Positions 1 through 64,000 of a stretch of 64,000 nucleotides of DNA are shown one piece after another. Position 1 is the stretch's first letter. Each line of letters starts with the position of its first letter. The stretch is from Mangrovimonas sp. ST2L15 (GTDB lineage Bacteria > Bacteroidota > Bacteroidia > Flavobacteriales > Flavobacteriaceae). A model generated the notes under the pieces. It had not been told where the DNA came from. It saw only the letters and a program-made list of their open reading frames with translations, and did no database searches. The translations under genes and the position numbers were made by a program. The DNA is taken from the NCBI RefSeq assembly GCF_001280515.1, contig NZ_LBIQ01000030.1:1742501-1806500 (forward strand), in the 5' to 3' direction.

Positions 1-235
1 CTAGTACGAGAGGACCGAGTTGGACGAACCTCTAGTGTACCTGTTGTTCTGCCAAGGGCATTGCAGGGTAGCTACGTTCGGAAGGGATAAGCGCTGAAAG
101 CATATAAGCGCGAAACCCACCACAAGATGAGATTTCTTTAAAGGGTCGTGGGAGATGACCACGTTGATAGGCTACAGGTGTAAAGGCAGTAATGTCATAG
201 CCGAGTAGTACTAATAACCCGTAGGCTTATTGTAC
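1..235 (+). rRNA. 23S ribosomal RNA, 3' end (partial)
   Basis: The window opens inside a 23S rRNA gene. The first bases are the highly conserved sarcin-ricin loop region (AGTACGAGAGGACCG), followed by the conserved helices of domain VI. The mature 3' end is placed near 230-235, after the CCGAGTAGTACTAATAACCC stretch that closes the gene in Bacteroidota. The exact end is uncertain by several bases. A 5S gene follows on the same strand, so this is the end of an rRNA operon. No tRNA lies in the 23S-5S spacer. Confidence 0.97.
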
Positions 236-313
236 AGCTCTTTTTCATGGAGTAAGTGTAAAAATGTTCTTTTTTCAGTATGTCAAACATATACGGACCT
301 TCGTCCGAAAGAT

Positions 314-421
314 TTAAGGTGGTTATAGCGACGGGGCTCACCTCTTACCATTCCGAACAGAGTAGTTAAGCCCGTTAGCGCCGATGGTACTGCATTGTGG
401 GAGAGTAGGTCGCCGCCTTTT
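314..421 (+). rRNA. 5S ribosomal RNA
   Basis: The sequence has the conserved 5S core, with CCATTCCGAACAGAG in loop C and CGCCGATGGTACTGC in helix IV. The ends pair as a terminal stem (AAGGTGG near 316 with CCGCCTT near 413). It sits about 80 bases after the 23S gene in the standard 23S-5S order. End positions are estimated from the terminal stem. Confidence 0.95.
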
Positions 422-425
422 TTGA

Positions 426-456
426 AAGCACTTGTCATTTGACAGGTGCTTTTTTT
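426..456 (+). terminator. Rho-independent terminator of the rRNA operon
   Basis: A 12-bp inverted repeat (AAGCACTTGTCA / TGACAGGTGCTT, one wobble pair) with a two-base loop is followed by a run of T. It lies five bases after the 5S gene and should end the rRNA transcript. Confidence 0.9.
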
Positions 457-672
457 GTTTGTAACAATATGGGAAATTCAACTTAACTGTTACAGGCACA
501 ATTATTTAGGAGGCTAAGTAATCCTTCGATTTTTTATAAAAATAAAGAAAGGAGATTGTTTACTTTTTCGCTTTAACAAATCGACTGATTATTTATATTG
601 AGTATTTAATCCTTGATTGGTTTAATCTTTCCAAAACTTTTGGTAAGCAGAAAATTCGTTTTTTTGTTTCGG

Positions 673-680
673 TAAATTTG
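673..680 (+). promoter_or_regulatory. Possible -7 element for the DinB-like gene
   Basis: TAAATTTG matches the Bacteroidota sigma -7 consensus TAnnTTTG and lies 15 bases before the ATG at 696. No convincing -33 TTG was found at the usual spacing, so this is a weak call. Confidence 0.3.
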
Positions 681-695
681 GGTAATTTGTTGGAC

Positions 696-1184
696 ATGAA
701 TCCTATTATTTCTGCAACTCTTCAAACTCTTTCAAAATCACGTATTCTAATTGAGAATTTAGATGATCAAATTTTAATAAATGCATCTATTGGTCCATAT
801 TATTCTAGCATAGGTAGCCACTTAAGACACATCTTCGATTTTTACCATTGTATAATAGACGGAGTTAAGAGCAATCACGTGGACTTAACATGCCGGAAAA
901 GAGACAAAGAAGTGGAAACATCATGTTTATTTGCTTTGGAATATCTTGAAAATATTCAGAGGGGCCTTGGAAATTATCCTAATATTTTATTAGATGAAGT
1001 GACTGTCGTTGATGATTTAGGTCTGGGAAAGACTGAAATATTATATACCCATGCATCCTTATTAGCGCAAGCAAATAGTCATGCCATCCACCATTATGCC
1101 ATCATTAATTATATTCTGCATGGATTGAATGTGTCTATTTCTGACTTACGTTTTGGTTATAATCCCACCACACCTTCGTTATAA
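696..1184 (+). CDS. DinB-like (four-helix, metal-site) protein
   Basis: A 162-residue cytoplasmic protein. Its histidines are placed as in the DinB/YfiT superfamily: one in an early helix (GSHLRHIFDFYH) and a pair in a late helix (SHAIHHYAIINY). The three conserved histidines of that fold usually bind a divalent metal, and members are often thiol-dependent transferases or of unknown role. The ATG at 696 was chosen over the in-frame TTG at 678, because the family begins just before the first helix and the TTG adds only six residues. It stands alone between the rRNA terminator and the metallopeptidase gene. The substrate cannot be told from the sequence. Confidence 0.7.
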   Translation: MNPIISATLQTLSKSRILIENLDDQILINASIGPYYSSIGSHLRHIFDFYHCIIDGVKSNHVDLTCRKRDKEVETSCLFALEYLENIQRGLGNYPNILLDEVTVVDDLGLGKTEILYTHASLLAQANSHAIHHYAIINYILHGLNVSISDLRFGYNPTTPSL

Positions 1185-1283
1185 CTAATTTATTTACAGT
1201 TTATAAAAAATGAGATTTTCGTTTAGGGCAATCAAAATTATATTTAAATTGTAATAAAGTTTAAAATCTTATTAATCAATAAT

Positions 1284-2183
1284 ATGAAGTGGAAAGGTAG
1301 AAGACAGAGTTCAAATGTAGAAGACCGTAGGGGGCAAAGTAGCGGAGGATCAGGTTTGGGTGGCCTTAACCCCATGTTTCTAATTTCTTTGGTTAGGTTT
1401 TTGTTTACAAAAACAGGACTTATAATTGCTGGTGTCCTTTTAGTGGGATCTATGTTATTGGGATATAATCCATTAAATTTCATCAGTCAACTGTTTACTG
1501 GTTCGCCTGTGACTTCTGAAACATCAGCTCCTTACCAGGGCACTCAAAAGGAAGAAGAGTTGGCAGATTTTAGTGCAACCATCTTAGCAAGCACTGAAGA
1601 TGTTTGGAATCAATTGATCAGTAATTATGAGGAACCCACTTTAGTCCTATTTACCGGTTCAGTTTCATCTGCTTGTGGGTATGCTTCCAGTGCTACAGGA
1701 CCTTTTTATTGTCCGGGGGATGACAAGCTTTACTTAGATCTCAGCTTTTTTGATGACATGGAAAGAAAATTGAATGCTCCTGGGGATTTTGCCCAAGCTT
1801 ATGTTATTGCCCATGAGGTAGGACATCATGTTCAAAACCTTTTGGGTATATCTGATAAGGTTCAAAGATTACGTGGGCAAATGAGTCAAACAGAATTCAA
1901 TAAATATTCAGTTAGATTGGAATTACAAGCCGATTTTTTAGCAGGCGTTTGGGCGCACCATTCCCAACAAATGACACAAATGATGGAAACTGGAGATTTA
2001 CAGGAAGCCTTAAATGCGGCCTATGCCATAGGCGACGATCGTTTGCAAAAACAATCATCGGGTAAGGTCGTACCCGACTCTTTCACACATGGTACTTCAG
2101 AGCAGCGCATTAGATGGTTTAAAAAAGGCTTTGAGACAGGAGATATCAATCAAGGGGATACGTTTAACACAAATCCCTTGTAG
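1284..2183 (+). CDS. Neutral zinc metallopeptidase, YpfJ/KPN_02809 family
   Basis: A 299-residue protein that begins with the family signature KWKGRRQSSNVEDRRG. One membrane segment follows at about residues 42-60, then an exported domain with the zinc site HEVGH (H177, E178, H181) and the probable third ligand E213 in RLELQADFLAG. The length is normal for the family, whose members are membrane-anchored putative metalloproteases of unknown substrate. The lone upstream ATG at 1284 starts exactly at the conserved N-terminal signature. It is probably monocistronic and converges with the DUF6095/murQ pair. Family assignment is firm; the physiological role is not known. Confidence 0.88.
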   Translation: MKWKGRRQSSNVEDRRGQSSGGSGLGGLNPMFLISLVRFLFTKTGLIIAGVLLVGSMLLGYNPLNFISQLFTGSPVTSETSAPYQGTQKEEELADFSATILASTEDVWNQLISNYEEPTLVLFTGSVSSACGYASSATGPFYCPGDDKLYLDLSFFDDMERKLNAPGDFAQAYVIAHEVGHHVQNLLGISDKVQRLRGQMSQTEFNKYSVRLELQADFLAGVWAHHSQQMTQMMETGDLQEALNAAYAIGDDRLQKQSSGKVVPDSFTHGTSEQRIRWFKKGFETGDINQGDTFNTNPL

Positions 2184-2195
2184 GTTTGAATTCGA

Positions 2196-2426
2196 TTATT
2201 TTTTGAACATACTGTCCAAAATCGTTTTTAATCCTTTAAAAGCGAAGAAAACGGCACAACCAGCAACCAATATTCCCAATATTAAAATAGGAATATACAA
2301 TGGCTTTTCTTGGTTACTAAAAGCAATATGAATTAAACTAGGTCCCAAAAACATACACAATAGGGAAATCCCCATTTTTTTTAGGCCTTCTACCAATACT
2401 TTTTTGTTAGTGTGTTTCGTTTCCAT
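2196..2426 (-). CDS. Small two-helix membrane protein, DUF6095-like
   Basis: A 76-residue protein with a short charged N terminus and two hydrophobic segments (about residues 17-36 and 42-66), ending in a basic tail. It resembles the flavobacterial DUF6095 family, whose function is unknown. Its start overlaps the end of murQ by 20 bases on the same strand, which indicates translational coupling. It may therefore work with peptidoglycan sugar recycling at the membrane, though this rests only on position. Confidence 0.65.
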   Translation of the reverse strand: METKHTNKKVLVEGLKKMGISLLCMFLGPSLIHIAFSNQEKPLYIPILILGILVAGCAVFFAFKGLKTILDSMFKK

Positions 2427-3240
2427 GCTTGTAATTTTGAATGGCTTGTCTTACGTTTTTATATGCTTCAAGTAGTTTAGCAGCTTCTTCTTCAGTAACC
2501 TTTGTTTCTTGCATAATCATTCTGATTCCCCTATCCACAAGTTTGTTATTACTCAACTGCATGTCTACCATTTTATTTCCTTTGACGTGACCTAATTGAA
2601 TCATGGTCGCAGTTGTAATCATGTTTAAGACCAATTTTTGAGCAGTTCCAGCTTTCATTCTGGAGCTTCCTGTTACAAATTCAGGACCAACGATAACTTC
2701 TATAGGGTATTTTGCAGTTTGTGAGAGTGGACTGTTATGATTGCAGGTGATGCAACCTGTTATGGTATTCATTTCATTACACTTTTTTAATCCGGCAATG
2801 ACATAAGGTGTCGTTCCAGAGGCTGCAATTCCAACAACAACATCCTTATCTGAAATGTTATAAACCATTAGGTCCTTCCAGGCTTGGTCTTCAGAATCTT
2901 CTGCAAACTCCACAGCCTTTCTGATGGCGGAATCTCCACCTGCAATGAGTCCGATGACTAAATCATGAGGAACCCCAAAGGTAGGCGGGCATTCAGAAGC
3001 ATCCACAATTCCCAGTCTACCGCTTGTACCTGCTCCTATGTAAAACAACCTTCCTCCATCTTTTAGTTTTAATACAATTTGATTTACCAAGGTTTCAATA
3101 GATGGAATGGCCTTTTCAACAGCCAATGGAACTGTTTGATCTTCTTTATTAATATTAGTCAATAATTCTGATACACTCATCTTTTCAAGATGGTTGTAAG
3201 TGGAATCTTGTTCTGTTGTTTTGGTAAAAGACATATCCAA
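2407..3240 (-). CDS. murQ: N-acetylmuramic acid 6-phosphate etherase
   Basis: A 277-residue SIS-domain enzyme that cleaves the lactyl ether of MurNAc-6-phosphate to GlcNAc-6-phosphate in peptidoglycan recycling. The diagnostic sugar-phosphate stretch GAGTSGRLGIVDASECPPTF and the downstream GSSRMKAGTAQK segment are intact. The length is close to the usual 280-300 residues. It overlaps the following small membrane protein gene. No MurNAc kinase, AnmK or PTS gene is next to it, so the supply of its substrate is encoded elsewhere. Confidence 0.93.
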   Translation of the reverse strand: MDMSFTKTTEQDSTYNHLEKMSVSELLTNINKEDQTVPLAVEKAIPSIETLVNQIVLKLKDGGRLFYIGAGTSGRLGIVDASECPPTFGVPHDLVIGLIAGGDSAIRKAVEFAEDSEDQAWKDLMVYNISDKDVVVGIAASGTTPYVIAGLKKCNEMNTITGCITCNHNSPLSQTAKYPIEVIVGPEFVTGSSRMKAGTAQKLVLNMITTATMIQLGHVKGNKMVDMQLSNNKLVDRGIRMIMQETKVTEEEAAKLLEAYKNVRQAIQNYKHGNETH

Positions 3241-3290
3241 AAATAATGAAATAATAAAGTATCTAAGTTAGGAGGTTTTAATTTGATTCT

Positions 3291-3320
3291 AAAAAAAGCC
3301 CCCGAATTGGGAGCTTTTTG
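3291..3320 (-). terminator. Terminator downstream of isocitrate dehydrogenase
   Basis: Read on the minus strand, the inverted repeat AAAAAGCTCCC / GGGGGCTTTTT ends in a T run, 8 bases past the stop codon of the monomeric isocitrate dehydrogenase gene. Confidence 0.75.
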
Positions 3321-3327
3321 TTATTGG

Positions 3328-6224
<2,897 letters not shown>

Positions 6225-6330
6225 ACGTGCAAATATTATTCTTTAATCTGATTTTACATTGGTTTCAACGGAATTTTTCAATTGGAGTGTTGGTTTTCAT
6301 TAATATTGAATAGGGATATTAAAATTATTA

Positions 6331-7656
6331 ATGCGTAGGAAAGGATTCATCATCGTTTGCCTTCTTTTGCTTGTCATAGTCATAGGAACTTTACTTTTTC
6401 TGAAATCGGACCGTGGACACAAAATGAGTGAAAATGCTGCAGTTAGGGTAGTGGAAACCAATGAAGGTTATGAACTTTTAAAAAATGGTAAACCCTTCTA
6501 CATAAAAGGCGCTTCTGGAGATGGATATATCCAGGAGTTAGTTCAAGCTGGCGGCAATACAATTCGACTTTATGATACCATCAATACAACTAAACAGCTT
6601 GATGTAGCATATCAAAAAGGGGTGTCGGTAATTTTGGATATCCCTTTACCAGATTATGGAAGAGGTAAATGGACCTATTCAGATGATCAAGGAGTAAAGA
6701 ATTTAACTACCTACGTCCAAAAATATGTAAATAAACATAAAAATCATCCAGCTTTACTTTATTGGAATTTGGGAAATGAACTTATCTATCCCCTAACTAT
6801 TTTTCCTAATCGATTTACCGAAACTGTCAATGATTTAATAGATTTGATTCATGAGGAAGACCCTAACCATCCTATAGCAACTACTGTAGCTGGAACATCT
6901 CGAGCCCAAACTTTAGGTATTCATTTGCATTCACCTAAGTTTGATTTAATAGGCTATAATGTTTTTGGTAGTGTGAAAATTTTGGATAAAACCCAAAACC
7001 AATTATCTTATTTTTTAAAGCTGAAGCCTTACTATATAAGTGAATGGGGAGATCAAGGACCTTGGGAGGCAAATAATGAGTATTGGTTTTCAATCCAAGA
7101 AAAAAAGGGGAGTGAGAAAGCTAGAGGGTATTTCAGGACTTACCAAGATAATATTCTAAATAATCATTCAATGCTAGGATCTACAGCCTTCTATTGGGGC
7201 CAAAAGTTTGAAGGTACTCCTGATTGGTTCAATATTTTTGATGAAAAGGGCTATAAATCTCCAATTTATTATGCCTTAAAATCAAGTTGGGAAAAAACAG
7301 ATCTCATTTATCCTTTAGAGATTGTTTATTTAAAATTTAAAAATTTATCTTCTAAAGATAATCGTATTTTTCGTCCAGAAGAGCCACTAGAAATGGAAAC
7401 GTTGGCACAATCTAATTATTCAGATTCTTTAACTTACGAGTGGAATCTTTACAAGGAAAGTTCAAGTATATACGAGGGGTGGAAATTATTGAGCTCAGAG
7501 TTTAATTTAAAAGGCAAGGGTGAAGAAATTAACTTTAATACCCCTGAAGAAGAAGGTGCATATCGAATGGTTTTAAGGGTATATGACAACCAACAAAATT
7601 ATTCGACAGCAAATATTTCGTTTTACGTCCTGAATCCTAATGACAAAAAAGAATAA
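6331..7656 (+). CDS. Membrane-anchored glycoside hydrolase, GH2-like TIM barrel
   Basis: A 441-residue protein with an uncleaved signal anchor (about residues 4-25) and an exported TIM-barrel domain at about 40-320. The likely acid/base is E150 in WNLGNEL and the likely nucleophile is E238 in YISEWGDQG; both placements match clan GH-A (GH2/GH5-like) retaining glycosidases. A beta-sandwich-like C-terminal domain (about 335-441, around W371) follows. The stop overlaps the start of the synthase gene by 17 bases, so the two are co-translated. It probably trims or processes the polysaccharide made by the synthase. The exact GH family and substrate are not settled by reading. Confidence 0.8.
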   Translation: MRRKGFIIVCLLLLVIVIGTLLFLKSDRGHKMSENAAVRVVETNEGYELLKNGKPFYIKGASGDGYIQELVQAGGNTIRLYDTINTTKQLDVAYQKGVSVILDIPLPDYGRGKWTYSDDQGVKNLTTYVQKYVNKHKNHPALLYWNLGNELIYPLTIFPNRFTETVNDLIDLIHEEDPNHPIATTVAGTSRAQTLGIHLHSPKFDLIGYNVFGSVKILDKTQNQLSYFLKLKPYYISEWGDQGPWEANNEYWFSIQEKKGSEKARGYFRTYQDNILNNHSMLGSTAFYWGQKFEGTPDWFNIFDEKGYKSPIYYALKSSWEKTDLIYPLEIVYLKFKNLSSKDNRIFRPEEPLEMETLAQSNYSDSLTYEWNLYKESSSIYEGWKLLSSEFNLKGKGEEINFNTPEEEGAYRMVLRVYDNQQNYSTANISFYVLNPNDKKE

Positions 7657-10600
7657 AAATCAAAATAGCCTACGTATTTTAAGAGTGATGATTCTGATAG
7701 GAGTCCTCAGTCTCATTAATTTTTTCTATTGGTTTTTTAAACCAGATTTAGTTGAAAACAGACCGTTGTTTCTTCTTTTAACTTGTGTTATCTTTTTTGA
7801 TACGTTTCGATTGTTATACACGTGGTATCATTATTGGGGTATTTCAATTCCTAATAAACCAAAACATAGGACTTCCTATAAGGTAGATGTATTTACTACA
7901 TTTTGTGATGGTGAGCCCATAGATATGGTTACCCAAACCCTTTTGGCTATTAAGAAAATGGATTATCCGCATGAAACTTATTTATGTGATGAAGATGATA
8001 ATGCATACCTAAAAAATTTCTGTAAAGAAAATGGAATAATACATGTGACTAGAACAAGTAAGGAAAATGCAAAGGCCGGTAATATTAATAATGCCCTTAA
8101 AATAGCTACCGGTGATGTTTGTGTTATAATGGATCCTGACCATGTGCCGGAAACCAATTTTTTAACCGAGTTATTACCCTATTTTGAAGATGAAAAAATA
8201 GGATTTGTGCAGTCTGTTCAAGGATACTACAACCAGAATGAATCCAAAGTAGCTTTGGGTGCGGCAGAACAAACCTATCAGTTCTATGGTCCTGTTATGA
8301 TGTCCATGAATTCTTATGGTACAGTAAATGCTATTGGAGCGAATTGTGTTTTTAGAAGGAAGGCTTTGGATTCCATAGGAGGGCATTCTCCAGGCCTTTC
8401 TGAGGATATGCATACGGCGATGCAATTGTATGCCAAGGGTTGGAAATCGGTATACGTTCCTAAAATGCTTACCAAAGGATTAGTACCATCAACTTTAAGT
8501 TCTTATTTCAAGCAACAATTAAAATGGTCTAGAGGAACCTTTGAGTTATTAATCAGTGTTTTTCCTAAATTATTTTCAAATTTCACTTTAAGGCAGAAGT
8601 TGCATTTTGGAATTATTCCCTTGCATTATCTTGCGGGGATCGTCTACTTTTTTGTTTTATTGATTCCTATTCTCTCTTTATTTTTTAGTACCACTCCATG
8701 GCGAGGAAATATTTATAATTTTTGGCTCATTACACTTCCTATTTTTGCCTCTATTCTAGGGATAAGGTTATTTGTTCAAAAATGGATCATTAAAAAATCG
8801 GAAAGGGGAATGCATATCACAGGTGGATTGCTTTTTCATACAACCTGGTCTATATTCATATTAGGAGTCTTTTATAGTTTGATTAGGAAAAAGATCCCCT
8901 ATATCCCAACCCCCAAAACAGGTGAAGATAAAACGCCTTTTGCCTTGATAGCGCCTAATTTATTTATGGGAATTCTAAGTGTTGCAGCAATTATTTATGG
9001 CTTGCAACGTGATTTTACACCATTTTCGCTTTTCATGTCTGGTTTTGCATTATGGAATGCAAGTGATATGTTTTACACTTTAGTATTCGCTTTTGAAAAG
9101 ACCAATCCCATTTCTATTGAAACTAGTGAGGTAGAAATTAAAAAATCATTTTTCAAAAATCAATTTTTTAATTTCTGGCAAAGTGCAGGGATTATTATTG
9201 TGTTGATCATATTTGGACTCAGTGTTTACTTTCAAGTTCAAAACGAAAAACTTAAACTTAATGGAGTAGTGGTTGAAGAAATGTTTGAAGCTCCAAAATT
9301 AACTTATCTAGGTTGCTATTATCCTGAATCCGACAATGGTTTCACAAGTTTAAAAAGAGCTAATCAGTTTTCCGCAAATCACGAATTTCATCCAGATATT
9401 ATTTCTGTTTACCTTCCTTGGGATAAAAATATAGAATCAACATTTCCTTCAAACTATTTAGATTCAATTTTCATTAATAAGTCCTTGCCTCTTATCACAT
9501 GGGAGCCGTGGCTAAATAGTTTTCAAATAGAAAGACAAGAAAATAGAAATGTTTATCAATTGATTAATGAAGGGGTATTTGATGTCTATATAACTCAATT
9601 TGCGAAGAAGCTTAAGGAATTAAAAAAGCCAATTTTTTTAAGATTTGCTCATGAGTTTGATAATCCATTTTATCCTTGGTTTGTTGAAGGTGAAGCGCAA
9701 TCATTTCAATTTAAAGAGGCTTGGGTAAAGGTTCATAGTATTTTTAATGAAGTAAAAGCTCATAATGTCATATGGGTATGGAATCCTTGGAAGAGCGAGA
9801 ATGTGAAGGCTTTTTATCCAGGAAATGATTTTGTTGATTGGATTGGTTTGGACATTCTTAATTATGAATCAAATAAAGATTCTAAAGGTTGGTATTCCTT
9901 TGATGAATTGTATACTTTTTTTAGAGATAATTTAGATGGTGTCTCTGATAAGCCGGTAATCATTGCCGAATTTGGTAGTGTTGGAAATGATAAAGAAAGT
10001 CAGGCTAATTGGATTGAAAATGGAATTTCAGACTTGCAGAGTAAATACCCAGAAATTCAGGCCGTTGTATTTTTTAACAGTAGGGTGGATGATAATATTC
10101 CTGTGGGAATCCAAAATGAAGAACTTGTATATGATTGGACATTTAAGGATGGTGTTGAGTTAAATTTTGGTAAGTTTAAAAGGAATAATAAATTATATTC
10201 ACATTATTCACTTTTAGAAAATAGAAAAGTTGATGAAAATTTCAATATTCAGGATAATACTTTTGCAGGAAAGAAGCTTAGGGAGACAAATATTTATGGT
10301 GTTAACATAAATAAAGGCCAAAACTGGAAAAGTGACTACCATGTTTTAAATAGAATTAATTTGAAAAAGGATTTTCAAAGAATGAAAACTGCAGGAATAA
10401 ATACAGTTAAATTCATTGAAAATACTACCTATGACTACAATTTACTTGAAATTAGTAAAGAGAACGAACTTAACGTTAACTACAGTTTTTTTATTCCATT
10501 AAACACTAACTTTTTAGAGGTTAATAAAGAAACTGATGAGTTAAAAACAAATATTCTAAAAAGGGTAAGGAAGTATCAAAAATATAATCATATTATATCA

Positions 10601-11398
10601 TGGAGTTTTGAAAATGATTTTTACTCCAAACTTCCTAATAATATTAAAGAACCGGACCTTACTCTATATAGAAACGGCTATTTAAATTGGTTGAAAACCG
10701 TGGTTTCTGGAATACGACAAATTTCAGATGAAAATATTTTCATTGGAATAGAAGGAGAGGGAAACCTTTTAAATAAATTGGAGTTTTATTCAGATGTTTT
10801 TAAACAAGATATCGGGATTAATATACAGCTAAAGAGTGATCAGTTGCAAGAAGGGGCTTGGGATTACATAAATAATCTTGGAGTTCCAGTTTCCTTAGAT
10901 TATTTAGGTGATGAAATCTCAACTAATTGGAAAGAATTAGCAAATGGAAAGTCATTTTATTATGTATCATGGCAAGATCAATTTGCAATAAATAAGTTAA
11001 CGTTTGATGGTTTAATTGATAGGAAGGGAAGATTGAAAAATAAGTATTTTGATTTCATTGAAAGCTTTGGAGAGCCCAAGTTTAAATATGATGCTCCGAA
11101 CATTAAAATATTAAAACAAAATAAAACTTTCTACCCAGGAAACGTTGTAGTGTGTTATGCCATGTTTTATGGTGATAGAATAGGATGGGAAATGGGGGGT
11201 AATCAAGGAAACTATAGATATGAATGGAATTTATTAAAATACAAAGGGGAAAAAGAATGTATTTCTATTGAGAAAGTAGGAGAGGGAAGTGAGGTTTATT
11301 TAAAAGTTCCAAAAGACCCGAATAGTTATAAATTGATGTTAACCGTAATTGACAAAGAAAATGTAGTGACACAAACATTTACAGATTTAAAACCATAA
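7640..11398 (+). CDS. GT2 polysaccharide synthase fused to a GH26-like glycosidase and a degenerate glycosidase
   Basis: A 1252-residue membrane protein in three parts. Residues ~13-66 hold two membrane helices. The GT2 domain follows, with cellulose-synthase-type motifs: DEDDN (D117-N121), DPD (D165, D167), SED (E255-D256) and QQLKW (Q292-W296, with K in place of the usual R of QxxRW). A multi-helix C-terminal membrane region contains YIPTPKTG, like the FxVTPKG gating-loop motif, and ends in a helix near 511-533. Residues ~552-860 form a GH26-like barrel with acid/base E672 (RFAHEFD) and nucleophile E777 (IIAEFGS). Residues ~880-1252 resemble the preceding gene product but lack both catalytic glutamates (D993, S1110). 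Probably a processive beta-glycan synthase with built-in processing; the polymer is unknown. Confidence 0.85.
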   Translation: MTKKNKNQNSLRILRVMILIGVLSLINFFYWFFKPDLVENRPLFLLLTCVIFFDTFRLLYTWYHYWGISIPNKPKHRTSYKVDVFTTFCDGEPIDMVTQTLLAIKKMDYPHETYLCDEDDNAYLKNFCKENGIIHVTRTSKENAKAGNINNALKIATGDVCVIMDPDHVPETNFLTELLPYFEDEKIGFVQSVQGYYNQNESKVALGAAEQTYQFYGPVMMSMNSYGTVNAIGANCVFRRKALDSIGGHSPGLSEDMHTAMQLYAKGWKSVYVPKMLTKGLVPSTLSSYFKQQLKWSRGTFELLISVFPKLFSNFTLRQKLHFGIIPLHYLAGIVYFFVLLIPILSLFFSTTPWRGNIYNFWLITLPIFASILGIRLFVQKWIIKKSERGMHITGGLLFHTTWSIFILGVFYSLIRKKIPYIPTPKTGEDKTPFALIAPNLFMGILSVAAIIYGLQRDFTPFSLFMSGFALWNASDMFYTLVFAFEKTNPISIETSEVEIKKSFFKNQFFNFWQSAGIIIVLIIFGLSVYFQVQNEKLKLNGVVVEEMFEAPKLTYLGCYYPESDNGFTSLKRANQFSANHEFHPDIISVYLPWDKNIESTFPSNYLDSIFINKSLPLITWEPWLNSFQIERQENRNVYQLINEGVFDVYITQFAKKLKELKKPIFLRFAHEFDNPFYPWFVEGEAQSFQFKEAWVKVHSIFNEVKAHNVIWVWNPWKSENVKAFYPGNDFVDWIGLDILNYESNKDSKGWYSFDELYTFFRDNLDGVSDKPVIIAEFGSVGNDKESQANWIENGISDLQSKYPEIQAVVFFNSRVDDNIPVGIQNEELVYDWTFKDGVELNFGKFKRNNKLYSHYSLLENRKVDENFNIQDNTFAGKKLRETNIYGVNINKGQNWKSDYHVLNRINLKKDFQRMKTAGINTVKFIENTTYDYNLLEISKENELNVNYSFFIPLNTNFLEVNKETDELKTNILKRVRKYQKYNHIISWSFENDFYSKLPNNIKEPDLTLYRNGYLNWLKTVVSGIRQISDENIFIGIEGEGNLLNKLEFYSDVFKQDIGINIQLKSDQLQEGAWDYINNLGVPVSLDYLGDEISTNWKELANGKSFYYVSWQDQFAINKLTFDGLIDRKGRLKNKYFDFIESFGEPKFKYDAPNIKILKQNKTFYPGNVVVCYAMFYGDRIGWEMGGNQGNYRYEWNLLKYKGEKECISIEKVGEGSEVYLKVPKDPNSYKLMLTVIDKENVVTQTFTDLKP

Positions 11399-11427
11399 AA
11401 ACAGAATTCAAGATATCATAAAAAACA

Positions 11428-11475
11428 AAAGCCATATCACTATAGTTGTAAAACTACTTTGACATGGCTTTCTTC
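11428..11475 (+). terminator. Possible terminator of the glycosidase-synthase operon
   Basis: Nested inverted repeats: an outer AAAGCCATATCA / TGACATGGCTTT arm with one mismatch, and an inner TAGTT-GTAA-AACTA hairpin. They start 30 bases after the synthase stop codon. The T run after the stem is short, so efficiency is uncertain. Confidence 0.5.
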
Positions 11476-12008
11476 GAAATAGCTCTGCGTGACCTATTTA
11501 GTATGACTACTAAAGTTACAATTTACATCGTTTCGGTTCAAGTTTTACTATTTCAAAATGAAACATTTTCAATTTTCAAAATGTATTGACCTATTGACAA
11601 TGTTTCGATGATTGTTCTCCTTGATTTTGCTTAATTGACATACTCCACTTTCGTAAGTTATGTTTTTAAACAAAATTGCTTTTTCTTTTAACCGTTTCTT
11701 TCGATTCAGTTAATTTCCAAAACTTTCAATTGATTTCCATTTAAACTGCTCATGCATTCTAAACTTCTCTTCAATATCATGATTCCTTTAGTTCCACGCC
11801 TACACGCTTTCCTCAGAACCTCGAAAAACAAATCTATTTTTAAAGAACGTTACTTTAAATACAATTAAACTTTTTTAGTTCGATCTAAAAGCAACTAGGT
11901 TGCTGCTCAATTGTTGTACTAAAGTATGATAGGACATTAAATATACAAAATTTTTAACCAATTAGATGTTAAATTGTTATAAACTTCACTTATTAACATT
12001 TGTTAATA

Positions 12009-12037
12009 AAAAAAGCCCTGTATATACAGGGCTTTTA
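12009..12037 (-). terminator. Terminator downstream of rplS
   Basis: A strong symmetric hairpin (AAAAGCCCTGTAT / ATACAGGGCTTTT), flanked by A and T tracts, lies about 20 bases after the minus-strand rplS stop codon. Confidence 0.85.
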
Positions 12038-12055
12038 AAAGTTATGAAACGTTTA

Positions 12056-12409
12056 TTAACGTTTAAGGCTTTCTTTGATTCTTGCTTTTTTACCAGTAAG
12101 ACCTCTAAAGTAGTAAATACGTGCTCTACGTACTTTACCTCTTTTGTTTACCTCAATTTTTTGTAAAGCTGGCATGTTGATAGGTATAATTCTTTCTACA
12201 CCTACAGTTCCAGACATTTTTCTGATTGTAAAGGTTTCAGAAGCACCTGTTCCTCTTCTTTGGATTACAACTCCTCTAAAGAACTGTGTACGAACTTTAT
12301 CACCTTCTCTAATTTCATAATAAACAGTGATTGTGTCTCCAGCGCTAAAATCTGGAAAGTCCTTTTTTTGGATAAATTCGTCTTGTACAAATTTTACTAA
12401 AGATTCCAT
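12056..12409 (-). CDS. rplS: 50S ribosomal protein L19
   Basis: A 117-residue ribosomal protein at the 30S-50S interface. The family core is intact (FPDFSAGDTITVYYEIREG, RTQFFRGVVIQRRG, GKKARIKE). The start is placed at the ATG ending at 12409 (MESLVKFVQDEF), because L19 proteins of the phylum begin there. The in-frame upstream ATG at 12448 would add 13 unrelated residues inside what is probably the leader. It is transcribed away from trmD with its own -7 element at 12482-12489, and ends at a strong terminator. Confidence 0.96.
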   Translation of the reverse strand: MESLVKFVQDEFIQKKDFPDFSAGDTITVYYEIREGDKVRTQFFRGVVIQRRGTGASETFTIRKMSGTVGVERIIPINMPALQKIEVNKRGKVRRARIYYFRGLTGKKARIKESLKR

Positions 12410-12476
12410 GTCTTTAAAATTAAATGGTTGAATCGAAGCAACATGCACGGTTTTCGCCAGAGGTTAATCCGAAATT
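12410..12476 (-). promoter_or_regulatory. Possible structured leader of rplS mRNA
   Basis: Between the -7 element and the rplS ATG lies a leader of about 65 bases. It can fold a small hairpin (ATCC-AATTTC-GGAT) and a second one around GTTG...TTCG...CAAC just before the start. Ribosomal protein mRNAs often carry autoregulatory leaders. The fold was judged by eye only. Confidence 0.3.
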
Positions 12477-12481
12477 GGATG

Positions 12482-12489
12482 CAAAAATA
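12482..12489 (-). promoter_or_regulatory. -7 element of the rplS promoter
   Basis: The minus strand reads TATTTTTG followed by CATC, a full TAnnTTTG match, about 73 bases before the rplS start codon. Confidence 0.45.
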
Positions 12490-12527
12490 GGTAATAATAT
12501 CTAATTTACAATTAATTGGAATAAAAA

Positions 12528-13205
12528 TTATTCATCCAAAAGATCTGGCCTTCTTTGCTTTGTTCTTTCATATGCCTGATCCTCTCTCCATTTTTCAATT
12601 TTAGGAAAATTTCCGCTAAAAAGAATTTCTGGTACGTCCCAGCCGTTATATGATCTGGGCCTAGTATAAATAGGAGGCGCCAATAAATTATCCTGAAAGG
12701 AGTCTGTTAAAGCTGAAGTTTCATTACCTAAAACACCTGGAATAAGTCTAATGACAGCATCACATAAAACTGCGGCGCCCAATTCCCCTCCAGAAAGGAC
12801 ATAATCACCTATTGAAATTTCTTTGGTTATAAAATGATCACGAACTCTTTGATCAACACCCTTATAATGACCGCAGAGGATGATGATGTTTTCCTGTAGT
12901 GAAATTTGATTGGCTATTTTTTGATTTAATGTGGTCCCATCTGGAGTCATATAAATGATATCGTCATAATGTCTCTCAGACTTTAATTGGGATATGCATT
13001 TGTCAATGGGCTCCACCATCATGACCATACCTGCACCTCCACCAAATTGATAGTCATCCACAGTTTTATAATTGTCAGTAGTATAATCTCTTAAATTATG
13101 AAAATGAACTTCAACTAACTCAGCCTCAATAGCTCTTTTCATAATTGATGCCTCAAATGGACTTTTTAAAAGTTCTGGGAGCACGGTAATGATATCAATC
13201 CTCAT
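12528..13205 (-). CDS. trmD: tRNA (guanine-N1)-methyltransferase
   Basis: A 225-residue SPOUT-family enzyme that makes m1G37 in tRNAs reading codons with an initial C or G, which prevents +1 frameshifting. Visible family blocks are [13 protein letters not shown] at the start, the [13 protein letters not shown] segment, the cofactor knot around [13 protein letters not shown] and [14 protein letters not shown], and the C-terminal RPDLLDE. Length and start are standard. It lies just upstream of rplS on the same strand, the conserved trmD-rplS order, although rplS also has its own promoter element. Confidence 0.96.
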
Positions 13206-13235
13206 AATATCTCGTTTCTATAGGATGCAAATAAA

Positions 13236-13265
13236 AAAAATCTGTAATTGAAATTACAGATTTTT
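13236..13265 (-). terminator. Terminator between the coiled-coil membrane protein gene and trmD
   Basis: A perfect inverted repeat (AAAAATCTGTAATT / AATTACAGATTTTT), about 20 bases after the stop of the gene at 13287-13895. It is GC-poor but fully paired and should separate that gene from trmD. Confidence 0.7.
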
Positions 13266-13286
13266 AAATGAAAATTATGAATTCTT

Positions 13287-13895
13287 TTAGTTGCCGCTCT
13301 TTTGTTTGTTGATTTCATCCTGCAACTGACGTCTTACTTTTTGCTCACGCTCCAAAGCTGTCCTTCTATGCTCTTCAAACTCTTCTTCTATATCAGCTAA
13401 AGACTTTTTAGCACTTTTGGTTACCGCATTACTGTTTTTGAATTGATAAATAAAGAAAAGTAAAAGGGCTAATAAGCCGCCAATAATAGACCACATTAAA
13501 ACATTGTAACTTGACTTACTCATTTGAAGTCCAAATAAAGCCATATTGTTTTTTTCTTCTTCTGTTTTACCTAAAGTGGTCTGGGTGTTTGCCAAATTGG
13601 CTTTTAATCCGTCTATTTCTTCGGTTTGATTTTGAACCACGGCTCGAGTATCGGCCAATTCCTTATGAACAGCTTTTAAAGAGTCCAAGGTATGAGCTTT
13701 TAATTCATACAGCCATACCTTTTTAACCACTTTATAGTCTTTATAATTGTTTGATTTTCTAATGAGATATTCAAATTGGTTATCTATAGAACCTTCATAT
13801 AAAGAAAGTTTATCATCTTCATCATCATTATTCTGGGCTAGTAAGCTTAATGGGGTAAGGGTCAATAAAATTAAAAACAGCTTTACAAACTTCAT
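13287..13895 (-). CDS. Exported coiled-coil membrane protein of unknown function
   Basis: A 202-residue protein with a cleavable-looking signal peptide (to about residue 20, ...LSLLAQ). An acidic stretch follows, then a heptad-rich helix (about 65-115), one membrane helix (about 131-150, WSIIGGLLALLLFFIYQF) and a basic, charged coiled coil to the C terminus. No catalytic motif is visible. Proteins of this kind beside trmD in flavobacteria sometimes carry a methyltransferase name, but nothing here supports that. It could scaffold something at the cytoplasmic membrane; this is a guess from topology. Confidence 0.75.
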   Translation of the reverse strand: MKFVKLFLILLTLTPLSLLAQNNDDEDDKLSLYEGSIDNQFEYLIRKSNNYKDYKVVKKVWLYELKAHTLDSLKAVHKELADTRAVVQNQTEEIDGLKANLANTQTTLGKTEEEKNNMALFGLQMSKSSYNVLMWSIIGGLLALLLFFIYQFKNSNAVTKSAKKSLADIEEEFEEHRRTALEREQKVRRQLQDEINKQKSGN

Positions 13896-13967
13896 TAGGT
13901 CAATTTATTTTGATTGTTGGATTTTACGAAAGTAAGAAATTATGTTTATTTTCAGTTTAAGTTCAAT

Positions 13968-13996
13968 AAAAAGCCTCACTGTTGTGAGGCTTTTTT
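13968..13996 (-). terminator. Terminator downstream of the GAPDH gene
   Basis: Inverted repeat AAAAAGCCTCAC / GTGAGGCTTTTT with a short loop and T tract, about 37 bases after the minus-strand stop codon of the GAPDH gene. Confidence 0.85.
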
Positions 13997-14032
13997 AATA
14001 TACGGACGAAATATTATTTTGGACGTTTGATA

Positions 14033-15481
14033 CTAATAATAAGTATAACGTCTTACTTTGGCAATGTATTTGGCAAGTCTAATAACTTGATGGCTATAGC
14101 CATATTCATTATCATACCAAATATATAGTACAGCATTTTTGCCATCTTCTCTAACAATAGTGGCTTTACTATCATAGATGGATGGTGCAGAGCTTCCAAC
14201 AATATCACTTGATACTAATTCATCGTTCATTTCATATTTGATTTGTTCAACCAAACTTCCTTCCAAAGCATACTTTTTTAAAGTTGTATTGATGCCTTCT
14301 TGGGATGTTGACTGATTTAAATCCAAATTTAAAATGGCAAGAGATCCATTGGGAACAGGCACTCTAATGGCGTTGGAGGTTAATTTCCCTTCTAGGGAAG
14401 GCAAAGCCTTGGCTACTGCTTTTCCAGCACCTGTTTCAGTTATAACCATATTTAAACCGGCAGCACGACCTCTTCGATACTTTTTGTGAAAATTGTCCAC
14501 TAGGTTTTGGTCATTTGTATATGCATGAATTGTTTCTAAATGCCCTGATTTAATACCAAAAGTTTCATCCAATGCTTTTAAGATTGGAGTAATAGCATTG
14601 GTTGTACAGGAAGCAGCAGAAAAGATGTCAACCTTGTCAGGGTCATTTTCCAAATGATTAACCCCGTGAACAATATTAGGAATCCCTTTTCCTGGAGCAG
14701 TCAATAAAACCTTTTCAACACCTTTAGCTTGAAGGTGTCTAGATAAAGCTTCATGGTCTCTAAAAGCTCCTGTGTTATCTATAACCAAAGCATCATGAAT
14801 GCCATATTCGGTATAATCAATATCTTCTGGGTTATTTGCAGAAATGATGTTTACGGTAGTTCCGTTGATAATTAAAGACTTATTTACCAAATCTGTAATG
14901 ACTGTACCTTCAAAATCACCATGAACCGAATCATTCTTTAATAAAGAAGCTCTTTTTTCTAAAATAGTTTCTGTAATCTCTCCTCGAGTGACAATAGCGC
15001 GTAATCTTAATTGTGAACCTTTCCCAGTTCTAGCCATTAATTCTCTAGCTACCAATCTTCCAATTCTTCCAAAACCGTAAAGAATGACATCTTTTGGTTT
15101 AATACCATTTTCTTTTGAAGCATCCTTTAATTTGTTTGCAACAAAGTTTAGAGCATTACTATAGCTATTTTCCTCAAGATGGTATTCGTAGGTCAATTTT
15201 CCAATATCCAATTTGGCAGGAGGTAGGTCAAGGGTTTGAATAGCTTGAGCAATTTCAACTGAATCAAAAATTGAGATCGGTTTTTGAACAAATTCACCAG
15301 CATATTCATGAAGGTTTAAAATTTGACTCACATTACGATCAATCAGTTGATTTCTGAAAAGCACTAGTTCTATTGATTTGTCATACCATAAATCGCTAAT
15401 GATATTAATAAATTCAACAGTTGCTTTTCGTCTGTCTGCTTGAAAAGCCAATTCATTTTCATAAGCTTCTTTAAAACTCAT
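14033..15481 (-). CDS. Glyceraldehyde-3-phosphate dehydrogenase, N-terminally extended form
   Basis: A 482-residue GAPDH that oxidises glyceraldehyde-3-phosphate to 1,3-bisphosphoglycerate, or runs the reverse step. The Rossmann motif GFGRIGR begins at residue 136 and the catalytic cysteine is C292 in SAASCTTNA. Downstream signatures (GRAAGLNMV, WYDNEYGYSHQV) are intact. About 130 residues precede the nucleotide-binding fold, so the protein is much longer than the usual 330-340 residues. This extended type occurs in Bacteroidota, and its cofactor and direction cannot be read from the sequence. It is a single gene with a -7 element and its own terminator. Confidence 0.93.
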   Translation of the reverse strand: MSFKEAYENELAFQADRRKATVEFINIISDLWYDKSIELVLFRNQLIDRNVSQILNLHEYAGEFVQKPISIFDSVEIAQAIQTLDLPPAKLDIGKLTYEYHLEENSYSNALNFVANKLKDASKENGIKPKDVILYGFGRIGRLVARELMARTGKGSQLRLRAIVTRGEITETILEKRASLLKNDSVHGDFEGTVITDLVNKSLIINGTTVNIISANNPEDIDYTEYGIHDALVIDNTGAFRDHEALSRHLQAKGVEKVLLTAPGKGIPNIVHGVNHLENDPDKVDIFSAASCTTNAITPILKALDETFGIKSGHLETIHAYTNDQNLVDNFHKKYRRGRAAGLNMVITETGAGKAVAKALPSLEGKLTSNAIRVPVPNGSLAILNLDLNQSTSQEGINTTLKKYALEGSLVEQIKYEMNDELVSSDIVGSSAPSIYDSKATIVREDGKNAVLYIWYDNEYGYSHQVIRLAKYIAKVRRYTYY

Positions 15482-15519
15482 TGTCTTTAGTTTAAATTGT
15501 GTTGTGTTTAAATTTGGTG

Positions 15520-15527
15520 CAAAAGTA
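15520..15527 (-). promoter_or_regulatory. -7 element of the GAPDH promoter
   Basis: The minus strand reads TACTTTTG followed by CA, a full TAnnTTTG match, about 38 bases before the GAPDH start codon. Confidence 0.45.
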
Positions 15528-15565
15528 TATATTTCAAACGTTTTCGTAAAACTATTTTTAAATAA

Positions 15566-15595
15566 AAAAAGCCTCTAGTTTTCCTAAAGGCTTTT
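15566..15595 (-). terminator. Terminator downstream of the HtrA protease gene
   Basis: Inverted repeat with one mismatch (AAAAGCCTxTAG / CTAxAGGCTTTT) and a five-base loop, about 24 bases past the stop codon of the minus-strand protease gene. Confidence 0.75.
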
Positions 15596-15618
15596 CTTAA
15601 GTTTAGATGGTATTTGAA

Positions 15619-17028
15619 CTACCTAAAGTTGTATTTTTCCAACTCACCATTTGAATTGATCAATTCTATTCTCAACGGCTCATAGGGAGATCTATTTTTT
15701 ATAATTTCTTGAACATCGTCTACATCTTTTACTTTTTCATTATTGATACTTATTATGATGTTTCCTTCATTAACATTATTTGCTCTAAGGTAATTAGCAT
15801 AGGCTTCTCCCAATTGAGCAATTTTCACACCACTTGAAACACCATATTTTTTTAACTCGCTTGCATTGGCGTTTTTCAGTACCCCAAACTGTGGGATCGT
15901 AAAAGATTGATTTCTTACTAAGGTAGCCTGAATCGTTTTTATATTATCATCCCTTAAGATTGTTACTTGCACATCATCTCCTGGTCTTTTGGTATTCAAA
16001 TAACCGCTTAAGTCAGAAAATTTAGTGATATCTATGTTGTCAATTTTCTTAATAATGTCTCCAGATTGTATGCCTGCTTTATCTGCACCAGAACCTTCTT
16101 CAACACTATCTACATAGAATCCTTGGGTTTCATTGATGCTTAATTTTTCAGAAATAGCATTATTTAGCGCACCTCCAGTAACACCAAGTACACCATTTTG
16201 TACGTTTCCGAATTCAATAATATCCTCAACTACTTTTCTTGCGATATTACTTGGAACTGCAAAGGAATATCCTATATATGAACCAGTCTGGGAAGATATA
16301 GCTGTGTTAATTCCAATCAATTCACCCCTGGAATTTACCAAAGCACCACCTGAATTACCTGGATTTACTGCGGCATCGGTTTGAATAAAGGATTGATTAA
16401 ATTTTCCGCCAGACAAATCTCTGGATTTGGCACTTATAATTCCAGCAGTGACAGTAGAAGTTAAATTGAATGGGTTCCCAACGGCTAATACCCATTCTCC
16501 AATTTTAGCTTGATCACTATCTCCAAATGTAGAGTATGGTAAATCTTCTTCAGGATTGATTTTTATTAGAGCAATATCAGTGCGACTATCAGTTCCAATC
16601 AATTCGGCATCATAAGTTTTATTATCATTTAGAGTAACTGTAAGTTTGTTTGCTCCATCAATCACGTGATTATTAGTAATGATATAACCGTCCGGTGAAA
16701 TAATGACACCGGAACCTGAACCAACTTGAGGTCTTTGGGCAGAACGACCAAAGATTAAATCTTGAAAAGTGATTCTATCAGAAGTACCAAAAGAAGTGTT
16801 CATGACGTGAACTACAGAATGAACGGTATTTTCAGCGGCATTTGTAAAATCAATGGCATTTTCAGGAAAATAATTTGTATTCGAATGGCTTACGGGGATG
16901 GCATAATTTGAGGAGTCTTGTGTCTTTGAAAAAGCAGGTTGCTCCTTTTCGATAAATAATTTGTAACTGGCCAAGGTAATGGCTCCACCTAAAACCGATA
17001 CTAGTACTAACGATGTTATTTTTTTCAT
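15619..17028 (-). CDS. HtrA/Do-family periplasmic serine protease
   Basis: A 469-residue trypsin-like protease for periplasmic protein quality control. It has an N-terminal signal or anchor (about residues 1-22) and a protease domain with the triad H121 (NNHVIDG), D151 (DSRTDIALIK) and S226 (NPGNSGGAL). A first PDZ domain lies at about 280-370 and a second, shorter one at the C terminus. The layout matches DegP/DegQ. It is divergent from dapF across a 156-base region that holds phased TTAACG repeats, a plausible stress-control site. Confidence 0.93.
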   Translation of the reverse strand: MKKITSLVLVSVLGGAITLASYKLFIEKEQPAFSKTQDSSNYAIPVSHSNTNYFPENAIDFTNAAENTVHSVVHVMNTSFGTSDRITFQDLIFGRSAQRPQVGSGSGVIISPDGYIITNNHVIDGANKLTVTLNDNKTYDAELIGTDSRTDIALIKINPEEDLPYSTFGDSDQAKIGEWVLAVGNPFNLTSTVTAGIISAKSRDLSGGKFNQSFIQTDAAVNPGNSGGALVNSRGELIGINTAISSQTGSYIGYSFAVPSNIARKVVEDIIEFGNVQNGVLGVTGGALNNAISEKLSINETQGFYVDSVEEGSGADKAGIQSGDIIKKIDNIDITKFSDLSGYLNTKRPGDDVQVTILRDDNIKTIQATLVRNQSFTIPQFGVLKNANASELKKYGVSSGVKIAQLGEAYANYLRANNVNEGNIIISINNEKVKDVDDVQEIIKNRSPYEPLRIELINSNGELEKYNFR

Positions 17029-17105
17029 GGGGAAAAAGGTTTTTGGTTTATAATTAATTTATTAACGTTTAAAATTACCTCTTTATTGAAATTTGCTAAA
17101 TTCTT

Positions 17106-17144
17106 TTAACGATTTTTAACGTGCCCTTTAACGGGTGTTTAACA
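17106..17144 (+). promoter_or_regulatory. Phased TTAACG/TTAACA direct repeats between htrA and dapF
   Basis: Four direct copies start at 17106, 17116, 17128 (all TTAACG) and 17139 (TTAACA). The spacings of 10, 12 and 11 bases equal about one helical turn each. A further TTAACG lies at 17062. Direct repeats with an 11-base period are the usual binding pattern of OmpR/PhoB-family response regulators. The array ends 24 bases before the dapF -7 element. Which gene it controls is not known. Confidence 0.4.
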
Positions 17145-17168
17145 GCTATAAAAGCCAGCTAATATTTC

Positions 17169-17176
17169 TATATTTG
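17169..17176 (+). promoter_or_regulatory. -7 element of the dapF promoter
   Basis: TATATTTG is a full match to TAnnTTTG, eight bases before the dapF ATG, so the untranslated leader would be very short. Confidence 0.45.
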
Positions 17177-17184
17177 CATTTCTT

Positions 17185-17964
17185 ATGAAAATGACATTTT
17201 ACAAATATCAAGGAACTGGGAACGACTTTGTCATGATTGACAATCGGCAACAAGATTTTGCCAAAACCAACACCAAATTGGTGGCTCATTTATGTGATAG
17301 ACGATTTGGTATTGGGGCAGATGGGTTAATCCTTTTGGAGAATCATGAAACGTATGATTTTAGAATGGTCTATTACAATTCCGATGGTAATGAAAGTTCC
17401 ATGTGTGGAAATGGGGGTAGGTGTTTGGTGGCATTTGCCAATTTTTTAGGTGTCATTAAAAGTAAGGCTACTTTTGAAGCGGTAGATGGTTTACATCATG
17501 CCACTATAGAAAATGGTTTGGTTCATCTCCAAATGTTGGATGTGAAAGATATTGAAAATCACAAAGACTATATGTTTCTCAATACAGGATCTCCGCATCA
17601 TGTGCAAATCCAAGATAATCTGGAAAATTTCAATATAAAATCGGAAGGAGCAAAAATAAGATATGGGCAACCTTATGGACAAAAGGGAACTAATGTCAAT
17701 TTTGTATCTCAAATTGATGATAACACCTTTAAAGTAAGAACCTATGAGCGGGGGGTTGAGGATGAGACTCTGTCTTGTGGTACGGGTGTAACAGCGGTGG
17801 CCATTGCAATGCATTCTTTGGGACTAGCCCAAAACACTCTAATTCATTTGAATGTAGAAGGGGGTAAGCTAAGAGTGTCTTTTGACAAAAAGGGAGATAT
17901 TTATGAAAATGTTTGGTTAATTGGACCAGCAGAACAAGTTTTTAAAGGAGAATTCCTATGCTAA
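17185..17964 (+). CDS. dapF: Diaminopimelate epimerase
   Basis: A 259-residue two-base racemase that converts LL- to meso-diaminopimelate for lysine and peptidoglycan. Both catalytic cysteines are present: C74 in [10 protein letters not shown] and C198 in LSCGTGVTA. The N terminus ([14 protein letters not shown]) is typical. It leads a same-strand operon with an acetyltransferase (7-base overlap), mltG and two further genes, joining cell-wall precursor synthesis to cell-wall cutting. dapA of the same pathway lies separately at 36.4 kb. Confidence 0.96.
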
Positions 17965-18479
17965 CTTTGAAAGGAGATCAAGTTTACCTTAGGGCTCTTG
18001 AGCCTGAAGACTTAGAATTCATTTATGAAATTGAAAATGATGAGACAGTTTGGGAGGTAAGTTTAACGCAAACACCCTATTCCAGATATCTTATAAAGCA
18101 GTATTTGGAAAATGCACATAAAGATATATATGAAGTCAAACAATTAAGACTTGTGATTTGTCTACATTCTAGTGAAACCGTTGGGCTTATAGATTTATTT
18201 GATTTCGATGTTCAAAACAAACGAGCAGGCGTGGGGATATTGATAAACAGCCAAGAGCAGCGTTATAAAGGTTTTGGTAAAGAGGCATTACAACTTGTTG
18301 TGAAATATGGTAAAAAACACTTAGGACTGCATCAATTATATTGTAACATTGCTGAAAATAATGAACCTAGTTTGAAGCTATTTCAAAACCAAGGATTTGA
18401 AATAGTAGGTCTTAAAAAAGACTGGAATCTTGTTCAGGGGGCATTTAAAAATGAATATTTATTACAACACATACTTTAA
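17958..18479 (+). CDS. GNAT-family N-acetyltransferase, RimJ/RimL-like
   Basis: A 173-residue single-domain acetyltransferase. Family features are the N-terminal [23 protein letters not shown], the acetyl-CoA loop region ([12 protein letters not shown]) and the late strand-turn [14 protein letters not shown]. It overlaps the end of dapF by 7 bases, so the two are translationally coupled. The acceptor could be a protein N terminus, a polyamine or an amino sugar; nothing in the sequence decides this. Confidence 0.85.
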
Positions 18480-18482
18480 CTC

Positions 18483-19526
18483 ATGTATTTTAAAAAGATT
18501 CTTTGGGCTATTGCGATAATTGGATTGATCGTTGCTGCCATTTTTGCAAGCTATATTTATGGTGTAATGCTTAAATCAAATACAGCCTTTAACAATAAAG
18601 AGGCTTTTATTTATATTCCTACGGGGGCCAATTATCAAGATGTTAGAGAAGAATTAAAACCGCTTTTAGAGGATATTGATAAGTTTGATGCTCTGGCTTC
18701 TCAAAAAAGGTATAATACAAATATTAAAGCAGGTAAGTACAAGATTTCTAAGGGAATGAATAATAATGATATTATAAATTCCATAAGAAGTAACAATCAG
18801 CCTATTACAGTATCATTTAATAACCAGGAGTCTTTGGGTAAACTGGCCGGAAGAATATCGAATCAAATTGAAGCAGATAGCTTAGAACTTTTTCAGGCTA
18901 TGTCCGATAGTAATTTCCTGAATCAAAAAGGGTTTAGTAAGGAAACAGCTCTAGCCATGTATATTCCCAATAGCTATGAATTCTTTTGGAATACAAGCGC
19001 CGTAGAGTTTAGAGATAGGATGCTAAAAGAATACCAACGGTTTTGGAACAACGATAGAAAGAACAAGGCTTTGGCAGTAGGGTTAGACCAAAATGAAGTG
19101 ATGACTTTGGCCTCCATTGTTCATGAAGAATCCAAACAAGCTTCAGAGCAGCCAAGAATAGCTGGTGTTTATTTAAATAGATTGAAGATAGGAATGCCTC
19201 TGCAGGCTGATCCAACATTAAAATTTGCGGCCTACCAACTTCCAGAATATGAAGGAACCGTTATTAAAAGAGTTCTTAACAAACATAAAGAAATTAACTC
19301 TCCATATAATACCTATATGAATGCTGGGTTGCCACCAGGTCCTATTGCGATGCCAGATATTTCTGCTATCAATGCGGTATTAAATCCAGAAAAGCATAGC
19401 TATTTATATTTTGCTGCGGATGCCCAAAAAATAGGTTTTCATAAATTTGCGAAAACCTTGACGCAACACAATGTCAATGCCAGGGAGTATCAAAAATATT
19501 TGTCATCTCAAGGGATAAACAAATAA
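18483..19526 (+). CDS. mltG: Endolytic murein transglycosylase MltG
   Basis: A 347-residue protein with one N-terminal membrane helix (about residues 7-27), a LysM-like region and the YceG catalytic domain. The family signature ASIVHEES (conserved glutamate at residue 215 or 216) is followed by AGVYLNRLKIGMPLQADPT and NTYMNAGLPPGPIAMP. MltG cuts nascent glycan strands and is thought to set their length. It follows the acetyltransferase after three bases in the dapF operon. Confidence 0.94.
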   Translation: MYFKKILWAIAIIGLIVAAIFASYIYGVMLKSNTAFNNKEAFIYIPTGANYQDVREELKPLLEDIDKFDALASQKRYNTNIKAGKYKISKGMNNNDIINSIRSNNQPITVSFNNQESLGKLAGRISNQIEADSLELFQAMSDSNFLNQKGFSKETALAMYIPNSYEFFWNTSAVEFRDRMLKEYQRFWNNDRKNKALAVGLDQNEVMTLASIVHEESKQASEQPRIAGVYLNRLKIGMPLQADPTLKFAAYQLPEYEGTVIKRVLNKHKEINSPYNTYMNAGLPPGPIAMPDISAINAVLNPEKHSYLYFAADAQKIGFHKFAKTLTQHNVNAREYQKYLSSQGINK

Positions 19527-19529
19527 TTT

Positions 19530-20438
19530 TTGATGAAGGGTTTTACATATGGACTGCTTTTCTTCCTAAGCATTTGTTCCTATGGACAAAACCGTGTAAA
19601 CAGATTTCTAAAGCCTAGTGATACACTAAACATTCCTAGAAGGAATGCCGTCATAATTTCAGAAGCCTCTTTAGGAGCAATCAGTTTGGTTGGGTTACAC
19701 CAATTATGGTACAAAGATTATCCGCAATCAAAATTCCATACCATTAATGATCTTGATGAATGGTTGCAAATGGATAAAATGGGGCATACTTACACTTCTT
19801 ACCAGATGGGTAGGATGGGAGCAGAGCTTTTAGAATGGAGTGGTGTGAGCAAGAAGGACCAATTAATTTACGGTGCCACTTTGGGTTTTGTGTTTTTAAC
19901 TACGGTAGAGGTATTTGATGGTTTTTCAAAAGAATGGGGCTTCTCATGGAGCGATATGGCATCAAATGCCGTAGGTACAGGTATTTATGTTGGGCAAGAA
20001 CTTTTATGGGAGGAGCAGCGTATCAGTTTGAAATATTCTTTCCATAGAACAGAGTTTGCACCAATGCGACCAGACAAATTGGGAGATGGATTTATGGAGG
20101 AGTTTTTAAAAGATTACAACGGTCAAACTTATTGGTTAAGTTTCAATTTGCATTCCTTTTTTGACGATACTAGAATTCCAAAGTGGTTAAATTTGGCTAT
20201 TGGGTATGGTGCTGAGGGCATGTTGACCGGTAAAAATGAAACGTTAAATGGGCAATTTCCAGATCAAAATAGGTACCGTCAGGTCTATTTAAGTCTTGAT
20301 TTGGATCTAACCAAAATAGACACTAAGTCTCATATTTTGAGGTCTTTATTTAGTGTTTTTAACACTGTAAAAGTGCCATTTCCAGCTATGGAGTTCAACG
20401 AAGAAAACGGCATAAAACTCCACGGAATCTATTTTTAA
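19530..20438 (+). CDS. DUF2279-family exported protein
   Basis: A 302-residue protein with a signal peptide (to about residue 20, ...LSICSYGQ). Hydrophobic helical segments follow, including WLQMDKMGHTYTSYQMG and SWSDMASNAVGTGIYV, which recall the YfiM/DUF2279 family of putative envelope proteins. It lies four bases after mltG and so is probably in the same transcript. Function is unknown; position suggests the cell envelope. An ATG one codon later is an equally possible start. Confidence 0.75.
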   Translation: MMKGFTYGLLFFLSICSYGQNRVNRFLKPSDTLNIPRRNAVIISEASLGAISLVGLHQLWYKDYPQSKFHTINDLDEWLQMDKMGHTYTSYQMGRMGAELLEWSGVSKKDQLIYGATLGFVFLTTVEVFDGFSKEWGFSWSDMASNAVGTGIYVGQELLWEEQRISLKYSFHRTEFAPMRPDKLGDGFMEEFLKDYNGQTYWLSFNLHSFFDDTRIPKWLNLAIGYGAEGMLTGKNETLNGQFPDQNRYRQVYLSLDLDLTKIDTKSHILRSLFSVFNTVKVPFPAMEFNEENGIKLHGIYF

Positions 20439-20480
20439 AAACAGTTAATCGATTAATTTTCATAATATAAAAAATAATCA

Positions 20481-20488
20481 TACCTTTG
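20481..20488 (+). promoter_or_regulatory. -7 element for the lysozyme-fold protein gene
   Basis: TACCTTTG followed by CA is a strong Bacteroidota -7 match, 59 bases before the ATG at 20548. The leader holds a small CTGAAA/TTCAG hairpin. A 12-base palindrome, TTAATCGATTAA, lies upstream at 20445-20456. Confidence 0.55.
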
Positions 20489-20547
20489 CACGCTGAAATT
20501 TTCAGGTGGTTTTAAGTCATTAAAATCGCCAAAAAAATTGAAACGTT

Positions 20548-21216
20548 ATGAGAAATATTGGAAGTTACATTGCCCCGTCGCTTACAATATGTTTACTATT
20601 GTTAGTTTCGTTCTCAAAAATCAGAACGATAAAGCCGATTAAGGATTCTTCCCAAGATATTGCAATGGTATCTTCGAGAGCTATAGAATCCCAGCCCGTT
20701 GGAAGCTTAGTCTTGCCAACTATCGAGCCCCACGTTACCTATACGCCAACTTTAGGGAAAACGTTTGTTGGATTCAAGGAAGCCGTTGGTTTTAAAGAGT
20801 CTCGCGGTAATTATTTTATTGTGAACTCTTACGGTTACTTAGGAAAATACCAGTTCGGTGAAGGAACACTCAAATTAATAGGTATTTATAATCCAAATGA
20901 ATTTCTTAAAAACCCAGAACTGCAGGAAAAGGCATTTATAGCCAATGCAGAACGAAACAAATGGATTTTAAGAAAGGATATTAAAAGGTTTAATGGTATG
21001 GTGGTAAATGGTGTTACGGTTACAGAATCTGGTATTTTGGCCGCAGCTCACCTAGCTGGTCCCGGAAACGTTAAGAAATATCTGAGAAGTTATGGTTCAA
21101 ATAATTTTGCAGATGCTTTCGGAACTTCAATAAGCTACTATATGAAAAGGTTTTCAGGTTATGACACTTCAGAAATCATAGCCAATAAGAAGGCCAAAGT
21201 GAAAAGGACTATTTAG
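20548..21216 (+). CDS. Exported lysozyme-fold (transglycosylase-like) protein
   Basis: A 222-residue protein with an N-terminal signal or anchor (about residues 8-24). The catalytic-type segment is FKESRGNYFIVN (E84), followed by SYGYLGKYQFGEGTL, the pattern of the lysozyme-like superfamily glutamate and substrate cleft. It probably acts on peptidoglycan. No LysM repeat is visible, although relatives are sometimes named for one. It has its own promoter element and sits after the mltG operon, in line with wall remodelling. Activity is inferred. Confidence 0.7.
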   Translation: MRNIGSYIAPSLTICLLLLVSFSKIRTIKPIKDSSQDIAMVSSRAIESQPVGSLVLPTIEPHVTYTPTLGKTFVGFKEAVGFKESRGNYFIVNSYGYLGKYQFGEGTLKLIGIYNPNEFLKNPELQEKAFIANAERNKWILRKDIKRFNGMVVNGVTVTESGILAAAHLAGPGNVKKYLRSYGSNNFADAFGTSISYYMKRFSGYDTSEIIANKKAKVKRTI

Positions 21217-21222
21217 TAGAAT

Positions 21223-21939
21223 TTAGTTTTTATGTATAACAAATAGTGCAGGTCTTTTATGAAGGTCTGCGCTATTTTTTTTCCATTGACTTATCGGTTG
21301 TGTCTTAATAAATTCGGTAGGCAAGGTAATGTCGCATGCCACACATAAAAGTGTGCTATCATGTAAGGTTTGACACAAATCCTCTAGCATTTTATTATTT
21401 CTATAAGGAGTTTCTATAAAAGCTTGTGTTTGGTTGTGCCTTTCTGATAGTTGCTCCAACCGCTTAATTTCTTTTTTTCTTTCAGATTTGTCAATAGGTA
21501 GGTAGCCATTAAAAGCAAAGCTTTGTCCGTTCATTCCAGAAGACATAATAGCCATAAGAATGGAAGAAGGACCAACTAAAGGTACTACCTGTATGTTTTG
21601 TTGATGGGCCAGCCCCACTATTTCAGCGCCCGGATCTGCCACACCAGGACATCCTGCTTCAGAAATGAGTCCGATGTTTTTTCCTTTTTTGATATCATCA
21701 AGATAGGCAGGTAGATCGGTTGGATCGGTATGTTTGTTGAGAGGAAAAAGCTTAAGTGTTGCTTGTTTTTTGTCTGGGCATATGCTTTTAATAAATCTTC
21801 GCGCCGTTTTTTCGTTTTCTACAATGTAGATATCAATGGCGTCGATGGCATTTTTTACAGTTATAGGTAAAACATCCATGGGATTTGATTCACCCATGGT
21901 GGTAGGAATGAGATATAGTTTTCCAGTTGGTAGACTCAT
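21223..21939 (-). CDS. RsmI-like SAM-dependent methyltransferase (tetrapyrrole methylase fold)
   Basis: A 238-residue enzyme with the tetrapyrrole-methylase layout: GKLYLIPTTMGES at the start, ISEAGCPGVADPGAEIV, VVPLVGPSSILMAIMSSG and FIETPYRN. It resembles RsmI, which methylates the 2'-O of C1402 in 16S rRNA, but is a shorter Bacteroidota variant, so the exact target is inferred. Its ATG overlaps the stop of the upstream sugar dehydrogenase gene in a TAATG junction, which indicates translational coupling. Confidence 0.85.
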   Translation of the reverse strand: MSLPTGKLYLIPTTMGESNPMDVLPITVKNAIDAIDIYIVENEKTARRFIKSICPDKKQATLKLFPLNKHTDPTDLPAYLDDIKKGKNIGLISEAGCPGVADPGAEIVGLAHQQNIQVVPLVGPSSILMAIMSSGMNGQSFAFNGYLPIDKSERKKEIKRLEQLSERHNQTQAFIETPYRNNKMLEDLCQTLHDSTLLCVACDITLPTEFIKTQPISQWKKNSADLHKRPALFVIHKN

Positions 21940-23339
21940 TATTTTTTTATTAGCTTTTTGCTGATTTTAGATCCGTCGTTTAAAATGACCTCTGCAAGAT
22001 AAAAACCAGACGGCAATTCTTCTGTGGAAATTTCAACAAAAGTAGTGTTTGAAACCTGTGTTTTTACAATAGGCTTTCCAAAAAGATTAAAAACCCTTAC
22101 CTCTGATATATAGTTTGTTTGGTTTTCGAATACTATATTCAATTTATTTTGAACGGGATTTGGAAAAAACTTTAGATTTTTGAGTTGATTTTCATCAACT
22201 GAAAGACTCGCATCAATAATTTTATAAATAGCACCTGATTGTTTTCCAGCAATATAGAGTTCACCATTGAAGTCTTCTCCAAAACTGCTCCATCCATTTC
22301 CTGAAAAGGGTTCTGTGAAGGTTATGTTCCAAACGCCATCTTCCTCTATTAAAATTCCAATTTCCCCACTGCAATAATCTGCAAAAAAGTACCAACCATT
22401 TAAGCCGGTTTGTTCGCTGCCACGATGTATGTAACCTCCCGTTATTGAGCATTTAAACAAACCGCTATCAGTATGGGTGTATTCTGCTATGGGGAAAGTA
22501 AGGTCTTCTGAATTATTAGGGCATTCTCCCGTGGTATTATATTCTGAAGTTCCTTCATAGCATCGCCATCCATAGTTGATTTCGGGCGTTAAAGAAGACA
22601 CGTTATTTATTTCCTCAATTTCATTTTGACCCACATCAGCAATCCATAAATCTCCAGTTTCCGAGTCAAAAGAAAAACGCCAAGGGTTTCTGAGGCCAAT
22701 AGCCCAGATTTCGTCCAGTGCATTAGAATTCCCAACAAATGGATTGTCTGCAGGAATGCTATAGGGATTGCCGTTGTCAATATCTAATCTCAAAACCTTT
22801 CCTAGGAGTTCGTTAAGGTCTTGCGCTCTATCACCTGGATCTCCTCCAGAGCCACCATCTCCAGTAGCGATATATAAATAACCATCAGGACCAAATGCCA
22901 AATCGCCACCATTATGATTGGTGAAGGGTTGGTCTATGGTTAAAATAATATTTTCAGAATCCAAATCAGCTAGGTCAGGATTGGTTTCATTGGTTGTAAA
23001 TCTGGAAATGACGGTGTCCCCTGAGGAGTTTGTATAATTAACAAAGAAATATCCGTTTTCTGTGTAATTAGGGTGAAAGGCCAAACCTAGAAGTCCTCTT
23101 TCACCGCCACCAGAAATCTGGGAGGATATATCTAAAAAGGGCGTGGTGTTAACAATTCCATTTTCCTGTATGATTTGAATGGTTCCGCCTTGTTCAACAA
23201 CAAATAGTCTATCGTCAAAAGCATTTCTGATAACAACTGGATCGTCAAATCCATTGGACACCAATTCCAATTCAATTTCTTGGGGAAATAAGAATTGCAA
23301 TGAAAAGAGTAAAAGAATTGAAGGTAGATGCGATTTCAT
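21939..23339 (-). CDS. Secreted PQQ-type sugar (glucose/sorbosone) dehydrogenase with T9SS sorting domain
   Basis: A 466-residue exported protein. A signal peptide (MKSHLPSILLLFSLQFLFPQ) leads into a six-bladed propeller of the GSDH family, with motifs DDRLFVVEQGG, GERGLLGLAFHPNY, NHNGGDLAFGPDGYLYIATGDGG and IWAIGLRNPWRFSFD. The last ~75 residues (from FFPNPVQNKLNI to KKLIKK) are a type A T9SS sorting domain. The protein should therefore be secreted or held at the surface, oxidising sugars with PQQ. The start at 23339 was chosen because the signal peptide begins there; an upstream ATG adds three residues. Confidence 0.88.
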   Translation of the reverse strand: MKSHLPSILLLFSLQFLFPQEIELELVSNGFDDPVVIRNAFDDRLFVVEQGGTIQIIQENGIVNTTPFLDISSQISGGGERGLLGLAFHPNYTENGYFFVNYTNSSGDTVISRFTTNETNPDLADLDSENIILTIDQPFTNHNGGDLAFGPDGYLYIATGDGGSGGDPGDRAQDLNELLGKVLRLDIDNGNPYSIPADNPFVGNSNALDEIWAIGLRNPWRFSFDSETGDLWIADVGQNEIEEINNVSSLTPEINYGWRCYEGTSEYNTTGECPNNSEDLTFPIAEYTHTDSGLFKCSITGGYIHRGSEQTGLNGWYFFADYCSGEIGILIEEDGVWNITFTEPFSGNGWSSFGEDFNGELYIAGKQSGAIYKIIDASLSVDENQLKNLKFFPNPVQNKLNIVFENQTNYISEVRVFNLFGKPIVKTQVSNTTFVEISTEELPSGFYLAEVILNDGSKISKKLIKK

Positions 23340-23404
23340 AGCTAACAATTTGATTGTTAGTCTACAAATTACAAAAAATAAGAAATAATGTAAAAGTTCT
23401 CTGA

Positions 23405-23869
23405 CTAGGTTAGTTTATTGGCAATAATAGAACATGCTTCGTCAAGCATTTTATAAACATTTTCAAATCCTTGCGTACCGCCATAATAGGGATCTGGAAC
23501 GTCATGATTTTGATTGGGATAAATTTCATTCAGAATCATTTTAACTTTTTCTAAATCTTCTTTGCTTCTGGCTAGTTTGTTGACGTTTTCAAAATTGGAT
23601 TGGTCCATGACGTAGATAAAATCAAATTCATCAAAATCACGATTTGAAAATTGACGTCCACTAAGATGGGAGATATTCAAACCGTATTTTCTAGCGACTT
23701 CCACAGATCTTCTATCAGGTGGGTCACCTATATGGTAACCACTTGTTCCAGCCGAGTCTACTACAAAATCCTCGTAAGGCAATTTGGATCTCAAAATACC
23801 TTCAGCTAAAGGAGACCTGCAAATATTCCCTAAGCAAACCATTAAAATTTTAGTGGGTTCTGTAGCCAA
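23405..23869 (-). CDS. Low-molecular-weight protein-tyrosine phosphatase
   Basis: A 154-residue phosphatase with the active-site loop CLGNICRS near the N terminus and the late aspartate pair in VPDPYYGG that serves as general acid. The length is standard. It lies 12 bases after dnaA on the same strand, a common flavobacterial arrangement. In other bacteria such enzymes act on exopolysaccharide tyrosine kinases; no kinase gene is nearby, so the substrate is open. Confidence 0.92.
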   Translation of the reverse strand: MATEPTKILMVCLGNICRSPLAEGILRSKLPYEDFVVDSAGTSGYHIGDPPDRRSVEVARKYGLNISHLSGRQFSNRDFDEFDFIYVMDQSNFENVNKLARSKEDLEKVKMILNEIYPNQNHDVPDPYYGGTQGFENVYKMLDEACSIIANKLT

Positions 23870-23881
23870 AATTTTGAGAAA

Positions 23882-25309
23882 TTATACGGATAATTTTTTT
23901 GTTAAATCCTCTACGTATTTTCTGAATTGCTTGTCGGTTGAGGTTAAATTATCAACAGTTTTACAAGCATGAAGAACCGTAGCATGATCGCGTTTTCCTA
24001 TTTGGGACCCTATACTTGCAAGTGAAGCTTTTGTGAATTTCTTGGCAAAGAACATAGCTAGTTGTCTGGCTTGAACAATATGTCTCTTTCTTGTTTTGGA
24101 TTGCAGGGTGTCTATATCCATTTGGAAATAGTCTGAAACTACTTTTTGGATGTAGTCAATAGAAACTTCACGCTTGGTGTTCTTAACAAATTTTTCAACA
24201 ACTTGCTTTGCCAAATCCAAAGTCACTTCTTTTCTATTGAAAGAAGATTGGGCAATTAATGAAATAATGGCACCTTCTAATTCCCTAATATTAGACTTGA
24301 TATGTTTTGCAACGTACTCTATAATGTCTTCTGGCATTTCCACACCATCCCTATAAAGCTTATTTTTTAAAATGGAGATACGCGTTTCAAAATCTGGGCT
24401 TTGCAGTTCTGCTGATAAACCCCATTTGAATCGGGACAATAACCTTTGTTCAATATCTTGCATGTCAACAGGAGCTTTGTCACTAGTTAAAATAACTTGT
24501 TTTCCGTTTTGATGCAGGTGATTGAAAATATGGAAGAAAACATCTTGAGTTCCAGATTTACCAGATAGAAATTGTACATCGTCAATAATCAGTACATCAA
24601 TAATTTGGTAAAAATGGATAAAGTCATTTCTATTGTTCTTCTTTACCGCTTCAATATATTGTTGGGTGAATTTTTCGGCAGAAATATATAATACCGTTTT
24701 TTCAGGATATTTGTCCTTGATTTCCACACCAATAGCATGCGCTAAGTGGGTTTTGCCCAAACCAACACCTCCAAATACCAATAACGGATTGAAAGATGTT
24801 CCTCCTGGTTTAGCTGCTACAGCCATACCTGCACTTCTTGCCAATCTATTGGAATCACCCTCCAGAAAATTCTCAAAATTATAGTTTGGATTCAGTTGGG
24901 ATTCGATCTTAACATTTCGAATGCCAGGAATTACAAATGGATTTTTTAACTCCGGATTTTTATTATTAAGTGGAATATCAACATCTTGTGATTTTAAAGC
25001 AGTTCTGTGTGAACTTGGAATCTTTTCTGTAAAAGGTTGTTTGTTGCCATAGGTGTTTTCCATTTTGATTATGTAAACCAATTTGGCCTTGTCACCAAGT
25101 TCTTTTGTAAGGGCAACTTTTAATAACTTAACATAGTGTTCTTCCAACCACTCGTAGAAGAATTTACTAGGAACCTGAATACTTAACGAGTTGTCCGTTA
25201 ACTTAACTGCTTTAATCGGTTCAAACCATGTTTTATATGCTTGCGGTTGTATGTTATCCTTAATAAATTCCAGACAGTTATTCCATACCGATTGCGCAGT
25301 TACATTCAT
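23882..25309 (-). CDS. dnaA: Chromosomal replication initiator protein DnaA
   Basis: A 475-residue AAA+ initiator. Domain I (from residue 1, VWNNCLEFIKDNI) is followed by a linker, then the ATPase domain with Walker A GGVGLGKTHLAHAIG and Walker B LIIDDVQFLSG. The C-terminal DNA-binding domain includes the signature IGKRDHATVLHACKTV. It is full length. No cluster of DnaA boxes was found in the 190 bases upstream, so there is no sign that oriC is here. It leads a run with the phosphatase, sugar dehydrogenase and RsmI-like genes. Confidence 0.97.
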   Translation of the reverse strand: MNVTAQSVWNNCLEFIKDNIQPQAYKTWFEPIKAVKLTDNSLSIQVPSKFFYEWLEEHYVKLLKVALTKELGDKAKLVYIIKMENTYGNKQPFTEKIPSSHRTALKSQDVDIPLNNKNPELKNPFVIPGIRNVKIESQLNPNYNFENFLEGDSNRLARSAGMAVAAKPGGTSFNPLLVFGGVGLGKTHLAHAIGVEIKDKYPEKTVLYISAEKFTQQYIEAVKKNNRNDFIHFYQIIDVLIIDDVQFLSGKSGTQDVFFHIFNHLHQNGKQVILTSDKAPVDMQDIEQRLLSRFKWGLSAELQSPDFETRISILKNKLYRDGVEMPEDIIEYVAKHIKSNIRELEGAIISLIAQSSFNRKEVTLDLAKQVVEKFVKNTKREVSIDYIQKVVSDYFQMDIDTLQSKTRKRHIVQARQLAMFFAKKFTKASLASIGSQIGKRDHATVLHACKTVDNLTSTDKQFRKYVEDLTKKLSV

Positions 25310-25502
25310 TCTTATTACTAAAATTTTTTCTTAGTTAGTTACAGATATTGTTGATTGAGAAAGGTTTTCCCAGCTGACTTATAGCTCGACAAATATGTGA
25401 ACAAAATTCTAAAAAAAAAAACCTGTAGGGGTTGAATTTTTAGATTTTTTTTCTCATGTTTAAAACCTTTCCTAAACTACAAAAAAATATTTAATTCGTC
25501 CT

Positions 25503-25913
25503 ATGATAATCGATGAAATACAAATTAGAGTGAGATATGGTGAAACCGACCAAATGGGAGTGGTACATCACGGAAATTTTGACCTTTACATGGAAATGGG
25601 ACGTACAGAGTGGCTTCGGAAACTAGGGCTTTCTTATAAGGAAATGGAAGATCAAAATGTGATGTTGCCGGTCATTTCAATGAGTCTAAACTTTAAGAAA
25701 TCAGCTTATTACGATGAGGTTATTAAAGTAAAGACTTATCTCAAAAAACTTCCTTCCGTTAAGATTGAATTTGATTATGAAATTTATAATGAAAAGGAGG
25801 AACTTTTGGTCACTTCAAATACGGTTTTGGCATTTTTGGATAAACAATCAAGACGACCTATCAAATGTCCAGATCACATTCTAGAAAAAATGAAAGTAGC
25901 ATTTAAATCTTAG
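25503..25913 (+). CDS. Acyl-CoA thioesterase, YbgC/4-hydroxybenzoyl-CoA type hot-dog protein
   Basis: A 136-residue hot-dog-fold protein. The YbgC/FcbC signature RYGETDQMGVVHHGNF holds the catalytic aspartate (ETDQMG). The length is standard. Members hydrolyse short-chain or aromatic acyl-CoA, or act on acyl carrier protein. It is divergent from dnaA and its stop overlaps, by four bases, the stop of the convergent YigZ gene. Confidence 0.9.
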   Translation: MIIDEIQIRVRYGETDQMGVVHHGNFDLYMEMGRTEWLRKLGLSYKEMEDQNVMLPVISMSLNFKKSAYYDEVIKVKTYLKKLPSVKIEFDYEIYNEKEELLVTSNTVLAFLDKQSRRPIKCPDHILEKMKVAFKS

Positions 25914-26521
25914 TCTAGTTCTTTAATGTCTATTTCAAATAAATGATCAAACTGTTCGAAAATTGCTGGAGCATCTTTTAGTCTGACTGAAATTGTTATT
26001 TCGCAATCCAGCTCCATTTTTTGATTGGTTACATCTAGGTTTTTCTCTTTGATAATTCTCATGACTGTATTAATGTTTTTATAGTCACAATGAATCAAAA
26101 ATAATTTATTAATAGTTCTTGTTACAATATCGGCTACTTCCAATGCCATTTGAGCTGTGGTTTTATAGGCGTTAATTAATCCGCCAACCCCCAATTTGAC
26201 CCCTCCAAAATACCTGACAACAATTATAAGAATGTTTGTTACTTCAAATGATTGAATTTGACCATAAATAGGCATCCCGGCAGAATTATTTGGTTCTCCA
26301 TCATCATTGGCTCTAAATTGGATATTGGGTTCCTCGGTTCCTAGTTGGTAAGCATAGCACCAATGTCTAGCGGCATGATGGTCCTTTTTAACTTTTTCCA
26401 ATAATGTTTTTATTTCTTCTTCAGAAGAAACAGGAAATGCATAACCAAAAAACTTACTATTCTTGTCTTTAAAAAGAACTTCTTCGGTGGGTTTTAAAAT
26501 AGTATTGTAGGTATCTTTCAT
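25910..26521 (-). CDS. YigZ/IMPACT-family protein
   Basis: A 203-residue protein with the UPF0029 N-terminal block (KKDHHAARHWCYAYQLG, then RANDDGEPNNSAGMPI and VRYFGGVKLGVGGLI) and a C-terminal ferredoxin-like domain. The IMPACT family is linked to translation control in eukaryotes; the bacterial role is unclear. It starts immediately after the transporter gene on the same strand, with no gap. Confidence 0.9.
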   Translation of the reverse strand: MKDTYNTILKPTEEVLFKDKNSKFFGYAFPVSSEEEIKTLLEKVKKDHHAARHWCYAYQLGTEEPNIQFRANDDGEPNNSAGMPIYGQIQSFEVTNILIIVVRYFGGVKLGVGGLINAYKTTAQMALEVADIVTRTINKLFLIHCDYKNINTVMRIIKEKNLDVTNQKMELDCEITISVRLKDAPAIFEQFDHLFEIDIKELD

Positions 26522-27373
26522 TTAGGCCAAAGTTACCAATAAGATAGAGATTATGGCAAGTGAAATACCAATCCAATTCTTTTTTGAGAGATGTTCTTTG
26601 AATAATAGGAGTGCTGATAAGGTAGAAAGCATAACAACTCCTACATTATTAATGGTAAATAGGGTAGAGCTCTCAAAGGTTTCATGATTTAGTGCCTTTA
26701 AGAGAAAATAAATAGAGCCATAATTAATAACACCTAGAATAAGTCCGCTAAATAAGTTTCTCAATGTAAAGCGCCATTGATTTTTTATCAACAAGTAAAT
26801 AAAGCCAAGGCTCCCAGCAATAAAGAAAATGGTAGCCGAAAACATTGGGATTCCGTTTTCTGGAACATAATAGGTTTCTAAATATTTAATGGATGTGTCT
26901 ATGATACCCGATCCTAAAAATAAAATAAGTGGAAGTGTTAAGCTCCTTTTAGATTTTAAGCTGGTGTTCTTTTTCAGTGATGTCCAATAAACTGCAAAAA
27001 GAGCGAGGATGATTCCTGCAATTTTTTGTTTGCCCGTACCTTCATTATAAACGATAATGCCAAAAATAACAGGTATAATTACGCTCATTTTTGAGGCTAC
27101 TGATGCCACAGAAACACCGTGGGTTTGAGCAGTTCTCGCCATGACAAAAAATATAGAGATAAATAGGAAGCCTAAGAATAGAGCGCCTAAAAACCAATCA
27201 GACTGAATAGTATTTTTAATGGTAATGGGCTGAGTGTTCAAAATCATACCTAGTCCACAAGCGGTCACATAATTAATGACGATGGTGTGAAGGGTGCTTA
27301 TTTGTAACCGGTCTATTGTTTTGAAAACAATAAATATTAGGGTCGAACAAAGAATGCTTAACAGTAGATACAT
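26522..27373 (-). CDS. EamA/DMT-superfamily transporter
   Basis: A 283-residue integral membrane protein with about ten hydrophobic helices in two EamA halves. The second half starts near residue 145. The final helix follows LFKEHLSKKNWIGISLAIISI, a typical EamA ending. Members export small metabolites. The start codon overlaps the stop of the HAD phosphatase gene by one base, so the genes ribD, HAD, EamA and YigZ look like one operon. The substrate is unknown. Confidence 0.85.
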   Translation of the reverse strand: MYLLLSILCSTLIFIVFKTIDRLQISTLHTIVINYVTACGLGMILNTQPITIKNTIQSDWFLGALFLGFLFISIFFVMARTAQTHGVSVASVASKMSVIIPVIFGIIVYNEGTGKQKIAGIILALFAVYWTSLKKNTSLKSKRSLTLPLILFLGSGIIDTSIKYLETYYVPENGIPMFSATIFFIAGSLGFIYLLIKNQWRFTLRNLFSGLILGVINYGSIYFLLKALNHETFESSTLFTINNVGVVMLSTLSALLLFKEHLSKKNWIGISLAIISILLVTLA

Positions 27374-27981
27374 TAAAACAAATGTTGATTAATGTGGAAT
27401 AAGTCAATAACATCTTCTTTTCCAGGAAGGATGTTCCAGGAATGAATTCCAACTTTTGATGCACTTTGGGTATTTTCTTCAGTGTCATCAACAAAAAAGC
27501 ATGTTTCTGGCGTTAAATTATTTTGCTCCAAAACGAACTCATATATATCTTCATTAGGTTTTCTTAATTGGATTTCATGGGACAGGTAAAATTGATCAAA
27601 CTGCTCTTTAAATTCTGGGTAGAAGCTAACATTGTTTTCTATCCAATTAATGTGCATATCATTAGTGTTGCTCAATAATATCAATTGGTAATCTCCTTTA
27701 GTTTTGAGTTCTTTAAGGAAGTCCAATCTATATTTTGGGAAGTCAAGGAGGATGGAGTTCCATATTTCTTGTAAGGTATCTTGGCTAATATTTGGGAACC
27801 ACGATTGATAGGATGACAGTAATTGAGCTGTAGTAGCTTGACCTATTTCATAACGAATATTGAGATCTGTCATTTCTTGAGTTAAATTGGTCACTCCCAA
27901 TTTAGCTAGCCCATCATTCGTTGCTTTTTTATTAAGGTTAATGAAAACGTCTCCGAAATCAAAAATAAATGTTTTAATCAT
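27373..27981 (-). CDS. HAD-superfamily phosphatase (YihX-like)
   Basis: A 202-residue hydrolase. Motif I is FDFGDVFIN, where the nucleophile is the first aspartate and glycine takes the usual second-aspartate place, as in YihX-like HAD-IA enzymes. Motif II is LLSNTND and the late acidic motif is CFFVDDTEEN. It overlaps the ribD end by eight bases. A HAD phosphatase is needed to dephosphorylate the RibD product in riboflavin synthesis, so a role there is possible but unproven. Confidence 0.83.
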   Translation of the reverse strand: MIKTFIFDFGDVFINLNKKATNDGLAKLGVTNLTQEMTDLNIRYEIGQATTAQLLSSYQSWFPNISQDTLQEIWNSILLDFPKYRLDFLKELKTKGDYQLILLSNTNDMHINWIENNVSFYPEFKEQFDQFYLSHEIQLRKPNEDIYEFVLEQNNLTPETCFFVDDTEENTQSASKVGIHSWNILPGKEDVIDLFHINQHLF

Positions 27982-28978
27982 TGTTGAAAATCTTTAAAGT
28001 ATCTCCCAAAATCTTGTGTTCCGAAATTAAACTTCCAGTAAATTGAGGTGCCAATGTACCATTTACAAAAGAATTTTGACCGATGAATATTCTAGCTTCA
28101 TCCCAAAGACCTTCATCTAAAAACATTTGTAAGGTCTTACTGCCTCCTTCTATGATGATAGATTGAATTTCTTTTTGGAATAATAGTTGAGCTAATTGCT
28201 CAATAGGTTTTTTATTAAAGTCAATGTCTTTGTCAGACACTATAATTGTGTTGGCTTCATTATTAAAGATATCAAATGACTTTTCAAGGCTGTTAAACTT
28301 GTCCAAAACAACCCTTATGGGATTTAATCCCTTCCAATCTCTGGCTGTTAAACTCGGGTTATCTTCAATAACCGTATTGTAACCTACTAGAATGGCATGT
28401 TCCTCAGTTCGCCATTTGTGCACTAATTGTCTGGAGTATGAGTTGGTAATCCAAACAGGTTTTTTTTCATCCTTTTTACTTGGAGATAGAAATCCATCGG
28501 CACTTTGTGCCCATTTTAATATAATATAAGGTCTTTGCTTGTTATGAAAAGTAAAAAAGCGTTTGTGGTGTTCTTGACATTCTTTTTCCAAAACACCAAC
28601 AATCACATCACAGCCAGCACGCATCAATTTTTCAATGCCCTTTCCGGCAACTTTACTATGTGTGTCAATGGTGCCAATGACCACTTGGGGAATTCCTTTA
28701 TCAATAATCAAATCACTACATGGTGGCGTTTTTCCAAAATGACTGCAGGGTTCTAAAGTGACATACAATGTAGATTCTTTTAGTAAGGATTCATCTTTTA
28801 CTGAATTGATAGCATTCACTTCGGCATGGGGGCCTCCATAGGGACTTGTAAATCCTTCACCTATTACTTGGTCATTCCTTACAATGACGCATCCCACCAT
28901 AGGGTTTGGCCGTGTGGTGCCTAAACCATTTTTGGCTATTTCAATGCACCTATTTATGTATTTTTCGTGTATCTTCAT
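27974..28978 (-). CDS. ribD: Bifunctional riboflavin-specific deaminase/reductase
   Basis: A 334-residue enzyme for two early steps of riboflavin synthesis. The N-terminal deaminase has the zinc motifs GGPHAEVNAI and LEPCSHFGKTPPCSDLII. The C-terminal reductase domain starts near residue 145 (KQRPYIILKWAQSADGFL) and includes IEGGSKTLQMFLDEG. The ATG at 28978 was preferred to a TTG two codons upstream. The 34-base gap to the divergent acetyltransferase gene has no room for an FMN riboswitch. Confidence 0.95.
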   Translation of the reverse strand: MKIHEKYINRCIEIAKNGLGTTRPNPMVGCVIVRNDQVIGEGFTSPYGGPHAEVNAINSVKDESLLKESTLYVTLEPCSHFGKTPPCSDLIIDKGIPQVVIGTIDTHSKVAGKGIEKLMRAGCDVIVGVLEKECQEHHKRFFTFHNKQRPYIILKWAQSADGFLSPSKKDEKKPVWITNSYSRQLVHKWRTEEHAILVGYNTVIEDNPSLTARDWKGLNPIRVVLDKFNSLEKSFDIFNNEANTIIVSDKDIDFNKKPIEQLAQLLFQKEIQSIIIEGGSKTLQMFLDEGLWDEARIFIGQNSFVNGTLAPQFTGSLISEHKILGDTLKIFNND

Positions 28979-29012
28979 CCCCAATTTGTGAAGGTAAAAA
29001 TACTATTTTAAA

Positions 29013-29500
29013 GTGAGTGACAACAACATTCTTATTAGGGAAATAGAACCTCAGGATAATGCTCAAATGGAACAAGTTATAAGAGCAGCATTTCCAGAGT
29101 TTGACATACCATTAACTGGAACAGCTTATGAAGATGTAGAAACCACTCAAATGTATGAGTCTTACCAAGGTGAGAGAGAGGTGTATTTTGTTCTGGTGGA
29201 TGGAGATAAGGTTCTCGGTGGTGCAGGTATCAAACAGTTGAAAAATTTTGATTCTTCTATTTGCGAACTTCAAAAAATGTACTTTTTACCAGAAGCAAGA
29301 GGAAAGGGATTGGGAAAGAAATTATTTCAGAAATGTTTGGATCAGGCCAAAGCCTTTGGTTTTGAGAAATGTTATTTGGAATCAGCTTCTCAGCTTAAGG
29401 CGGCCATTCATATTTATGAATTGTATGGATTTAAACATTTGGATGGGCCATTAGGTGGAACAGGGCACTATTCATGTGGCATTTGGATGATTAAGGAGTT

Positions 29501-29504
<4 letters not shown>
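29013..29504 (+). CDS. GNAT-family N-acetyltransferase
   Basis: A 163-residue acetyltransferase that starts with GTG (MSDNNILIREIEPQDN). The acetyl-CoA motif is LPEARGKGLGKKLFQKCLDQA, followed by CYLESASQLKAAIHIYELYGF. No in-frame ATG occurs before the conserved first strand, so the GTG is the likely start. Its TGA overlaps the ATG of prmC by four bases. The substrate is unknown. Confidence 0.85.
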
Positions 29505-32364
<2,860 letters not shown>

Positions 32365-32420
32365 AAAACAATATTAATCGACAAAACATCTTTTTTTATC
32401 GATTAATTACATTTTTTGTA

Positions 32421-32428
32421 TATATTTG
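32421..32428 (+). promoter_or_regulatory. -7 element upstream of the first YhhN-like gene
   Basis: TATATTTG is a full TAnnTTTG match, 23 bases before the ATG at 32452. An inverted repeat TTAATCGA/TCGATTAA (32374-32381 and 32399-32406) lies just upstream. Confidence 0.5.
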
Positions 32429-32451
32429 TTTTTGCTAACCAAAAGAGCTTT

Positions 32452-33195
32452 ATGAACAGATCAAATATTTTAGGAGGTTTGATATTCATTTTGTTACTGC
32501 TATTTATTTTTTTAGAAATAAATCAGCAGGAGTTTTGGGCGCTTTCTATCAAGTCTTTTATAGTACCTGTTATAACTTTTGCTTATTTATCTCACCCAGT
32601 AAAAAAATCTAAATATTTCACCTGGTTTTTAGTTCTTTACACTATTTCAGAATTGACAGGGGCCTTTGAGTTTTTGATAGCTTCTGATGTGATATATGAT
32701 GTGTATTATTATGTTGGGAATCTTCTATATTTTGCCGCTTATAGTTTACTATTATATGATATATATAGAGGTATCAACCTTAAGGAAGTCTTTCGTACCT
32801 ACAAGGCTCATCTTATAGTTTTATCTCTTTTAAACGTCTATATTATTTATACACTTATAAATATTGCTTTCCCTATGAGCAGTTTAGTTGATGCTCCAAA
32901 ATCTAATTTGTATAAATTGGTATTGGAGTTCGGCCTCAATTTAGTGGTATTATTACTACTGACATTTTCCCTAATTGGCTATTTATATAAGGATAACAAA
33001 AAGGCACTTTTGTTATTTTTTGGTTCCCTATCCATTGTATTCTCTGAGGTAATTATTATCGCATATTATTACATTTCTGAAAAAAATGTATTAAATATAG
33101 CTTCGACTATTTTGTTCACTATGGCATTTCTTTTTTACTACAAATATGCCTTAACTCCTGATGAGGATCGAAGTATTTTTGCAGTCAAATCTTAA
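32452..33195 (+). CDS. YhhN-like integral membrane protein, copy 1
   Basis: A 247-residue protein with about eight membrane helices. The pattern, including SIKSFIVPVITFAYL near the second helix, resembles the YhhN/TMEM86 family, some members of which hydrolyse lysoplasmalogens. The match is distant. The ATG at 32452 was chosen over one 36 bases upstream, because a -7 promoter element overlaps the upstream start. The next gene encodes a similar protein, so this is a tandem pair with separate promoters. Function is unproven. Confidence 0.6.
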   Translation: MNRSNILGGLIFILLLLFIFLEINQQEFWALSIKSFIVPVITFAYLSHPVKKSKYFTWFLVLYTISELTGAFEFLIASDVIYDVYYYVGNLLYFAAYSLLLYDIYRGINLKEVFRTYKAHLIVLSLLNVYIIYTLINIAFPMSSLVDAPKSNLYKLVLEFGLNLVVLLLLTFSLIGYLYKDNKKALLLFFGSLSIVFSEVIIIAYYYISEKNVLNIASTILFTMAFLFYYKYALTPDEDRSIFAVKS

Positions 33196-33320
33196 TTAAA
33201 GTCAGCAATAAACGTTCTTTTTATTGCTATTAAATCAATTAAATAGTCTTTTTCTTACTTTTTAATTAAAAAATTAACATTTTATTCGATAAAGTGTATT
33301 TTTAGTAGGATGAAATAACA

Positions 33321-33328
33321 TATATTTG
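33321..33328 (+). promoter_or_regulatory. -7 element upstream of the second YhhN-like gene
   Basis: TATATTTG followed by TAGC is a full TAnnTTTG match, 25 bases before the ATG at 33354. Confidence 0.5.
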
Positions 33329-33353
33329 TAGCGCCCACTTATACTAACCTACT

Positions 33354-34139
33354 ATGAATGAATGGCTAAAGATTAGTTATAATAGAATCTTTGTATGTGT
33401 TCTATTTGTGCTTATCGTTGCGAATGTTGTAGCTACAATAAGCGAAAATGAAATTCTTTTAAAAATTACTAAACCCTTATTTGTTCCGGTGTTTTTGATG
33501 TATTATCTTATCAAGAACAAACATATAGGTACTGCCTTTGTCGCATTTTTACTTACCTCTTTTTTAGGAGACTTTTCATCCATTTTTATTTCAGATGGAA
33601 ACCTTCATAAATTATCTAACTTATTTTACTTCATTAGTTATTTGAGTTTGTTAATCTTGATCTCAACTAAGATTAAAAAAATAACCATTGATAAAGTGAT
33701 AGGTCTTTATTTTGTGTTAGTGGTTTCAATCAACAGCTATTTTCTCTATGAGCTATTTGGAATTTTAAGGATTCAAATTCCAGATCAAGTAGAACTTGGT
33801 TTTTTTGTGGCTAAAAGTTTGGCTCTTTTATTGTTGGCATTTACCTCTTTCGTGGTTTACTTGAACTCAGATTCAAAACCATCCATCATATTTTTAATGG
33901 CAGCCATCTGCTTTGGATTTGCAGATATATTGTATTATGTAAGTAACTATTATATATATAGTTGGAGTTTTGTTATGCTAGATAGGGTTCTACATGTATT
34001 TGGCCTGTTCTTTCTGTTTAACTATATGATTGGTTTCAATCGGAAATTGAAGAAAGATATTGTGGAGGCTAGGTTGCAAACTTCATCATCACAAACCCGG
34101 GACCCGTTTCTGGAAAAGTCCTATTTAGACCACTATTGA
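33354..34139 (+). CDS. YhhN-like integral membrane protein, copy 2
   Basis: A 261-residue protein with about eight membrane helices and a polar C-terminal tail of ~30 residues. The segment LLKITKPLFVPVFLMYYLIK matches the KP-containing second helix of YhhN/TMEM86 proteins better than copy 1 does, and GDFSSIF and FGFADILYYVSNY supply polar residues inside helices. It is similar in size and topology to the preceding gene product. Its last 15 bases overlap the convergent metallophosphatase gene. Lysoplasmalogenase activity is only a possibility. Confidence 0.62.
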   Translation: MNEWLKISYNRIFVCVLFVLIVANVVATISENEILLKITKPLFVPVFLMYYLIKNKHIGTAFVAFLLTSFLGDFSSIFISDGNLHKLSNLFYFISYLSLLILISTKIKKITIDKVIGLYFVLVVSINSYFLYELFGILRIQIPDQVELGFFVAKSLALLLLAFTSFVVYLNSDSKPSIIFLMAAICFGFADILYYVSNYYIYSWSFVMLDRVLHVFGLFFLFNYMIGFNRKLKKDIVEARLQTSSSQTRDPFLEKSYLDHY

Positions 34140-35039
34140 TTTACCTTCGGCAATTTTATTTTTGTCTGAATCAAAATAGAAATCTATTTTACCCAAATTG
34201 ATACCGTAACAACCCACTTGGTTTACCAACATGTTTTGGTCTTCTAGGTTTTTAACAACCGTTGGTTTAGGTAGGAAGGTATGAGTATGGCCCCCAATAA
34301 TCAAATCTATATTTTTGGTTTTTTTGGCTACCGTAAGGTCACTAGGAATGAAATCATGGTTATAATGATACCCTAAGTGAGATAAGCAAATAACAAGGTC
34401 GCATTTTTCATTTTCTTTTAAAATACGGCTCATTTCTTGAGCAGTTTCTATAGGGTCTAAATATTCGGTTTCTTTATACATGGCCTTGTCCACCAATCCT
34501 TCCAACTTGATTCCTAATCCAAAGACACCTATTTTAATACCTTCTTTTACAAAAACTTGATAAGGTTTGACATGGGTATCCATAATCGTGTTTTTGAAAT
34601 TGTAATTGGCAGATAAGAATTGAAAGCTCGCATGGGGAAGTTGAGCGTATAGTCCGTCTATACCGTTATCAAAATCATGATTCCCTATTGTGGCAGCATC
34701 ATATTTCATTTTGCTCATAAGCTTGAATTCCAATTCACCACCATAATAGTTGAAATAGGGGGTACCCTGAAAAATATCACCGGCATCCAGAAGCAAGGTG
34801 TTGGGATTTTCCTTTCTAATGGTATCTATCAGACTGGCCCTTCTGGCTACGCCTCCTTTATTTGGGTTTCTTCCATCTTCTGGTCCAAATGGATCAATAT
34901 GGCTATGAACATCATTGGTGTGTAATATGGTAATTTTAGTCGTTTTTTGACCTAGACTAAAAGATTGTAAACCCAAACTTCCAAGAGAAATAAAGGCGGT
35001 TGCAGCAGTAGCTCTATTTAAAAAATCTCTTCTTTTCAT
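34125..35039 (-). CDS. 5'-nucleotidase/metallophosphatase catalytic half with Tat-like signal
   Basis: A 304-residue exported protein. The N terminus has a twin-arginine motif (KRRDFLNR) before a hydrophobic stretch. The calcineurin-like catalytic domain has all metal motifs: HTNDVHSH, DAGDIFQG, IGNHDFDNG, SHLGYH and GGHTHTFL. This corresponds only to the N-terminal half of UshA-type 5'-nucleotidases. The C-terminal substrate-binding half is a separate gene nine bases upstream, so the two products probably work together on periplasmic nucleotides. Confidence 0.88.
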   Translation of the reverse strand: MKRRDFLNRATAATAFISLGSLGLQSFSLGQKTTKITILHTNDVHSHIDPFGPEDGRNPNKGGVARRASLIDTIRKENPNTLLLDAGDIFQGTPYFNYYGGELEFKLMSKMKYDAATIGNHDFDNGIDGLYAQLPHASFQFLSANYNFKNTIMDTHVKPYQVFVKEGIKIGVFGLGIKLEGLVDKAMYKETEYLDPIETAQEMSRILKENEKCDLVICLSHLGYHYNHDFIPSDLTVAKKTKNIDLIIGGHTHTFLPKPTVVKNLEDQNMLVNQVGCYGINLGKIDFYFDSDKNKIAEGKSIVV

Positions 35040-35048
35040 ATCCTTTCC

Positions 35049-35810
35049 TTAATTTTCCAATTGAATAAATCGATCATCAACAACTGGAGCAATGGTGTCC
35101 GTTTTAATGAAATAATCTAGTAAAACATTTCTAATTTTATAGTCCATAGAATATACCGTATCATTGGGCTTGAAGAAATCCATACCATCACCTCCATTAT
35201 AGAGGTAGTCATTTGTTGCCACATAATAGGTTTTGGCATCTTCAATAGGCTCCCCATGCATGGATGCCTCCTTTAATCCACCTTCTTTGTCTAATACCAA
35301 TTTTAACCCAGAAATAGGATGCGCTCGATGTCTCGAGACTAAGTACTCAACCAGTTTGTTTACCTGACTTCCCTTAAGGGATATGACTACAACTTTGTTT
35401 TCAAAAGGCATGATTTCGTATGCGGTTCTTGTAGTTATATTTCCCTTGGAAATATGGGACCTTATCCCTCCATGGTTAAACATGACCAAATCAATATTTT
35501 TTCCAGTTCTTTTATTGAATATGGGGTTTGTTTGTTCCAATATGGCATCGGCAAATAGATTACCTATGGCTGTATTTAAATCACCATCTTTTTTAGTGTA
35601 GGTTTCCTTAGAGTAACTTAGAACACTATCCAATTCCTTATTTAAATGTTCCCTGTAAGGTTTGATGTAATCTTCAATTTCAGGATTTGTTTTAAGGGAA
35701 TCTGAAATGGGAATTAATACACCTTCAATTTTGACCAATTGTTGTTTTTCCTGTTTGCAAGAAGCTAAAAGGGTGATAGCCAAAAGGAGAGAGAAAAGCT
35801 TTAGTTTCAT
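35049..35810 (-). CDS. 5'-nucleotidase C-terminal (substrate-binding) half, lipoprotein
   Basis: A 253-residue protein with a lipoprotein signal (MKLKLFSLLLAITLLASC, lipid-modified cysteine at 18). The 5_nucleotid_C domain carries NHGGIRSHISKG, PFENKVVVISLKG and the late TNDYLYNGGDGMDFF that contacts the nucleotide base. It has no metallophosphatase domain; that is the next gene. The start at 35810 was chosen because the lipoprotein signal begins there, while an upstream in-frame start would run into the divergent promoter region. Confidence 0.87.
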   Translation of the reverse strand: MKLKLFSLLLAITLLASCKQEKQQLVKIEGVLIPISDSLKTNPEIEDYIKPYREHLNKELDSVLSYSKETYTKKDGDLNTAIGNLFADAILEQTNPIFNKRTGKNIDLVMFNHGGIRSHISKGNITTRTAYEIMPFENKVVVISLKGSQVNKLVEYLVSRHRAHPISGLKLVLDKEGGLKEASMHGEPIEDAKTYYVATNDYLYNGGDGMDFFKPNDTVYSMDYKIRNVLLDYFIKTDTIAPVVDDRFIQLEN

Positions 35811-35854
35811 AACTAAACTTGTATAATTTAATAATCTTTTGAAAGGACTTTTAT

Positions 35855-35862
35855 TACCTTTG
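35855..35862 (+). promoter_or_regulatory. -7 element for the DUF6913-dapA operon
   Basis: TACCTTTG followed by CA is a strong TAnnTTTG match, 21 bases before the ATG at 35884, in the divergent region shared with the nucleotidase lipoprotein gene. Confidence 0.55.
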
Positions 35863-35883
35863 CACAAAAGTCGTAAAGATAGA

Positions 35884-36411
35884 ATGATTTTAAAGGGATT
35901 TAAAGAAAAATCTATTAAAAAACAGTTAAATACTTTTTTAAATCAGCCCAGAGACGGGTTTGATTCTAAGAAGGTGCAAACCCTAGGAATTATTCTCAAT
36001 GCTGATGAAACGATAGGGTTTGAATTGTTGAAATCTATTGGTGAAACTATTAATGTCAGGCCAAACAATATTAAGGTAGTGGCGTTTACTAAGGAGTCAA
36101 GTGAAAAGACTTTTTCGTGGAATGATTGTTTCAATCCGAAAGATTTTGATTGGAAAGGCGGTATAGCCAATCCAGAATTGGAATTGTTCCTTAAAAAGGA
36201 ATTTGACCTTTTAATTAGTTATTATACTCAAGACGTTTTAGAGTTAAAATATATGACGGCTTTTTCCAAATCCAAATTAAAAGTGGGCGTTTTTGAGGCT
36301 GATCCCAGACTCAATGATTTGATCATCAAAACGAACACCAAAGACGTTGAAATATTTAAAAGTGAATTATACAAATACCTAAAGGTGTTAAATAAATTAA
36401 GTAATGAATAA
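35884..36411 (+). CDS. DUF6913-like conserved protein
   Basis: A 175-residue soluble protein without signal peptide, rich in lysine. A central segment (VQTLGIILNADETIGFELLKSIGE) and an alternating beta/alpha pattern suggest a Rossmann-like fold. It fits the flavobacterial DUF6913 family of unknown function. The ATG at 35884 was preferred to one at 35839, because a strong -7 promoter element lies between them. Its end overlaps dapA by eight bases, which indicates coupled translation. Confidence 0.7.
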   Translation: MILKGFKEKSIKKQLNTFLNQPRDGFDSKKVQTLGIILNADETIGFELLKSIGETINVRPNNIKVVAFTKESSEKTFSWNDCFNPKDFDWKGGIANPELELFLKKEFDLLISYYTQDVLELKYMTAFSKSKLKVGVFEADPRLNDLIIKTNTKDVEIFKSELYKYLKVLNKLSNE

Positions 36412-37282
36412 TAAATTTGAAGGAACTGGAGTTGCATTAGTAACGCCTTTCAACGAAGACCTAACTGTAGATTATACGGCGCTAGAAAAAATAGTTAACT
36501 ATAATATAGAGAATGGTACAGATTATTTGGTAATTAGCGGAACTACTGGTGAGAGTGTGACTATTACATCTGATGAAAAAGAAAAAATCATTGGTACCAT
36601 AGTAAAAGTAAATGAAGGTAGAGTCCCTCTTGTATTAGGGATAGGAGGAAACAACACATTAAAGGTGATTGAAGAAATAAAGCAAACAGATTTATCAGGA
36701 ATTGATGCTATTTTATCTGTTTCTCCTTATTATAGCAAACCAACTCAAGAAGGAATTTACCAACACTTTAAAGCCATATCTGAAGCTTGTCCAATAGATA
36801 TTATTTTGTATAATGTACCAGGAAGAACAGCGTCAAACATGTTTCCCGAAACAACCTTAAGGTTGGCAAAAGATTTTAAAAACATTGTGGCTGTTAAAGA
36901 GGCTGGGAATAATGTTGGACAATATCTTCAATTAATTAAAAACAAACCAGAGGATTTTATGATCATATCTGGAGATGATGATTTGGCTCTAGGAGTAGTA
37001 TTGGCTGGAGGATCTGGAGTTATTTCGGTAATTGGACAAGCATTTCCCAAGGAGTTTTCAAAAATGATTCGTTTAGGTTTGGAGGGAGCTGCCAAAGACG
37101 CTTACCAAATTCATTTTAAATTAATGGATGTTACAGGTTATATTTTTTCTGAAAATAACCCTGCTGGAATCAAGGCCGTTTTGGCTGGTTTAGGTTTGTG
37201 TTTGCCAACTGTTAGATTGCCATTGGTGGAAGCTACTGATAGTCTTAAATCAAAAATTAACGAATACATCAAAAACTTCTAA
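36404..37282 (+). CDS. dapA: 4-hydroxy-tetrahydrodipicolinate synthase
   Basis: A 292-residue class I aldolase-fold enzyme. It condenses pyruvate with aspartate semialdehyde, the first committed step to diaminopimelate and lysine. Family marks are GTTGESVTITSDEK, the tyrosine in ILYNVPGRTASN and the Schiff-base lysine in VAVKEAGNN. The length is standard. It is coupled to the DUF6913 gene and followed by a 113-base gap with a new promoter element. Confidence 0.96.
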   Translation: MNNKFEGTGVALVTPFNEDLTVDYTALEKIVNYNIENGTDYLVISGTTGESVTITSDEKEKIIGTIVKVNEGRVPLVLGIGGNNTLKVIEEIKQTDLSGIDAILSVSPYYSKPTQEGIYQHFKAISEACPIDIILYNVPGRTASNMFPETTLRLAKDFKNIVAVKEAGNNVGQYLQLIKNKPEDFMIISGDDDLALGVVLAGGSGVISVIGQAFPKEFSKMIRLGLEGAAKDAYQIHFKLMDVTGYIFSENNPAGIKAVLAGLGLCLPTVRLPLVEATDSLKSKINEYIKNF

Positions 37283-37373
37283 AAAGTTAAAATATACTTA
37301 AACCTTAAGAGCGGAGGTAATCATCGGTTATTTTAGCCTTGGAAAAATATTTTTTAAATCCATATTAATAACC

Positions 37374-37381
37374 TAATTTTG
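37374..37381 (+). promoter_or_regulatory. -7 element for the bamD operon
   Basis: TAATTTTG is a full TAnnTTTG match, 14 bases before the bamD ATG at 37396. Confidence 0.45.
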
Positions 37382-37395
37382 CCTCCTGTTTTAAA

Positions 37396-38211
37396 ATGAT
37401 GAAGAAACTTTTTTACATACTTATAACGTTCACAATTCTAAGCTCTTGTAGCCCATACCAAAAAGCTCTAAAATCAGAAGATGTTGCATTCAAATATCAG
37501 TTGGGTGAAGAATTGTATAATCGTGGTAAGTATTCTAAGGCAAATAAATTATTTGAACAAATCGTGCCAAGTTACCGTGGTAAGCCTCAAGCAGAAAAGC
37601 TAACTTACTTAAACTCCATGGCTTATTACAATATGGAGGATTATTACTTGGCTAGTTATCATTTAGATAGGTTTTCTTCGTCTTATCCTAGAAGTGAGAA
37701 AACGGAAGAAGTTCAATTTCTAAGTGCTAAAAGTTTGTACATGCTTTCTCCAGTTTATTCTAAAGATCAAACTGAAACTAAAGAAGCCTTAGACAAGCTG
37801 CAATTATTTATCAATACCCATCCTGATTCTGAATATTTGCCAGAAGCCAACAAATTGGTGCAGGAGTTGGATTATAAATTAGAGAAAAAAGCCTTTGAAA
37901 TAGCTAAGCAATACAATCAAATTGCTGGATATACAAGAGATTATGATGCTCCTATTAAGGCATTTGAAAATTTTATTTTAGATTTCCCTGGATCAAGCTT
38001 TAGAGAAGAAGCTTTGTACTACAGATTTGATTCTGCTTATCATTTAGCAATCAATAGTATTGAGTATAAAAAGCAGGAGCGTATCGAGGAAGCGATTAAT
38101 TTTTACAACTCTTTTAAAAAGTCATATGGCGAATCTGAGCTTTTGGAATCTGCAGACCAAATGAAAGAGGAATTACAAACCGAGCTACAAAAGTATACTA
38201 CAAAAAGTTAA
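37396..38211 (+). CDS. bamD: Outer membrane assembly lipoprotein BamD
   Basis: A 271-residue lipoprotein (signal MMKKLFYILITFTILSSC, lipid-modified cysteine near 18) made of TPR-like helical repeats (GEELYNRGKYSKANKLFEQIVPSYRGK and similar). It is the BamD part of the beta-barrel assembly machine at the inner face of the outer membrane. The length is usual for Bacteroidota. It leads a tight run of bamD, omega subunit, coaBC, DUF4835 and recN, an arrangement common in the phylum. Confidence 0.9.
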   Translation: MMKKLFYILITFTILSSCSPYQKALKSEDVAFKYQLGEELYNRGKYSKANKLFEQIVPSYRGKPQAEKLTYLNSMAYYNMEDYYLASYHLDRFSSSYPRSEKTEEVQFLSAKSLYMLSPVYSKDQTETKEALDKLQLFINTHPDSEYLPEANKLVQELDYKLEKKAFEIAKQYNQIAGYTRDYDAPIKAFENFILDFPGSSFREEALYYRFDSAYHLAINSIEYKKQERIEEAINFYNSFKKSYGESELLESADQMKEELQTELQKYTTKS

Positions 38212-38215
38212 ATTA

Positions 38216-38551
38216 ATGAAGATGGATTTAAAGAAAATCAAAGCGCCAGTTTCTACGGTAACTTATGATAGAAATCAAATAGATGAACAAACAGATAACA
38301 TCTATGAATCGATTTCTATCATTTCAAGAAGAGCAGAGCAGATTAATTCTGAAATTAAAAAAGAATTGATAGAAAAGCTGGAAGAATTTGCTACTTACAA
38401 TGACAGTTTAGAAGAAATCTTCGAAAACAAAGAGCAAATTGAAGTATCAAAGTTCTATGAGAAATTGCCTAAACCTTATGCATTGGCCATTCAAGAATGG
38501 TTAGATGATAAGATCTATTTTAGAAACACAGAGGACGACTCTAAAGTATAA
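38216..38551 (+). CDS. rpoZ: RNA polymerase omega subunit, Bacteroidota type
   Basis: A 111-residue protein that resembles the Rpb6/omega family of Bacteroidota. An N-terminal segment is followed by a helix typical of omega (NIYESISIISRRAEQINSEIK) and an extended acidic C-terminal region. It is too divergent from E. coli RpoZ to recognise without its context between bamD and coaBC, which is conserved. It helps fold and hold the beta-prime subunit. Confidence 0.82.
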   Translation: MKMDLKKIKAPVSTVTYDRNQIDEQTDNIYESISIISRRAEQINSEIKKELIEKLEEFATYNDSLEEIFENKEQIEVSKFYEKLPKPYALAIQEWLDDKIYFRNTEDDSKV

Positions 38552-38559
38552 TATTACCT

Positions 38560-39771
38560 ATGTCAGTATTAAGCGGCAAAAAAATACTTCTTGGCGTAAG
38601 TGCCGGTATTGCCGCTTATAAAACTGCGTCTTTGGTAAGGCTTTTTATCAAGGCAGGAGCCGAGGTAAAAGTGATTATTACGCCCAATGCCAAAGATTTT
38701 GTTACCCCTTTAACACTTTCAACTTTATCTAAAAATCCGGTTCATTCTTCTTTCTATAATGAGGAAGATGAAAATGCGATTTGGAACAACCATGTTGATT
38801 ATGGTCTTTGGGCCGATTTTATGGTTGTTGCTCCAGCCACTGCCAATACCTTATCAAAAATGGCTAATGGGGTTTGCGACAATTTGTTATTGGCTGTATA
38901 TCTTTCTGCAAAGTGCCCCGTATATTTTGCTCCTGCAATGGATTTGGACATGTACAAACATCCGTCTACAGACAAATCCTTTAGAACGTTGAAAGTATTT
39001 GGGAATATTATGATTCCTGCAGGTACGGGAGAGCTGGCAAGTGGCTTGGTAGGAGAAGGAAGAATGGCGGAGCCTGAGGATATTATTTCGTTCATTGAAC
39101 AAGATATAATAAGTAAACTACCTCTAAAAAATAAAAAGGTTCTTATAACAGCGGGACCTACCTATGAGGCTATAGATCCAGTAAGATTCATAGGGAATCA
39201 TTCCAGTGGAAAAATGGGATTTGAATTGGCCGAATGTGCTGCTTCTCTTGGAGCAGAAGTTATTTTGGTTACCGGCCCCACTTATCTTTCTACCAATAAT
39301 AATTGCATTGAAGTACATCGGATAGTAAGTGCGGAGGAGATGTATCACAAGGTGCATGAATTTTATGAAACATGTGATATTGCTATTTGTTCTGCGGCTG
39401 TTTCAGACTACCGACCAAAAGTGGTGGCAGATAAAAAAATAAAAAAGGAGCAAGAAACGTTACATATAGAGTTGGTGAAGAACAAGGATATCTTGGCTTC
39501 TTTAGGAAAAATAAAGAAACAACAATTCTTAGTTGGATTTGCATTAGAGACCAATAATGAAATAGAAAATGCAAAGGAGAAACTAAAAAGAAAAAATTTA
39601 AATTTAATTGTCTTAAATTCGTTAAACGATCAAGGTGCAGGATTTAAAACACCAACTAATAAAATCACCTTATTTGACGCTCAGGAAAACTTTAAGGCCT
39701 TTGAATTGAAGTCTAAAGCTGAGGTGGCAAATGATATTTTTAATGAAATTGTGATGCATTTAAATGAATAA
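38560..39771 (+). CDS. coaBC: Bifunctional phosphopantothenoylcysteine decarboxylase/phosphopantothenate-cysteine ligase
   Basis: A 403-residue enzyme for two steps of coenzyme A synthesis. The N-terminal flavoprotein half (CoaC) runs to about residue 175, with GVSAGIAAYKTASLVR, a PASANT-like segment (APATANTLSKMANG) and APAMDLDMY. The C-terminal ligase half (CoaB) has ITAGPTYEAIDPVRFIGNHS and AAVSDYRP. Both halves are complete. The stop overlaps the start of the DUF4835 gene by eight bases. coaE of the same pathway is at 52.2 kb. Confidence 0.96.
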   Translation: MSVLSGKKILLGVSAGIAAYKTASLVRLFIKAGAEVKVIITPNAKDFVTPLTLSTLSKNPVHSSFYNEEDENAIWNNHVDYGLWADFMVVAPATANTLSKMANGVCDNLLLAVYLSAKCPVYFAPAMDLDMYKHPSTDKSFRTLKVFGNIMIPAGTGELASGLVGEGRMAEPEDIISFIEQDIISKLPLKNKKVLITAGPTYEAIDPVRFIGNHSSGKMGFELAECAASLGAEVILVTGPTYLSTNNNCIEVHRIVSAEEMYHKVHEFYETCDIAICSAAVSDYRPKVVADKKIKKEQETLHIELVKNKDILASLGKIKKQQFLVGFALETNNEIENAKEKLKRKNLNLIVLNSLNDQGAGFKTPTNKITLFDAQENFKAFELKSKAEVANDIFNEIVMHLNE

Positions 39772-40651
39772 AATTCTTTTATATTTTTTATTGTTTGTTG
39801 GAATTCAGTCGTTTTCCCAAGAATTGAACTGTAATTTAGTTATTAATGCACAACAAACTGGAAATGAAAATTTCCAAGTTTTTACGACGCTTGAAAAGCA
39901 ACTAACCGAATTTGTGAATAATACCACCTGGACTAACAAGGTGTTTAAACCACAAGAGCGCATCAATTGTAGTATGGTTATCACCATTACCAATAAAAGT
40001 GGTGACTTATACAATGGTAGTATTCAGGTTCAATCTACAAGACCAGTTTTTGGTTCTACATACAGCACACCTGTTTATAACGTTAATGATAAGAACTTTT
40101 CATTTAGGTATCAGGAATTCCAAAATATGGTGTTTAACCCCAATCAATTTCAGTCCAATTTGATATCTGTTATAGCATTTCATGTTTATATGATTTTAGG
40201 TGTAGATGCCGATACATTTGCCTTACAAGGCGGTGAGGCTTATTTTCAACAAGCTAGAACCATTGTGAATTACTCACAGCAAGAAGGGTTTTCTGGATGG
40301 AAATTGGAAGATGGGTTGCAAACACGATTTGCTTTAATTGAGACCATTCAATCCCAAACTTATAAAGAGTATCGCCAAGTATTATATGATTATCATCGGG
40401 AGGGCATGGACCTAATGTATGAAGATGTGAAAGCTGCTAAGAAAAATGTGGCAGATGCCATTATAGAATTAGAGCCTATGAATAATAGAAGACCTAATTC
40501 TTACTTAATGCGCACATTTTTTGATGCTAAAGCCGATGAGATCGAACAGGTTTTCTCTGATGGACCTAGCGTTGAAATTACCAAGTTAACTAGTGTGCTT
40601 AACAAAATTGCGCCTATCCATGCCGGTAAATGGCGTTCTATTAAATTTTAG
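39764..40651 (+). CDS. DUF4835-family exported protein
   Basis: A 295-residue protein with a signal peptide (to about residue 19, ...VGIQSFSQ). The family body has LNCNLVINAQQTGNENFQVF and a conserved ending (SVLNKIAPIHAGKWRSIKF). DUF4835 proteins are restricted to Bacteroidota and their role is unknown. The constant place between coaBC and recN in a bamD operon suggests an envelope function, but that is inference. Confidence 0.88.
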   Translation: MNKILLYFLLFVGIQSFSQELNCNLVINAQQTGNENFQVFTTLEKQLTEFVNNTTWTNKVFKPQERINCSMVITITNKSGDLYNGSIQVQSTRPVFGSTYSTPVYNVNDKNFSFRYQEFQNMVFNPNQFQSNLISVIAFHVYMILGVDADTFALQGGEAYFQQARTIVNYSQQEGFSGWKLEDGLQTRFALIETIQSQTYKEYRQVLYDYHREGMDLMYEDVKAAKKNVADAIIELEPMNNRRPNSYLMRTFFDAKADEIEQVFSDGPSVEITKLTSVLNKIAPIHAGKWRSIKF

Positions 40652-40692
40652 TCGTAATTTAGAATTTCCTAACTTCTCTATATTTCGAGAAT

Positions 40693-42345
40693 ATGTTAAC
40701 ATCCCTAACCATAAAAAATTATGCGTTAATTGACCACTTACAGGTTCAATTCAATCAAGGACTTACCATTATAACCGGTGAGACAGGAGCAGGTAAATCC
40801 ATCCTATTAGGAGGTTTGTCCCTTATTTTAGGAAAGCGTGCAGATTTATCTTCACTTAAGGATTCTGAAAAGAAATGCATTATTGAGGCTGTTTTTGATG
40901 TGAAACATTATGATTTGGCAGATTTATTCAAGGAAGAAGACCTAGATTATGAGCCTCAAACTATTATCAGAAGGGAAATTTTGCCTTCGGGTAAATCTAG
41001 AGCTTTTGTCAACGACTCACCTGTTAACTTATCCAGTTTACAGGCGTTAAGCAAACGATTAATTGATATTCATTCGCAACATGAAACACTTCAAATAACC
41101 GAGGATGATTTTCAATTCCAGATTATTGATGCTTTAGCAGCTAATGGATCTAGTGTAAGTACTTATAAAGACTTGTTTAGAGAGTTTCGATCGCTTCAAA
41201 GTAATTTAGACAGTTTGCTTAAGCAAAAAGCAGAGGCTATAAAAGAGTATGATTACCATGCTTTTTTATTGAATGAGTTGGAGGAAGCCAAACTAGACAG
41301 TGAAGATTTGGAAGCTTTGGAGGAAGAATATGAAATGCTGAACAATGTTGAGGAAATTCAGGAAAAACTAGCGCATGCGGTAAGCTTATTGAGCGAAGAA
41401 GAAATCGGGGTTTTAAAATCTTTAACCGAACTTAAAAACCAATTTCAAGGTTTGTCAGGATTTGGATCTAAATACCAAGACTTGTACGAACGTATCAATA
41501 GCGCATTAATTGAATTGGATGACGTTTTCTCAGAAATAGAAAATTTGAAGGATGGGGTGGAAACAGATCCTAACAGATTAGAATTTGTCAATGGCAGGCT
41601 ACAGGTCATTAATAATTTGTTTACAAAACACCTGGTAGATTCGATACCAGAACTGCTTACAATCAAACAAGAGTTGGGAGAGAAGGTTTCTAAGACCGAA
41701 AATTTAGACGAAGAAATTTCTGAATTGGAAAATAAGATTCTACTCAAAGAAAAGGCTCTTAATCAAGCAGCTAAAGAAATTCATGAAAACAGACAAAAAG
41801 TAATACCTTCCTTGATACAGCAATTGAAAGATATTTTGTCTCAGTTGGGTATGCCTAATGCGCAATTCAAAATAGAATTACAGCTGGTCAACCAATTTCT
41901 CCAAAACGGAAAAGACCAAATAGCCTTTTTGTTTGTGGCTAACAAAGGAGGAAACTTTAATGAGCTTAAAAAAGCGGCGTCTGGTGGAGAGTTATCACGA
42001 ATTATGTTGGCTGTGAAGGCCATTTTATCTAATTACGTTCAATTACCTACCATCATGTTTGATGAGATAGATACGGGTGTATCAGGCGAGATTTCGCATA
42101 AAATGGGACAAATTATGTTGGATATGAGTAAAAACATGCAGGTTTTTGCAATTACCCACTTACCTCAAATCGCCGCAAAGGGGCATAGTCATTTTAAAGT
42201 GTACAAGGAAGATAAGGAGGATGTTACAGAAACTAACCTGGTTAAATTAAACCATGATGAACGAATTATTGAGATTGCCCAAATGCTGGGAGGGGTTGAA
42301 ATTTCAAATTCAGCCATAGCTCATGCCAAACAATTATTGAATTAA
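40693..42345 (+). CDS. recN: DNA repair protein RecN
   Basis: A 550-residue SMC-like ATPase for double-strand break repair. Walker A is GETGAGKSILLGGLSLILG near the N terminus. Long coiled-coil arms fill about residues 150-370, and the C-terminal ABC signature (KAASGGELSRIMLAVKA) is followed by Walker B IMFDEIDTGVSG. It is full length. It follows DUF4835 after a 41-base gap with a weak -7-like TATATTTC. Confidence 0.96.
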   Translation: MLTSLTIKNYALIDHLQVQFNQGLTIITGETGAGKSILLGGLSLILGKRADLSSLKDSEKKCIIEAVFDVKHYDLADLFKEEDLDYEPQTIIRREILPSGKSRAFVNDSPVNLSSLQALSKRLIDIHSQHETLQITEDDFQFQIIDALAANGSSVSTYKDLFREFRSLQSNLDSLLKQKAEAIKEYDYHAFLLNELEEAKLDSEDLEALEEEYEMLNNVEEIQEKLAHAVSLLSEEEIGVLKSLTELKNQFQGLSGFGSKYQDLYERINSALIELDDVFSEIENLKDGVETDPNRLEFVNGRLQVINNLFTKHLVDSIPELLTIKQELGEKVSKTENLDEEISELENKILLKEKALNQAAKEIHENRQKVIPSLIQQLKDILSQLGMPNAQFKIELQLVNQFLQNGKDQIAFLFVANKGGNFNELKKAASGGELSRIMLAVKAILSNYVQLPTIMFDEIDTGVSGEISHKMGQIMLDMSKNMQVFAITHLPQIAAKGHSHFKVYKEDKEDVTETNLVKLNHDERIIEIAQMLGGVEISNSAIAHAKQLLN

Positions 42346-42348
42346 TAC

Positions 42349-42356
42349 TATCTTTG
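42349..42356 (+). promoter_or_regulatory. -7 element of the fabI promoter
   Basis: TATCTTTG is a full TAnnTTTG match, 29 bases before the fabI ATG and just after the recN stop codon. Confidence 0.45.
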
Positions 42357-42385
42357 AATTTTAAAACCATCGTAATAATAAGAAT

Positions 42386-43204
42386 ATGTCGTACAATTTA
42401 TTAAAAGGTAAAAAAGGAATCATTTTTGGAGCTTTAGATGAAAACTCTATTGCATGGAAAACGGCAGAAAGAGTTCATGAAGAAGGAGGGACTTTCGTGC
42501 TTACCAATGCGCCAATTGCCATGAGAATGGGGCAAATAAAAGACTTGGCAGAAAAAACAGGCTCTGAAATTATTCCAGCCGACGCCACATCTGTGGAAGA
42601 CCTTGACAATTTGGTTGAAAAATCCATGGAAATTTTAGGCGGAAAGATAGACTTTGTACTTCATTCAATTGGGATGTCCATTAATGTGAGAAAGGGCAGA
42701 CACTATACAGACCAAAATTATGAATGGACTCAAAAAGGAACAGACGTTTCTGCGATGTCCTTTCACAAAGTCATGCAATCTTTATACAAAGCTGATGCCA
42801 TGAATGAGTGGGGAAGTATTGTGGCCCTTACCTATATGGCAGCACAGAGAGTGTTTCCAGATTATAATGACATGGCTGATAACAAGGCGTATTTAGAAAG
42901 TATCGCCAGAAGTTTTGGGTATTTCTTTGGTAAAGAGAAAAAAGTAAGAGTCAATACCATTTCACAATCACCAACCCCAACTACTGCTGGACAAGGAGTT
43001 AAAGGATTTGATGGGTTTATCAATTATGCAGATAAAATGTCGCCTTTAGGAAACGCCAGTGCATTGGATTGTGCTAATTACACGATTTCTTTATTTAGTG
43101 ATTTAACTAAGATGGTGACTTTGCAAAACCTGTTTCATGATGGTGGTTTCAGTAATATGGGAGTGAGCCAGGAAGTTATGGAGGCTTTTGCTCCAGAAGA
43201 ATAA
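42386..43204 (+). CDS. fabI: Enoyl-[acyl-carrier-protein] reductase, FabI type
   Basis: A 272-residue short-chain dehydrogenase that performs the last step of each fatty acid elongation cycle. The N terminus (GKKGIIFGALDENSIAWKTA) matches the FabI nucleotide site. The catalytic residues are Y150 (TYMAAQR) and the Y160-x6-K167 pair. It is a single-gene unit with its own promoter element and terminator. FabI is the target of triclosan and similar inhibitors; nothing here shows resistance. Confidence 0.94.
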   Translation: MSYNLLKGKKGIIFGALDENSIAWKTAERVHEEGGTFVLTNAPIAMRMGQIKDLAEKTGSEIIPADATSVEDLDNLVEKSMEILGGKIDFVLHSIGMSINVRKGRHYTDQNYEWTQKGTDVSAMSFHKVMQSLYKADAMNEWGSIVALTYMAAQRVFPDYNDMADNKAYLESIARSFGYFFGKEKKVRVNTISQSPTPTTAGQGVKGFDGFINYADKMSPLGNASALDCANYTISLFSDLTKMVTLQNLFHDGGFSNMGVSQEVMEAFAPEE

Positions 43205-43230
43205 AGTAAAATATTTAGTTTCAATAATTT

Positions 43231-43258
43231 AAAGGTGTCCAATGGGCGCCTTTTTTTG
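43231..43258 (+). terminator. Terminator downstream of fabI
   Basis: Inverted repeat AAAGGTGTCC / GGGCGCCTTT with two wobble pairs, a three-base loop and a T run, starting 26 bases after the fabI stop codon. Confidence 0.8.
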
Positions 43259-43378
43259 TGAGGTAATTCGTCGTTTAAAATGTAAGTTTTATCGATTTGA
43301 TAGGATTGTTCACTATTGTTCAATGAGTTATGTTTAATTTGAAAGCTTAACTATTTATTAATCTATTGAAAACTTATT

Positions 43379-46033
43379 ATGCGAAAAATTACGTTTTTAT
43401 GTTTTATTGTTTTATTGGCCTTTATGGGGTCAATACACGCCCAAAGCACCATTAATATTACAACATCTGGTGGGAGCTGGACGGGTGAAAAGTGGGTAAG
43501 TATAACCACTGAAATAAATGGAGGCGGTACTCAAATTTGGGGTCAAGGAAATGGTACTCAATGTGATGGAGCTGGCCTAATTAATGTTGATATTGAGATC
43601 GATCCAGGAACATATTTTGTTAATTGCTATGATCAGTATGATGATGGCTGGGATGGAACTCTTATCACCGTTACCGCTTATGGTGATGTTATAGGAAATA
43701 ATGGAGGGGTATCTCCAGATGATGGTGAGGACACAGATTCAGCAAATAGTTGTGAAGGAACACCAGAAGAATTGGAAGCTTCATTTCAAATTATTGTACC
43801 AGAAGCACCAAGTTGTTTGATGCCTTCTGGTTTAACAGCTTCAGAAATAACCACTTCATCAGCAATATTATCTTGGACTGAGGAAGGAACTGCTTCAATT
43901 TACAATGTAGAAGTGGTAGAAGCTGGAGTAACTCCAACAGAAAACCCAACCGATTCCGGTGTGGCTATCGGCTTTACCAAAACAGGTTTAAGTGTATATA
44001 CGGAATATGACTACTATGTGCAAGCCGATTGTGAGGGTAATGGAACCAGTGATTGGGTAGGCCCATATTCGTTTACGACACTTCCAACGCCACCAGCAAA
44101 TGATGAATGTTCTGATGCTGTTTCTTTAACAGTCAATGCCGACTATGATTGTGCTGTTGTTACTAATGGGACAATATTAGGAGCCACAGATTCTGGAGTT
44201 GATAATTGTGGTGGCACACCAGACGATGATGTATGGTATAGCTTTGTGGCGACTGATGAAGTTCATATGGTATCTTTAATTAATGTTTCAGGATCAACAG
44301 TTGATATGTACCACGCTATTTATGACGGTTCTTCTGGTTGTGGTTCTTTAGGGGAACCTTTGGAGTGTAATGATGGTGATTCTTCTGAATTGGATGGACT
44401 TACCCCAGGAAATACCTATTACGTTCAAGTATTTACTTGGACATCAGCAGGAGGCCATACTTCTGTTTTTGATATATGTATTGGAACATTGCCTTGTTTG
44501 GAAGGAGAGGCCACTGGAACAATTGTTTCTGATTGTGATAACACGCAATTCTCAATTGATGTTGAAGTGACGAATCAAGAGGATATTACTGATTTAACCG
44601 ATGGAACCACTACAATTGAAGTAACTGGAGAAGGAACTTATACTTTCGGACCTTATGCTAGTGGCACTACCGTAAACATCGAAGCGCTTCATACAGATGA
44701 TTATTGCGATTTTGAGGTGGATGAGTTTTATTTTCAATGCCCTGAGGAAATTATTTGTGGTAGTACATTAAGTGAAACTTATTGCTATGAAAATAATGAA
44801 AGTGTGGTTTTTAGCTACGTTTCAAGTGACGGTGTTAGTCCTTTGCTCATTGAATTTTCCCAAGGGACTTTAGAGTATGATTCTTGGTGGGGTGAGACTT
44901 ATGACGATTTGGTAATTTATGATGGTCCTGACAATACAGGAATTGTTCTATTTGACAGTGATTTCGATGGAAGTGATTTGACTGGACTAAGTTTCCAAGC
45001 TAATTCAGGAAGTATTTATATGGAATTTGAATCTGATGGTATAGGATCATGTGGTGAAGGCACGGAAACATCTTGGGCGTATGATATATCTTGTGTGTCT
45101 TGTGTCCCTGCAGATGTCATAGCAGGAGTGGTTCCTAACTGTGATTCAGATGAATTTTTTGTAGAAATTGGAATTGAAACGGTTGATGATTATGGTGACT
45201 TAGTAACCCTTACTGATGGTGCTGGTCAGTCTGAAACAGTCAGTACATCTCAGTCTTTATATATTTTTGGTCCTTACCCTAATGGTACAGAAGTGACTAT
45301 TACCGCAGAACACTCAGATGCTGTCTGTGACTTTGAAGTAGGTACATGGGAATATTATTGCCCACCTGCAAATGATGATTGTGAAGGGGCAGAAATGCTG
45401 ACGGTAGGACCTTCAATTGAAGCCTATCCAATAGACGGGACAGTTGGTGGAGCAACTGGAGATGCAGAGCCAAATGATTGTGGGTCTAATGGTCCTGGTG
45501 TATGGTATGCTGTTGTTGTACCAGCGAATGGAAGCGTCAATATTGAAACAGCTACAGATTCAAATGGGACGACCGGATTTGATTCTGTAATTGAAGCATT
45601 TTCTGGGTCTTGTGGTTCACTGACATCGATTGATTGTGATGATGACGGTGCCGCTACTGGAAACTATTCGCTTCTTGAATTGAATGACCTGACACCTGGT
45701 GAAACGATTTACGTAAGAGTTTGGGAGTTTGGAGGAAATGAAACAGAACCTTTTTCAATTTCTGCCTATAATGAAACCTTATCAACTCAGGATTTTGATA
45801 CCCAAGAATTGTTTTCTTATTTCCCTAACCCGGTTGAAAACAGTTTAACCATTAAGGCACAACAAGCCATTGAATTGGTTGAGGTGTACAACATGTTAGG
45901 TCAAATGGTTGCCAATGAATCACCAAATAACATTGAAGGTATCATTGATATGAGTAACCTTGCAGCTGGAGCTTATTTTGTAAAAGTAACTATAGGAAAT
46001 AGTACTGAAACAATTAGAATAGTGAAGAAATAA
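43379..46033 (+). CDS. Large secreted modular protein with FN3, CUB-like and T9SS sorting domains
   Basis: An 884-residue exported protein. Signal peptide to about residue 22 (...GSIHAQ). An N-terminal aspartate- and glycine-rich domain is followed by a fibronectin III-like domain (~143-236), a domain starting ANDECSDAV (~238-370), a cysteine-bounded module (~372-455), a CUB-like domain (~458-572, with YDDLVIYDGPDNTG), a second copy of the module (~575-660) and another ANDDCEGAE domain (~663-800). The type A T9SS sorting domain (FPNPVENSLTI ... ETIRIVKK) ends it. It is probably exported and attached to the cell surface as an adhesin or binding protein. No enzyme motif was found. Confidence 0.85.
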   Translation: MRKITFLCFIVLLAFMGSIHAQSTINITTSGGSWTGEKWVSITTEINGGGTQIWGQGNGTQCDGAGLINVDIEIDPGTYFVNCYDQYDDGWDGTLITVTAYGDVIGNNGGVSPDDGEDTDSANSCEGTPEELEASFQIIVPEAPSCLMPSGLTASEITTSSAILSWTEEGTASIYNVEVVEAGVTPTENPTDSGVAIGFTKTGLSVYTEYDYYVQADCEGNGTSDWVGPYSFTTLPTPPANDECSDAVSLTVNADYDCAVVTNGTILGATDSGVDNCGGTPDDDVWYSFVATDEVHMVSLINVSGSTVDMYHAIYDGSSGCGSLGEPLECNDGDSSELDGLTPGNTYYVQVFTWTSAGGHTSVFDICIGTLPCLEGEATGTIVSDCDNTQFSIDVEVTNQEDITDLTDGTTTIEVTGEGTYTFGPYASGTTVNIEALHTDDYCDFEVDEFYFQCPEEIICGSTLSETYCYENNESVVFSYVSSDGVSPLLIEFSQGTLEYDSWWGETYDDLVIYDGPDNTGIVLFDSDFDGSDLTGLSFQANSGSIYMEFESDGIGSCGEGTETSWAYDISCVSCVPADVIAGVVPNCDSDEFFVEIGIETVDDYGDLVTLTDGAGQSETVSTSQSLYIFGPYPNGTEVTITAEHSDAVCDFEVGTWEYYCPPANDDCEGAEMLTVGPSIEAYPIDGTVGGATGDAEPNDCGSNGPGVWYAVVVPANGSVNIETATDSNGTTGFDSVIEAFSGSCGSLTSIDCDDDGAATGNYSLLELNDLTPGETIYVRVWEFGGNETEPFSISAYNETLSTQDFDTQELFSYFPNPVENSLTIKAQQAIELVEVYNMLGQMVANESPNNIEGIIDMSNLAAGAYFVKVTIGNSTETIRIVKK

Positions 46034-46451
46034 AAACACTGATTTTAATACAGTTTAATCAATATATAAAAAGGTTGCCCATGGGCAACCTTTTTTGTGT
46101 TTTATCATTATTCTCAGCTATGGAATTAAAAATTTTAAAATTTAACGTTAAAAATTAAGATTTATTCTTACTTTAAGAGTTATTATAAGATAGAAGCATT
46201 TCTATTTTTTGACTCTACCTGATAACATTTTTCTCGTCCTCAAATTATAACCAATGTTCAATCAGGTTAAATTTATCCGATAAATTCACAATTTTATGTA
46301 TTTCCTACTAATCAATGTAATCATTAGGATAAATTATTAATAATTTAAAACTGAAATTGAAATATTAAATTATAATTAAATTTTTGTTAATTGTTTTAAA
46401 GTATTACTTTTCGGTTCTAATTACTCCTATAAAACTTTAATTAATAAGCGT
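46034..46451. other. 418-base intergenic region between the two large T9SS genes
   Basis: It holds the terminator of the upstream gene at its left end. The rest is very AT-rich and shows no coding sequence. A promoter for the next gene must be here; TTACTTTTC about 45 bases before its ATG is only a partial match to the -7 consensus. Confidence 0.5.
46068..46097 (+). terminator. Terminator after the 884-residue T9SS protein gene
   Basis: A perfect inverted repeat (AAAAAGGTTGCCC / GGGCAACCTTTTT) with a long T run, 35 bases past the stop codon. Confidence 0.88.
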
Positions 46452-49400
46452 ATGAAAAAAATTACATTTTGGCTTTTTGCTTTTATTTTTTGTGCAATGA
46501 CTTGGCAGATGAATGCGCAGGTTTTTGTATACGAGAATTTCGATTCTGGTACACCTTCGGGTTGGTCAAACTCTTACACCAATACTTCTACACAAGCATG
46601 TTCCGGAAATTCTCAAAGGCGAAATCTTTATTCTTGGTCAACTACTGCAGATTTAACGAGCCCTAATTATGTCGGGGCTTCCAATGAGACAGATTTAGGC
46701 TTTTCCTTTGATTATAAAATTGTAAATTATTCAGATCAAACAGTAGCTACCTCTGCTGGTTGGGGAACAGCTGAATTTCAGTATTCTTTGGATGATGGTG
46801 CCAATTGGACAACAGTATTTACCATTAATGATGATAATCACATTGTAAGTAATGAATGTGCCAATATGGGTGGTGTTATTCCGGCGGCCTCTTTACCAGA
46901 AGGATCAGATGTTAAACTGAGAATATATAATGTCTGGGCAACAGGTGATTATTATTTTTATGTGGATAACTTTTTTGCCAGTCAGGAAATTGTATTGCCT
47001 CCTAATTGTGATGCAGGTCTTGCTTTTCCAGCTGATGGAGCAGTCAATGCTCCAACTACAGGAGATATTTCCTGGGATGTAGCTACTGGTGCACCGCTTG
47101 GTTACAGTTTGACTGTAGGTACCACCTCAGGTGGCTCAGAAGTATTTTCTGGAGATGTTGGCAATGTGACTAGTTATTCTTTGGGAACCTTAGATCCTGC
47201 AACCTTGTATTATGTCTCTATTGTTCCATATAATGACAATGGTGATGCAACTGAGTGTTCTGAATATTCATTTACAACGGTAGCTATGCCTACCTGTACT
47301 GCTAATTTAGTTGCCACACCAGATCCAGAGTGTGGAAACATTGGTTCTACCTCATTGACTTGGGATGCCTTGGATATAGCAGATGGATATTATTTAAACC
47401 TGGGAACAACTCCCGGAGGAACTGATGTCTATAATAATGAAGATTTAGGTGATGTAACAATGTATTCAGTTCCTGGTGATTTACAAGATGCAGGAATAAC
47501 ATATTATTGGACCATATTACCTTATAATACAGCAGGTTCAGCTGTTGATTGTGCCGAGGAAACTTATACGACTTCCGAAAATTTATGTTATTGTACTTCT
47601 GTTCCAACCAGTGTAGACGGACAGGGAATTACCAACGTTTTATTGGGAGACACAGATTTTCCTATCACCTATGAAGCAGACGGTGCATTTTATGAAGATT
47701 TAACTGGTGCCCCAGTTGATGTTTATACAAGTATCAATACCGTCTTAGAGTTAACAATTAGCACAGGTACTTATAATTACGGTGCATTTGTTTGGATCGA
47801 TTACAATGATGATTCAGATTTTGATGATGATGGTGAATTGGTATTTACTCCAGATGATACACCAATGTCAAACAGCTTTTTAGATTTGTCATTTACTATT
47901 CCTGCAGACGCTGTTTTGGGAGAGCATAGAATGCGAATTATTATGGACTGGAATGGTAACCAAACTGAAGGACCTTGTTATAGTGGTTCTTATGGGCATT
48001 CTGTTGATGTTGATATCAATATAATGGAATCTACCTGTACACCAGGAGTTGCTGAAGGATCTTTAATAGAAGATTGTGATAACAGTCAGTTTTTTGTTGA
48101 TGTAGAGGTGACAGAAGTTGGTGATATAATTGAATTAACAGATGGAACAACTACTTTATCAGTAACTGAGACAGGTGTGTTTAGCTTTGGACCATATGAT
48201 GATGCTTCCGAAGCAACCATTTCTGCAGTACATTCAGATGCCGTTTGTGACTTTGAAGTAGGGACATTTACAAATACTTGTCCAATACCTGGTCAAATTT
48301 GTGAAACAGCAATTCCTATTACTGCATTGCCATATGATACCAATGATAGTACAGCTAATTATTTTGATGACTATTCTGGATCTCCAGGAAATTGTAATAG
48401 CAGTAGCTATTTAAATGGGGATGATGTGTTTTATCAGTATGATGCTGTTGCAGATAGTAACTTGTTGATTAGTCTTTATGATTTATCAGATAATTATGCA
48501 GGGTTATTTGTTTATACTTCTTGTGAAGATATAGGAACCAACTGTATTGCTTCGGTTTCTAATGGTTGGGGTTCTGGTGACCTTTCTTTTGAGTTGGAGG
48601 TTACTGAGGGAACTAGTTATTATTTTGTGATTTCTACTTGGGCTTCTCCTCAAAGTACGGAGTATGGTTTCAGTATTATTGAGTACAATTGTGTGCAAGG
48701 TGTGGCTGAAGCTACAGTAGATTCAGATTGTGATAATGATCAATTTTATATAGATGTAGAAGTGTCAGAAGTAGGTGATATGATTCAATTAAATGACGGA
48801 ACTACTACTTTGGATGTTACAGCTGCTGGCACATATACCTTTGGACCATATGTTAATGGTTCAGAAATAACTGTTTCTGGGGTACATGCAGATTCGAGCT
48901 GTGATTTTGTAGTTGGAACGGTTGCTTATTCCTGTCCTATACCTGGTCAAATTTGTGAGACAGCTATAGAAATAGTTGAATTACCATATTTAACTAGCGA
49001 TGATACTGCAAATTACTTTGATGATTATGAAAATGGTTCAAGTAGTTGTAGTTCTTATTATATGAGTGGAGATGATGTAGTGTATTCCTTCACGCCAGAT
49101 ACAGATGATGTGTACACCATTACTTTAAGCAATTTAGGATCAACATGGTCTGGACTTCATGTTTTAGACGGGTGTCCAAACACTGATCCTACCTGTGTAG
49201 GATTCGCAGGAAGCTCAAATAGTGATGATAGAATTGTGGAGGTTGAGTTGTTTGCAGGTTCAACGTATTATATTATAGTTTCTACCTGGGCGTCTCCTCA
49301 AAGCACCACTTATGATTTGAGTATTGAAACAGAATCGCTTTCAGTGCAAGATGTGACCATGGACAATTTATTTGAGTTTTACCCTAATCCGGTTTCTGAA

Positions 49401-49592
49401 ACTTTAAATATTAAAGCAAAACAAGTTGTTGAAAAGGTTGAGGTATATAATACTTTGGGTCAAATAGTATTAACTAATTTGCCTAACAATACCAATCCGG
49501 TTTTAAATATGAATCAATTAAAATCAGGAACCTATTTTGTTAAAGTATCCATCAACGGTTTGACAGAAACTATTAGAATTGTCAAAAAGTAG
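46452..49592 (+). CDS. Large secreted repeat protein with GEVED, FN3-like and T9SS sorting domains
   Basis: A 1046-residue exported protein. Signal peptide to about residue 23 (...WQMNAQ). A jelly-roll-like N-terminal domain (YENFDSGTPSGWSN...) precedes two FN3-like domains (from ~182 and ~279) and a GEVED domain (~379-525, with VWIDYNDDSDFDDDGE). Two tandem units of 218 residues follow, with starting cysteines at C529 and C747. Each unit joins a CDN-containing module, shared with the upstream T9SS protein, to a domain starting IPGQICETAI. The T9SS sorting domain closes the protein (FYPNPVSETLNI ... ETIRIVKK). It is probably a surface adhesin or glycan-binding protein and a paralogue of its neighbour. 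Confidence 0.85.
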   Translation: MKKITFWLFAFIFCAMTWQMNAQVFVYENFDSGTPSGWSNSYTNTSTQACSGNSQRRNLYSWSTTADLTSPNYVGASNETDLGFSFDYKIVNYSDQTVATSAGWGTAEFQYSLDDGANWTTVFTINDDNHIVSNECANMGGVIPAASLPEGSDVKLRIYNVWATGDYYFYVDNFFASQEIVLPPNCDAGLAFPADGAVNAPTTGDISWDVATGAPLGYSLTVGTTSGGSEVFSGDVGNVTSYSLGTLDPATLYYVSIVPYNDNGDATECSEYSFTTVAMPTCTANLVATPDPECGNIGSTSLTWDALDIADGYYLNLGTTPGGTDVYNNEDLGDVTMYSVPGDLQDAGITYYWTILPYNTAGSAVDCAEETYTTSENLCYCTSVPTSVDGQGITNVLLGDTDFPITYEADGAFYEDLTGAPVDVYTSINTVLELTISTGTYNYGAFVWIDYNDDSDFDDDGELVFTPDDTPMSNSFLDLSFTIPADAVLGEHRMRIIMDWNGNQTEGPCYSGSYGHSVDVDINIMESTCTPGVAEGSLIEDCDNSQFFVDVEVTEVGDIIELTDGTTTLSVTETGVFSFGPYDDASEATISAVHSDAVCDFEVGTFTNTCPIPGQICETAIPITALPYDTNDSTANYFDDYSGSPGNCNSSSYLNGDDVFYQYDAVADSNLLISLYDLSDNYAGLFVYTSCEDIGTNCIASVSNGWGSGDLSFELEVTEGTSYYFVISTWASPQSTEYGFSIIEYNCVQGVAEATVDSDCDNDQFYIDVEVSEVGDMIQLNDGTTTLDVTAAGTYTFGPYVNGSEITVSGVHADSSCDFVVGTVAYSCPIPGQICETAIEIVELPYLTSDDTANYFDDYENGSSSCSSYYMSGDDVVYSFTPDTDDVYTITLSNLGSTWSGLHVLDGCPNTDPTCVGFAGSSNSDDRIVEVELFAGSTYYIIVSTWASPQSTTYDLSIETESLSVQDVTMDNLFEFYPNPVSETLNIKAKQVVEKVEVYNTLGQIVLTNLPNNTNPVLNMNQLKSGTYFVKVSINGLTETIRIVKK
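48036..49343 (+). repeat. Tandem 654-base coding repeat (two units)
   Basis: Two in-frame units start at cysteine codons 48036 and 48690 and share both protein and DNA sequence. For example, CCTGGTCAAATTTGTGA occurs in each, and the protein strings IPGQICETAI and STWASPQST recur. Each encodes a ~83-residue cysteine-bounded module and a ~135-residue domain. The module also occurs twice in the neighbouring T9SS gene. Confidence 0.8.
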
Positions 49593-49618
49593 ATGATTTA
49601 GTTTTAAATTTTAAGATT

Positions 49619-49657
49619 ATAAAAAAAGCCACCTTCAATAAGGTGGCTTTTTTTTAT
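49619..49657 (+). terminator. Terminator after the 1046-residue T9SS protein gene
   Basis: Inverted repeat AAAAAAAGCCACCTT / AAGGTGGCTTTTTTT with a short loop and long T run, about 30 bases after the stop codon. Confidence 0.88.
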
Positions 49658-49910
49658 AAAAAGTACAAAGCCTTATAATTTACTAGAAGCGAGTTATAAA
49701 AGATTTGTTTGCAGTGTTTTATATTTAAAATACACCTAGTTTAATACCTGTTTTATTTGTCAATTTTAAATTCCTTTTGATTACATTCTGTAATTTATTT
49801 GGTTAATTCAGTTAAATTTTGTTGATTTGAAAGTATTTTTTCGCATAAATACTATTGATTAATAACTTGATGAGATTATCAATTAAGCATTGATTTTTTC
49901 ATTTGTTGCC

Positions 49911-49940
49911 AATTTGAATGCCCAATTGGGCATTCAAATT
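49911..49940. promoter_or_regulatory. Perfect 30-base palindrome
   Basis: Both arms are AATTTGAATGCCC around a central AATT, with no mismatch over 30 bases. It is too long and too symmetric to be chance in a noncoding region. It lacks a T tract, so it is not a normal terminator. It could bind a dimeric regulator or act as a cruciform or RNA hairpin. On the plus strand its right end runs into AAATTTTGCA, one base off a -7 element. Confidence 0.5.
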
Positions 49941-49949
49941 TTGCATTAA

Positions 49950-50211
49950 CGGAGCAGGGAAAGAGGAAAGGTAAGGTAAGAGAGCTCTCGCTTAAGGCTA
50001 CAATCAACCCTAAAATGATACTTTGGTTTTCTTCAAACCATTGAAGGAATAAGAAATGAAAATAAACAGAATAGGGAGAGTTGCTTTATTTCTCTCTTTT
50101 AATTTTAATAATTGGTTCCACTAAAACGATTAGATTCATTTAAGAATAGATGCGTCTACTTAACTAACCAACTATGCAAAAGCCACCCTCATTTTGGGTG
50201 GCTTTTTTTAT
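49950..50211 (+). ncRNA. Candidate small noncoding RNA
   Basis: A strong plus-strand terminator at 50177-50211 ends a stretch with no protein gene. A near-consensus -7 element (AAATTTTG) lies at the right edge of the 30-base palindrome near 49936-49943. A transcript of about 260 bases with a purine-rich 5' part would explain both. No known RNA family was recognised and no expression evidence is available. Confidence 0.25.
50177..50211 (+). terminator. Orphan terminator upstream of the GT2 gene
   Basis: Inverted repeat AAAAGCCACCCTC / GGGTGGCTTTTTTT with T run. The stem nearly duplicates the terminator at 49619-49657. It lies 23 bases before the glycosyltransferase ATG at 50234, with no protein gene between the two terminators. 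Confidence 0.85.
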
Positions 50212-50221
50212 GTGCTTTAAC

Positions 50222-50229
50222 TACATTTG
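50222..50229 (+). promoter_or_regulatory. -7 element just before the GT2 gene
   Basis: TACATTTG is a full TAnnTTTG match that ends four bases before the ATG at 50234. Transcription would begin at or next to the start codon, giving a leaderless or nearly leaderless mRNA. Confidence 0.35.
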
Positions 50230-50233
50230 TTTT

Positions 50234-51238
50234 ATGGAATTGAGATTTTCATTTATAATACCCATTTATAACCGACCCCAAGAACTTGAAGAGTTGTTAA
50301 TGAGCCTCAGTCAACTGCATGCACACGCTCCCTTTGAGGTCGTAGTAGTGGAGGATGGGTCAACAATTTCCTCTAAAGAGGTTGTGAATGAATACGCTGA
50401 AAAGCTAAATATTTCTTACTATTATAAAGAGAATTCAGGTCCTGGCGATTCAAGAAATTATGGAATGAAACGTGCCAAAGGGAATTATTTTCTCATTCTG
50501 GATTCAGATTGTATCATGCCCAAAGATTACTTGGTTGAAGTAGAGAGAAGTTTGGCTGATAGTTTTGTTCATTGTTTTGGAGGGCCTGACGCAGCTCATG
50601 AGACTTTTTCCAATTTGCAAAAGGCGATTAATTTTTCCATGACATCTTTTTTGACTACAGGGGGCATTAGAGGTGGAAATGAATCGGTTGATAAGTTTCA
50701 ACCCAGAAGTTTTAACATGGGATTATCTAAAGAGGCTTTCCAAGCCTGTGGTGGCTTTGGAACCATTCATCCAGGTGAAGATCCTGATTTAACGCTCAGA
50801 TTATGGAATTTAGGTTATGAAACTAGATTAATACCTTCAGCATTTGTGTATCACAAAAGACGAATCTCATGGAAAAAATTCTACCAACAAGTGAGAAAAT
50901 TTGGTTTGGTGCGGCCCATTTTGAACCATTGGCACCCCACTTCCAAAAAAATCACCTATTGGTTTCCTAGTCTTTTTGTTTTGGGTTTTATGGTCTCATT
51001 AATTTTAGTGATTTTTAAAATCTATTGGCTGTTCTTTTGTTATATGGCTTATCTTGGAATAGGTTTTGCGATAAGTTTGTGGAATAACAAAAGCTTTACT
51101 GTAGCCATATTGAGTGTCCCTGCAATTCTTGTTCAGTTTGTGGGATATGGTTTCGGTTTTTTGGAATCCACAATTAAAATTGGTTTCTTGAAAAGAAATC
51201 CGGAGAAAAGTTTCCCTAAATTATTTTTTAAACATTAA
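50234..51238 (+). CDS. Family 2 glycosyltransferase with C-terminal membrane segments
   Basis: A 334-residue GT-A enzyme. The N terminus FSFIIPIYNRPQELEELL is the GT2 nucleotide-binding strand. VVEDGS and LDSDC supply the acidic metal motifs, and GGFGTIHPGEDPDLTLRL holds the later ED motif. Two to three hydrophobic helices follow residue ~245. It probably transfers a sugar to a membrane lipid or glycan. The ATG at 50234 was chosen because the upstream ATG at 50174 would translate through the terminator hairpin. Its stop shares a TAATG junction with the YbbR gene. Confidence 0.85.
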   Translation: MELRFSFIIPIYNRPQELEELLMSLSQLHAHAPFEVVVVEDGSTISSKEVVNEYAEKLNISYYYKENSGPGDSRNYGMKRAKGNYFLILDSDCIMPKDYLVEVERSLADSFVHCFGGPDAAHETFSNLQKAINFSMTSFLTTGGIRGGNESVDKFQPRSFNMGLSKEAFQACGGFGTIHPGEDPDLTLRLWNLGYETRLIPSAFVYHKRRISWKKFYQQVRKFGLVRPILNHWHPTSKKITYWFPSLFVLGFMVSLILVIFKIYWLFFCYMAYLGIGFAISLWNNKSFTVAILSVPAILVQFVGYGFGFLESTIKIGFLKRNPEKSFPKLFFKH

Positions 51239-52206
51239 TGGTTGCCTACTTAAAATCTAAAATATTATCATCTTTTAAGAGTAAAAAAATAAATGTGTTT
51301 TTATTGTTTTTACTTTTTTCATTTATTGTTTTGGTGTTTCTGAAACTCTCTAGCGTTTATACCAAAACCATTAGATTTCAAGTAAACCGTTTAAATGTTC
51401 CTGAGAACCATGTCATATTAAACAATAATAATCAAGTATTAAATTTATCAGTTAGAACGAGCGGATTTAACTTGTTGAAGTACTATTACAAGAACCCGCA
51501 AATTGACATCGACTTTAAACGCAATCTATTTATTAAAGACAGTACTTATTATTGGATTCAGAGTAAAGGTTTTTCAGCTATTAATGATCAATTTGCTAAG
51601 GATGTAGAGATTATTAGCATGACGCCAGATACTTTAAAGTTTCGATTTGATGTTAATGCTGTAAAGAAAGTGCCAATACAATCAGAAGTTCATTTAAATT
51701 TTCAACCTGGTTACGATTTGTTGGAAGATATCAGCATTGAGCCCGATAGTATCAAAATAATCGGCCCCGAAATGTTGGTTTCAAAAATTAAATCCATTAA
51801 AACGGATTCTTTAGTGATCAACAATATTCAAGCTGATATTCATCAAGTGGTGACATTAAAATTACCTGACAATAAAGAGGAAAATTTGGTTTTTTCTCAT
51901 AGCAAAGTTTTAATAGAGGGACGTGTGGAGAAATTTACAGAAGGACAATTAAAATTGCCTGTTAATGTCATTAATGTGCCACAGGATATTAATTTGAAAT
52001 ATTTCCCTAGAAAAATATCAGTTACATATTCCTCTAGTTTGTCTAACTTTAATTCCATTAAGGCTGGAGATTTTAAGGTTGTTTGTGATTTTGACAAGGT
52101 AGTGGAAGGTACCAATTACTTGGTTCCAGAAATTGTACAAAAGTCAAACCATGCAAGACATGTGAAAATGTCGAAACAACCTATTGAATTTATTATTTTA
52201 AAATGA
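51238..52206 (+). CDS. YbbR-like domain protein
   Basis: A 322-residue protein with one N-terminal membrane helix (about residues 19-40) and an exported part with YbbR-like repeats (for example YDLLEDISIEPDSIKIIGPE and RHVKMSKQPIEF). YbbR (CdaR) domains regulate the c-di-AMP cyclase in Firmicutes; in Bacteroidota the role is not established. It is coupled at both ends, by TAATG with the glycosyltransferase and ATGA with coaE. Confidence 0.82.
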   Translation: MVAYLKSKILSSFKSKKINVFLLFLLFSFIVLVFLKLSSVYTKTIRFQVNRLNVPENHVILNNNNQVLNLSVRTSGFNLLKYYYKNPQIDIDFKRNLFIKDSTYYWIQSKGFSAINDQFAKDVEIISMTPDTLKFRFDVNAVKKVPIQSEVHLNFQPGYDLLEDISIEPDSIKIIGPEMLVSKIKSIKTDSLVINNIQADIHQVVTLKLPDNKEENLVFSHSKVLIEGRVEKFTEGQLKLPVNVINVPQDINLKYFPRKISVTYSSSLSNFNSIKAGDFKVVCDFDKVVEGTNYLVPEIVQKSNHARHVKMSKQPIEFIILK

Positions 52207-52790
52207 TGATTGTAGGATTGACAGGTGGTATAGGATCTGGGAAAACTACCGTTGCTAAGATGTTTCAGGAGTTTAATATACCCATTTATATAGCCGATGA
52301 TGAGGCTAAAAAACTTATGGTGACATCCAAATTTATAAAGAGGAAGTTGATAGCCTTATTTGGGGATAACGTGTATGTTCAGGGTCAGTTAAATAAACCT
52401 TTGATTTCCCAAGCTATTTTTAATGATAAGGAAAAGTTGAAACAAATGAATGCCATCGTTCATCCGCGTGTTGGCCAACATTTTGATCGTTGGGTCAAAA
52501 AGCAAAATACTCCTTATGTGTTGAAGGAATCAGCTATTCTATTTGAAAGTGGTGGAGCTGATCAATGTGATTTAATAGTTACCGTAACAGCACCAAAAGA
52601 AATTAGAATTGAAAGAGTGCTAGAGCGAGATGACTCCTCAAAAGAGAAGGTTGAGTCTATTATGGCCAATCAACTTGGAGAAAAAGAAAAAATAGCGAAA
52701 TCGAATTTCGTAATCCACAATTTAAATCTGGAAGAAACCCAAAAACAAGTTCGCGAAATTCATCTGAAAATTCTTCAAAAAGTAGGATGA
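52203..52790 (+). CDS. coaE: Dephospho-CoA kinase
   Basis: A 195-residue P-loop kinase for the last step of coenzyme A synthesis. Walker A is GLTGGIGSGKTTVAKMF; the lid and CoA-site segments include NAIVHPRVGQHF and LERDDSSKEKVESIMANQ. The start overlaps the YbbR stop as ATGA; a second ATG one codon later is equally possible. Confidence 0.95.
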   Translation: MMIVGLTGGIGSGKTTVAKMFQEFNIPIYIADDEAKKLMVTSKFIKRKLIALFGDNVYVQGQLNKPLISQAIFNDKEKLKQMNAIVHPRVGQHFDRWVKKQNTPYVLKESAILFESGGADQCDLIVTVTAPKEIRIERVLERDDSSKEKVESIMANQLGEKEKIAKSNFVIHNLNLEETQKQVREIHLKILQKVG

Positions 52791-52800
52791 ACCTTGCATT

Positions 52801-52858
52801 TTAACATTTTTGTTAATGTAAGGTTAAAGGGACAGTTGCCTAAATGTTAAAATGTTAA
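52801..52858. promoter_or_regulatory. TTAACA elements upstream of the two-component operon
   Basis: An inverted repeat TTAACA-TTTT-TGTTAA lies at 52801-52816, and two direct TGTTAA copies (TTAACA on the other strand) lie at 52845-52850 and 52853-52858, next to the -7 element. The core resembles the phased TTAACG/A array at 17106-17144. Autoregulation by the encoded response regulator is possible. Confidence 0.3.
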
Positions 52859-52863
52859 ATTTG
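52856..52863 (+). promoter_or_regulatory. -7 element of the two-component operon
   Basis: TAAATTTG is a full TAnnTTTG match that ends four bases before the ATG at 52868, again implying an almost leaderless mRNA. It overlaps the second TGTTAA copy. Confidence 0.4.
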
Positions 52864-52867
52864 AACG

Positions 52868-54448
52868 ATGAGCAAGAAGATATTCATCGTACTAATCCTG
52901 CTAATGAGCTTATCCCTTGTGGGAATTATCTTTGTGCAGGCCTATTACATTAATAATTCCATAGTCAACGAGGAAAAGCAGTTTACTTTTAATGTAAAAA
53001 AAGCTTTAAGTTATACTTCGAGGGCCATTGAAAACAGGGAGTATAAGGAGCATATTAACAAGCTTCAACAACTGGAATCGGAAGGATTTGTGGTTGATAC
53101 TACTGGGTATCAGGAATTATTTTTGAAATTGGAAGGCGATAATAATAGTGAGCCCATCATTTATAGAAATAGTATTTTAGAAGAGAACTACAAGTTATCT
53201 TCATCGATCTTTGACATAGGTTTAGACAGTATTACCATAAAACGGGTTTTAAGTAATAGAAGTACCAACAAAGTGGTTCAATCCAGTTTGTTAGAACCTC
53301 GAACCGATGGAAGTTTTAGGGGAAGTTTGCTTAGGGCAGGTGAGTTAACTAGGGCTAAAGAAGTCTTTTATGATGAATCATATAGAGATTTAGCTTTTAG
53401 GACACCTATCTACAAAAGAGTATCTGAAGAAGAAATAGAAAATCTTTTAACCAAAAAACTGAAAGAAGATAACATCAATTTAGGATTTCAGTTTGCTATT
53501 TATAGTAATGATTTAGCAACAAAGGTTCAAAGTGACAATTTTGAGTTGGATAAGGCCACAACCTTTGGGGTGACCATTTTTGAAAACGAAAATGATTTTA
53601 ATCATTATAAATTGTTGGTGAATTTTCCTAGTAGGAATTTGTTTTTACAATCGTCAATTATAAAAATGACATTGTTATCCATCATCTTTACTTCGATTAT
53701 CATTATTGCCTATACGAGTGCCTTAATGCAATTATTCAAGCAGCGTAAAATTTCTGAAATCAAAACAGATTTCATCAATAATATGACGCATGAATTCAAA
53801 ACACCTATCGCTACTATTAACTTGGCTTTGGATGCGATAAGAAATCCAAAGGTAATTGAAGATACAGATAAGGTGATGCGTTATTTAAATATGATTAAAG
53901 ATGAAAATAAACGCATGCATGCCCAGGTTGAAAACGTGTTGAGAATTTCAAGGCTAGAGCGTAATGAACTTAATATAAGTAAGGAAAGAGTTGATTTACA
54001 TGAGCTAATTGAAGATGCCATTACACATGTAGAACTACTTGTTGAAGATAGACAAGGATTTATCCAATTACATTTAGATGCTGAACAAAATTCAGTTTTG
54101 GCTAATGAAAGCCATTTTACCAATGTAATAGTAAATATTTTGGATAATGCCGTAAAATATACACCAGAGGGTCAACCTCCTAAAATTGATGTTTCGACAG
54201 AGAATGTTGGAACAAATATTTTATTGAGAATTAAAGATCAAGGAAGTGGTATGAGTAAAGCAGCTCAAAAAAGAGTGTTTGAAAAGTTTTATAGGGAACA
54301 TACTGGTGATAGGCATGACGTAAAAGGTCATGGTTTAGGTTTGGCCTATGTAAAAAGAATCGTAGATGACCATCAAGGTCATATTTCTGTAGAAAGTGAA
54401 AAAGACAAAGGAAGTACCTTCATTATTAGGCTTCCATTAATATCATAA
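52868..54448 (+). CDS. Sensor histidine kinase, RprX-like
   Basis: A 526-residue membrane kinase. Two membrane helices (about residues 5-27 and 262-288) flank a periplasmic sensor domain of ~230 residues. The H box is NNMTHEFKTPIA with phospho-accepting H308. The ATPase core has an N box (VNILDNAVKYTPEG), a G1 box (IKDQGSGM) and a G2 region (KGHGLGLAYVK). No HAMP domain is evident. It is paired with the OmpR-type regulator four bases downstream. The signal is unknown. Confidence 0.9.
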   Translation: MSKKIFIVLILLMSLSLVGIIFVQAYYINNSIVNEEKQFTFNVKKALSYTSRAIENREYKEHINKLQQLESEGFVVDTTGYQELFLKLEGDNNSEPIIYRNSILEENYKLSSSIFDIGLDSITIKRVLSNRSTNKVVQSSLLEPRTDGSFRGSLLRAGELTRAKEVFYDESYRDLAFRTPIYKRVSEEEIENLLTKKLKEDNINLGFQFAIYSNDLATKVQSDNFELDKATTFGVTIFENENDFNHYKLLVNFPSRNLFLQSSIIKMTLLSIIFTSIIIIAYTSALMQLFKQRKISEIKTDFINNMTHEFKTPIATINLALDAIRNPKVIEDTDKVMRYLNMIKDENKRMHAQVENVLRISRLERNELNISKERVDLHELIEDAITHVELLVEDRQGFIQLHLDAEQNSVLANESHFTNVIVNILDNAVKYTPEGQPPKIDVSTENVGTNILLRIKDQGSGMSKAAQKRVFEKFYREHTGDRHDVKGHGLGLAYVKRIVDDHQGHISVESEKDKGSTFIIRLPLIS

Positions 54449-54452
54449 AGCT

Positions 54453-55166
54453 ATGAGTGACGCACAACAAAAGAAGATTTTATTAGTAGAAGATGATCCT
54501 AATTTTGGAACTATTCTTAAGGATTATTTAATGATGAATGATTATCAAGTTACCCATGCCAAAAATGGAATGGAGGGCTTTGAAAAATTCAAGAAAGACG
54601 ACTTTGATTTATGTATCTTGGATGTCATGATGCCTTATAAAGATGGTTTCACATTGGCAAAGGAAATAAGGGATAAAAATTCGGATGTACCAATTATATT
54701 CCTAACTGCTAAGGCCATGAAAGAAGATGTCTTAAAAGGATATAAGGTGGGAGCAGATGACTATCTTAACAAGCCTTTTGATAGCGAGGTCCTGTTAATG
54801 AAAATAAAGGCTATTATGCAACGTAAAGCAACAGAAACGGTTGCAGATAGTAAACAATTTGAATTCCAAATAGGAAAGTTCCATTTGAACTCAAAATTAA
54901 GGTTCTTAACCTATGATGGCGGGGAGCAAATTAAATTATCTCCTAAAGAAAATGAACTATTGAGATTGCTTGCTCTTCATGAAAATGATTTAATGCCTAG
55001 GGAATTGGCCTTGACAAAAATATGGCGTGACGATAATTATTTTACTTCTAGAAGTATGGATGTATATATCGCTAAGTTGAGAAAATATTTGAAACTAGAT
55101 GAAAATGTTGAAATACTTAACATACATGGAGAAGGATTTAGGTTGGTTGTAAACCAAAGCGCTTAA
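54453..55166 (+). CDS. OmpR-family response regulator, RprY-like
   Basis: A 237-residue regulator. The receiver domain has the acidic pocket (LLVEDDPNF), phospho-acceptor D57 (CILDVMMPYKDG) and lysine (LNKPFDSEVL). The C-terminal winged helix (~130-237) ends with SRSMDVYIAKLRKYL and HGEGFRLV. It is cotranscribed with the kinase. OmpR-type regulators bind direct repeats with an 11-base period, the pattern found upstream of htrA/dapF. That it binds there is only a hypothesis. Confidence 0.93.
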   Translation: MSDAQQKKILLVEDDPNFGTILKDYLMMNDYQVTHAKNGMEGFEKFKKDDFDLCILDVMMPYKDGFTLAKEIRDKNSDVPIIFLTAKAMKEDVLKGYKVGADDYLNKPFDSEVLLMKIKAIMQRKATETVADSKQFEFQIGKFHLNSKLRFLTYDGGEQIKLSPKENELLRLLALHENDLMPRELALTKIWRDDNYFTSRSMDVYIAKLRKYLKLDENVEILNIHGEGFRLVVNQSA

Positions 55167-55184
55167 AATCATATACCTATACAA

Positions 55185-55220
55185 TAAAAAAAGTCCAGCT
55201 ATTAGCTGGACTTTTTTTTT
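55185..55220 (+). terminator. Terminator between convergent regulator and NTF2-like genes
   Basis: Inverted repeat AAAAAAAGTCCAGCT / AGCTGGACTTTTTTT with a three-base loop and A/T tracts on both sides, so it can work in both directions. Its right edge touches the stop codon of the minus-strand gene. Confidence 0.9.
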
Positions 55221-55728
55221 AATATTTATTGATATCATTCATATCCAAACCTGATAGAAAATCACTTTCTCCAATGGTCTGCCCTGTGGACGAGTCATAA
55301 TCCACAAGAATTTTCCATAGACCATTTTCTTGAATTAAAATCACATGAAATTTTCCATAATATGAGGCTTCTTCACTCGTGTTTGGATTTAATGTAAGCT
55401 TGTATATTCCTATTTCAGATCCGGTTTTGGCATTATGGATCCGTTCATAAAACCGGAATGAAATGGTTTGGTTTCTACTTGATTTTTGCCATCTCCTTTG
55501 ATATCCGGACATATAGTCTTCAAATTCCATAATTCGCTTACCATCAGCATTAACGCGTATTAATTCTTTACTGTGGATGCTTTTAAAGAGATTTAAATCC
55601 TTTGTTTCAAAGGCTTTGGTAAAAGGAATCCAAATTTGTTTGTTGATATTTTCTAGTTCAGATTGGTTCTGGGTAAACCCATTAACCGAAAATAAAAAAA
55701 GAAATATAAGTAGATTAACTGATTTCAT
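55219..55728 (-). CDS. Exported NTF2-like (DUF4440/SnoaL type) protein
   Basis: A 169-residue protein with a signal peptide (to about residue 19, ...VNGFTQ). The cone-fold pattern of the NTF2-like superfamily is visible, with helices around WIPFTKAFETKDLNLFKSIHSKE and strands ending in ENGLWKILVDYDSS. Such folds serve as enzymes or binding domains and no active site is obvious. Its start overlaps the end of miaA by 14 bases. Confidence 0.72.
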   Translation of the reverse strand: MKSVNLLIFLFLFSVNGFTQNQSELENINKQIWIPFTKAFETKDLNLFKSIHSKELIRVNADGKRIMEFEDYMSGYQRRWQKSSRNQTISFRFYERIHNAKTGSEIGIYKLTLNPNTSEEASYYGKFHVILIQENGLWKILVDYDSSTGQTIGESDFLSGLDMNDINKY

Positions 55729-56644
55729 GATTGTTTAATTTGTTGTCAATGGTATTAACAATTTCATGAAGAGGTGTTTCGTAGTCAAACCAAATAGTGG
55801 ATTCATTTTTCTTAAACCAAGTTAGTTGTCGTTTTGCAAATCGTCTTGAATTTTTTTTGATTTCCGAAATGGCGAATTCTTTGGTCCAAGCTCCTTCTAA
55901 AAACATGAATAGTTCTTTGTAGCCAACGGTATTTAATGCATTTAAATGCTTTTTAGATTCTAGAGATTTTACTTCCTCCAAAAGCCCTAAGCTCATCATA
56001 AGGTCTACCCGTTGGTTGATTCGGTCATAGATGATGTTTCGATCTGCAGTTAGTCCAACGTGAATGGTTTCAAATGGTCTTTTGGACTCTTTTTTATTTA
56101 AAAATGTTGAGTATGGTTTGTTGGTTCCTAAACAAATCTCTAAGGCTCTTATGACTCTATGCGGATTGTCAATGGCTATAGTTTGATAAGATTTTGGGTC
56201 AAGTTTTTGAAGTTGCTTTTGAAGGGATTCTAAACCAGATGTTGCTAATTGTTCATTTAAATCCTCTCGAATTTTCGGATCAATATCCGGAAAATCGTCT
56301 AAACCTTTGGTAACAGCATCTACATATAGACCAGAACCACCAACCATAATGACTATGTTGTATTTATCAAATAAGTCTTCAAGTTTTGATAGGGCATCTC
56401 GTTCAAAGCTTCCCACATTGTACTCATCTTCAATGGATATGTGATGGATGAAGTGGTGCTTTGCAGCTTTGAGCTCTTCCTTGGTAGGAGCTGCAGTCCC
56501 AATACTCATTTCCTTAAAAAATTGTCTAGAGTCCGCAGAAATGATTTCTGTGTTATAATGCTGTGCCAATTTAATGCTAAGGGAAGTCTTTCCAATAGCC
56601 GTGGGGCCAACAATAGAAATTAGGAATTTTCCGTTATGCATCAT
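55715..56644 (-). CDS. miaA: tRNA dimethylallyltransferase
   Basis: A 309-residue enzyme that adds the dimethylallyl group to A37 of tRNAs reading codons that begin with U. The P loop is GPTAIGKTSLSIKLA. Further family marks are EIISADSRQFFKEMSIGTAAP, VGGSGLYVDAV, NPHRVIRALEI and the late KRQLTWFKK. It overlaps both neighbours on the minus strand (14 bases with the NTF2-like gene, 11 with the channel gene), so the three are cotranslated. Confidence 0.96.
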   Translation of the reverse strand: MMHNGKFLISIVGPTAIGKTSLSIKLAQHYNTEIISADSRQFFKEMSIGTAAPTKEELKAAKHHFIHHISIEDEYNVGSFERDALSKLEDLFDKYNIVIMVGGSGLYVDAVTKGLDDFPDIDPKIREDLNEQLATSGLESLQKQLQKLDPKSYQTIAIDNPHRVIRALEICLGTNKPYSTFLNKKESKRPFETIHVGLTADRNIIYDRINQRVDLMMSLGLLEEVKSLESKKHLNALNTVGYKELFMFLEGAWTKEFAISEIKKNSRRFAKRQLTWFKKNESTIWFDYETPLHEIVNTIDNKLNNHEIS

Positions 56645-57509
56645 TAATTAAATAACCGCATTTGTAACAATACTTAGCTTGGTCTTTATGACCTTCAACA
56701 GAACAATTTGGGCATGACTGTGAATTGATATCAATTTTAGTATGCTTTTTACTTTCTAAATTAGAATCCTTCTTATGACTATCTGATTGACTTTTGGCAT
56801 ATTCTGCCGATACTATTCCCGTAGGTACAGCAATGATACCATATCCTAAAATCATAATGACTGCAGCAATAAATTGTCCTAAAGGGGTCGTAGGAGCAAT
56901 ATCTCCAAAACCTACTGTTGTTAAGGTTACAATGCACCAATAAACACTTTTAGGGATGTTTGTAAATCCGTTTTCTTCGCCTTCTACTAAGTACATAATC
57001 GTTCCAAAAATGATGGATAAAATAAGTACGGCAAACAAAAAGACTGATATTTTGGCTCTACTTGCTTTAATAGCCATGGTTAACTGGTTGGATGCTCCCA
57101 AAAAGCGTGCTAATTTCAGAACTCTAAATATTCTTAATAATCTTAAGGCTCTTAAGGCTACCAATGCATGTGTTCCCGCAAAAATGATGGAGATGTATTT
57201 AGGAAGTGTTGATAATAAATCAATAATTCCATAAAAACTAGTAATGTACTTAATAGGTTTTTTAACGGTAATTATCCTGAATATATACTCGATAGTGAAT
57301 AGAATTGTGATAATCCATTCAGAGATATTTAAAGCTTGGTGATACTTGGCATCAAAGCTTTTTATGCTTTCAAGCATCACCAATAAAATACTTGCTAGAA
57401 TGGCAATTAATAGAATAATATCAAACAGTTTCCCTTGAGGGGTATCTGCCTCATAAATGATTTCATGAAGCTTTTCTCGCCAATCAGATTTCTTTTTGGG
57501 ATTGTTCAT
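56634..57509 (-). CDS. Voltage-gated-type potassium channel with C-terminal zinc ribbon
   Basis: A 291-residue six-helix channel. The S4-like helix has regularly spaced arginines (LRALRLLRIFRVLKLARFL). The pore carries the selectivity filter TTVGFGD after WCIVTLT. After S6 a charged linker leads to a C-terminal two-knuckle zinc ribbon (CPNC ... CYKC), which is not part of the core channel fold. It may sense metal or redox state or bind a partner; that is inference. It overlaps miaA at its end. Confidence 0.9.
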   Translation of the reverse strand: MNNPKKKSDWREKLHEIIYEADTPQGKLFDIILLIAILASILLVMLESIKSFDAKYHQALNISEWIITILFTIEYIFRIITVKKPIKYITSFYGIIDLLSTLPKYISIIFAGTHALVALRALRLLRIFRVLKLARFLGASNQLTMAIKASRAKISVFLFAVLILSIIFGTIMYLVEGEENGFTNIPKSVYWCIVTLTTVGFGDIAPTTPLGQFIAAVIMILGYGIIAVPTGIVSAEYAKSQSDSHKKDSNLESKKHTKIDINSQSCPNCSVEGHKDQAKYCYKCGYLINDA

Positions 57510-57535
57510 ATTATAAATGTAACAAAAAAAGAAGT

Positions 57536-59494
57536 TTAAGTCCTTTTAAGGGAGATTAAAGATTTTGTTTGAAAATTAGTGACTAAGTTCATGAATTCCT
57601 TTAAATAAGGATAGTACCCAGGTTCATATTTTGCTTTCAGAAAGTCAATTTTTAATAAAAGTGTTACCACATTATTGTTGTTTGTTGAGGTAAAAATTAC
57701 CCTTCCCGAATTTTCAGGTAGGCTGTAATTTTTACTTTCAGGTAAATCAATAAGGGTGTAATCTTCTCCTAAATCTATTTCCATGGAATACATAAAAGAA
57801 TCTTTATAACCAAAATCAATAGGATAGGTTCGTTCTTGCAATTTAAATGGATTTTTGCTGAAGAATTTAAATAGGAATGGGTCAAAGTATAATCTGTCAG
57901 CAACTTCATTTAATTGGACCTCTACATCAAATTTTTCAATTAAATCATTGGAATATTGATTTTCACTTTTCATTTCGAAATTAGAGATTTCAATATTTTC
58001 ATTTTGATCCAATAATTTTGTTTCATAAGCCGTAGGATTTCCGTAATAGGATTTCTTTCTTGGCAAGGAGTGGTAACCCCTTGCTGCCGTATTCACAGTT
58101 CCTGTTATTTTTCCATTGTCAGCTTTTAGTTTTACGTGATAAATGATATTTGAAGAACTTTTTGGCTCAATGGAAACCCAAGAGCTACCTTCTTTAAAAT
58201 CTAGCAAACGTCCTTCATCATTAAGGCAACGATAGGGGAGTTCACCAAATGGCATGTATTTATCTGTGGCGTCTAAATAATAGGTGTTGCCATCGATAGA
58301 TGCTTGAACAATGATATAATTAAAATCAGTTAAAACAGGGAATATTTTAGTGGGAAAGCCATTTGCTCTTGTAGAGAGAATTATTGGTTTGACATCAATA
58401 CCATTCTGTTCTAAAACATTATGCAAGAGGATGTTTATTTCTCCTGAATTTCCAGTTCCTTTTTTTACTAAATCTTTAACTGCAACATCCTTCATCAAAT
58501 GAAATTCTCCATTCCAAGTATAGTTTTCTTGAATGAAATGGTAAATGGATTCTGCTCTTTTTAAAAGATTTGGCTCCTCAGAAATTTCTGTTGGAATTAA
58601 TTCTTTAGACACTGAAGATTTTCTCAATTGCCTACCAAAACTTTCATCAGTTCTTAACTCCTTATCGACGTCATCCCAGGTTTTGGTGTAATGTTTTACA
58701 CGACCATCAAACCCTCTAAAAGTTTTTAGTTCATACTCAATTCTTGAAAGATAATTGTATTTGTTAGTCATATAATCTTCAGGTATGAAAGCAGGAATGT
58801 CTTTCATTATGTACTGTGATTCGCTACAATTTGCATAAGAACCGTTGGGGCCTGAAAGACAATTATTTCGTATCGTTTCCCATTTGTCGTACAAATTTTG
58901 ATAACCAATTAATTTGATACTATACTCCCAGTTTCCTGGTATGCTTGTATTGTACTCGCTGTAGAGTTTAGGAATTTCATCTTGAAAATCCCAGCCTTTA
59001 TATTTGAATAAAAAGGGAGAGATTATGGTGTAAGAATAGGTAATTACGGAGCCCTCTTTGATATTTGGAAAAGTAAATTTTACCAAGGTGTAGTTGTCAT
59101 CATACTCCTCTTCAAATATAGATTCTTTTTCTAATTTAGTTTTAGTTACACGCCCCCCATCCAAATTGTAGGTTGCTCCCGTAATATCTTTTACAACTTC
59201 ATTTCCTTTGTTTGAGTGGTATTCTAATTCTGTAATGGTTGCTTGTTCAAAGCCTTTTTTATTCAGAATTTTTATTTTTTTCTTTATTTCTGTGTAAAGC
59301 TTATAATTGTCTTTGTCGATGTAACTGTTTCCATATTCATATAAAACAACAGCATTTGCTGTTGAGTCTTTAGCAAAGTAATTTGTGGAAAGATCTTGTC
59401 TGGTTACGGTTAAGTCTTCAGAATTAAATCCCGATTGGGCTTTTAAAATAAATGAGGTTAAGAATAGTGTGGTTAGAATTAGGTGTTTTTTCAT
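57536..59494 (-). CDS. DUF3857 transglutaminase-like exported protein, apparently without the catalytic cysteine
   Basis: A 652-residue protein with a signal peptide (to about residue 19, ...SFILKAQ). A DUF3857 domain (about 40-240, with TFPNIKEGSVITYSYTI) is followed by a transglutaminase-like core (about 300-400) and a C-terminal beta region. At the place where active enzymes have GxCxD the sequence reads GTGNSGEINILL, so the cysteine is replaced, while YYLDATDKYMPFGELP remains. It is probably a non-catalytic family member in the periplasm or outer membrane. Confidence 0.85.
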   Translation of the reverse strand: MKKHLILTTLFLTSFILKAQSGFNSEDLTVTRQDLSTNYFAKDSTANAVVLYEYGNSYIDKDNYKLYTEIKKKIKILNKKGFEQATITELEYHSNKGNEVVKDITGATYNLDGGRVTKTKLEKESIFEEEYDDNYTLVKFTFPNIKEGSVITYSYTIISPFLFKYKGWDFQDEIPKLYSEYNTSIPGNWEYSIKLIGYQNLYDKWETIRNNCLSGPNGSYANCSESQYIMKDIPAFIPEDYMTNKYNYLSRIEYELKTFRGFDGRVKHYTKTWDDVDKELRTDESFGRQLRKSSVSKELIPTEISEEPNLLKRAESIYHFIQENYTWNGEFHLMKDVAVKDLVKKGTGNSGEINILLHNVLEQNGIDVKPIILSTRANGFPTKIFPVLTDFNYIIVQASIDGNTYYLDATDKYMPFGELPYRCLNDEGRLLDFKEGSSWVSIEPKSSSNIIYHVKLKADNGKITGTVNTAARGYHSLPRKKSYYGNPTAYETKLLDQNENIEISNFEMKSENQYSNDLIEKFDVEVQLNEVADRLYFDPFLFKFFSKNPFKLQERTYPIDFGYKDSFMYSMEIDLGEDYTLIDLPESKNYSLPENSGRVIFTSTNNNNVVTLLLKIDFLKAKYEPGYYPYLKEFMNLVTNFQTKSLISLKRT

Positions 59495-59501
59495 TGTTTA
59501 G

Positions 59502-60863
59502 TTAGTAATAGATGATTTTTAATTTTTTCTTTCGTCTTAAATAGCTTTGAATTATATGTTGAGAATCTCGATTATTCTCCATAGGTGTAATTATAGATTC
59601 AAGGATATGGGCGTTCACTATTTGATAATTTAAATCAACATAGCCCAGGCCAGCAAAAACACCGTCTTTAATTAATATGACACTTTTTTCTTCAATATCT
59701 CTCCCTCGGTCTATAATGGCCATATTTTTTCCAGAATAGGAGTTTTTATCTATTAATTTTTTAACCCTTTTATTGTATTCTTCAGTTGGTTCTTCTGAAA
59801 TACACGCTCCTTGACATTGTTTAATGGTATAATTAAAACAATTGGATTTGGTTGGGTATAAACCCACCAATTTTTGACAAAGTCCATACTCTTCAACAAT
59901 ATTAAATAGAAATTGTTTAGCACTTTGCCTGTTACTAAATGTCGTTATGGCTTGCTTTCTGCCATCGGCCTTATCAATCTTTAAATTGATGTATCCGTTT
60001 TCATCTGTATAACTATAAAGAGCATGTGTGAATATATTTCTTCTGAGTGCTCGGTTGAATAAAGGTCTTAACTTCTTAATTTCTTCACTTTCTTTAAGAA
60101 GCGCCACCAATTCACTGCCCGTTTGCTCATAGGTTACAGCAGCTGTTTGGAGTTGTATTTTTTTTGATTTGGGATTGGTGTTTGAAAAATGCTGACTAAT
60201 TCGGCTTTTAATATTTTTGCTCTTGCCAATATAAATAACATCGCCATACTCATTATGAATGTAATAAACCCCGGTTACTGTAGGCAATTCATCAATAATT
60301 CGTTTTAAATTGGGTTCCATTTGATATTTAGGCTCCATTCGGATGGCATCCTTTACAATGTATTTATCCAAATCTTTATTTAGGAGCATCTTAAACAGTT
60401 TAACAGTAGCCATGGCGTCGCCACTAGCTCTGTGCCTGTCACTAACAGGAATCCCTAATGATCGAGCTAATTTTCCTAAACTATAAGAATCTTGACCCGG
60501 AATGAGTTGCTTTGAAAGTTCAACGGTACAGAGTGTTTTTCGCTTATATCCAAAGCCTAAACGGTGGAATTCCGTTCTTAGAATGCGATAATCAAATTTG
60601 GCGTTATGGGCGACAATAATGCAATCTTCAGTAATCTCCACAATACGTTTGGCAACTTCGTAAAACTTGGGAGCATTTCGCAACATGTTACTATTGATAC
60701 CAGTCAAATTCACTACAAAGGGTTGTATATCTCTCTCTGGATTGACCAATGAAATAAATTGGTCAACCACCTTATGACCATCAAATTTGTAAATGGCGAT
60801 TTCGGTAATACCTTCTTCATTGTATTTCCCTCCCGTTGTCTCTATGTCAAGTATAGCGTATAT
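59502..60863 (-). CDS. DEDDh exonuclease fused to UvrC/Cho-like GIY-YIG endonuclease, with likely ATA start
   Basis: A 453-residue fusion. The exonuclease half has motif I DIETTG (only if translation starts upstream of the first ATG), motif II VAHNAKFDYRI and motif III HRASGDAMATVK. The GIY-YIG half (TGVYYIHNEYGDVIYIGKSKN) and a UvrC-like cysteine region (KQCQGACISEEP) follow. The first in-frame ATG is at 60770 and would remove motif I, which holds essential metal ligands. Between the yggS stop at 60882 and DIETTG there is no ATG, GTG or TTG in frame. ATA at 60863, giving M-Y-A-I-L-D-I-E, best fits the expected N terminus. Probably DNA repair. Confidence 0.8.
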   Translation of the reverse strand: MYAILDIETTGGKYNEEGITEIAIYKFDGHKVVDQFISLVNPERDIQPFVVNLTGINSNMLRNAPKFYEVAKRIVEITEDCIIVAHNAKFDYRILRTEFHRLGFGYKRKTLCTVELSKQLIPGQDSYSLGKLARSLGIPVSDRHRASGDAMATVKLFKMLLNKDLDKYIVKDAIRMEPKYQMEPNLKRIIDELPTVTGVYYIHNEYGDVIYIGKSKNIKSRISQHFSNTNPKSKKIQLQTAAVTYEQTGSELVALLKESEEIKKLRPLFNRALRRNIFTHALYSYTDENGYINLKIDKADGRKQAITTFSNRQSAKQFLFNIVEEYGLCQKLVGLYPTKSNCFNYTIKQCQGACISEEPTEEYNKRVKKLIDKNSYSGKNMAIIDRGRDIEEKSVILIKDGVFAGLGYVDLNYQIVNAHILESIITPMENNRDSQHIIQSYLRRKKKLKIIYY

Positions 60864-60881
60864 AAGTAAGTTCTTTTTCTT

Positions 60882-61550
60882 TTAATGATAGTTTCGTTCT
60901 CCAAAAATGCTGCTTCCTACTCGAATCATATTGCTTCCGCTTTGAATAGCCAATTCATAATCGCCACTCATTCCCATGGAAATGGTTTTTAGGTCACAAC
61001 GCTCGTTCTCAAAAGTTTTTAAAGTATCAAAAGCTGATTTTAAACGGTCAAATTCATTTTTTATTTGATTCTGATCCTCTGTAAACGTGGCCATTCCCAT
61101 GACACCCGTTATATGAATATGATTCAAAGGTTCTAAATCTTTAGATTGAAGTAGATTCTTTGCATCTTGAATGGACATACCAAATTTAGAATCTTCTTCT
61201 GCGATTTTTATTTGTAGTAAACAATTGATAGTTCGATTATTTGCAGAGGCTTGTTTGTTAATTTCCTTCAGAAGTTTTAGTCTATCTACCCCATGAATCA
61301 AACTAACAAAAGGAGCCATGTATTTGACTTTATTTGTTTGTACATGTCCTATCATGTGCCATTGGATATCTTTAGGTAGGCTTTCATATTTCTCTGCCAT
61401 TTCTTGAATTTTATTTTCACCAAAAATTCGTTGTCCAGCTTGATAGGCTTCCATGATATCCTCATTGGGTTTGGTTTTGGAAACGGCAACCAGAGTAACT
61501 TCCTTAGGAATTTGGTTTAAAATACTTTCAAGATTTTCTTTTATACTCAT
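60882..61550 (-). CDS. YggS-family pyridoxal-phosphate-binding protein
   Basis: A 222-residue alanine-racemase-fold protein that maintains vitamin B6 and amino acid balance. The PLP lysine lies in TLVAVSKTKPNEDI. Other marks are FGENKIQEMAEKYE, WHMIGHVQTNKVKYM and the late SMGMSGDYELAI with GSSIFGERNYH at the end. The stop codon is followed in the same frame, 18 bases later, by the probable start of the exonuclease gene. Confidence 0.95.
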   Translation of the reverse strand: MSIKENLESILNQIPKEVTLVAVSKTKPNEDIMEAYQAGQRIFGENKIQEMAEKYESLPKDIQWHMIGHVQTNKVKYMAPFVSLIHGVDRLKLLKEINKQASANNRTINCLLQIKIAEEDSKFGMSIQDAKNLLQSKDLEPLNHIHITGVMGMATFTEDQNQIKNEFDRLKSAFDTLKTFENERCDLKTISMGMSGDYELAIQSGSNMIRVGSSIFGERNYH

Positions 61551-61559
61551 ACATAATTT

Positions 61560-62798
61560 TTAAAACTCATAAATGGTAACACCACTGCGTAATTTTGGTA
61601 AAACATAAGTACTTTTCGGGGGCATGGTTAAACCTTCATCTGCAATTTGTTTCATTTGCTCAACAGTCGCTGGAACCATGCCAAAGCCTACTTTGTAATC
61701 CCCACTGTCAACACAACTTTTTACATCGACAATGTCATTTTTTCCATTGGTGTATTCGATGCGGTCATTATGCCTTAAATCTGAAATTCCTAAAATGGGG
61801 TTTAAAATGGTTTTGTAAAGCAATTGAGCATCTAAGGTATCCAAAGCGGTTTCAAATTTATATAACGATTTTCTTAAATATAAAGAATAAAATTCACCAT
61901 CCAAATACATGCTGAAATGATGTTGTTTGGATGGCTTGTAAGCTTTTTTGCCTCGATTTTCGATGCGATACCAGGCATCCAATTTAATAAGAAATTCCTC
62001 TTTACTCAACCCATTAAGATCTTTAACCAATCTATTGAATTCATAAATTTTCAAATCAGATTCAGGAATTAAATAACTCATAAAATAGTTATAGGGTTCC
62101 AGGGAGTTATGATTTGGATTTTCACTTCTTAAATCTTCATAAAGAAGAAAAGAAGAAGCAGAACGGTGGTGCCCATCTGCTATATATATCACTGGAATTT
62201 TTTCAAATTCCGCTTGTATTTTTTGAATTGATTGATCATCCTCAACCAACCACATGTAATGAGTGTCTCGGTAAGTGGTTGTGAACTCGTATTCTGGGCG
62301 GTTTTTTTGAACTTTGGCTATTATTTGAGCTATGGATGCATTGTCAGGATACGTTAAAAGTACGGGTTCGGCATTAAACCCCACGGCTTTAAGATATTCC
62401 TTGAAAATAATTTCCTTGTACGCCAGGGTATCCTCATGCTTTTTTATAGCATCCTTTTCATAATCTATGGCACTTGCGGCCGCAATTATTCCATTGAATA
62501 TATCACCATCCCTGTTTACAATGCGATACACATAATAGGTTGGCTTTTCATCTTCTATAAAAATGCCATCTTCTTTAAATTCTAGGTATCTATTCTTAAC
62601 AAGCGCATATCGAGCTTTTCCAACAACATCTTTTGCAAACCGATACCCAGGATTTATAATATGTAAAAACGAAAACGGATTATCCCTTAACCTAGATTCT
62701 ACCTGCTCTTTGGTGTAGCTTTGGTAGGATCTAGAAGCTACAAGACTCACCTTATCTCTGGTGGGTCTAACAGCTTTAAAAGGAATAATATGGGCCAT
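61560..62798 (-). CDS. DUF1015-family protein (SerK/SbnI-like)
   Basis: A 412-residue cytoplasmic protein with the DUF1015 pattern: PFKAVRPTRDKVSLVASRSY near the start, NPGYRF, the central IYIADGHHRSASSF with its conserved histidine pair, and GISDLRHNDRIEY. Some members are free-serine kinases (SerK, SbnI), so a role in serine metabolism is possible but not shown. It sits nine bases before yggS and 17 bases after the dehydrogenase gene on the minus strand. Confidence 0.88.
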   Translation of the reverse strand: MAHIIPFKAVRPTRDKVSLVASRSYQSYTKEQVESRLRDNPFSFLHIINPGYRFAKDVVGKARYALVKNRYLEFKEDGIFIEDEKPTYYVYRIVNRDGDIFNGIIAAASAIDYEKDAIKKHEDTLAYKEIIFKEYLKAVGFNAEPVLLTYPDNASIAQIIAKVQKNRPEYEFTTTYRDTHYMWLVEDDQSIQKIQAEFEKIPVIYIADGHHRSASSFLLYEDLRSENPNHNSLEPYNYFMSYLIPESDLKIYEFNRLVKDLNGLSKEEFLIKLDAWYRIENRGKKAYKPSKQHHFSMYLDGEFYSLYLRKSLYKFETALDTLDAQLLYKTILNPILGISDLRHNDRIEYTNGKNDIVDVKSCVDSGDYKVGFGMVPATVEQMKQIADEGLTMPPKSTYVLPKLRSGVTIYEF

Positions 62799-62815
62799 TT
62801 ATAAATGTTCTTTTT

Positions 62816-63703
62816 TTAGATAAATTGTTTAGACACCTTTTCAGCTTTTCTACTTTCGGAATAATCATAAAAACCTTCCCCAGATTTTACCCCTAACTTT
62901 CCAGCTCTTACCATGTTAACTAGTAATGGACAAGGAGCATATTTAGGATTTTTAAATCCATCATACATCACTTCCAAAATAGATAGACATACATCCAACC
63001 CAATGAAATCCGCCAATTGTAACGGTCCCATGGGGTGGGCCATTCCTAATTTCATTACAGTATCAATCTCTGAAACTCCAGCGACTCCATTATAAAGTGT
63101 TTCTATAGATTCGTTTATCATTGGCATCAAGATTCTATTGGCTACAAATCCTGGATAATCGTTTACTTCAACTGGAATTTTGCCCAATTGTTTTGACATT
63201 TCCATGGTGGTATTTGTTACTTCATCACTTGTATTATAACCTCTAATTATTTCAACAAGTTTCATGATAGGAACTGGATTCATAAAGTGCATTCCGATAA
63301 CTTGATCTGGTCTAGCAGTCACAGAAGCGATTTGGGTGATAGAAATAGAGGAGGTATTGGTTGCCAAAATCGTGTCCTCTGAACAGTCATCACTTAACTG
63401 TTTGAAAATTTTTAATTTAAGGTCAATATTTTCAGTAGCTGCTTCTACCACCAAACTAGCATATTCAACTCCTTCTGTTATATCAGTAAAAGTGGTAATG
63501 TTATCTAAAGTATTCTTTTTATCAGCTTCAGTAATAGTCTCTTTTGAAACCATTCGGTCCAAATTTTTAGTGATGGTATCCAAACCTCGCTTTAAAGATG
63601 CTTCACTTATATCAATAAGTTGTACTTTAAATCCAGCTTGAGCAAAAGTATGTGCGATACCATTTCCCATGGTTCCGGCACCTATAACTGCTACGTTTTT
63701 CAT
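62816..63703 (-). CDS. 3-hydroxyacyl-CoA (3-hydroxybutyryl-CoA) dehydrogenase
   Basis: A 295-residue NAD-dependent dehydrogenase of fatty acid and butanoate metabolism. The NAD site is IGAGTMGNGIAHTFAQAG; the catalytic histidine is in GMHFMNPVPIMKLVEII. Further marks are DYPGFVANRILMPMINE and the C-terminal GEGFYDY. The length is typical of the single-domain enzyme (Hbd/PaaH type). It is first in the run with DUF1015 and yggS. Confidence 0.94.
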   Translation of the reverse strand: MKNVAVIGAGTMGNGIAHTFAQAGFKVQLIDISEASLKRGLDTITKNLDRMVSKETITEADKKNTLDNITTFTDITEGVEYASLVVEAATENIDLKLKIFKQLSDDCSEDTILATNTSSISITQIASVTARPDQVIGMHFMNPVPIMKLVEIIRGYNTSDEVTNTTMEMSKQLGKIPVEVNDYPGFVANRILMPMINESIETLYNGVAGVSEIDTVMKLGMAHPMGPLQLADFIGLDVCLSILEVMYDGFKNPKYAPCPLLVNMVRAGKLGVKSGEGFYDYSESRKAEKVSKQFI

Positions 63704-63718
63704 AATAATAATTTTGTG

Positions 63719-63735
63719 CTCCCGCCAAAGCGGGA
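63719..63735. repeat. Short GC-rich hairpin between genes
   Basis: CCCGC-CAAA-GCGGG is a small perfect hairpin, GC-rich in an AT-rich setting, in the 77-base gap between two minus-strand genes. Similar CCCGCxxxxGCGGG hairpins occur as dispersed intergenic elements in flavobacterial genomes. Only this copy was noticed in the window. A doubled TTAGTTTGTG lies next to it. Confidence 0.4.
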
Positions 63736-63780
63736 TTGTTCTTAATTAGTTTGTGATTAGTTTGTGTTTGAATTTAGTCC

Positions 63781-64000
63781 CTAAAATTGCTCAATTATTT
63801 TTGTGGCTAATCTTAAGGCTTCGGTACCATCCTGAAGTGTGACAACAGGCGTGGTGTTTGTGTTAATGGCATGAGCAAAAGTTTCTAATTCATCCAAAAT
63901 AGCATTGTTTTTAGGAATGTCTGGATTATCAAAATAGATTTGCTTTTTAATACCTTCTGCATTTTGAAGGATCATATCAAAATCTCCTGGATCTGTAGGG
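63781..64000 (-). CDS. Gfo/Idh/MocA-family oxidoreductase, C-terminal part (runs off the window)
   Basis: Only the last 73 codons are present; the frame stays open to the window edge, so the internal ATG at 63975 is not the start. The ending (ILDELETFAHAINTNTTPVVTLQDGTEALRLATKIIEQF) is the typical last helix pair of Gfo/Idh/MocA dehydrogenases, which act on sugars and related compounds. The substrate cannot be judged from this fragment. Confidence 0.75.
   Translation of the reverse strand, partial: PTDPGDFDMILQNAEGIKKQIYFDNPDIPKNNAILDELETFAHAINTNTTPVVTLQDGTEALRLATKIIEQF

Follow-up and report, generated by a model that had tools for sequence, protein, structure and literature searches.

A two-gene locus of Bacteroidota, apparently an undescribed route to a trimmed beta-glucan

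Why should a glycan synthase carry two glycosidase barrels, one of them dead, in its own polypeptide, and what would it make together with the glycosidase encoded next to it? The question is raised by two genes in the window, by which we mean the whole 64,000-nucleotide stretch of DNA that was analysed (Table 1). The larger ORF encodes a membrane GT2 part, a GH26 barrel and a third barrel, in that order, and overlaps the upstream ORF by 17 bases, both as described in the first-pass annotation. Protein searches returned full-length relatives of the fusion. The single GH26 match and the single full GH158 match in the window's genome both fall at this locus.

Table 1. Positions in the window of the two genes, their domains and key residues
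Feature	Position	Strand	Remarks
GH158-family glycosidase gene	6331..7656	+	441 aa
Upstream GH158 catalytic E150	6778-6780	+	
Upstream GH158 catalytic E238	7042-7044	+	
Upstream GH158 barrel Trp W289	7195-7197	+	
GT2-GH26-pseudoGH158 fusion ORF	7640..11398	+	1252 aa
Membrane GT2 synthase part, residues 1-541	7640..9262	+	hydropathy, charge, AlphaFold model
QQLKW motif, residues 292-296	8513..8527	+	K replaces R of QxxRW
Gating-loop-like YIPTPK, residues 421-426	8900..8917	+	occupies FxVTxK place
GH26 domain, about residues 555-825	9302..10114	+	Pfam PF02156, CtLic26A alignment
GH26 acid/base E672	9653-9655	+	aligned with CtLic26A
GH26 nucleophile E777	9968-9970	+	aligned with CtLic26A
Third barrel plus Ig-like domain, about residues 880-1252, GH158 pseudo-enzyme	10277..11395	+	
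Third-barrel acid/base position D993	10616-10618	+	catalytic column
Third-barrel nucleophile position Y1088	10901-10903	+	catalytic column
Third-barrel Trp W1111	10970-10972	+	retained

Hydropathy and charge predict that the GT2 part begins with two transmembrane helices followed by a cytoplasmic GT domain. Further helices are predicted at residues 317-348, 358-382, 434-457 and 461-485, together with an interface helix at 393-414 and a last transmembrane helix within residues 497-541, and the C-terminal part of the fusion is predicted to lie in the periplasm. The AlphaFold model of the GT2 part (pLDDT 87.5) shows the fold of BcsA, including a membrane channel and a gating loop, and matches E. 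coli BcsA (9b8v) with Z 36.3 over 473 residues (rmsd 2.6). Motif conservation was scored on an 86-row family alignment. D117 is kept in all 84 rows that have a letter there, E255 and D256 are kept in 85 of 85, and DPD is present at residues 165-167 in the window; N121 of the window is atypical, the family having D at this position in 80 of 86 rows. The gating-loop-like motif aligns with FNVTAK of BcsA and FRVTPK of the BgsA-like row, and its T424 and K426 occur in all 86 rows. Of the D, DxD, (T/E)D and QxxRW motifs of processive GT2 beta-glycan synthases, the first three are present as D117, DPD and ED; in place of QxxRW stands QQLKW, a conservative change kept clade-wide (K295 in 85 of 85 scorable rows) and found also in the unfused relatives L138-L140. 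The earlier view of a processive-type GT2 agrees with this fold and these nearly invariant residues, and the lysine that it singled out as a distinguishing mark is a clade signature.

Against the NCBIfam equivalog for cellulose synthase (CelA family), the fusion scored 164.2 bits, the cut-off being 699.1. When a plasmid collection was searched, the lowest E-values among the 40 matches listed of 793 belonged to Rhizobium GT2s (1e-43 to 8e-43); among these listed matches, L112, whose gene is preceded by an HlyD gene, reached 2e-43 at 30.7% identity, and BcsA 1e-34 at 26%. In a GT2 tree from which CrdS was left out, the fusion family adjoins the GT2s of L113, L114 and L141, not BcsA or the BgsA-like row. 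Long branches lead to BcsA, the BgsA-like row, L139 and L141, and the deep fork has a support of 83/24, so only the family clade of this tree was used. The GT2s of L113, L114 and L141 group together as a separate clade (100/100) and carry QEFQW in place of QQLKW.

The middle barrel scored 46.1 bits against PF02156 (gathering cut-off 20.2), and E672 and E777 align with the CtLic26A motifs as the two catalytic glutamates that GH26 enzymes carry after strands 4 and 7. The barrel thus falls within GH26 with its glutamates in register, as the first-pass annotation had supposed. Its best relative by both sequence and fold is the lichenase CtLic26A (E 3.5e-21, Z 30.0); the mixed-linkage xylanase AlXyn26A lies 7 Z units lower, and the listed mannanases (Z 20.5-22.3) at least 7.7 lower. 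The domain is lichenase-like in its sequence and modelled fold.

The upstream protein consists of an N-terminal signal-anchor-like stretch, a TIM barrel and a C-terminal Ig-like domain. Its near-full-length PDB matches are 9oro (E 2.2e-44) and 6pal (E 2.6e-33), to which profile A2 of the upstream family aligns at 3.4e-104 and 2.3e-96, respectively, while the sole Pfam match above cut-off is to a related GH2 barrel profile. E150 and E238 correspond in a motif alignment to E137 and E220 of BuGH158, and all 40 upstream-type proteins that were checked have equivalents of both residues and of W289. Judged by these comparisons, the product of the overlapping gene, earlier noted as a second glycosidase, is a GH158 with intact catalytic residues. 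In the accessible part of its report, BuGH158 is an endo-beta-1,3-glucanase with E137 and E220 as catalytic residues (PMC7157763).

The third barrel aligns with the upstream GH158 family in hhalign at 99.8% (E 4.7e-29). Its model (pLDDT 87.9) is closest to 9p26 (GH158(Pro), Z 27.4) and BuGH158 (Z 26.2), and GH158 structures rank first by fold with a lead of about 3 to 4 Z units; by sequence, GH158 structures come ahead of every other for the third barrel of L067. By modelled fold and by descent, this is a GH158 barrel that has lost both catalytic glutamates in the window, where D993 and Y1088 stand at the catalytic positions of a real barrel, in keeping with the dead glycosidase described earlier. 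Assignment to GH26 or GH2 was rejected: Pfam has no barrel match there in the window, and GH158 leads by sequence (L067) and fold. Both catalytic glutamates are present in the third barrels of L063, L067, L069, L072, L075 and L077, and Pfam gave GH2_C plus GH72 matches for two of these intact relatives (L063 and L067). We also rejected a recent duplication of the upstream gene, since a single branch (100% SH-aLRT, quick tree) splits 40 upstream from 28 third-barrel rows.

We tentatively read the locus as a two-gene beta-glucan factory whose product probably has 1,3 or mixed 1,3/1,4 links and which employs two periplasmic glycosidases, one of them in cis and the other in trans, a reading that we consider almost as likely to be right as wrong. 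Its families, catalytic residues, predicted topology and gene coupling come from sequence and model; from these we infer the donor sugar, the linkage, cutting or transglycosylation, the role of the pseudo-barrel and the destination of the product. The GT2 part would use a nucleotide sugar, of which UDP-glucose is the probable one, to polymerise beta-glucan, and would thread the chain through its own membrane channel. The emerging chain would adjoin the periplasmic lichenase-type GH26 barrel, which may cut it or transfer chain ends, while the decayed GH158 barrel, its sugar platform still in place, may hold or steer it. The GH158 enzyme from the overlapping gene would then cut or re-join 1,3-linked stretches, giving a length-limited glucan, likely with 1,3 or mixed 1,3/1,4 links, that is either periplasmic or released. 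That no known exporter was found weakly suggests periplasmic retention. The make-and-cut system first proposed for this DNA gains from the GT2, the intact GH26 and the GH158 partner, from the recurrence of the module and from its holding the genome's sole GH26 and full GH158. The accompanying guess of beta-mannan or mixed beta-glucans survives in part: the lichenase likeness of the GH26 domain (Z 30.0, with the listed mannanases at 20.5-22.3) and the GH158 partner favour a 1,3-containing beta-glucan and speak against beta-mannan.

The first-pass annotation had also proposed mapping the spread of the fused architecture. The fusion occurs in Bacteroidota and Balneolota, and its layout recurs across the phylum Bacteroidota. 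A GH158 gene lies on the same strand at most 200 bp upstream of 75 of the 84 fusions outside the window; the two genes overlap at 59 of the 84 loci, by exactly 4 bp at 31. A split version, GH158 / GT2-pseudoGH158 / GH26, is present in L131 and L132, and parts of the module are re-fused in other relatives.

Counting a barrel as live when both catalytic glutamates are present in the alignment, we scored 81 fusions (the window and L002-L080). The GH26 domain is live and the third barrel dead in 70, the reverse is true in five, both are live in one, neither is live in four, and the remaining one (L076), a fusion cut by its contig end, has a live GH26 and a third barrel counted as undecided. Neither barrel is live in L083-L086 where covered, and L133-L137 have a decayed GH26 as their only in-cis barrel. 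The idea that at least one live in-cis barrel is required was rejected on the four fusions that have lost catalytic glutamates in both, and the dispensability of live in-cis cutters in these four, L083-L086 and L133-L137 counts against the factory reading. Since the five reverse cases form one clade, the reciprocity of decay rests on about one event. The 74 dead third barrels have kept the acid/base glutamate in no case and a glutamate in the nucleophile column in 16, with a gap there in two; among nine dead GH26 domains, the nucleophile is kept in five and the acid/base residue in one. Given that catalytic loss is often partial, weak residual activity of dead barrels outside the window is conceivable. 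In L066 and L050b, the GH26 glutamates are present in degenerate surroundings.

The GH26 and GH158 enzymes might be periplasmic transglycosylases that cyclise or branch the nascent glucan rather than hydrolases. GH26 and GH158 are retaining families, and L063 and L067 have intact third barrels that exceed the cut-off of the GH72 glucanosyltransferase profile; however, CtLic26A and BuGH158, the best PDB relatives, are both described as hydrolases. Even though cyclisation of beta-1,3-glucan has been proposed for GH17-TM-GT2, the nearest architecture known (accessible part of PMC10237404), we regard this alternative as rather doubtful. Alternatively, the same machine might secrete a high-molecular-weight exopolysaccharide, its hydrolases only clearing stalled periplasmic chains or setting length. 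BcsA is paired with the periplasmic endoglucanase BcsZ in cellulose operons (annotated in L111), where BcsZ clears stalled chains or sets chain length, and a gene for a TPR protein, often included in export systems, directly precedes GT2 and GH26 in L138 and L140. This seems unlikely, as a survey of the loci found no widely conserved exporter beside the fusion, a search of the window's genome that covered the BcsC-type exporter alone found no BCSC_C domain, and the dead third barrel would go unexplained.

A polymer other than glucan, such as beta-xylan, an arabinose-containing polymer or beta-mannan, is improbable as the substrate of the GH26 domain. Beta-1,3-xylanases and mannanases do occur within GH26 (PDB matches), and the paired GT2 and GH26 genes of L113 and L114, whose GT2s lie next to the fusion family at the 83/24 fork, adjoin UDP-glucuronate decarboxylase and epimerase family genes, hinting that such pairs could serve a pentose polymer. 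By contrast, the lichenase likeness leads AlXyn26A and the mannanases by the Z differences given above, the conserved partner is a GH158, and the GT2s of L113, L114 and L141 stand apart in their QEFQW clade.

Among the top-ranked matches in the open-access PMC literature, we found no description of a GT2-GH26-GH158 architecture; on our best reading, the putative factory resembles the pseudomonad GH17-GT2 protein or OpgGH. As far as the accessible parts of the reports go, the pseudomonad protein is likewise a single polypeptide that combines a BcsA-like GT2 in the cytoplasm and a membrane channel with a TIM-barrel glycosidase in the periplasm, with beta-1,3-glucan as its proposed product (PMC10237404). 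Its GH17 is N-terminal, whereas here the GT2 is N-terminal and is followed by GH26 and a decayed GH158, the Pfam scan of the fusion giving no GH17 match; the separate GH158 partner gene, QxxKW and the Bacteroidota/Balneolota hosts are further features of the present module. The accessible account of opgGH likewise describes a two-gene operon in which a membrane GT2 is encoded together with a protein of a glucanase family, but with GH186, beta-1,2-glucan and separate synthase and glucanase proteins (PMC10514313), and the window's genome has no PF04349 match for an MdoG/GH186 partner. BcsA/BcsZ share the GT2 fold, gating loop and associated periplasmic endoglucanase; here, unlike there, the glycosidase is fused and of GH26 type, the fusion has no PilZ match, and the genome lacks a BcsC-type domain. 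The rhizobial mixed-linkage-glucan operon bgsBA comprises an HlyD gene and a GT2 (PMC9495663, in part), and the BgsBA-like GT2 L112 is near the lowest E-values among the matches listed. A mixed-linkage product like that of BgsA would suit a lichenase-type GH26, although BgsA has an HlyD-like partner, BgsB, and a cytoplasmic C-terminal c-di-GMP-binding domain, with an in-cis hydrolase unmentioned in the accessible text (PMC9495663). RiGT2 of Romboutsia ilealis, which makes 1,3;1,4-beta-glucan, is also a GT2 and carries the D,D,D,Q..W motifs, but has QRDRW and a PilZ domain, and the accessible text mentions no fused glycosidase (PMC10374906).

If the factory reading is true, Bacteroidota gain a dedicated beta-glucan synthase family with synthesis and cutting in a single chain and a dead glycosidase beside a live one. 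It would make testable the extent to which a hydrolase determines how long a nascent glycan becomes or what shape it takes, the role of a pseudo-glycosidase inside a synthase, and the production of periplasmic or mixed-linkage glucan in Bacteroidota. The module's GH158 and GH26 genes may serve synthesis, and it could be misleading to tally them as markers of polysaccharide breakdown.

Apart from the pair itself, the loci share no widely conserved gene family, the next commonest being found at 13 of 85 loci. The Pfam scan gave no PilZ match in the fusion at E up to 0.1, and a c-di-GMP switch through PilZ was rejected on this ground. An extra GH26 of about 570 residues was rejected as an obligatory partner: strong matches are present in 8 of the 17 genomes that have a synthase fused to one or more barrels, in neither of two split-gene genomes and in none of 17 control genomes without such genes, these controls all being from the family of the window's organism (Fisher p 0.003, kinship ignored). 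It is absent from the window's genome and present in L147 and L148 without a fusion match. A PF00884 membrane protein of about 833 residues, near only 8 of 85 fusion loci, was rejected as a core part; full-length-strength matches occur in 3 of the 17 barrel-fused-synthase genomes and none of the same 17 controls, and the window's genome has weak matches only (best 1.4e-8). It is possible, though doubtful, that the module is a Bacteroidota counterpart of osmoregulated periplasmic glucan systems: a synthase that has a live and a pseudo glycosidase in cis would make a 1,3-containing periplasmic glucan, which GH158 would trim; in part of the family the extra GH26, anchored in the membrane, would handle this glucan and an LtaS/OpgB-like transferase would probably decorate it. 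The live site would be movable between fused barrels or to a separate gene. Among NCBIfam models, the PF00884 protein scores best with one for an arylsulfatase, reaching 74 bits of 481. These proteins have no C/S-x-P-x-R in the stretch scanned and Thr in eight of eight, and are presumably phosphoglycerol-type transferases rather than sulfatases.

The window's genome (3.56 Mb) has a single GH26 match and a single full match to GH158, and both lie within a single gene pair whose two ORFs overlap by 17 bases; two further GH158-profile matches are short and partial, in frames of 829 and 812 aa. The first-pass annotation had read the downstream ORF as a GT2 synthase fused to a GH26-like barrel with an apparently intact catalytic pair and to a dead glycosidase. 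Its reading of both barrels was borne out. The middle barrel exceeded the Pfam GH26 cut-off (46.1 vs 20.2 bits, residues 639-753), and its E672 and E777 are both in register with the catalytic residues of the lichenase CtLic26A (E 3.5e-21), while D993 and Y1088 replace both catalytic glutamates of the third barrel. CtLic26A is the best relative of the GH26 part in sequence and also in fold (Z 30.0, vs 23.0 for the mixed-linkage xylanase AlXyn26A and 20.5-22.3 for mannanases among the matches listed), and it is from this likeness that we infer the substrate class.

GT2 profiles from Pfam match fusion residues about 98-347, and the top NCBIfam match, CelA, reached 164 bits, far under its 699-bit cut-off. 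Hydropathy and charge patterns concur with an AlphaFold model of residues 1-852 (pLDDT 87.5, pTM 0.65) on two N-terminal helices followed by a cytoplasmic GT domain, and on a BcsA-like helix set that includes an interface helix and gating loop; they also agree in predicting that the last helix of this part brings the C-terminal barrels to the outer side of the inner membrane. BcsA is the nearest solved fold (Z 36.3, 473 residues, 21% identity). The lysine of QQLKW, at the QxxRW place, occurs in all 85 scorable family rows and in the unfused relatives L138-L140; BcsA has QRIRW there, a BgsA-like rhizobial GT2 (L112) QRERW, and the GT2s of loci L113, L114 and L141 QEFQW. The gate residues T424 and K426 are present in 86/86 rows.

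The upstream gene encodes a GH158 protein (profile E 3.4e-104 and 2.3e-96 against the two solved proteins), and all 40 upstream-type proteins in a subset chosen from those found carry the catalytic glutamate pair and barrel Trp (W289). The third barrel has the same fold: its model (pLDDT 87.9) matches GH158(Pro) with Z 27.4 and the endo-beta-1,3-glucanase BuGH158 with Z 26.2 over ~330 residues, an Ig-like domain included, vs Z 23.2 for the next entry. An alignment of 37 third barrels matched the upstream GH158 family with 99.8% probability.

We called a site live when both catalytic glutamates were present in the alignment, and counted states in the window and L002-L080 only, since some genomes were sampled twice (L115 and L012, for example, share the same motifs). 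In 70 of 81 fusions the GH26 is live and the third barrel dead; five show the reverse, one has both live, four neither, and one is undecided. Loss is partial in some of the 74 dead third barrels, 16 of which keep the nucleophile-column Glu and none the acid/base Glu. The W289-equivalent Trp is kept in 70 of the 72 with a letter there, and an Asp two residues beyond it in 72/72, a pattern that suggests continuing selection on the dead site. By analogy with clan-A glycosidases, the retained Trp would be the sugar platform. A fully supported branch separates the 22 sampled dead third barrels from the six live ones. The five reverse cases form one clade in the GT2 tree (100/100) and no longer have GH158 upstream; in four of them the gene lies downstream in the opposite orientation, and none was seen in L075. 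L131 and L132 lack a fused GH26, and a GH26 gene with the Glu pair lies directly downstream. Across the proteins examined, what stays constant is an intact GH158; the fused GH26 is usual but dispensable.

Outside the window, 75 of 84 fusion ORFs are preceded on the same strand, at a distance of no more than 200 bp, by a GH158 ORF; the two overlap in 59 cases, by exactly 4 bp in 31. The nine exceptions are L022 (GH158 gene present, fusion ORF interrupted), L031 and L076 (at a contig edge), L063 (divergent), L067, L069, L072 and L077 (GH158 downstream, opposite strand) and L075 (none seen). No third gene family is widely conserved beside the pair: the runner-up is near 13 of 85 loci, a set that includes many short ones and the window's own copy, L081. 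A ~570-aa membrane-anchored GH26 with HEMEIP and TEFGVKGP motifs lies near 13 of the 85; three members scanned gave no Pfam match. It is strong in 8/17 genomes with the fused synthase and 0/17 same-family genomes without it, and occurs in two genomes without a fusion match (L147, L148). Near 8/85 loci lies another membrane protein, ~833 aa long and belonging to the sulfatase/LtaS/OpgB superfamily; it has a conserved Thr, shows no C/S-x-P-x-R over the stretch scanned, and is a possible glucan-decorating transferase. In L006 the transferase-like gene, GH26, GH158 and fusion form a one-strand row of four. Neither accessory protein was found at full length in the window's genome.

A scan of genome contigs found 165 relatives. 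We kept the 80 best (79 distinct loci), which by record titles belong to Bacteroidota and Balneolota. In the phylum sample, 16 of 395 genomes matched at E 1e-50. Seven carry the three-part fusion, and in another its pieces lie on two contigs. Two encode GT2-pseudoGH158 and, in a gene of its own, a GH26 whose Glu pair is intact; in four the GT2 is joined only by a decayed GH26. Of the remaining two, one has GT2 and GH26 as separate genes, and the other a GT2 that lacks GH26 and GH158 partners within the region retrieved. For the order sample, matches at E 0.001 came from 82 of 296 genomes, mostly through other GT2s or lone GH26 proteins; six carry the fusion, namely G000 (the window's genome), G079, G283, G164, G059 and G067, whose copy is truncated by the end of its locus. 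The distribution is therefore patchy. In the GT2 tree the nearest named relative of the window's copy is Mangrovimonas (Flavobacteriaceae), and the Balneolota copy L013 falls among Bacteroidota copies, which suggests transfer.

The principle of joining a GT2 and a glycosidase in one polypeptide is already known; among the matches listed from the open-access literature we found no description of this domain set and order, the pseudo-barrel or the GH158 partner. We propose that the pair would act as a beta-glucan synthase whose tethered glycosidase meets the chain at the channel exit, as PMC10237404 proposes for the pseudomonad GH17-GT2 protein. The opgGH system is a two-gene operon of a glucanase and a GT2 (PMC10514313). 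The glycosidase families, GH26 and GH158, argue for a product with 1,3 or mixed 1,3/1,4 links. Against a beta-glucan, the family's neighbours in the GT2 tree are the GT2s of L113, L114 and L141, which are paired with GH26, though this placement has next to no support (83/24); two of these pairs adjoin pentose-nucleotide-type genes. L113 is a more distant GT2+GH26 pairing, presumably within an arabinose-containing polysaccharide cluster. For the beta-glucan, a periplasmic fate, suggested by missing exporters and by analogy, is the weakest step.

Coordinates of the gene pair, accessory genes and individual loci
Feature	Position	Remark
GH158 gene	window:6331-7656 (+)	441 aa
Fusion gene	window:7640-11398 (+)	1252 aa
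Pentapeptide-repeat protein	window:5649-6224 (-)	divergent from module; weakly Qnr-like (47 bits vs 240-bit cut-off)
~570-aa membrane-anchored GH26	L005:807-2555, L006:4678-6393, L131:7862-9550	and relatives
~833-aa membrane protein	L005:2603-5104, L006:2171-4681, L067:11773-14208, L072:11822-14248	
Tandem GH158 + fusion pairs, two	L050:1518-11762	Chitinophaga japonensis; first copy's GH26 site in degenerate surroundings
GH158 gene split into two ORFs	L020:6644-7973	Gelidibacter; assembly error or pseudogene
Broken fusion ORF	L022:8001-11762	Gelidibacter; assembly error or pseudogene
Adjacent separate TPR protein, GT2 and GH26 genes	L138:3314-7828, L140:4111-8370	QQLKW; unfused sister arrangement
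AraC-type regulator, two epimerase-family genes, GT2, DUF995 protein, GH26, DUF995 protein	L113:389-7893	Sinorhizobium meliloti plasmid
UDP-glucuronic acid decarboxylase, galE, GT2, GH26-like gene annotated beta-mannosidase	L114:1913-6705	Sulfitobacter plasmid; GH26-like gene just below Pfam GH26 cut-off (19 vs 20.2 bits)
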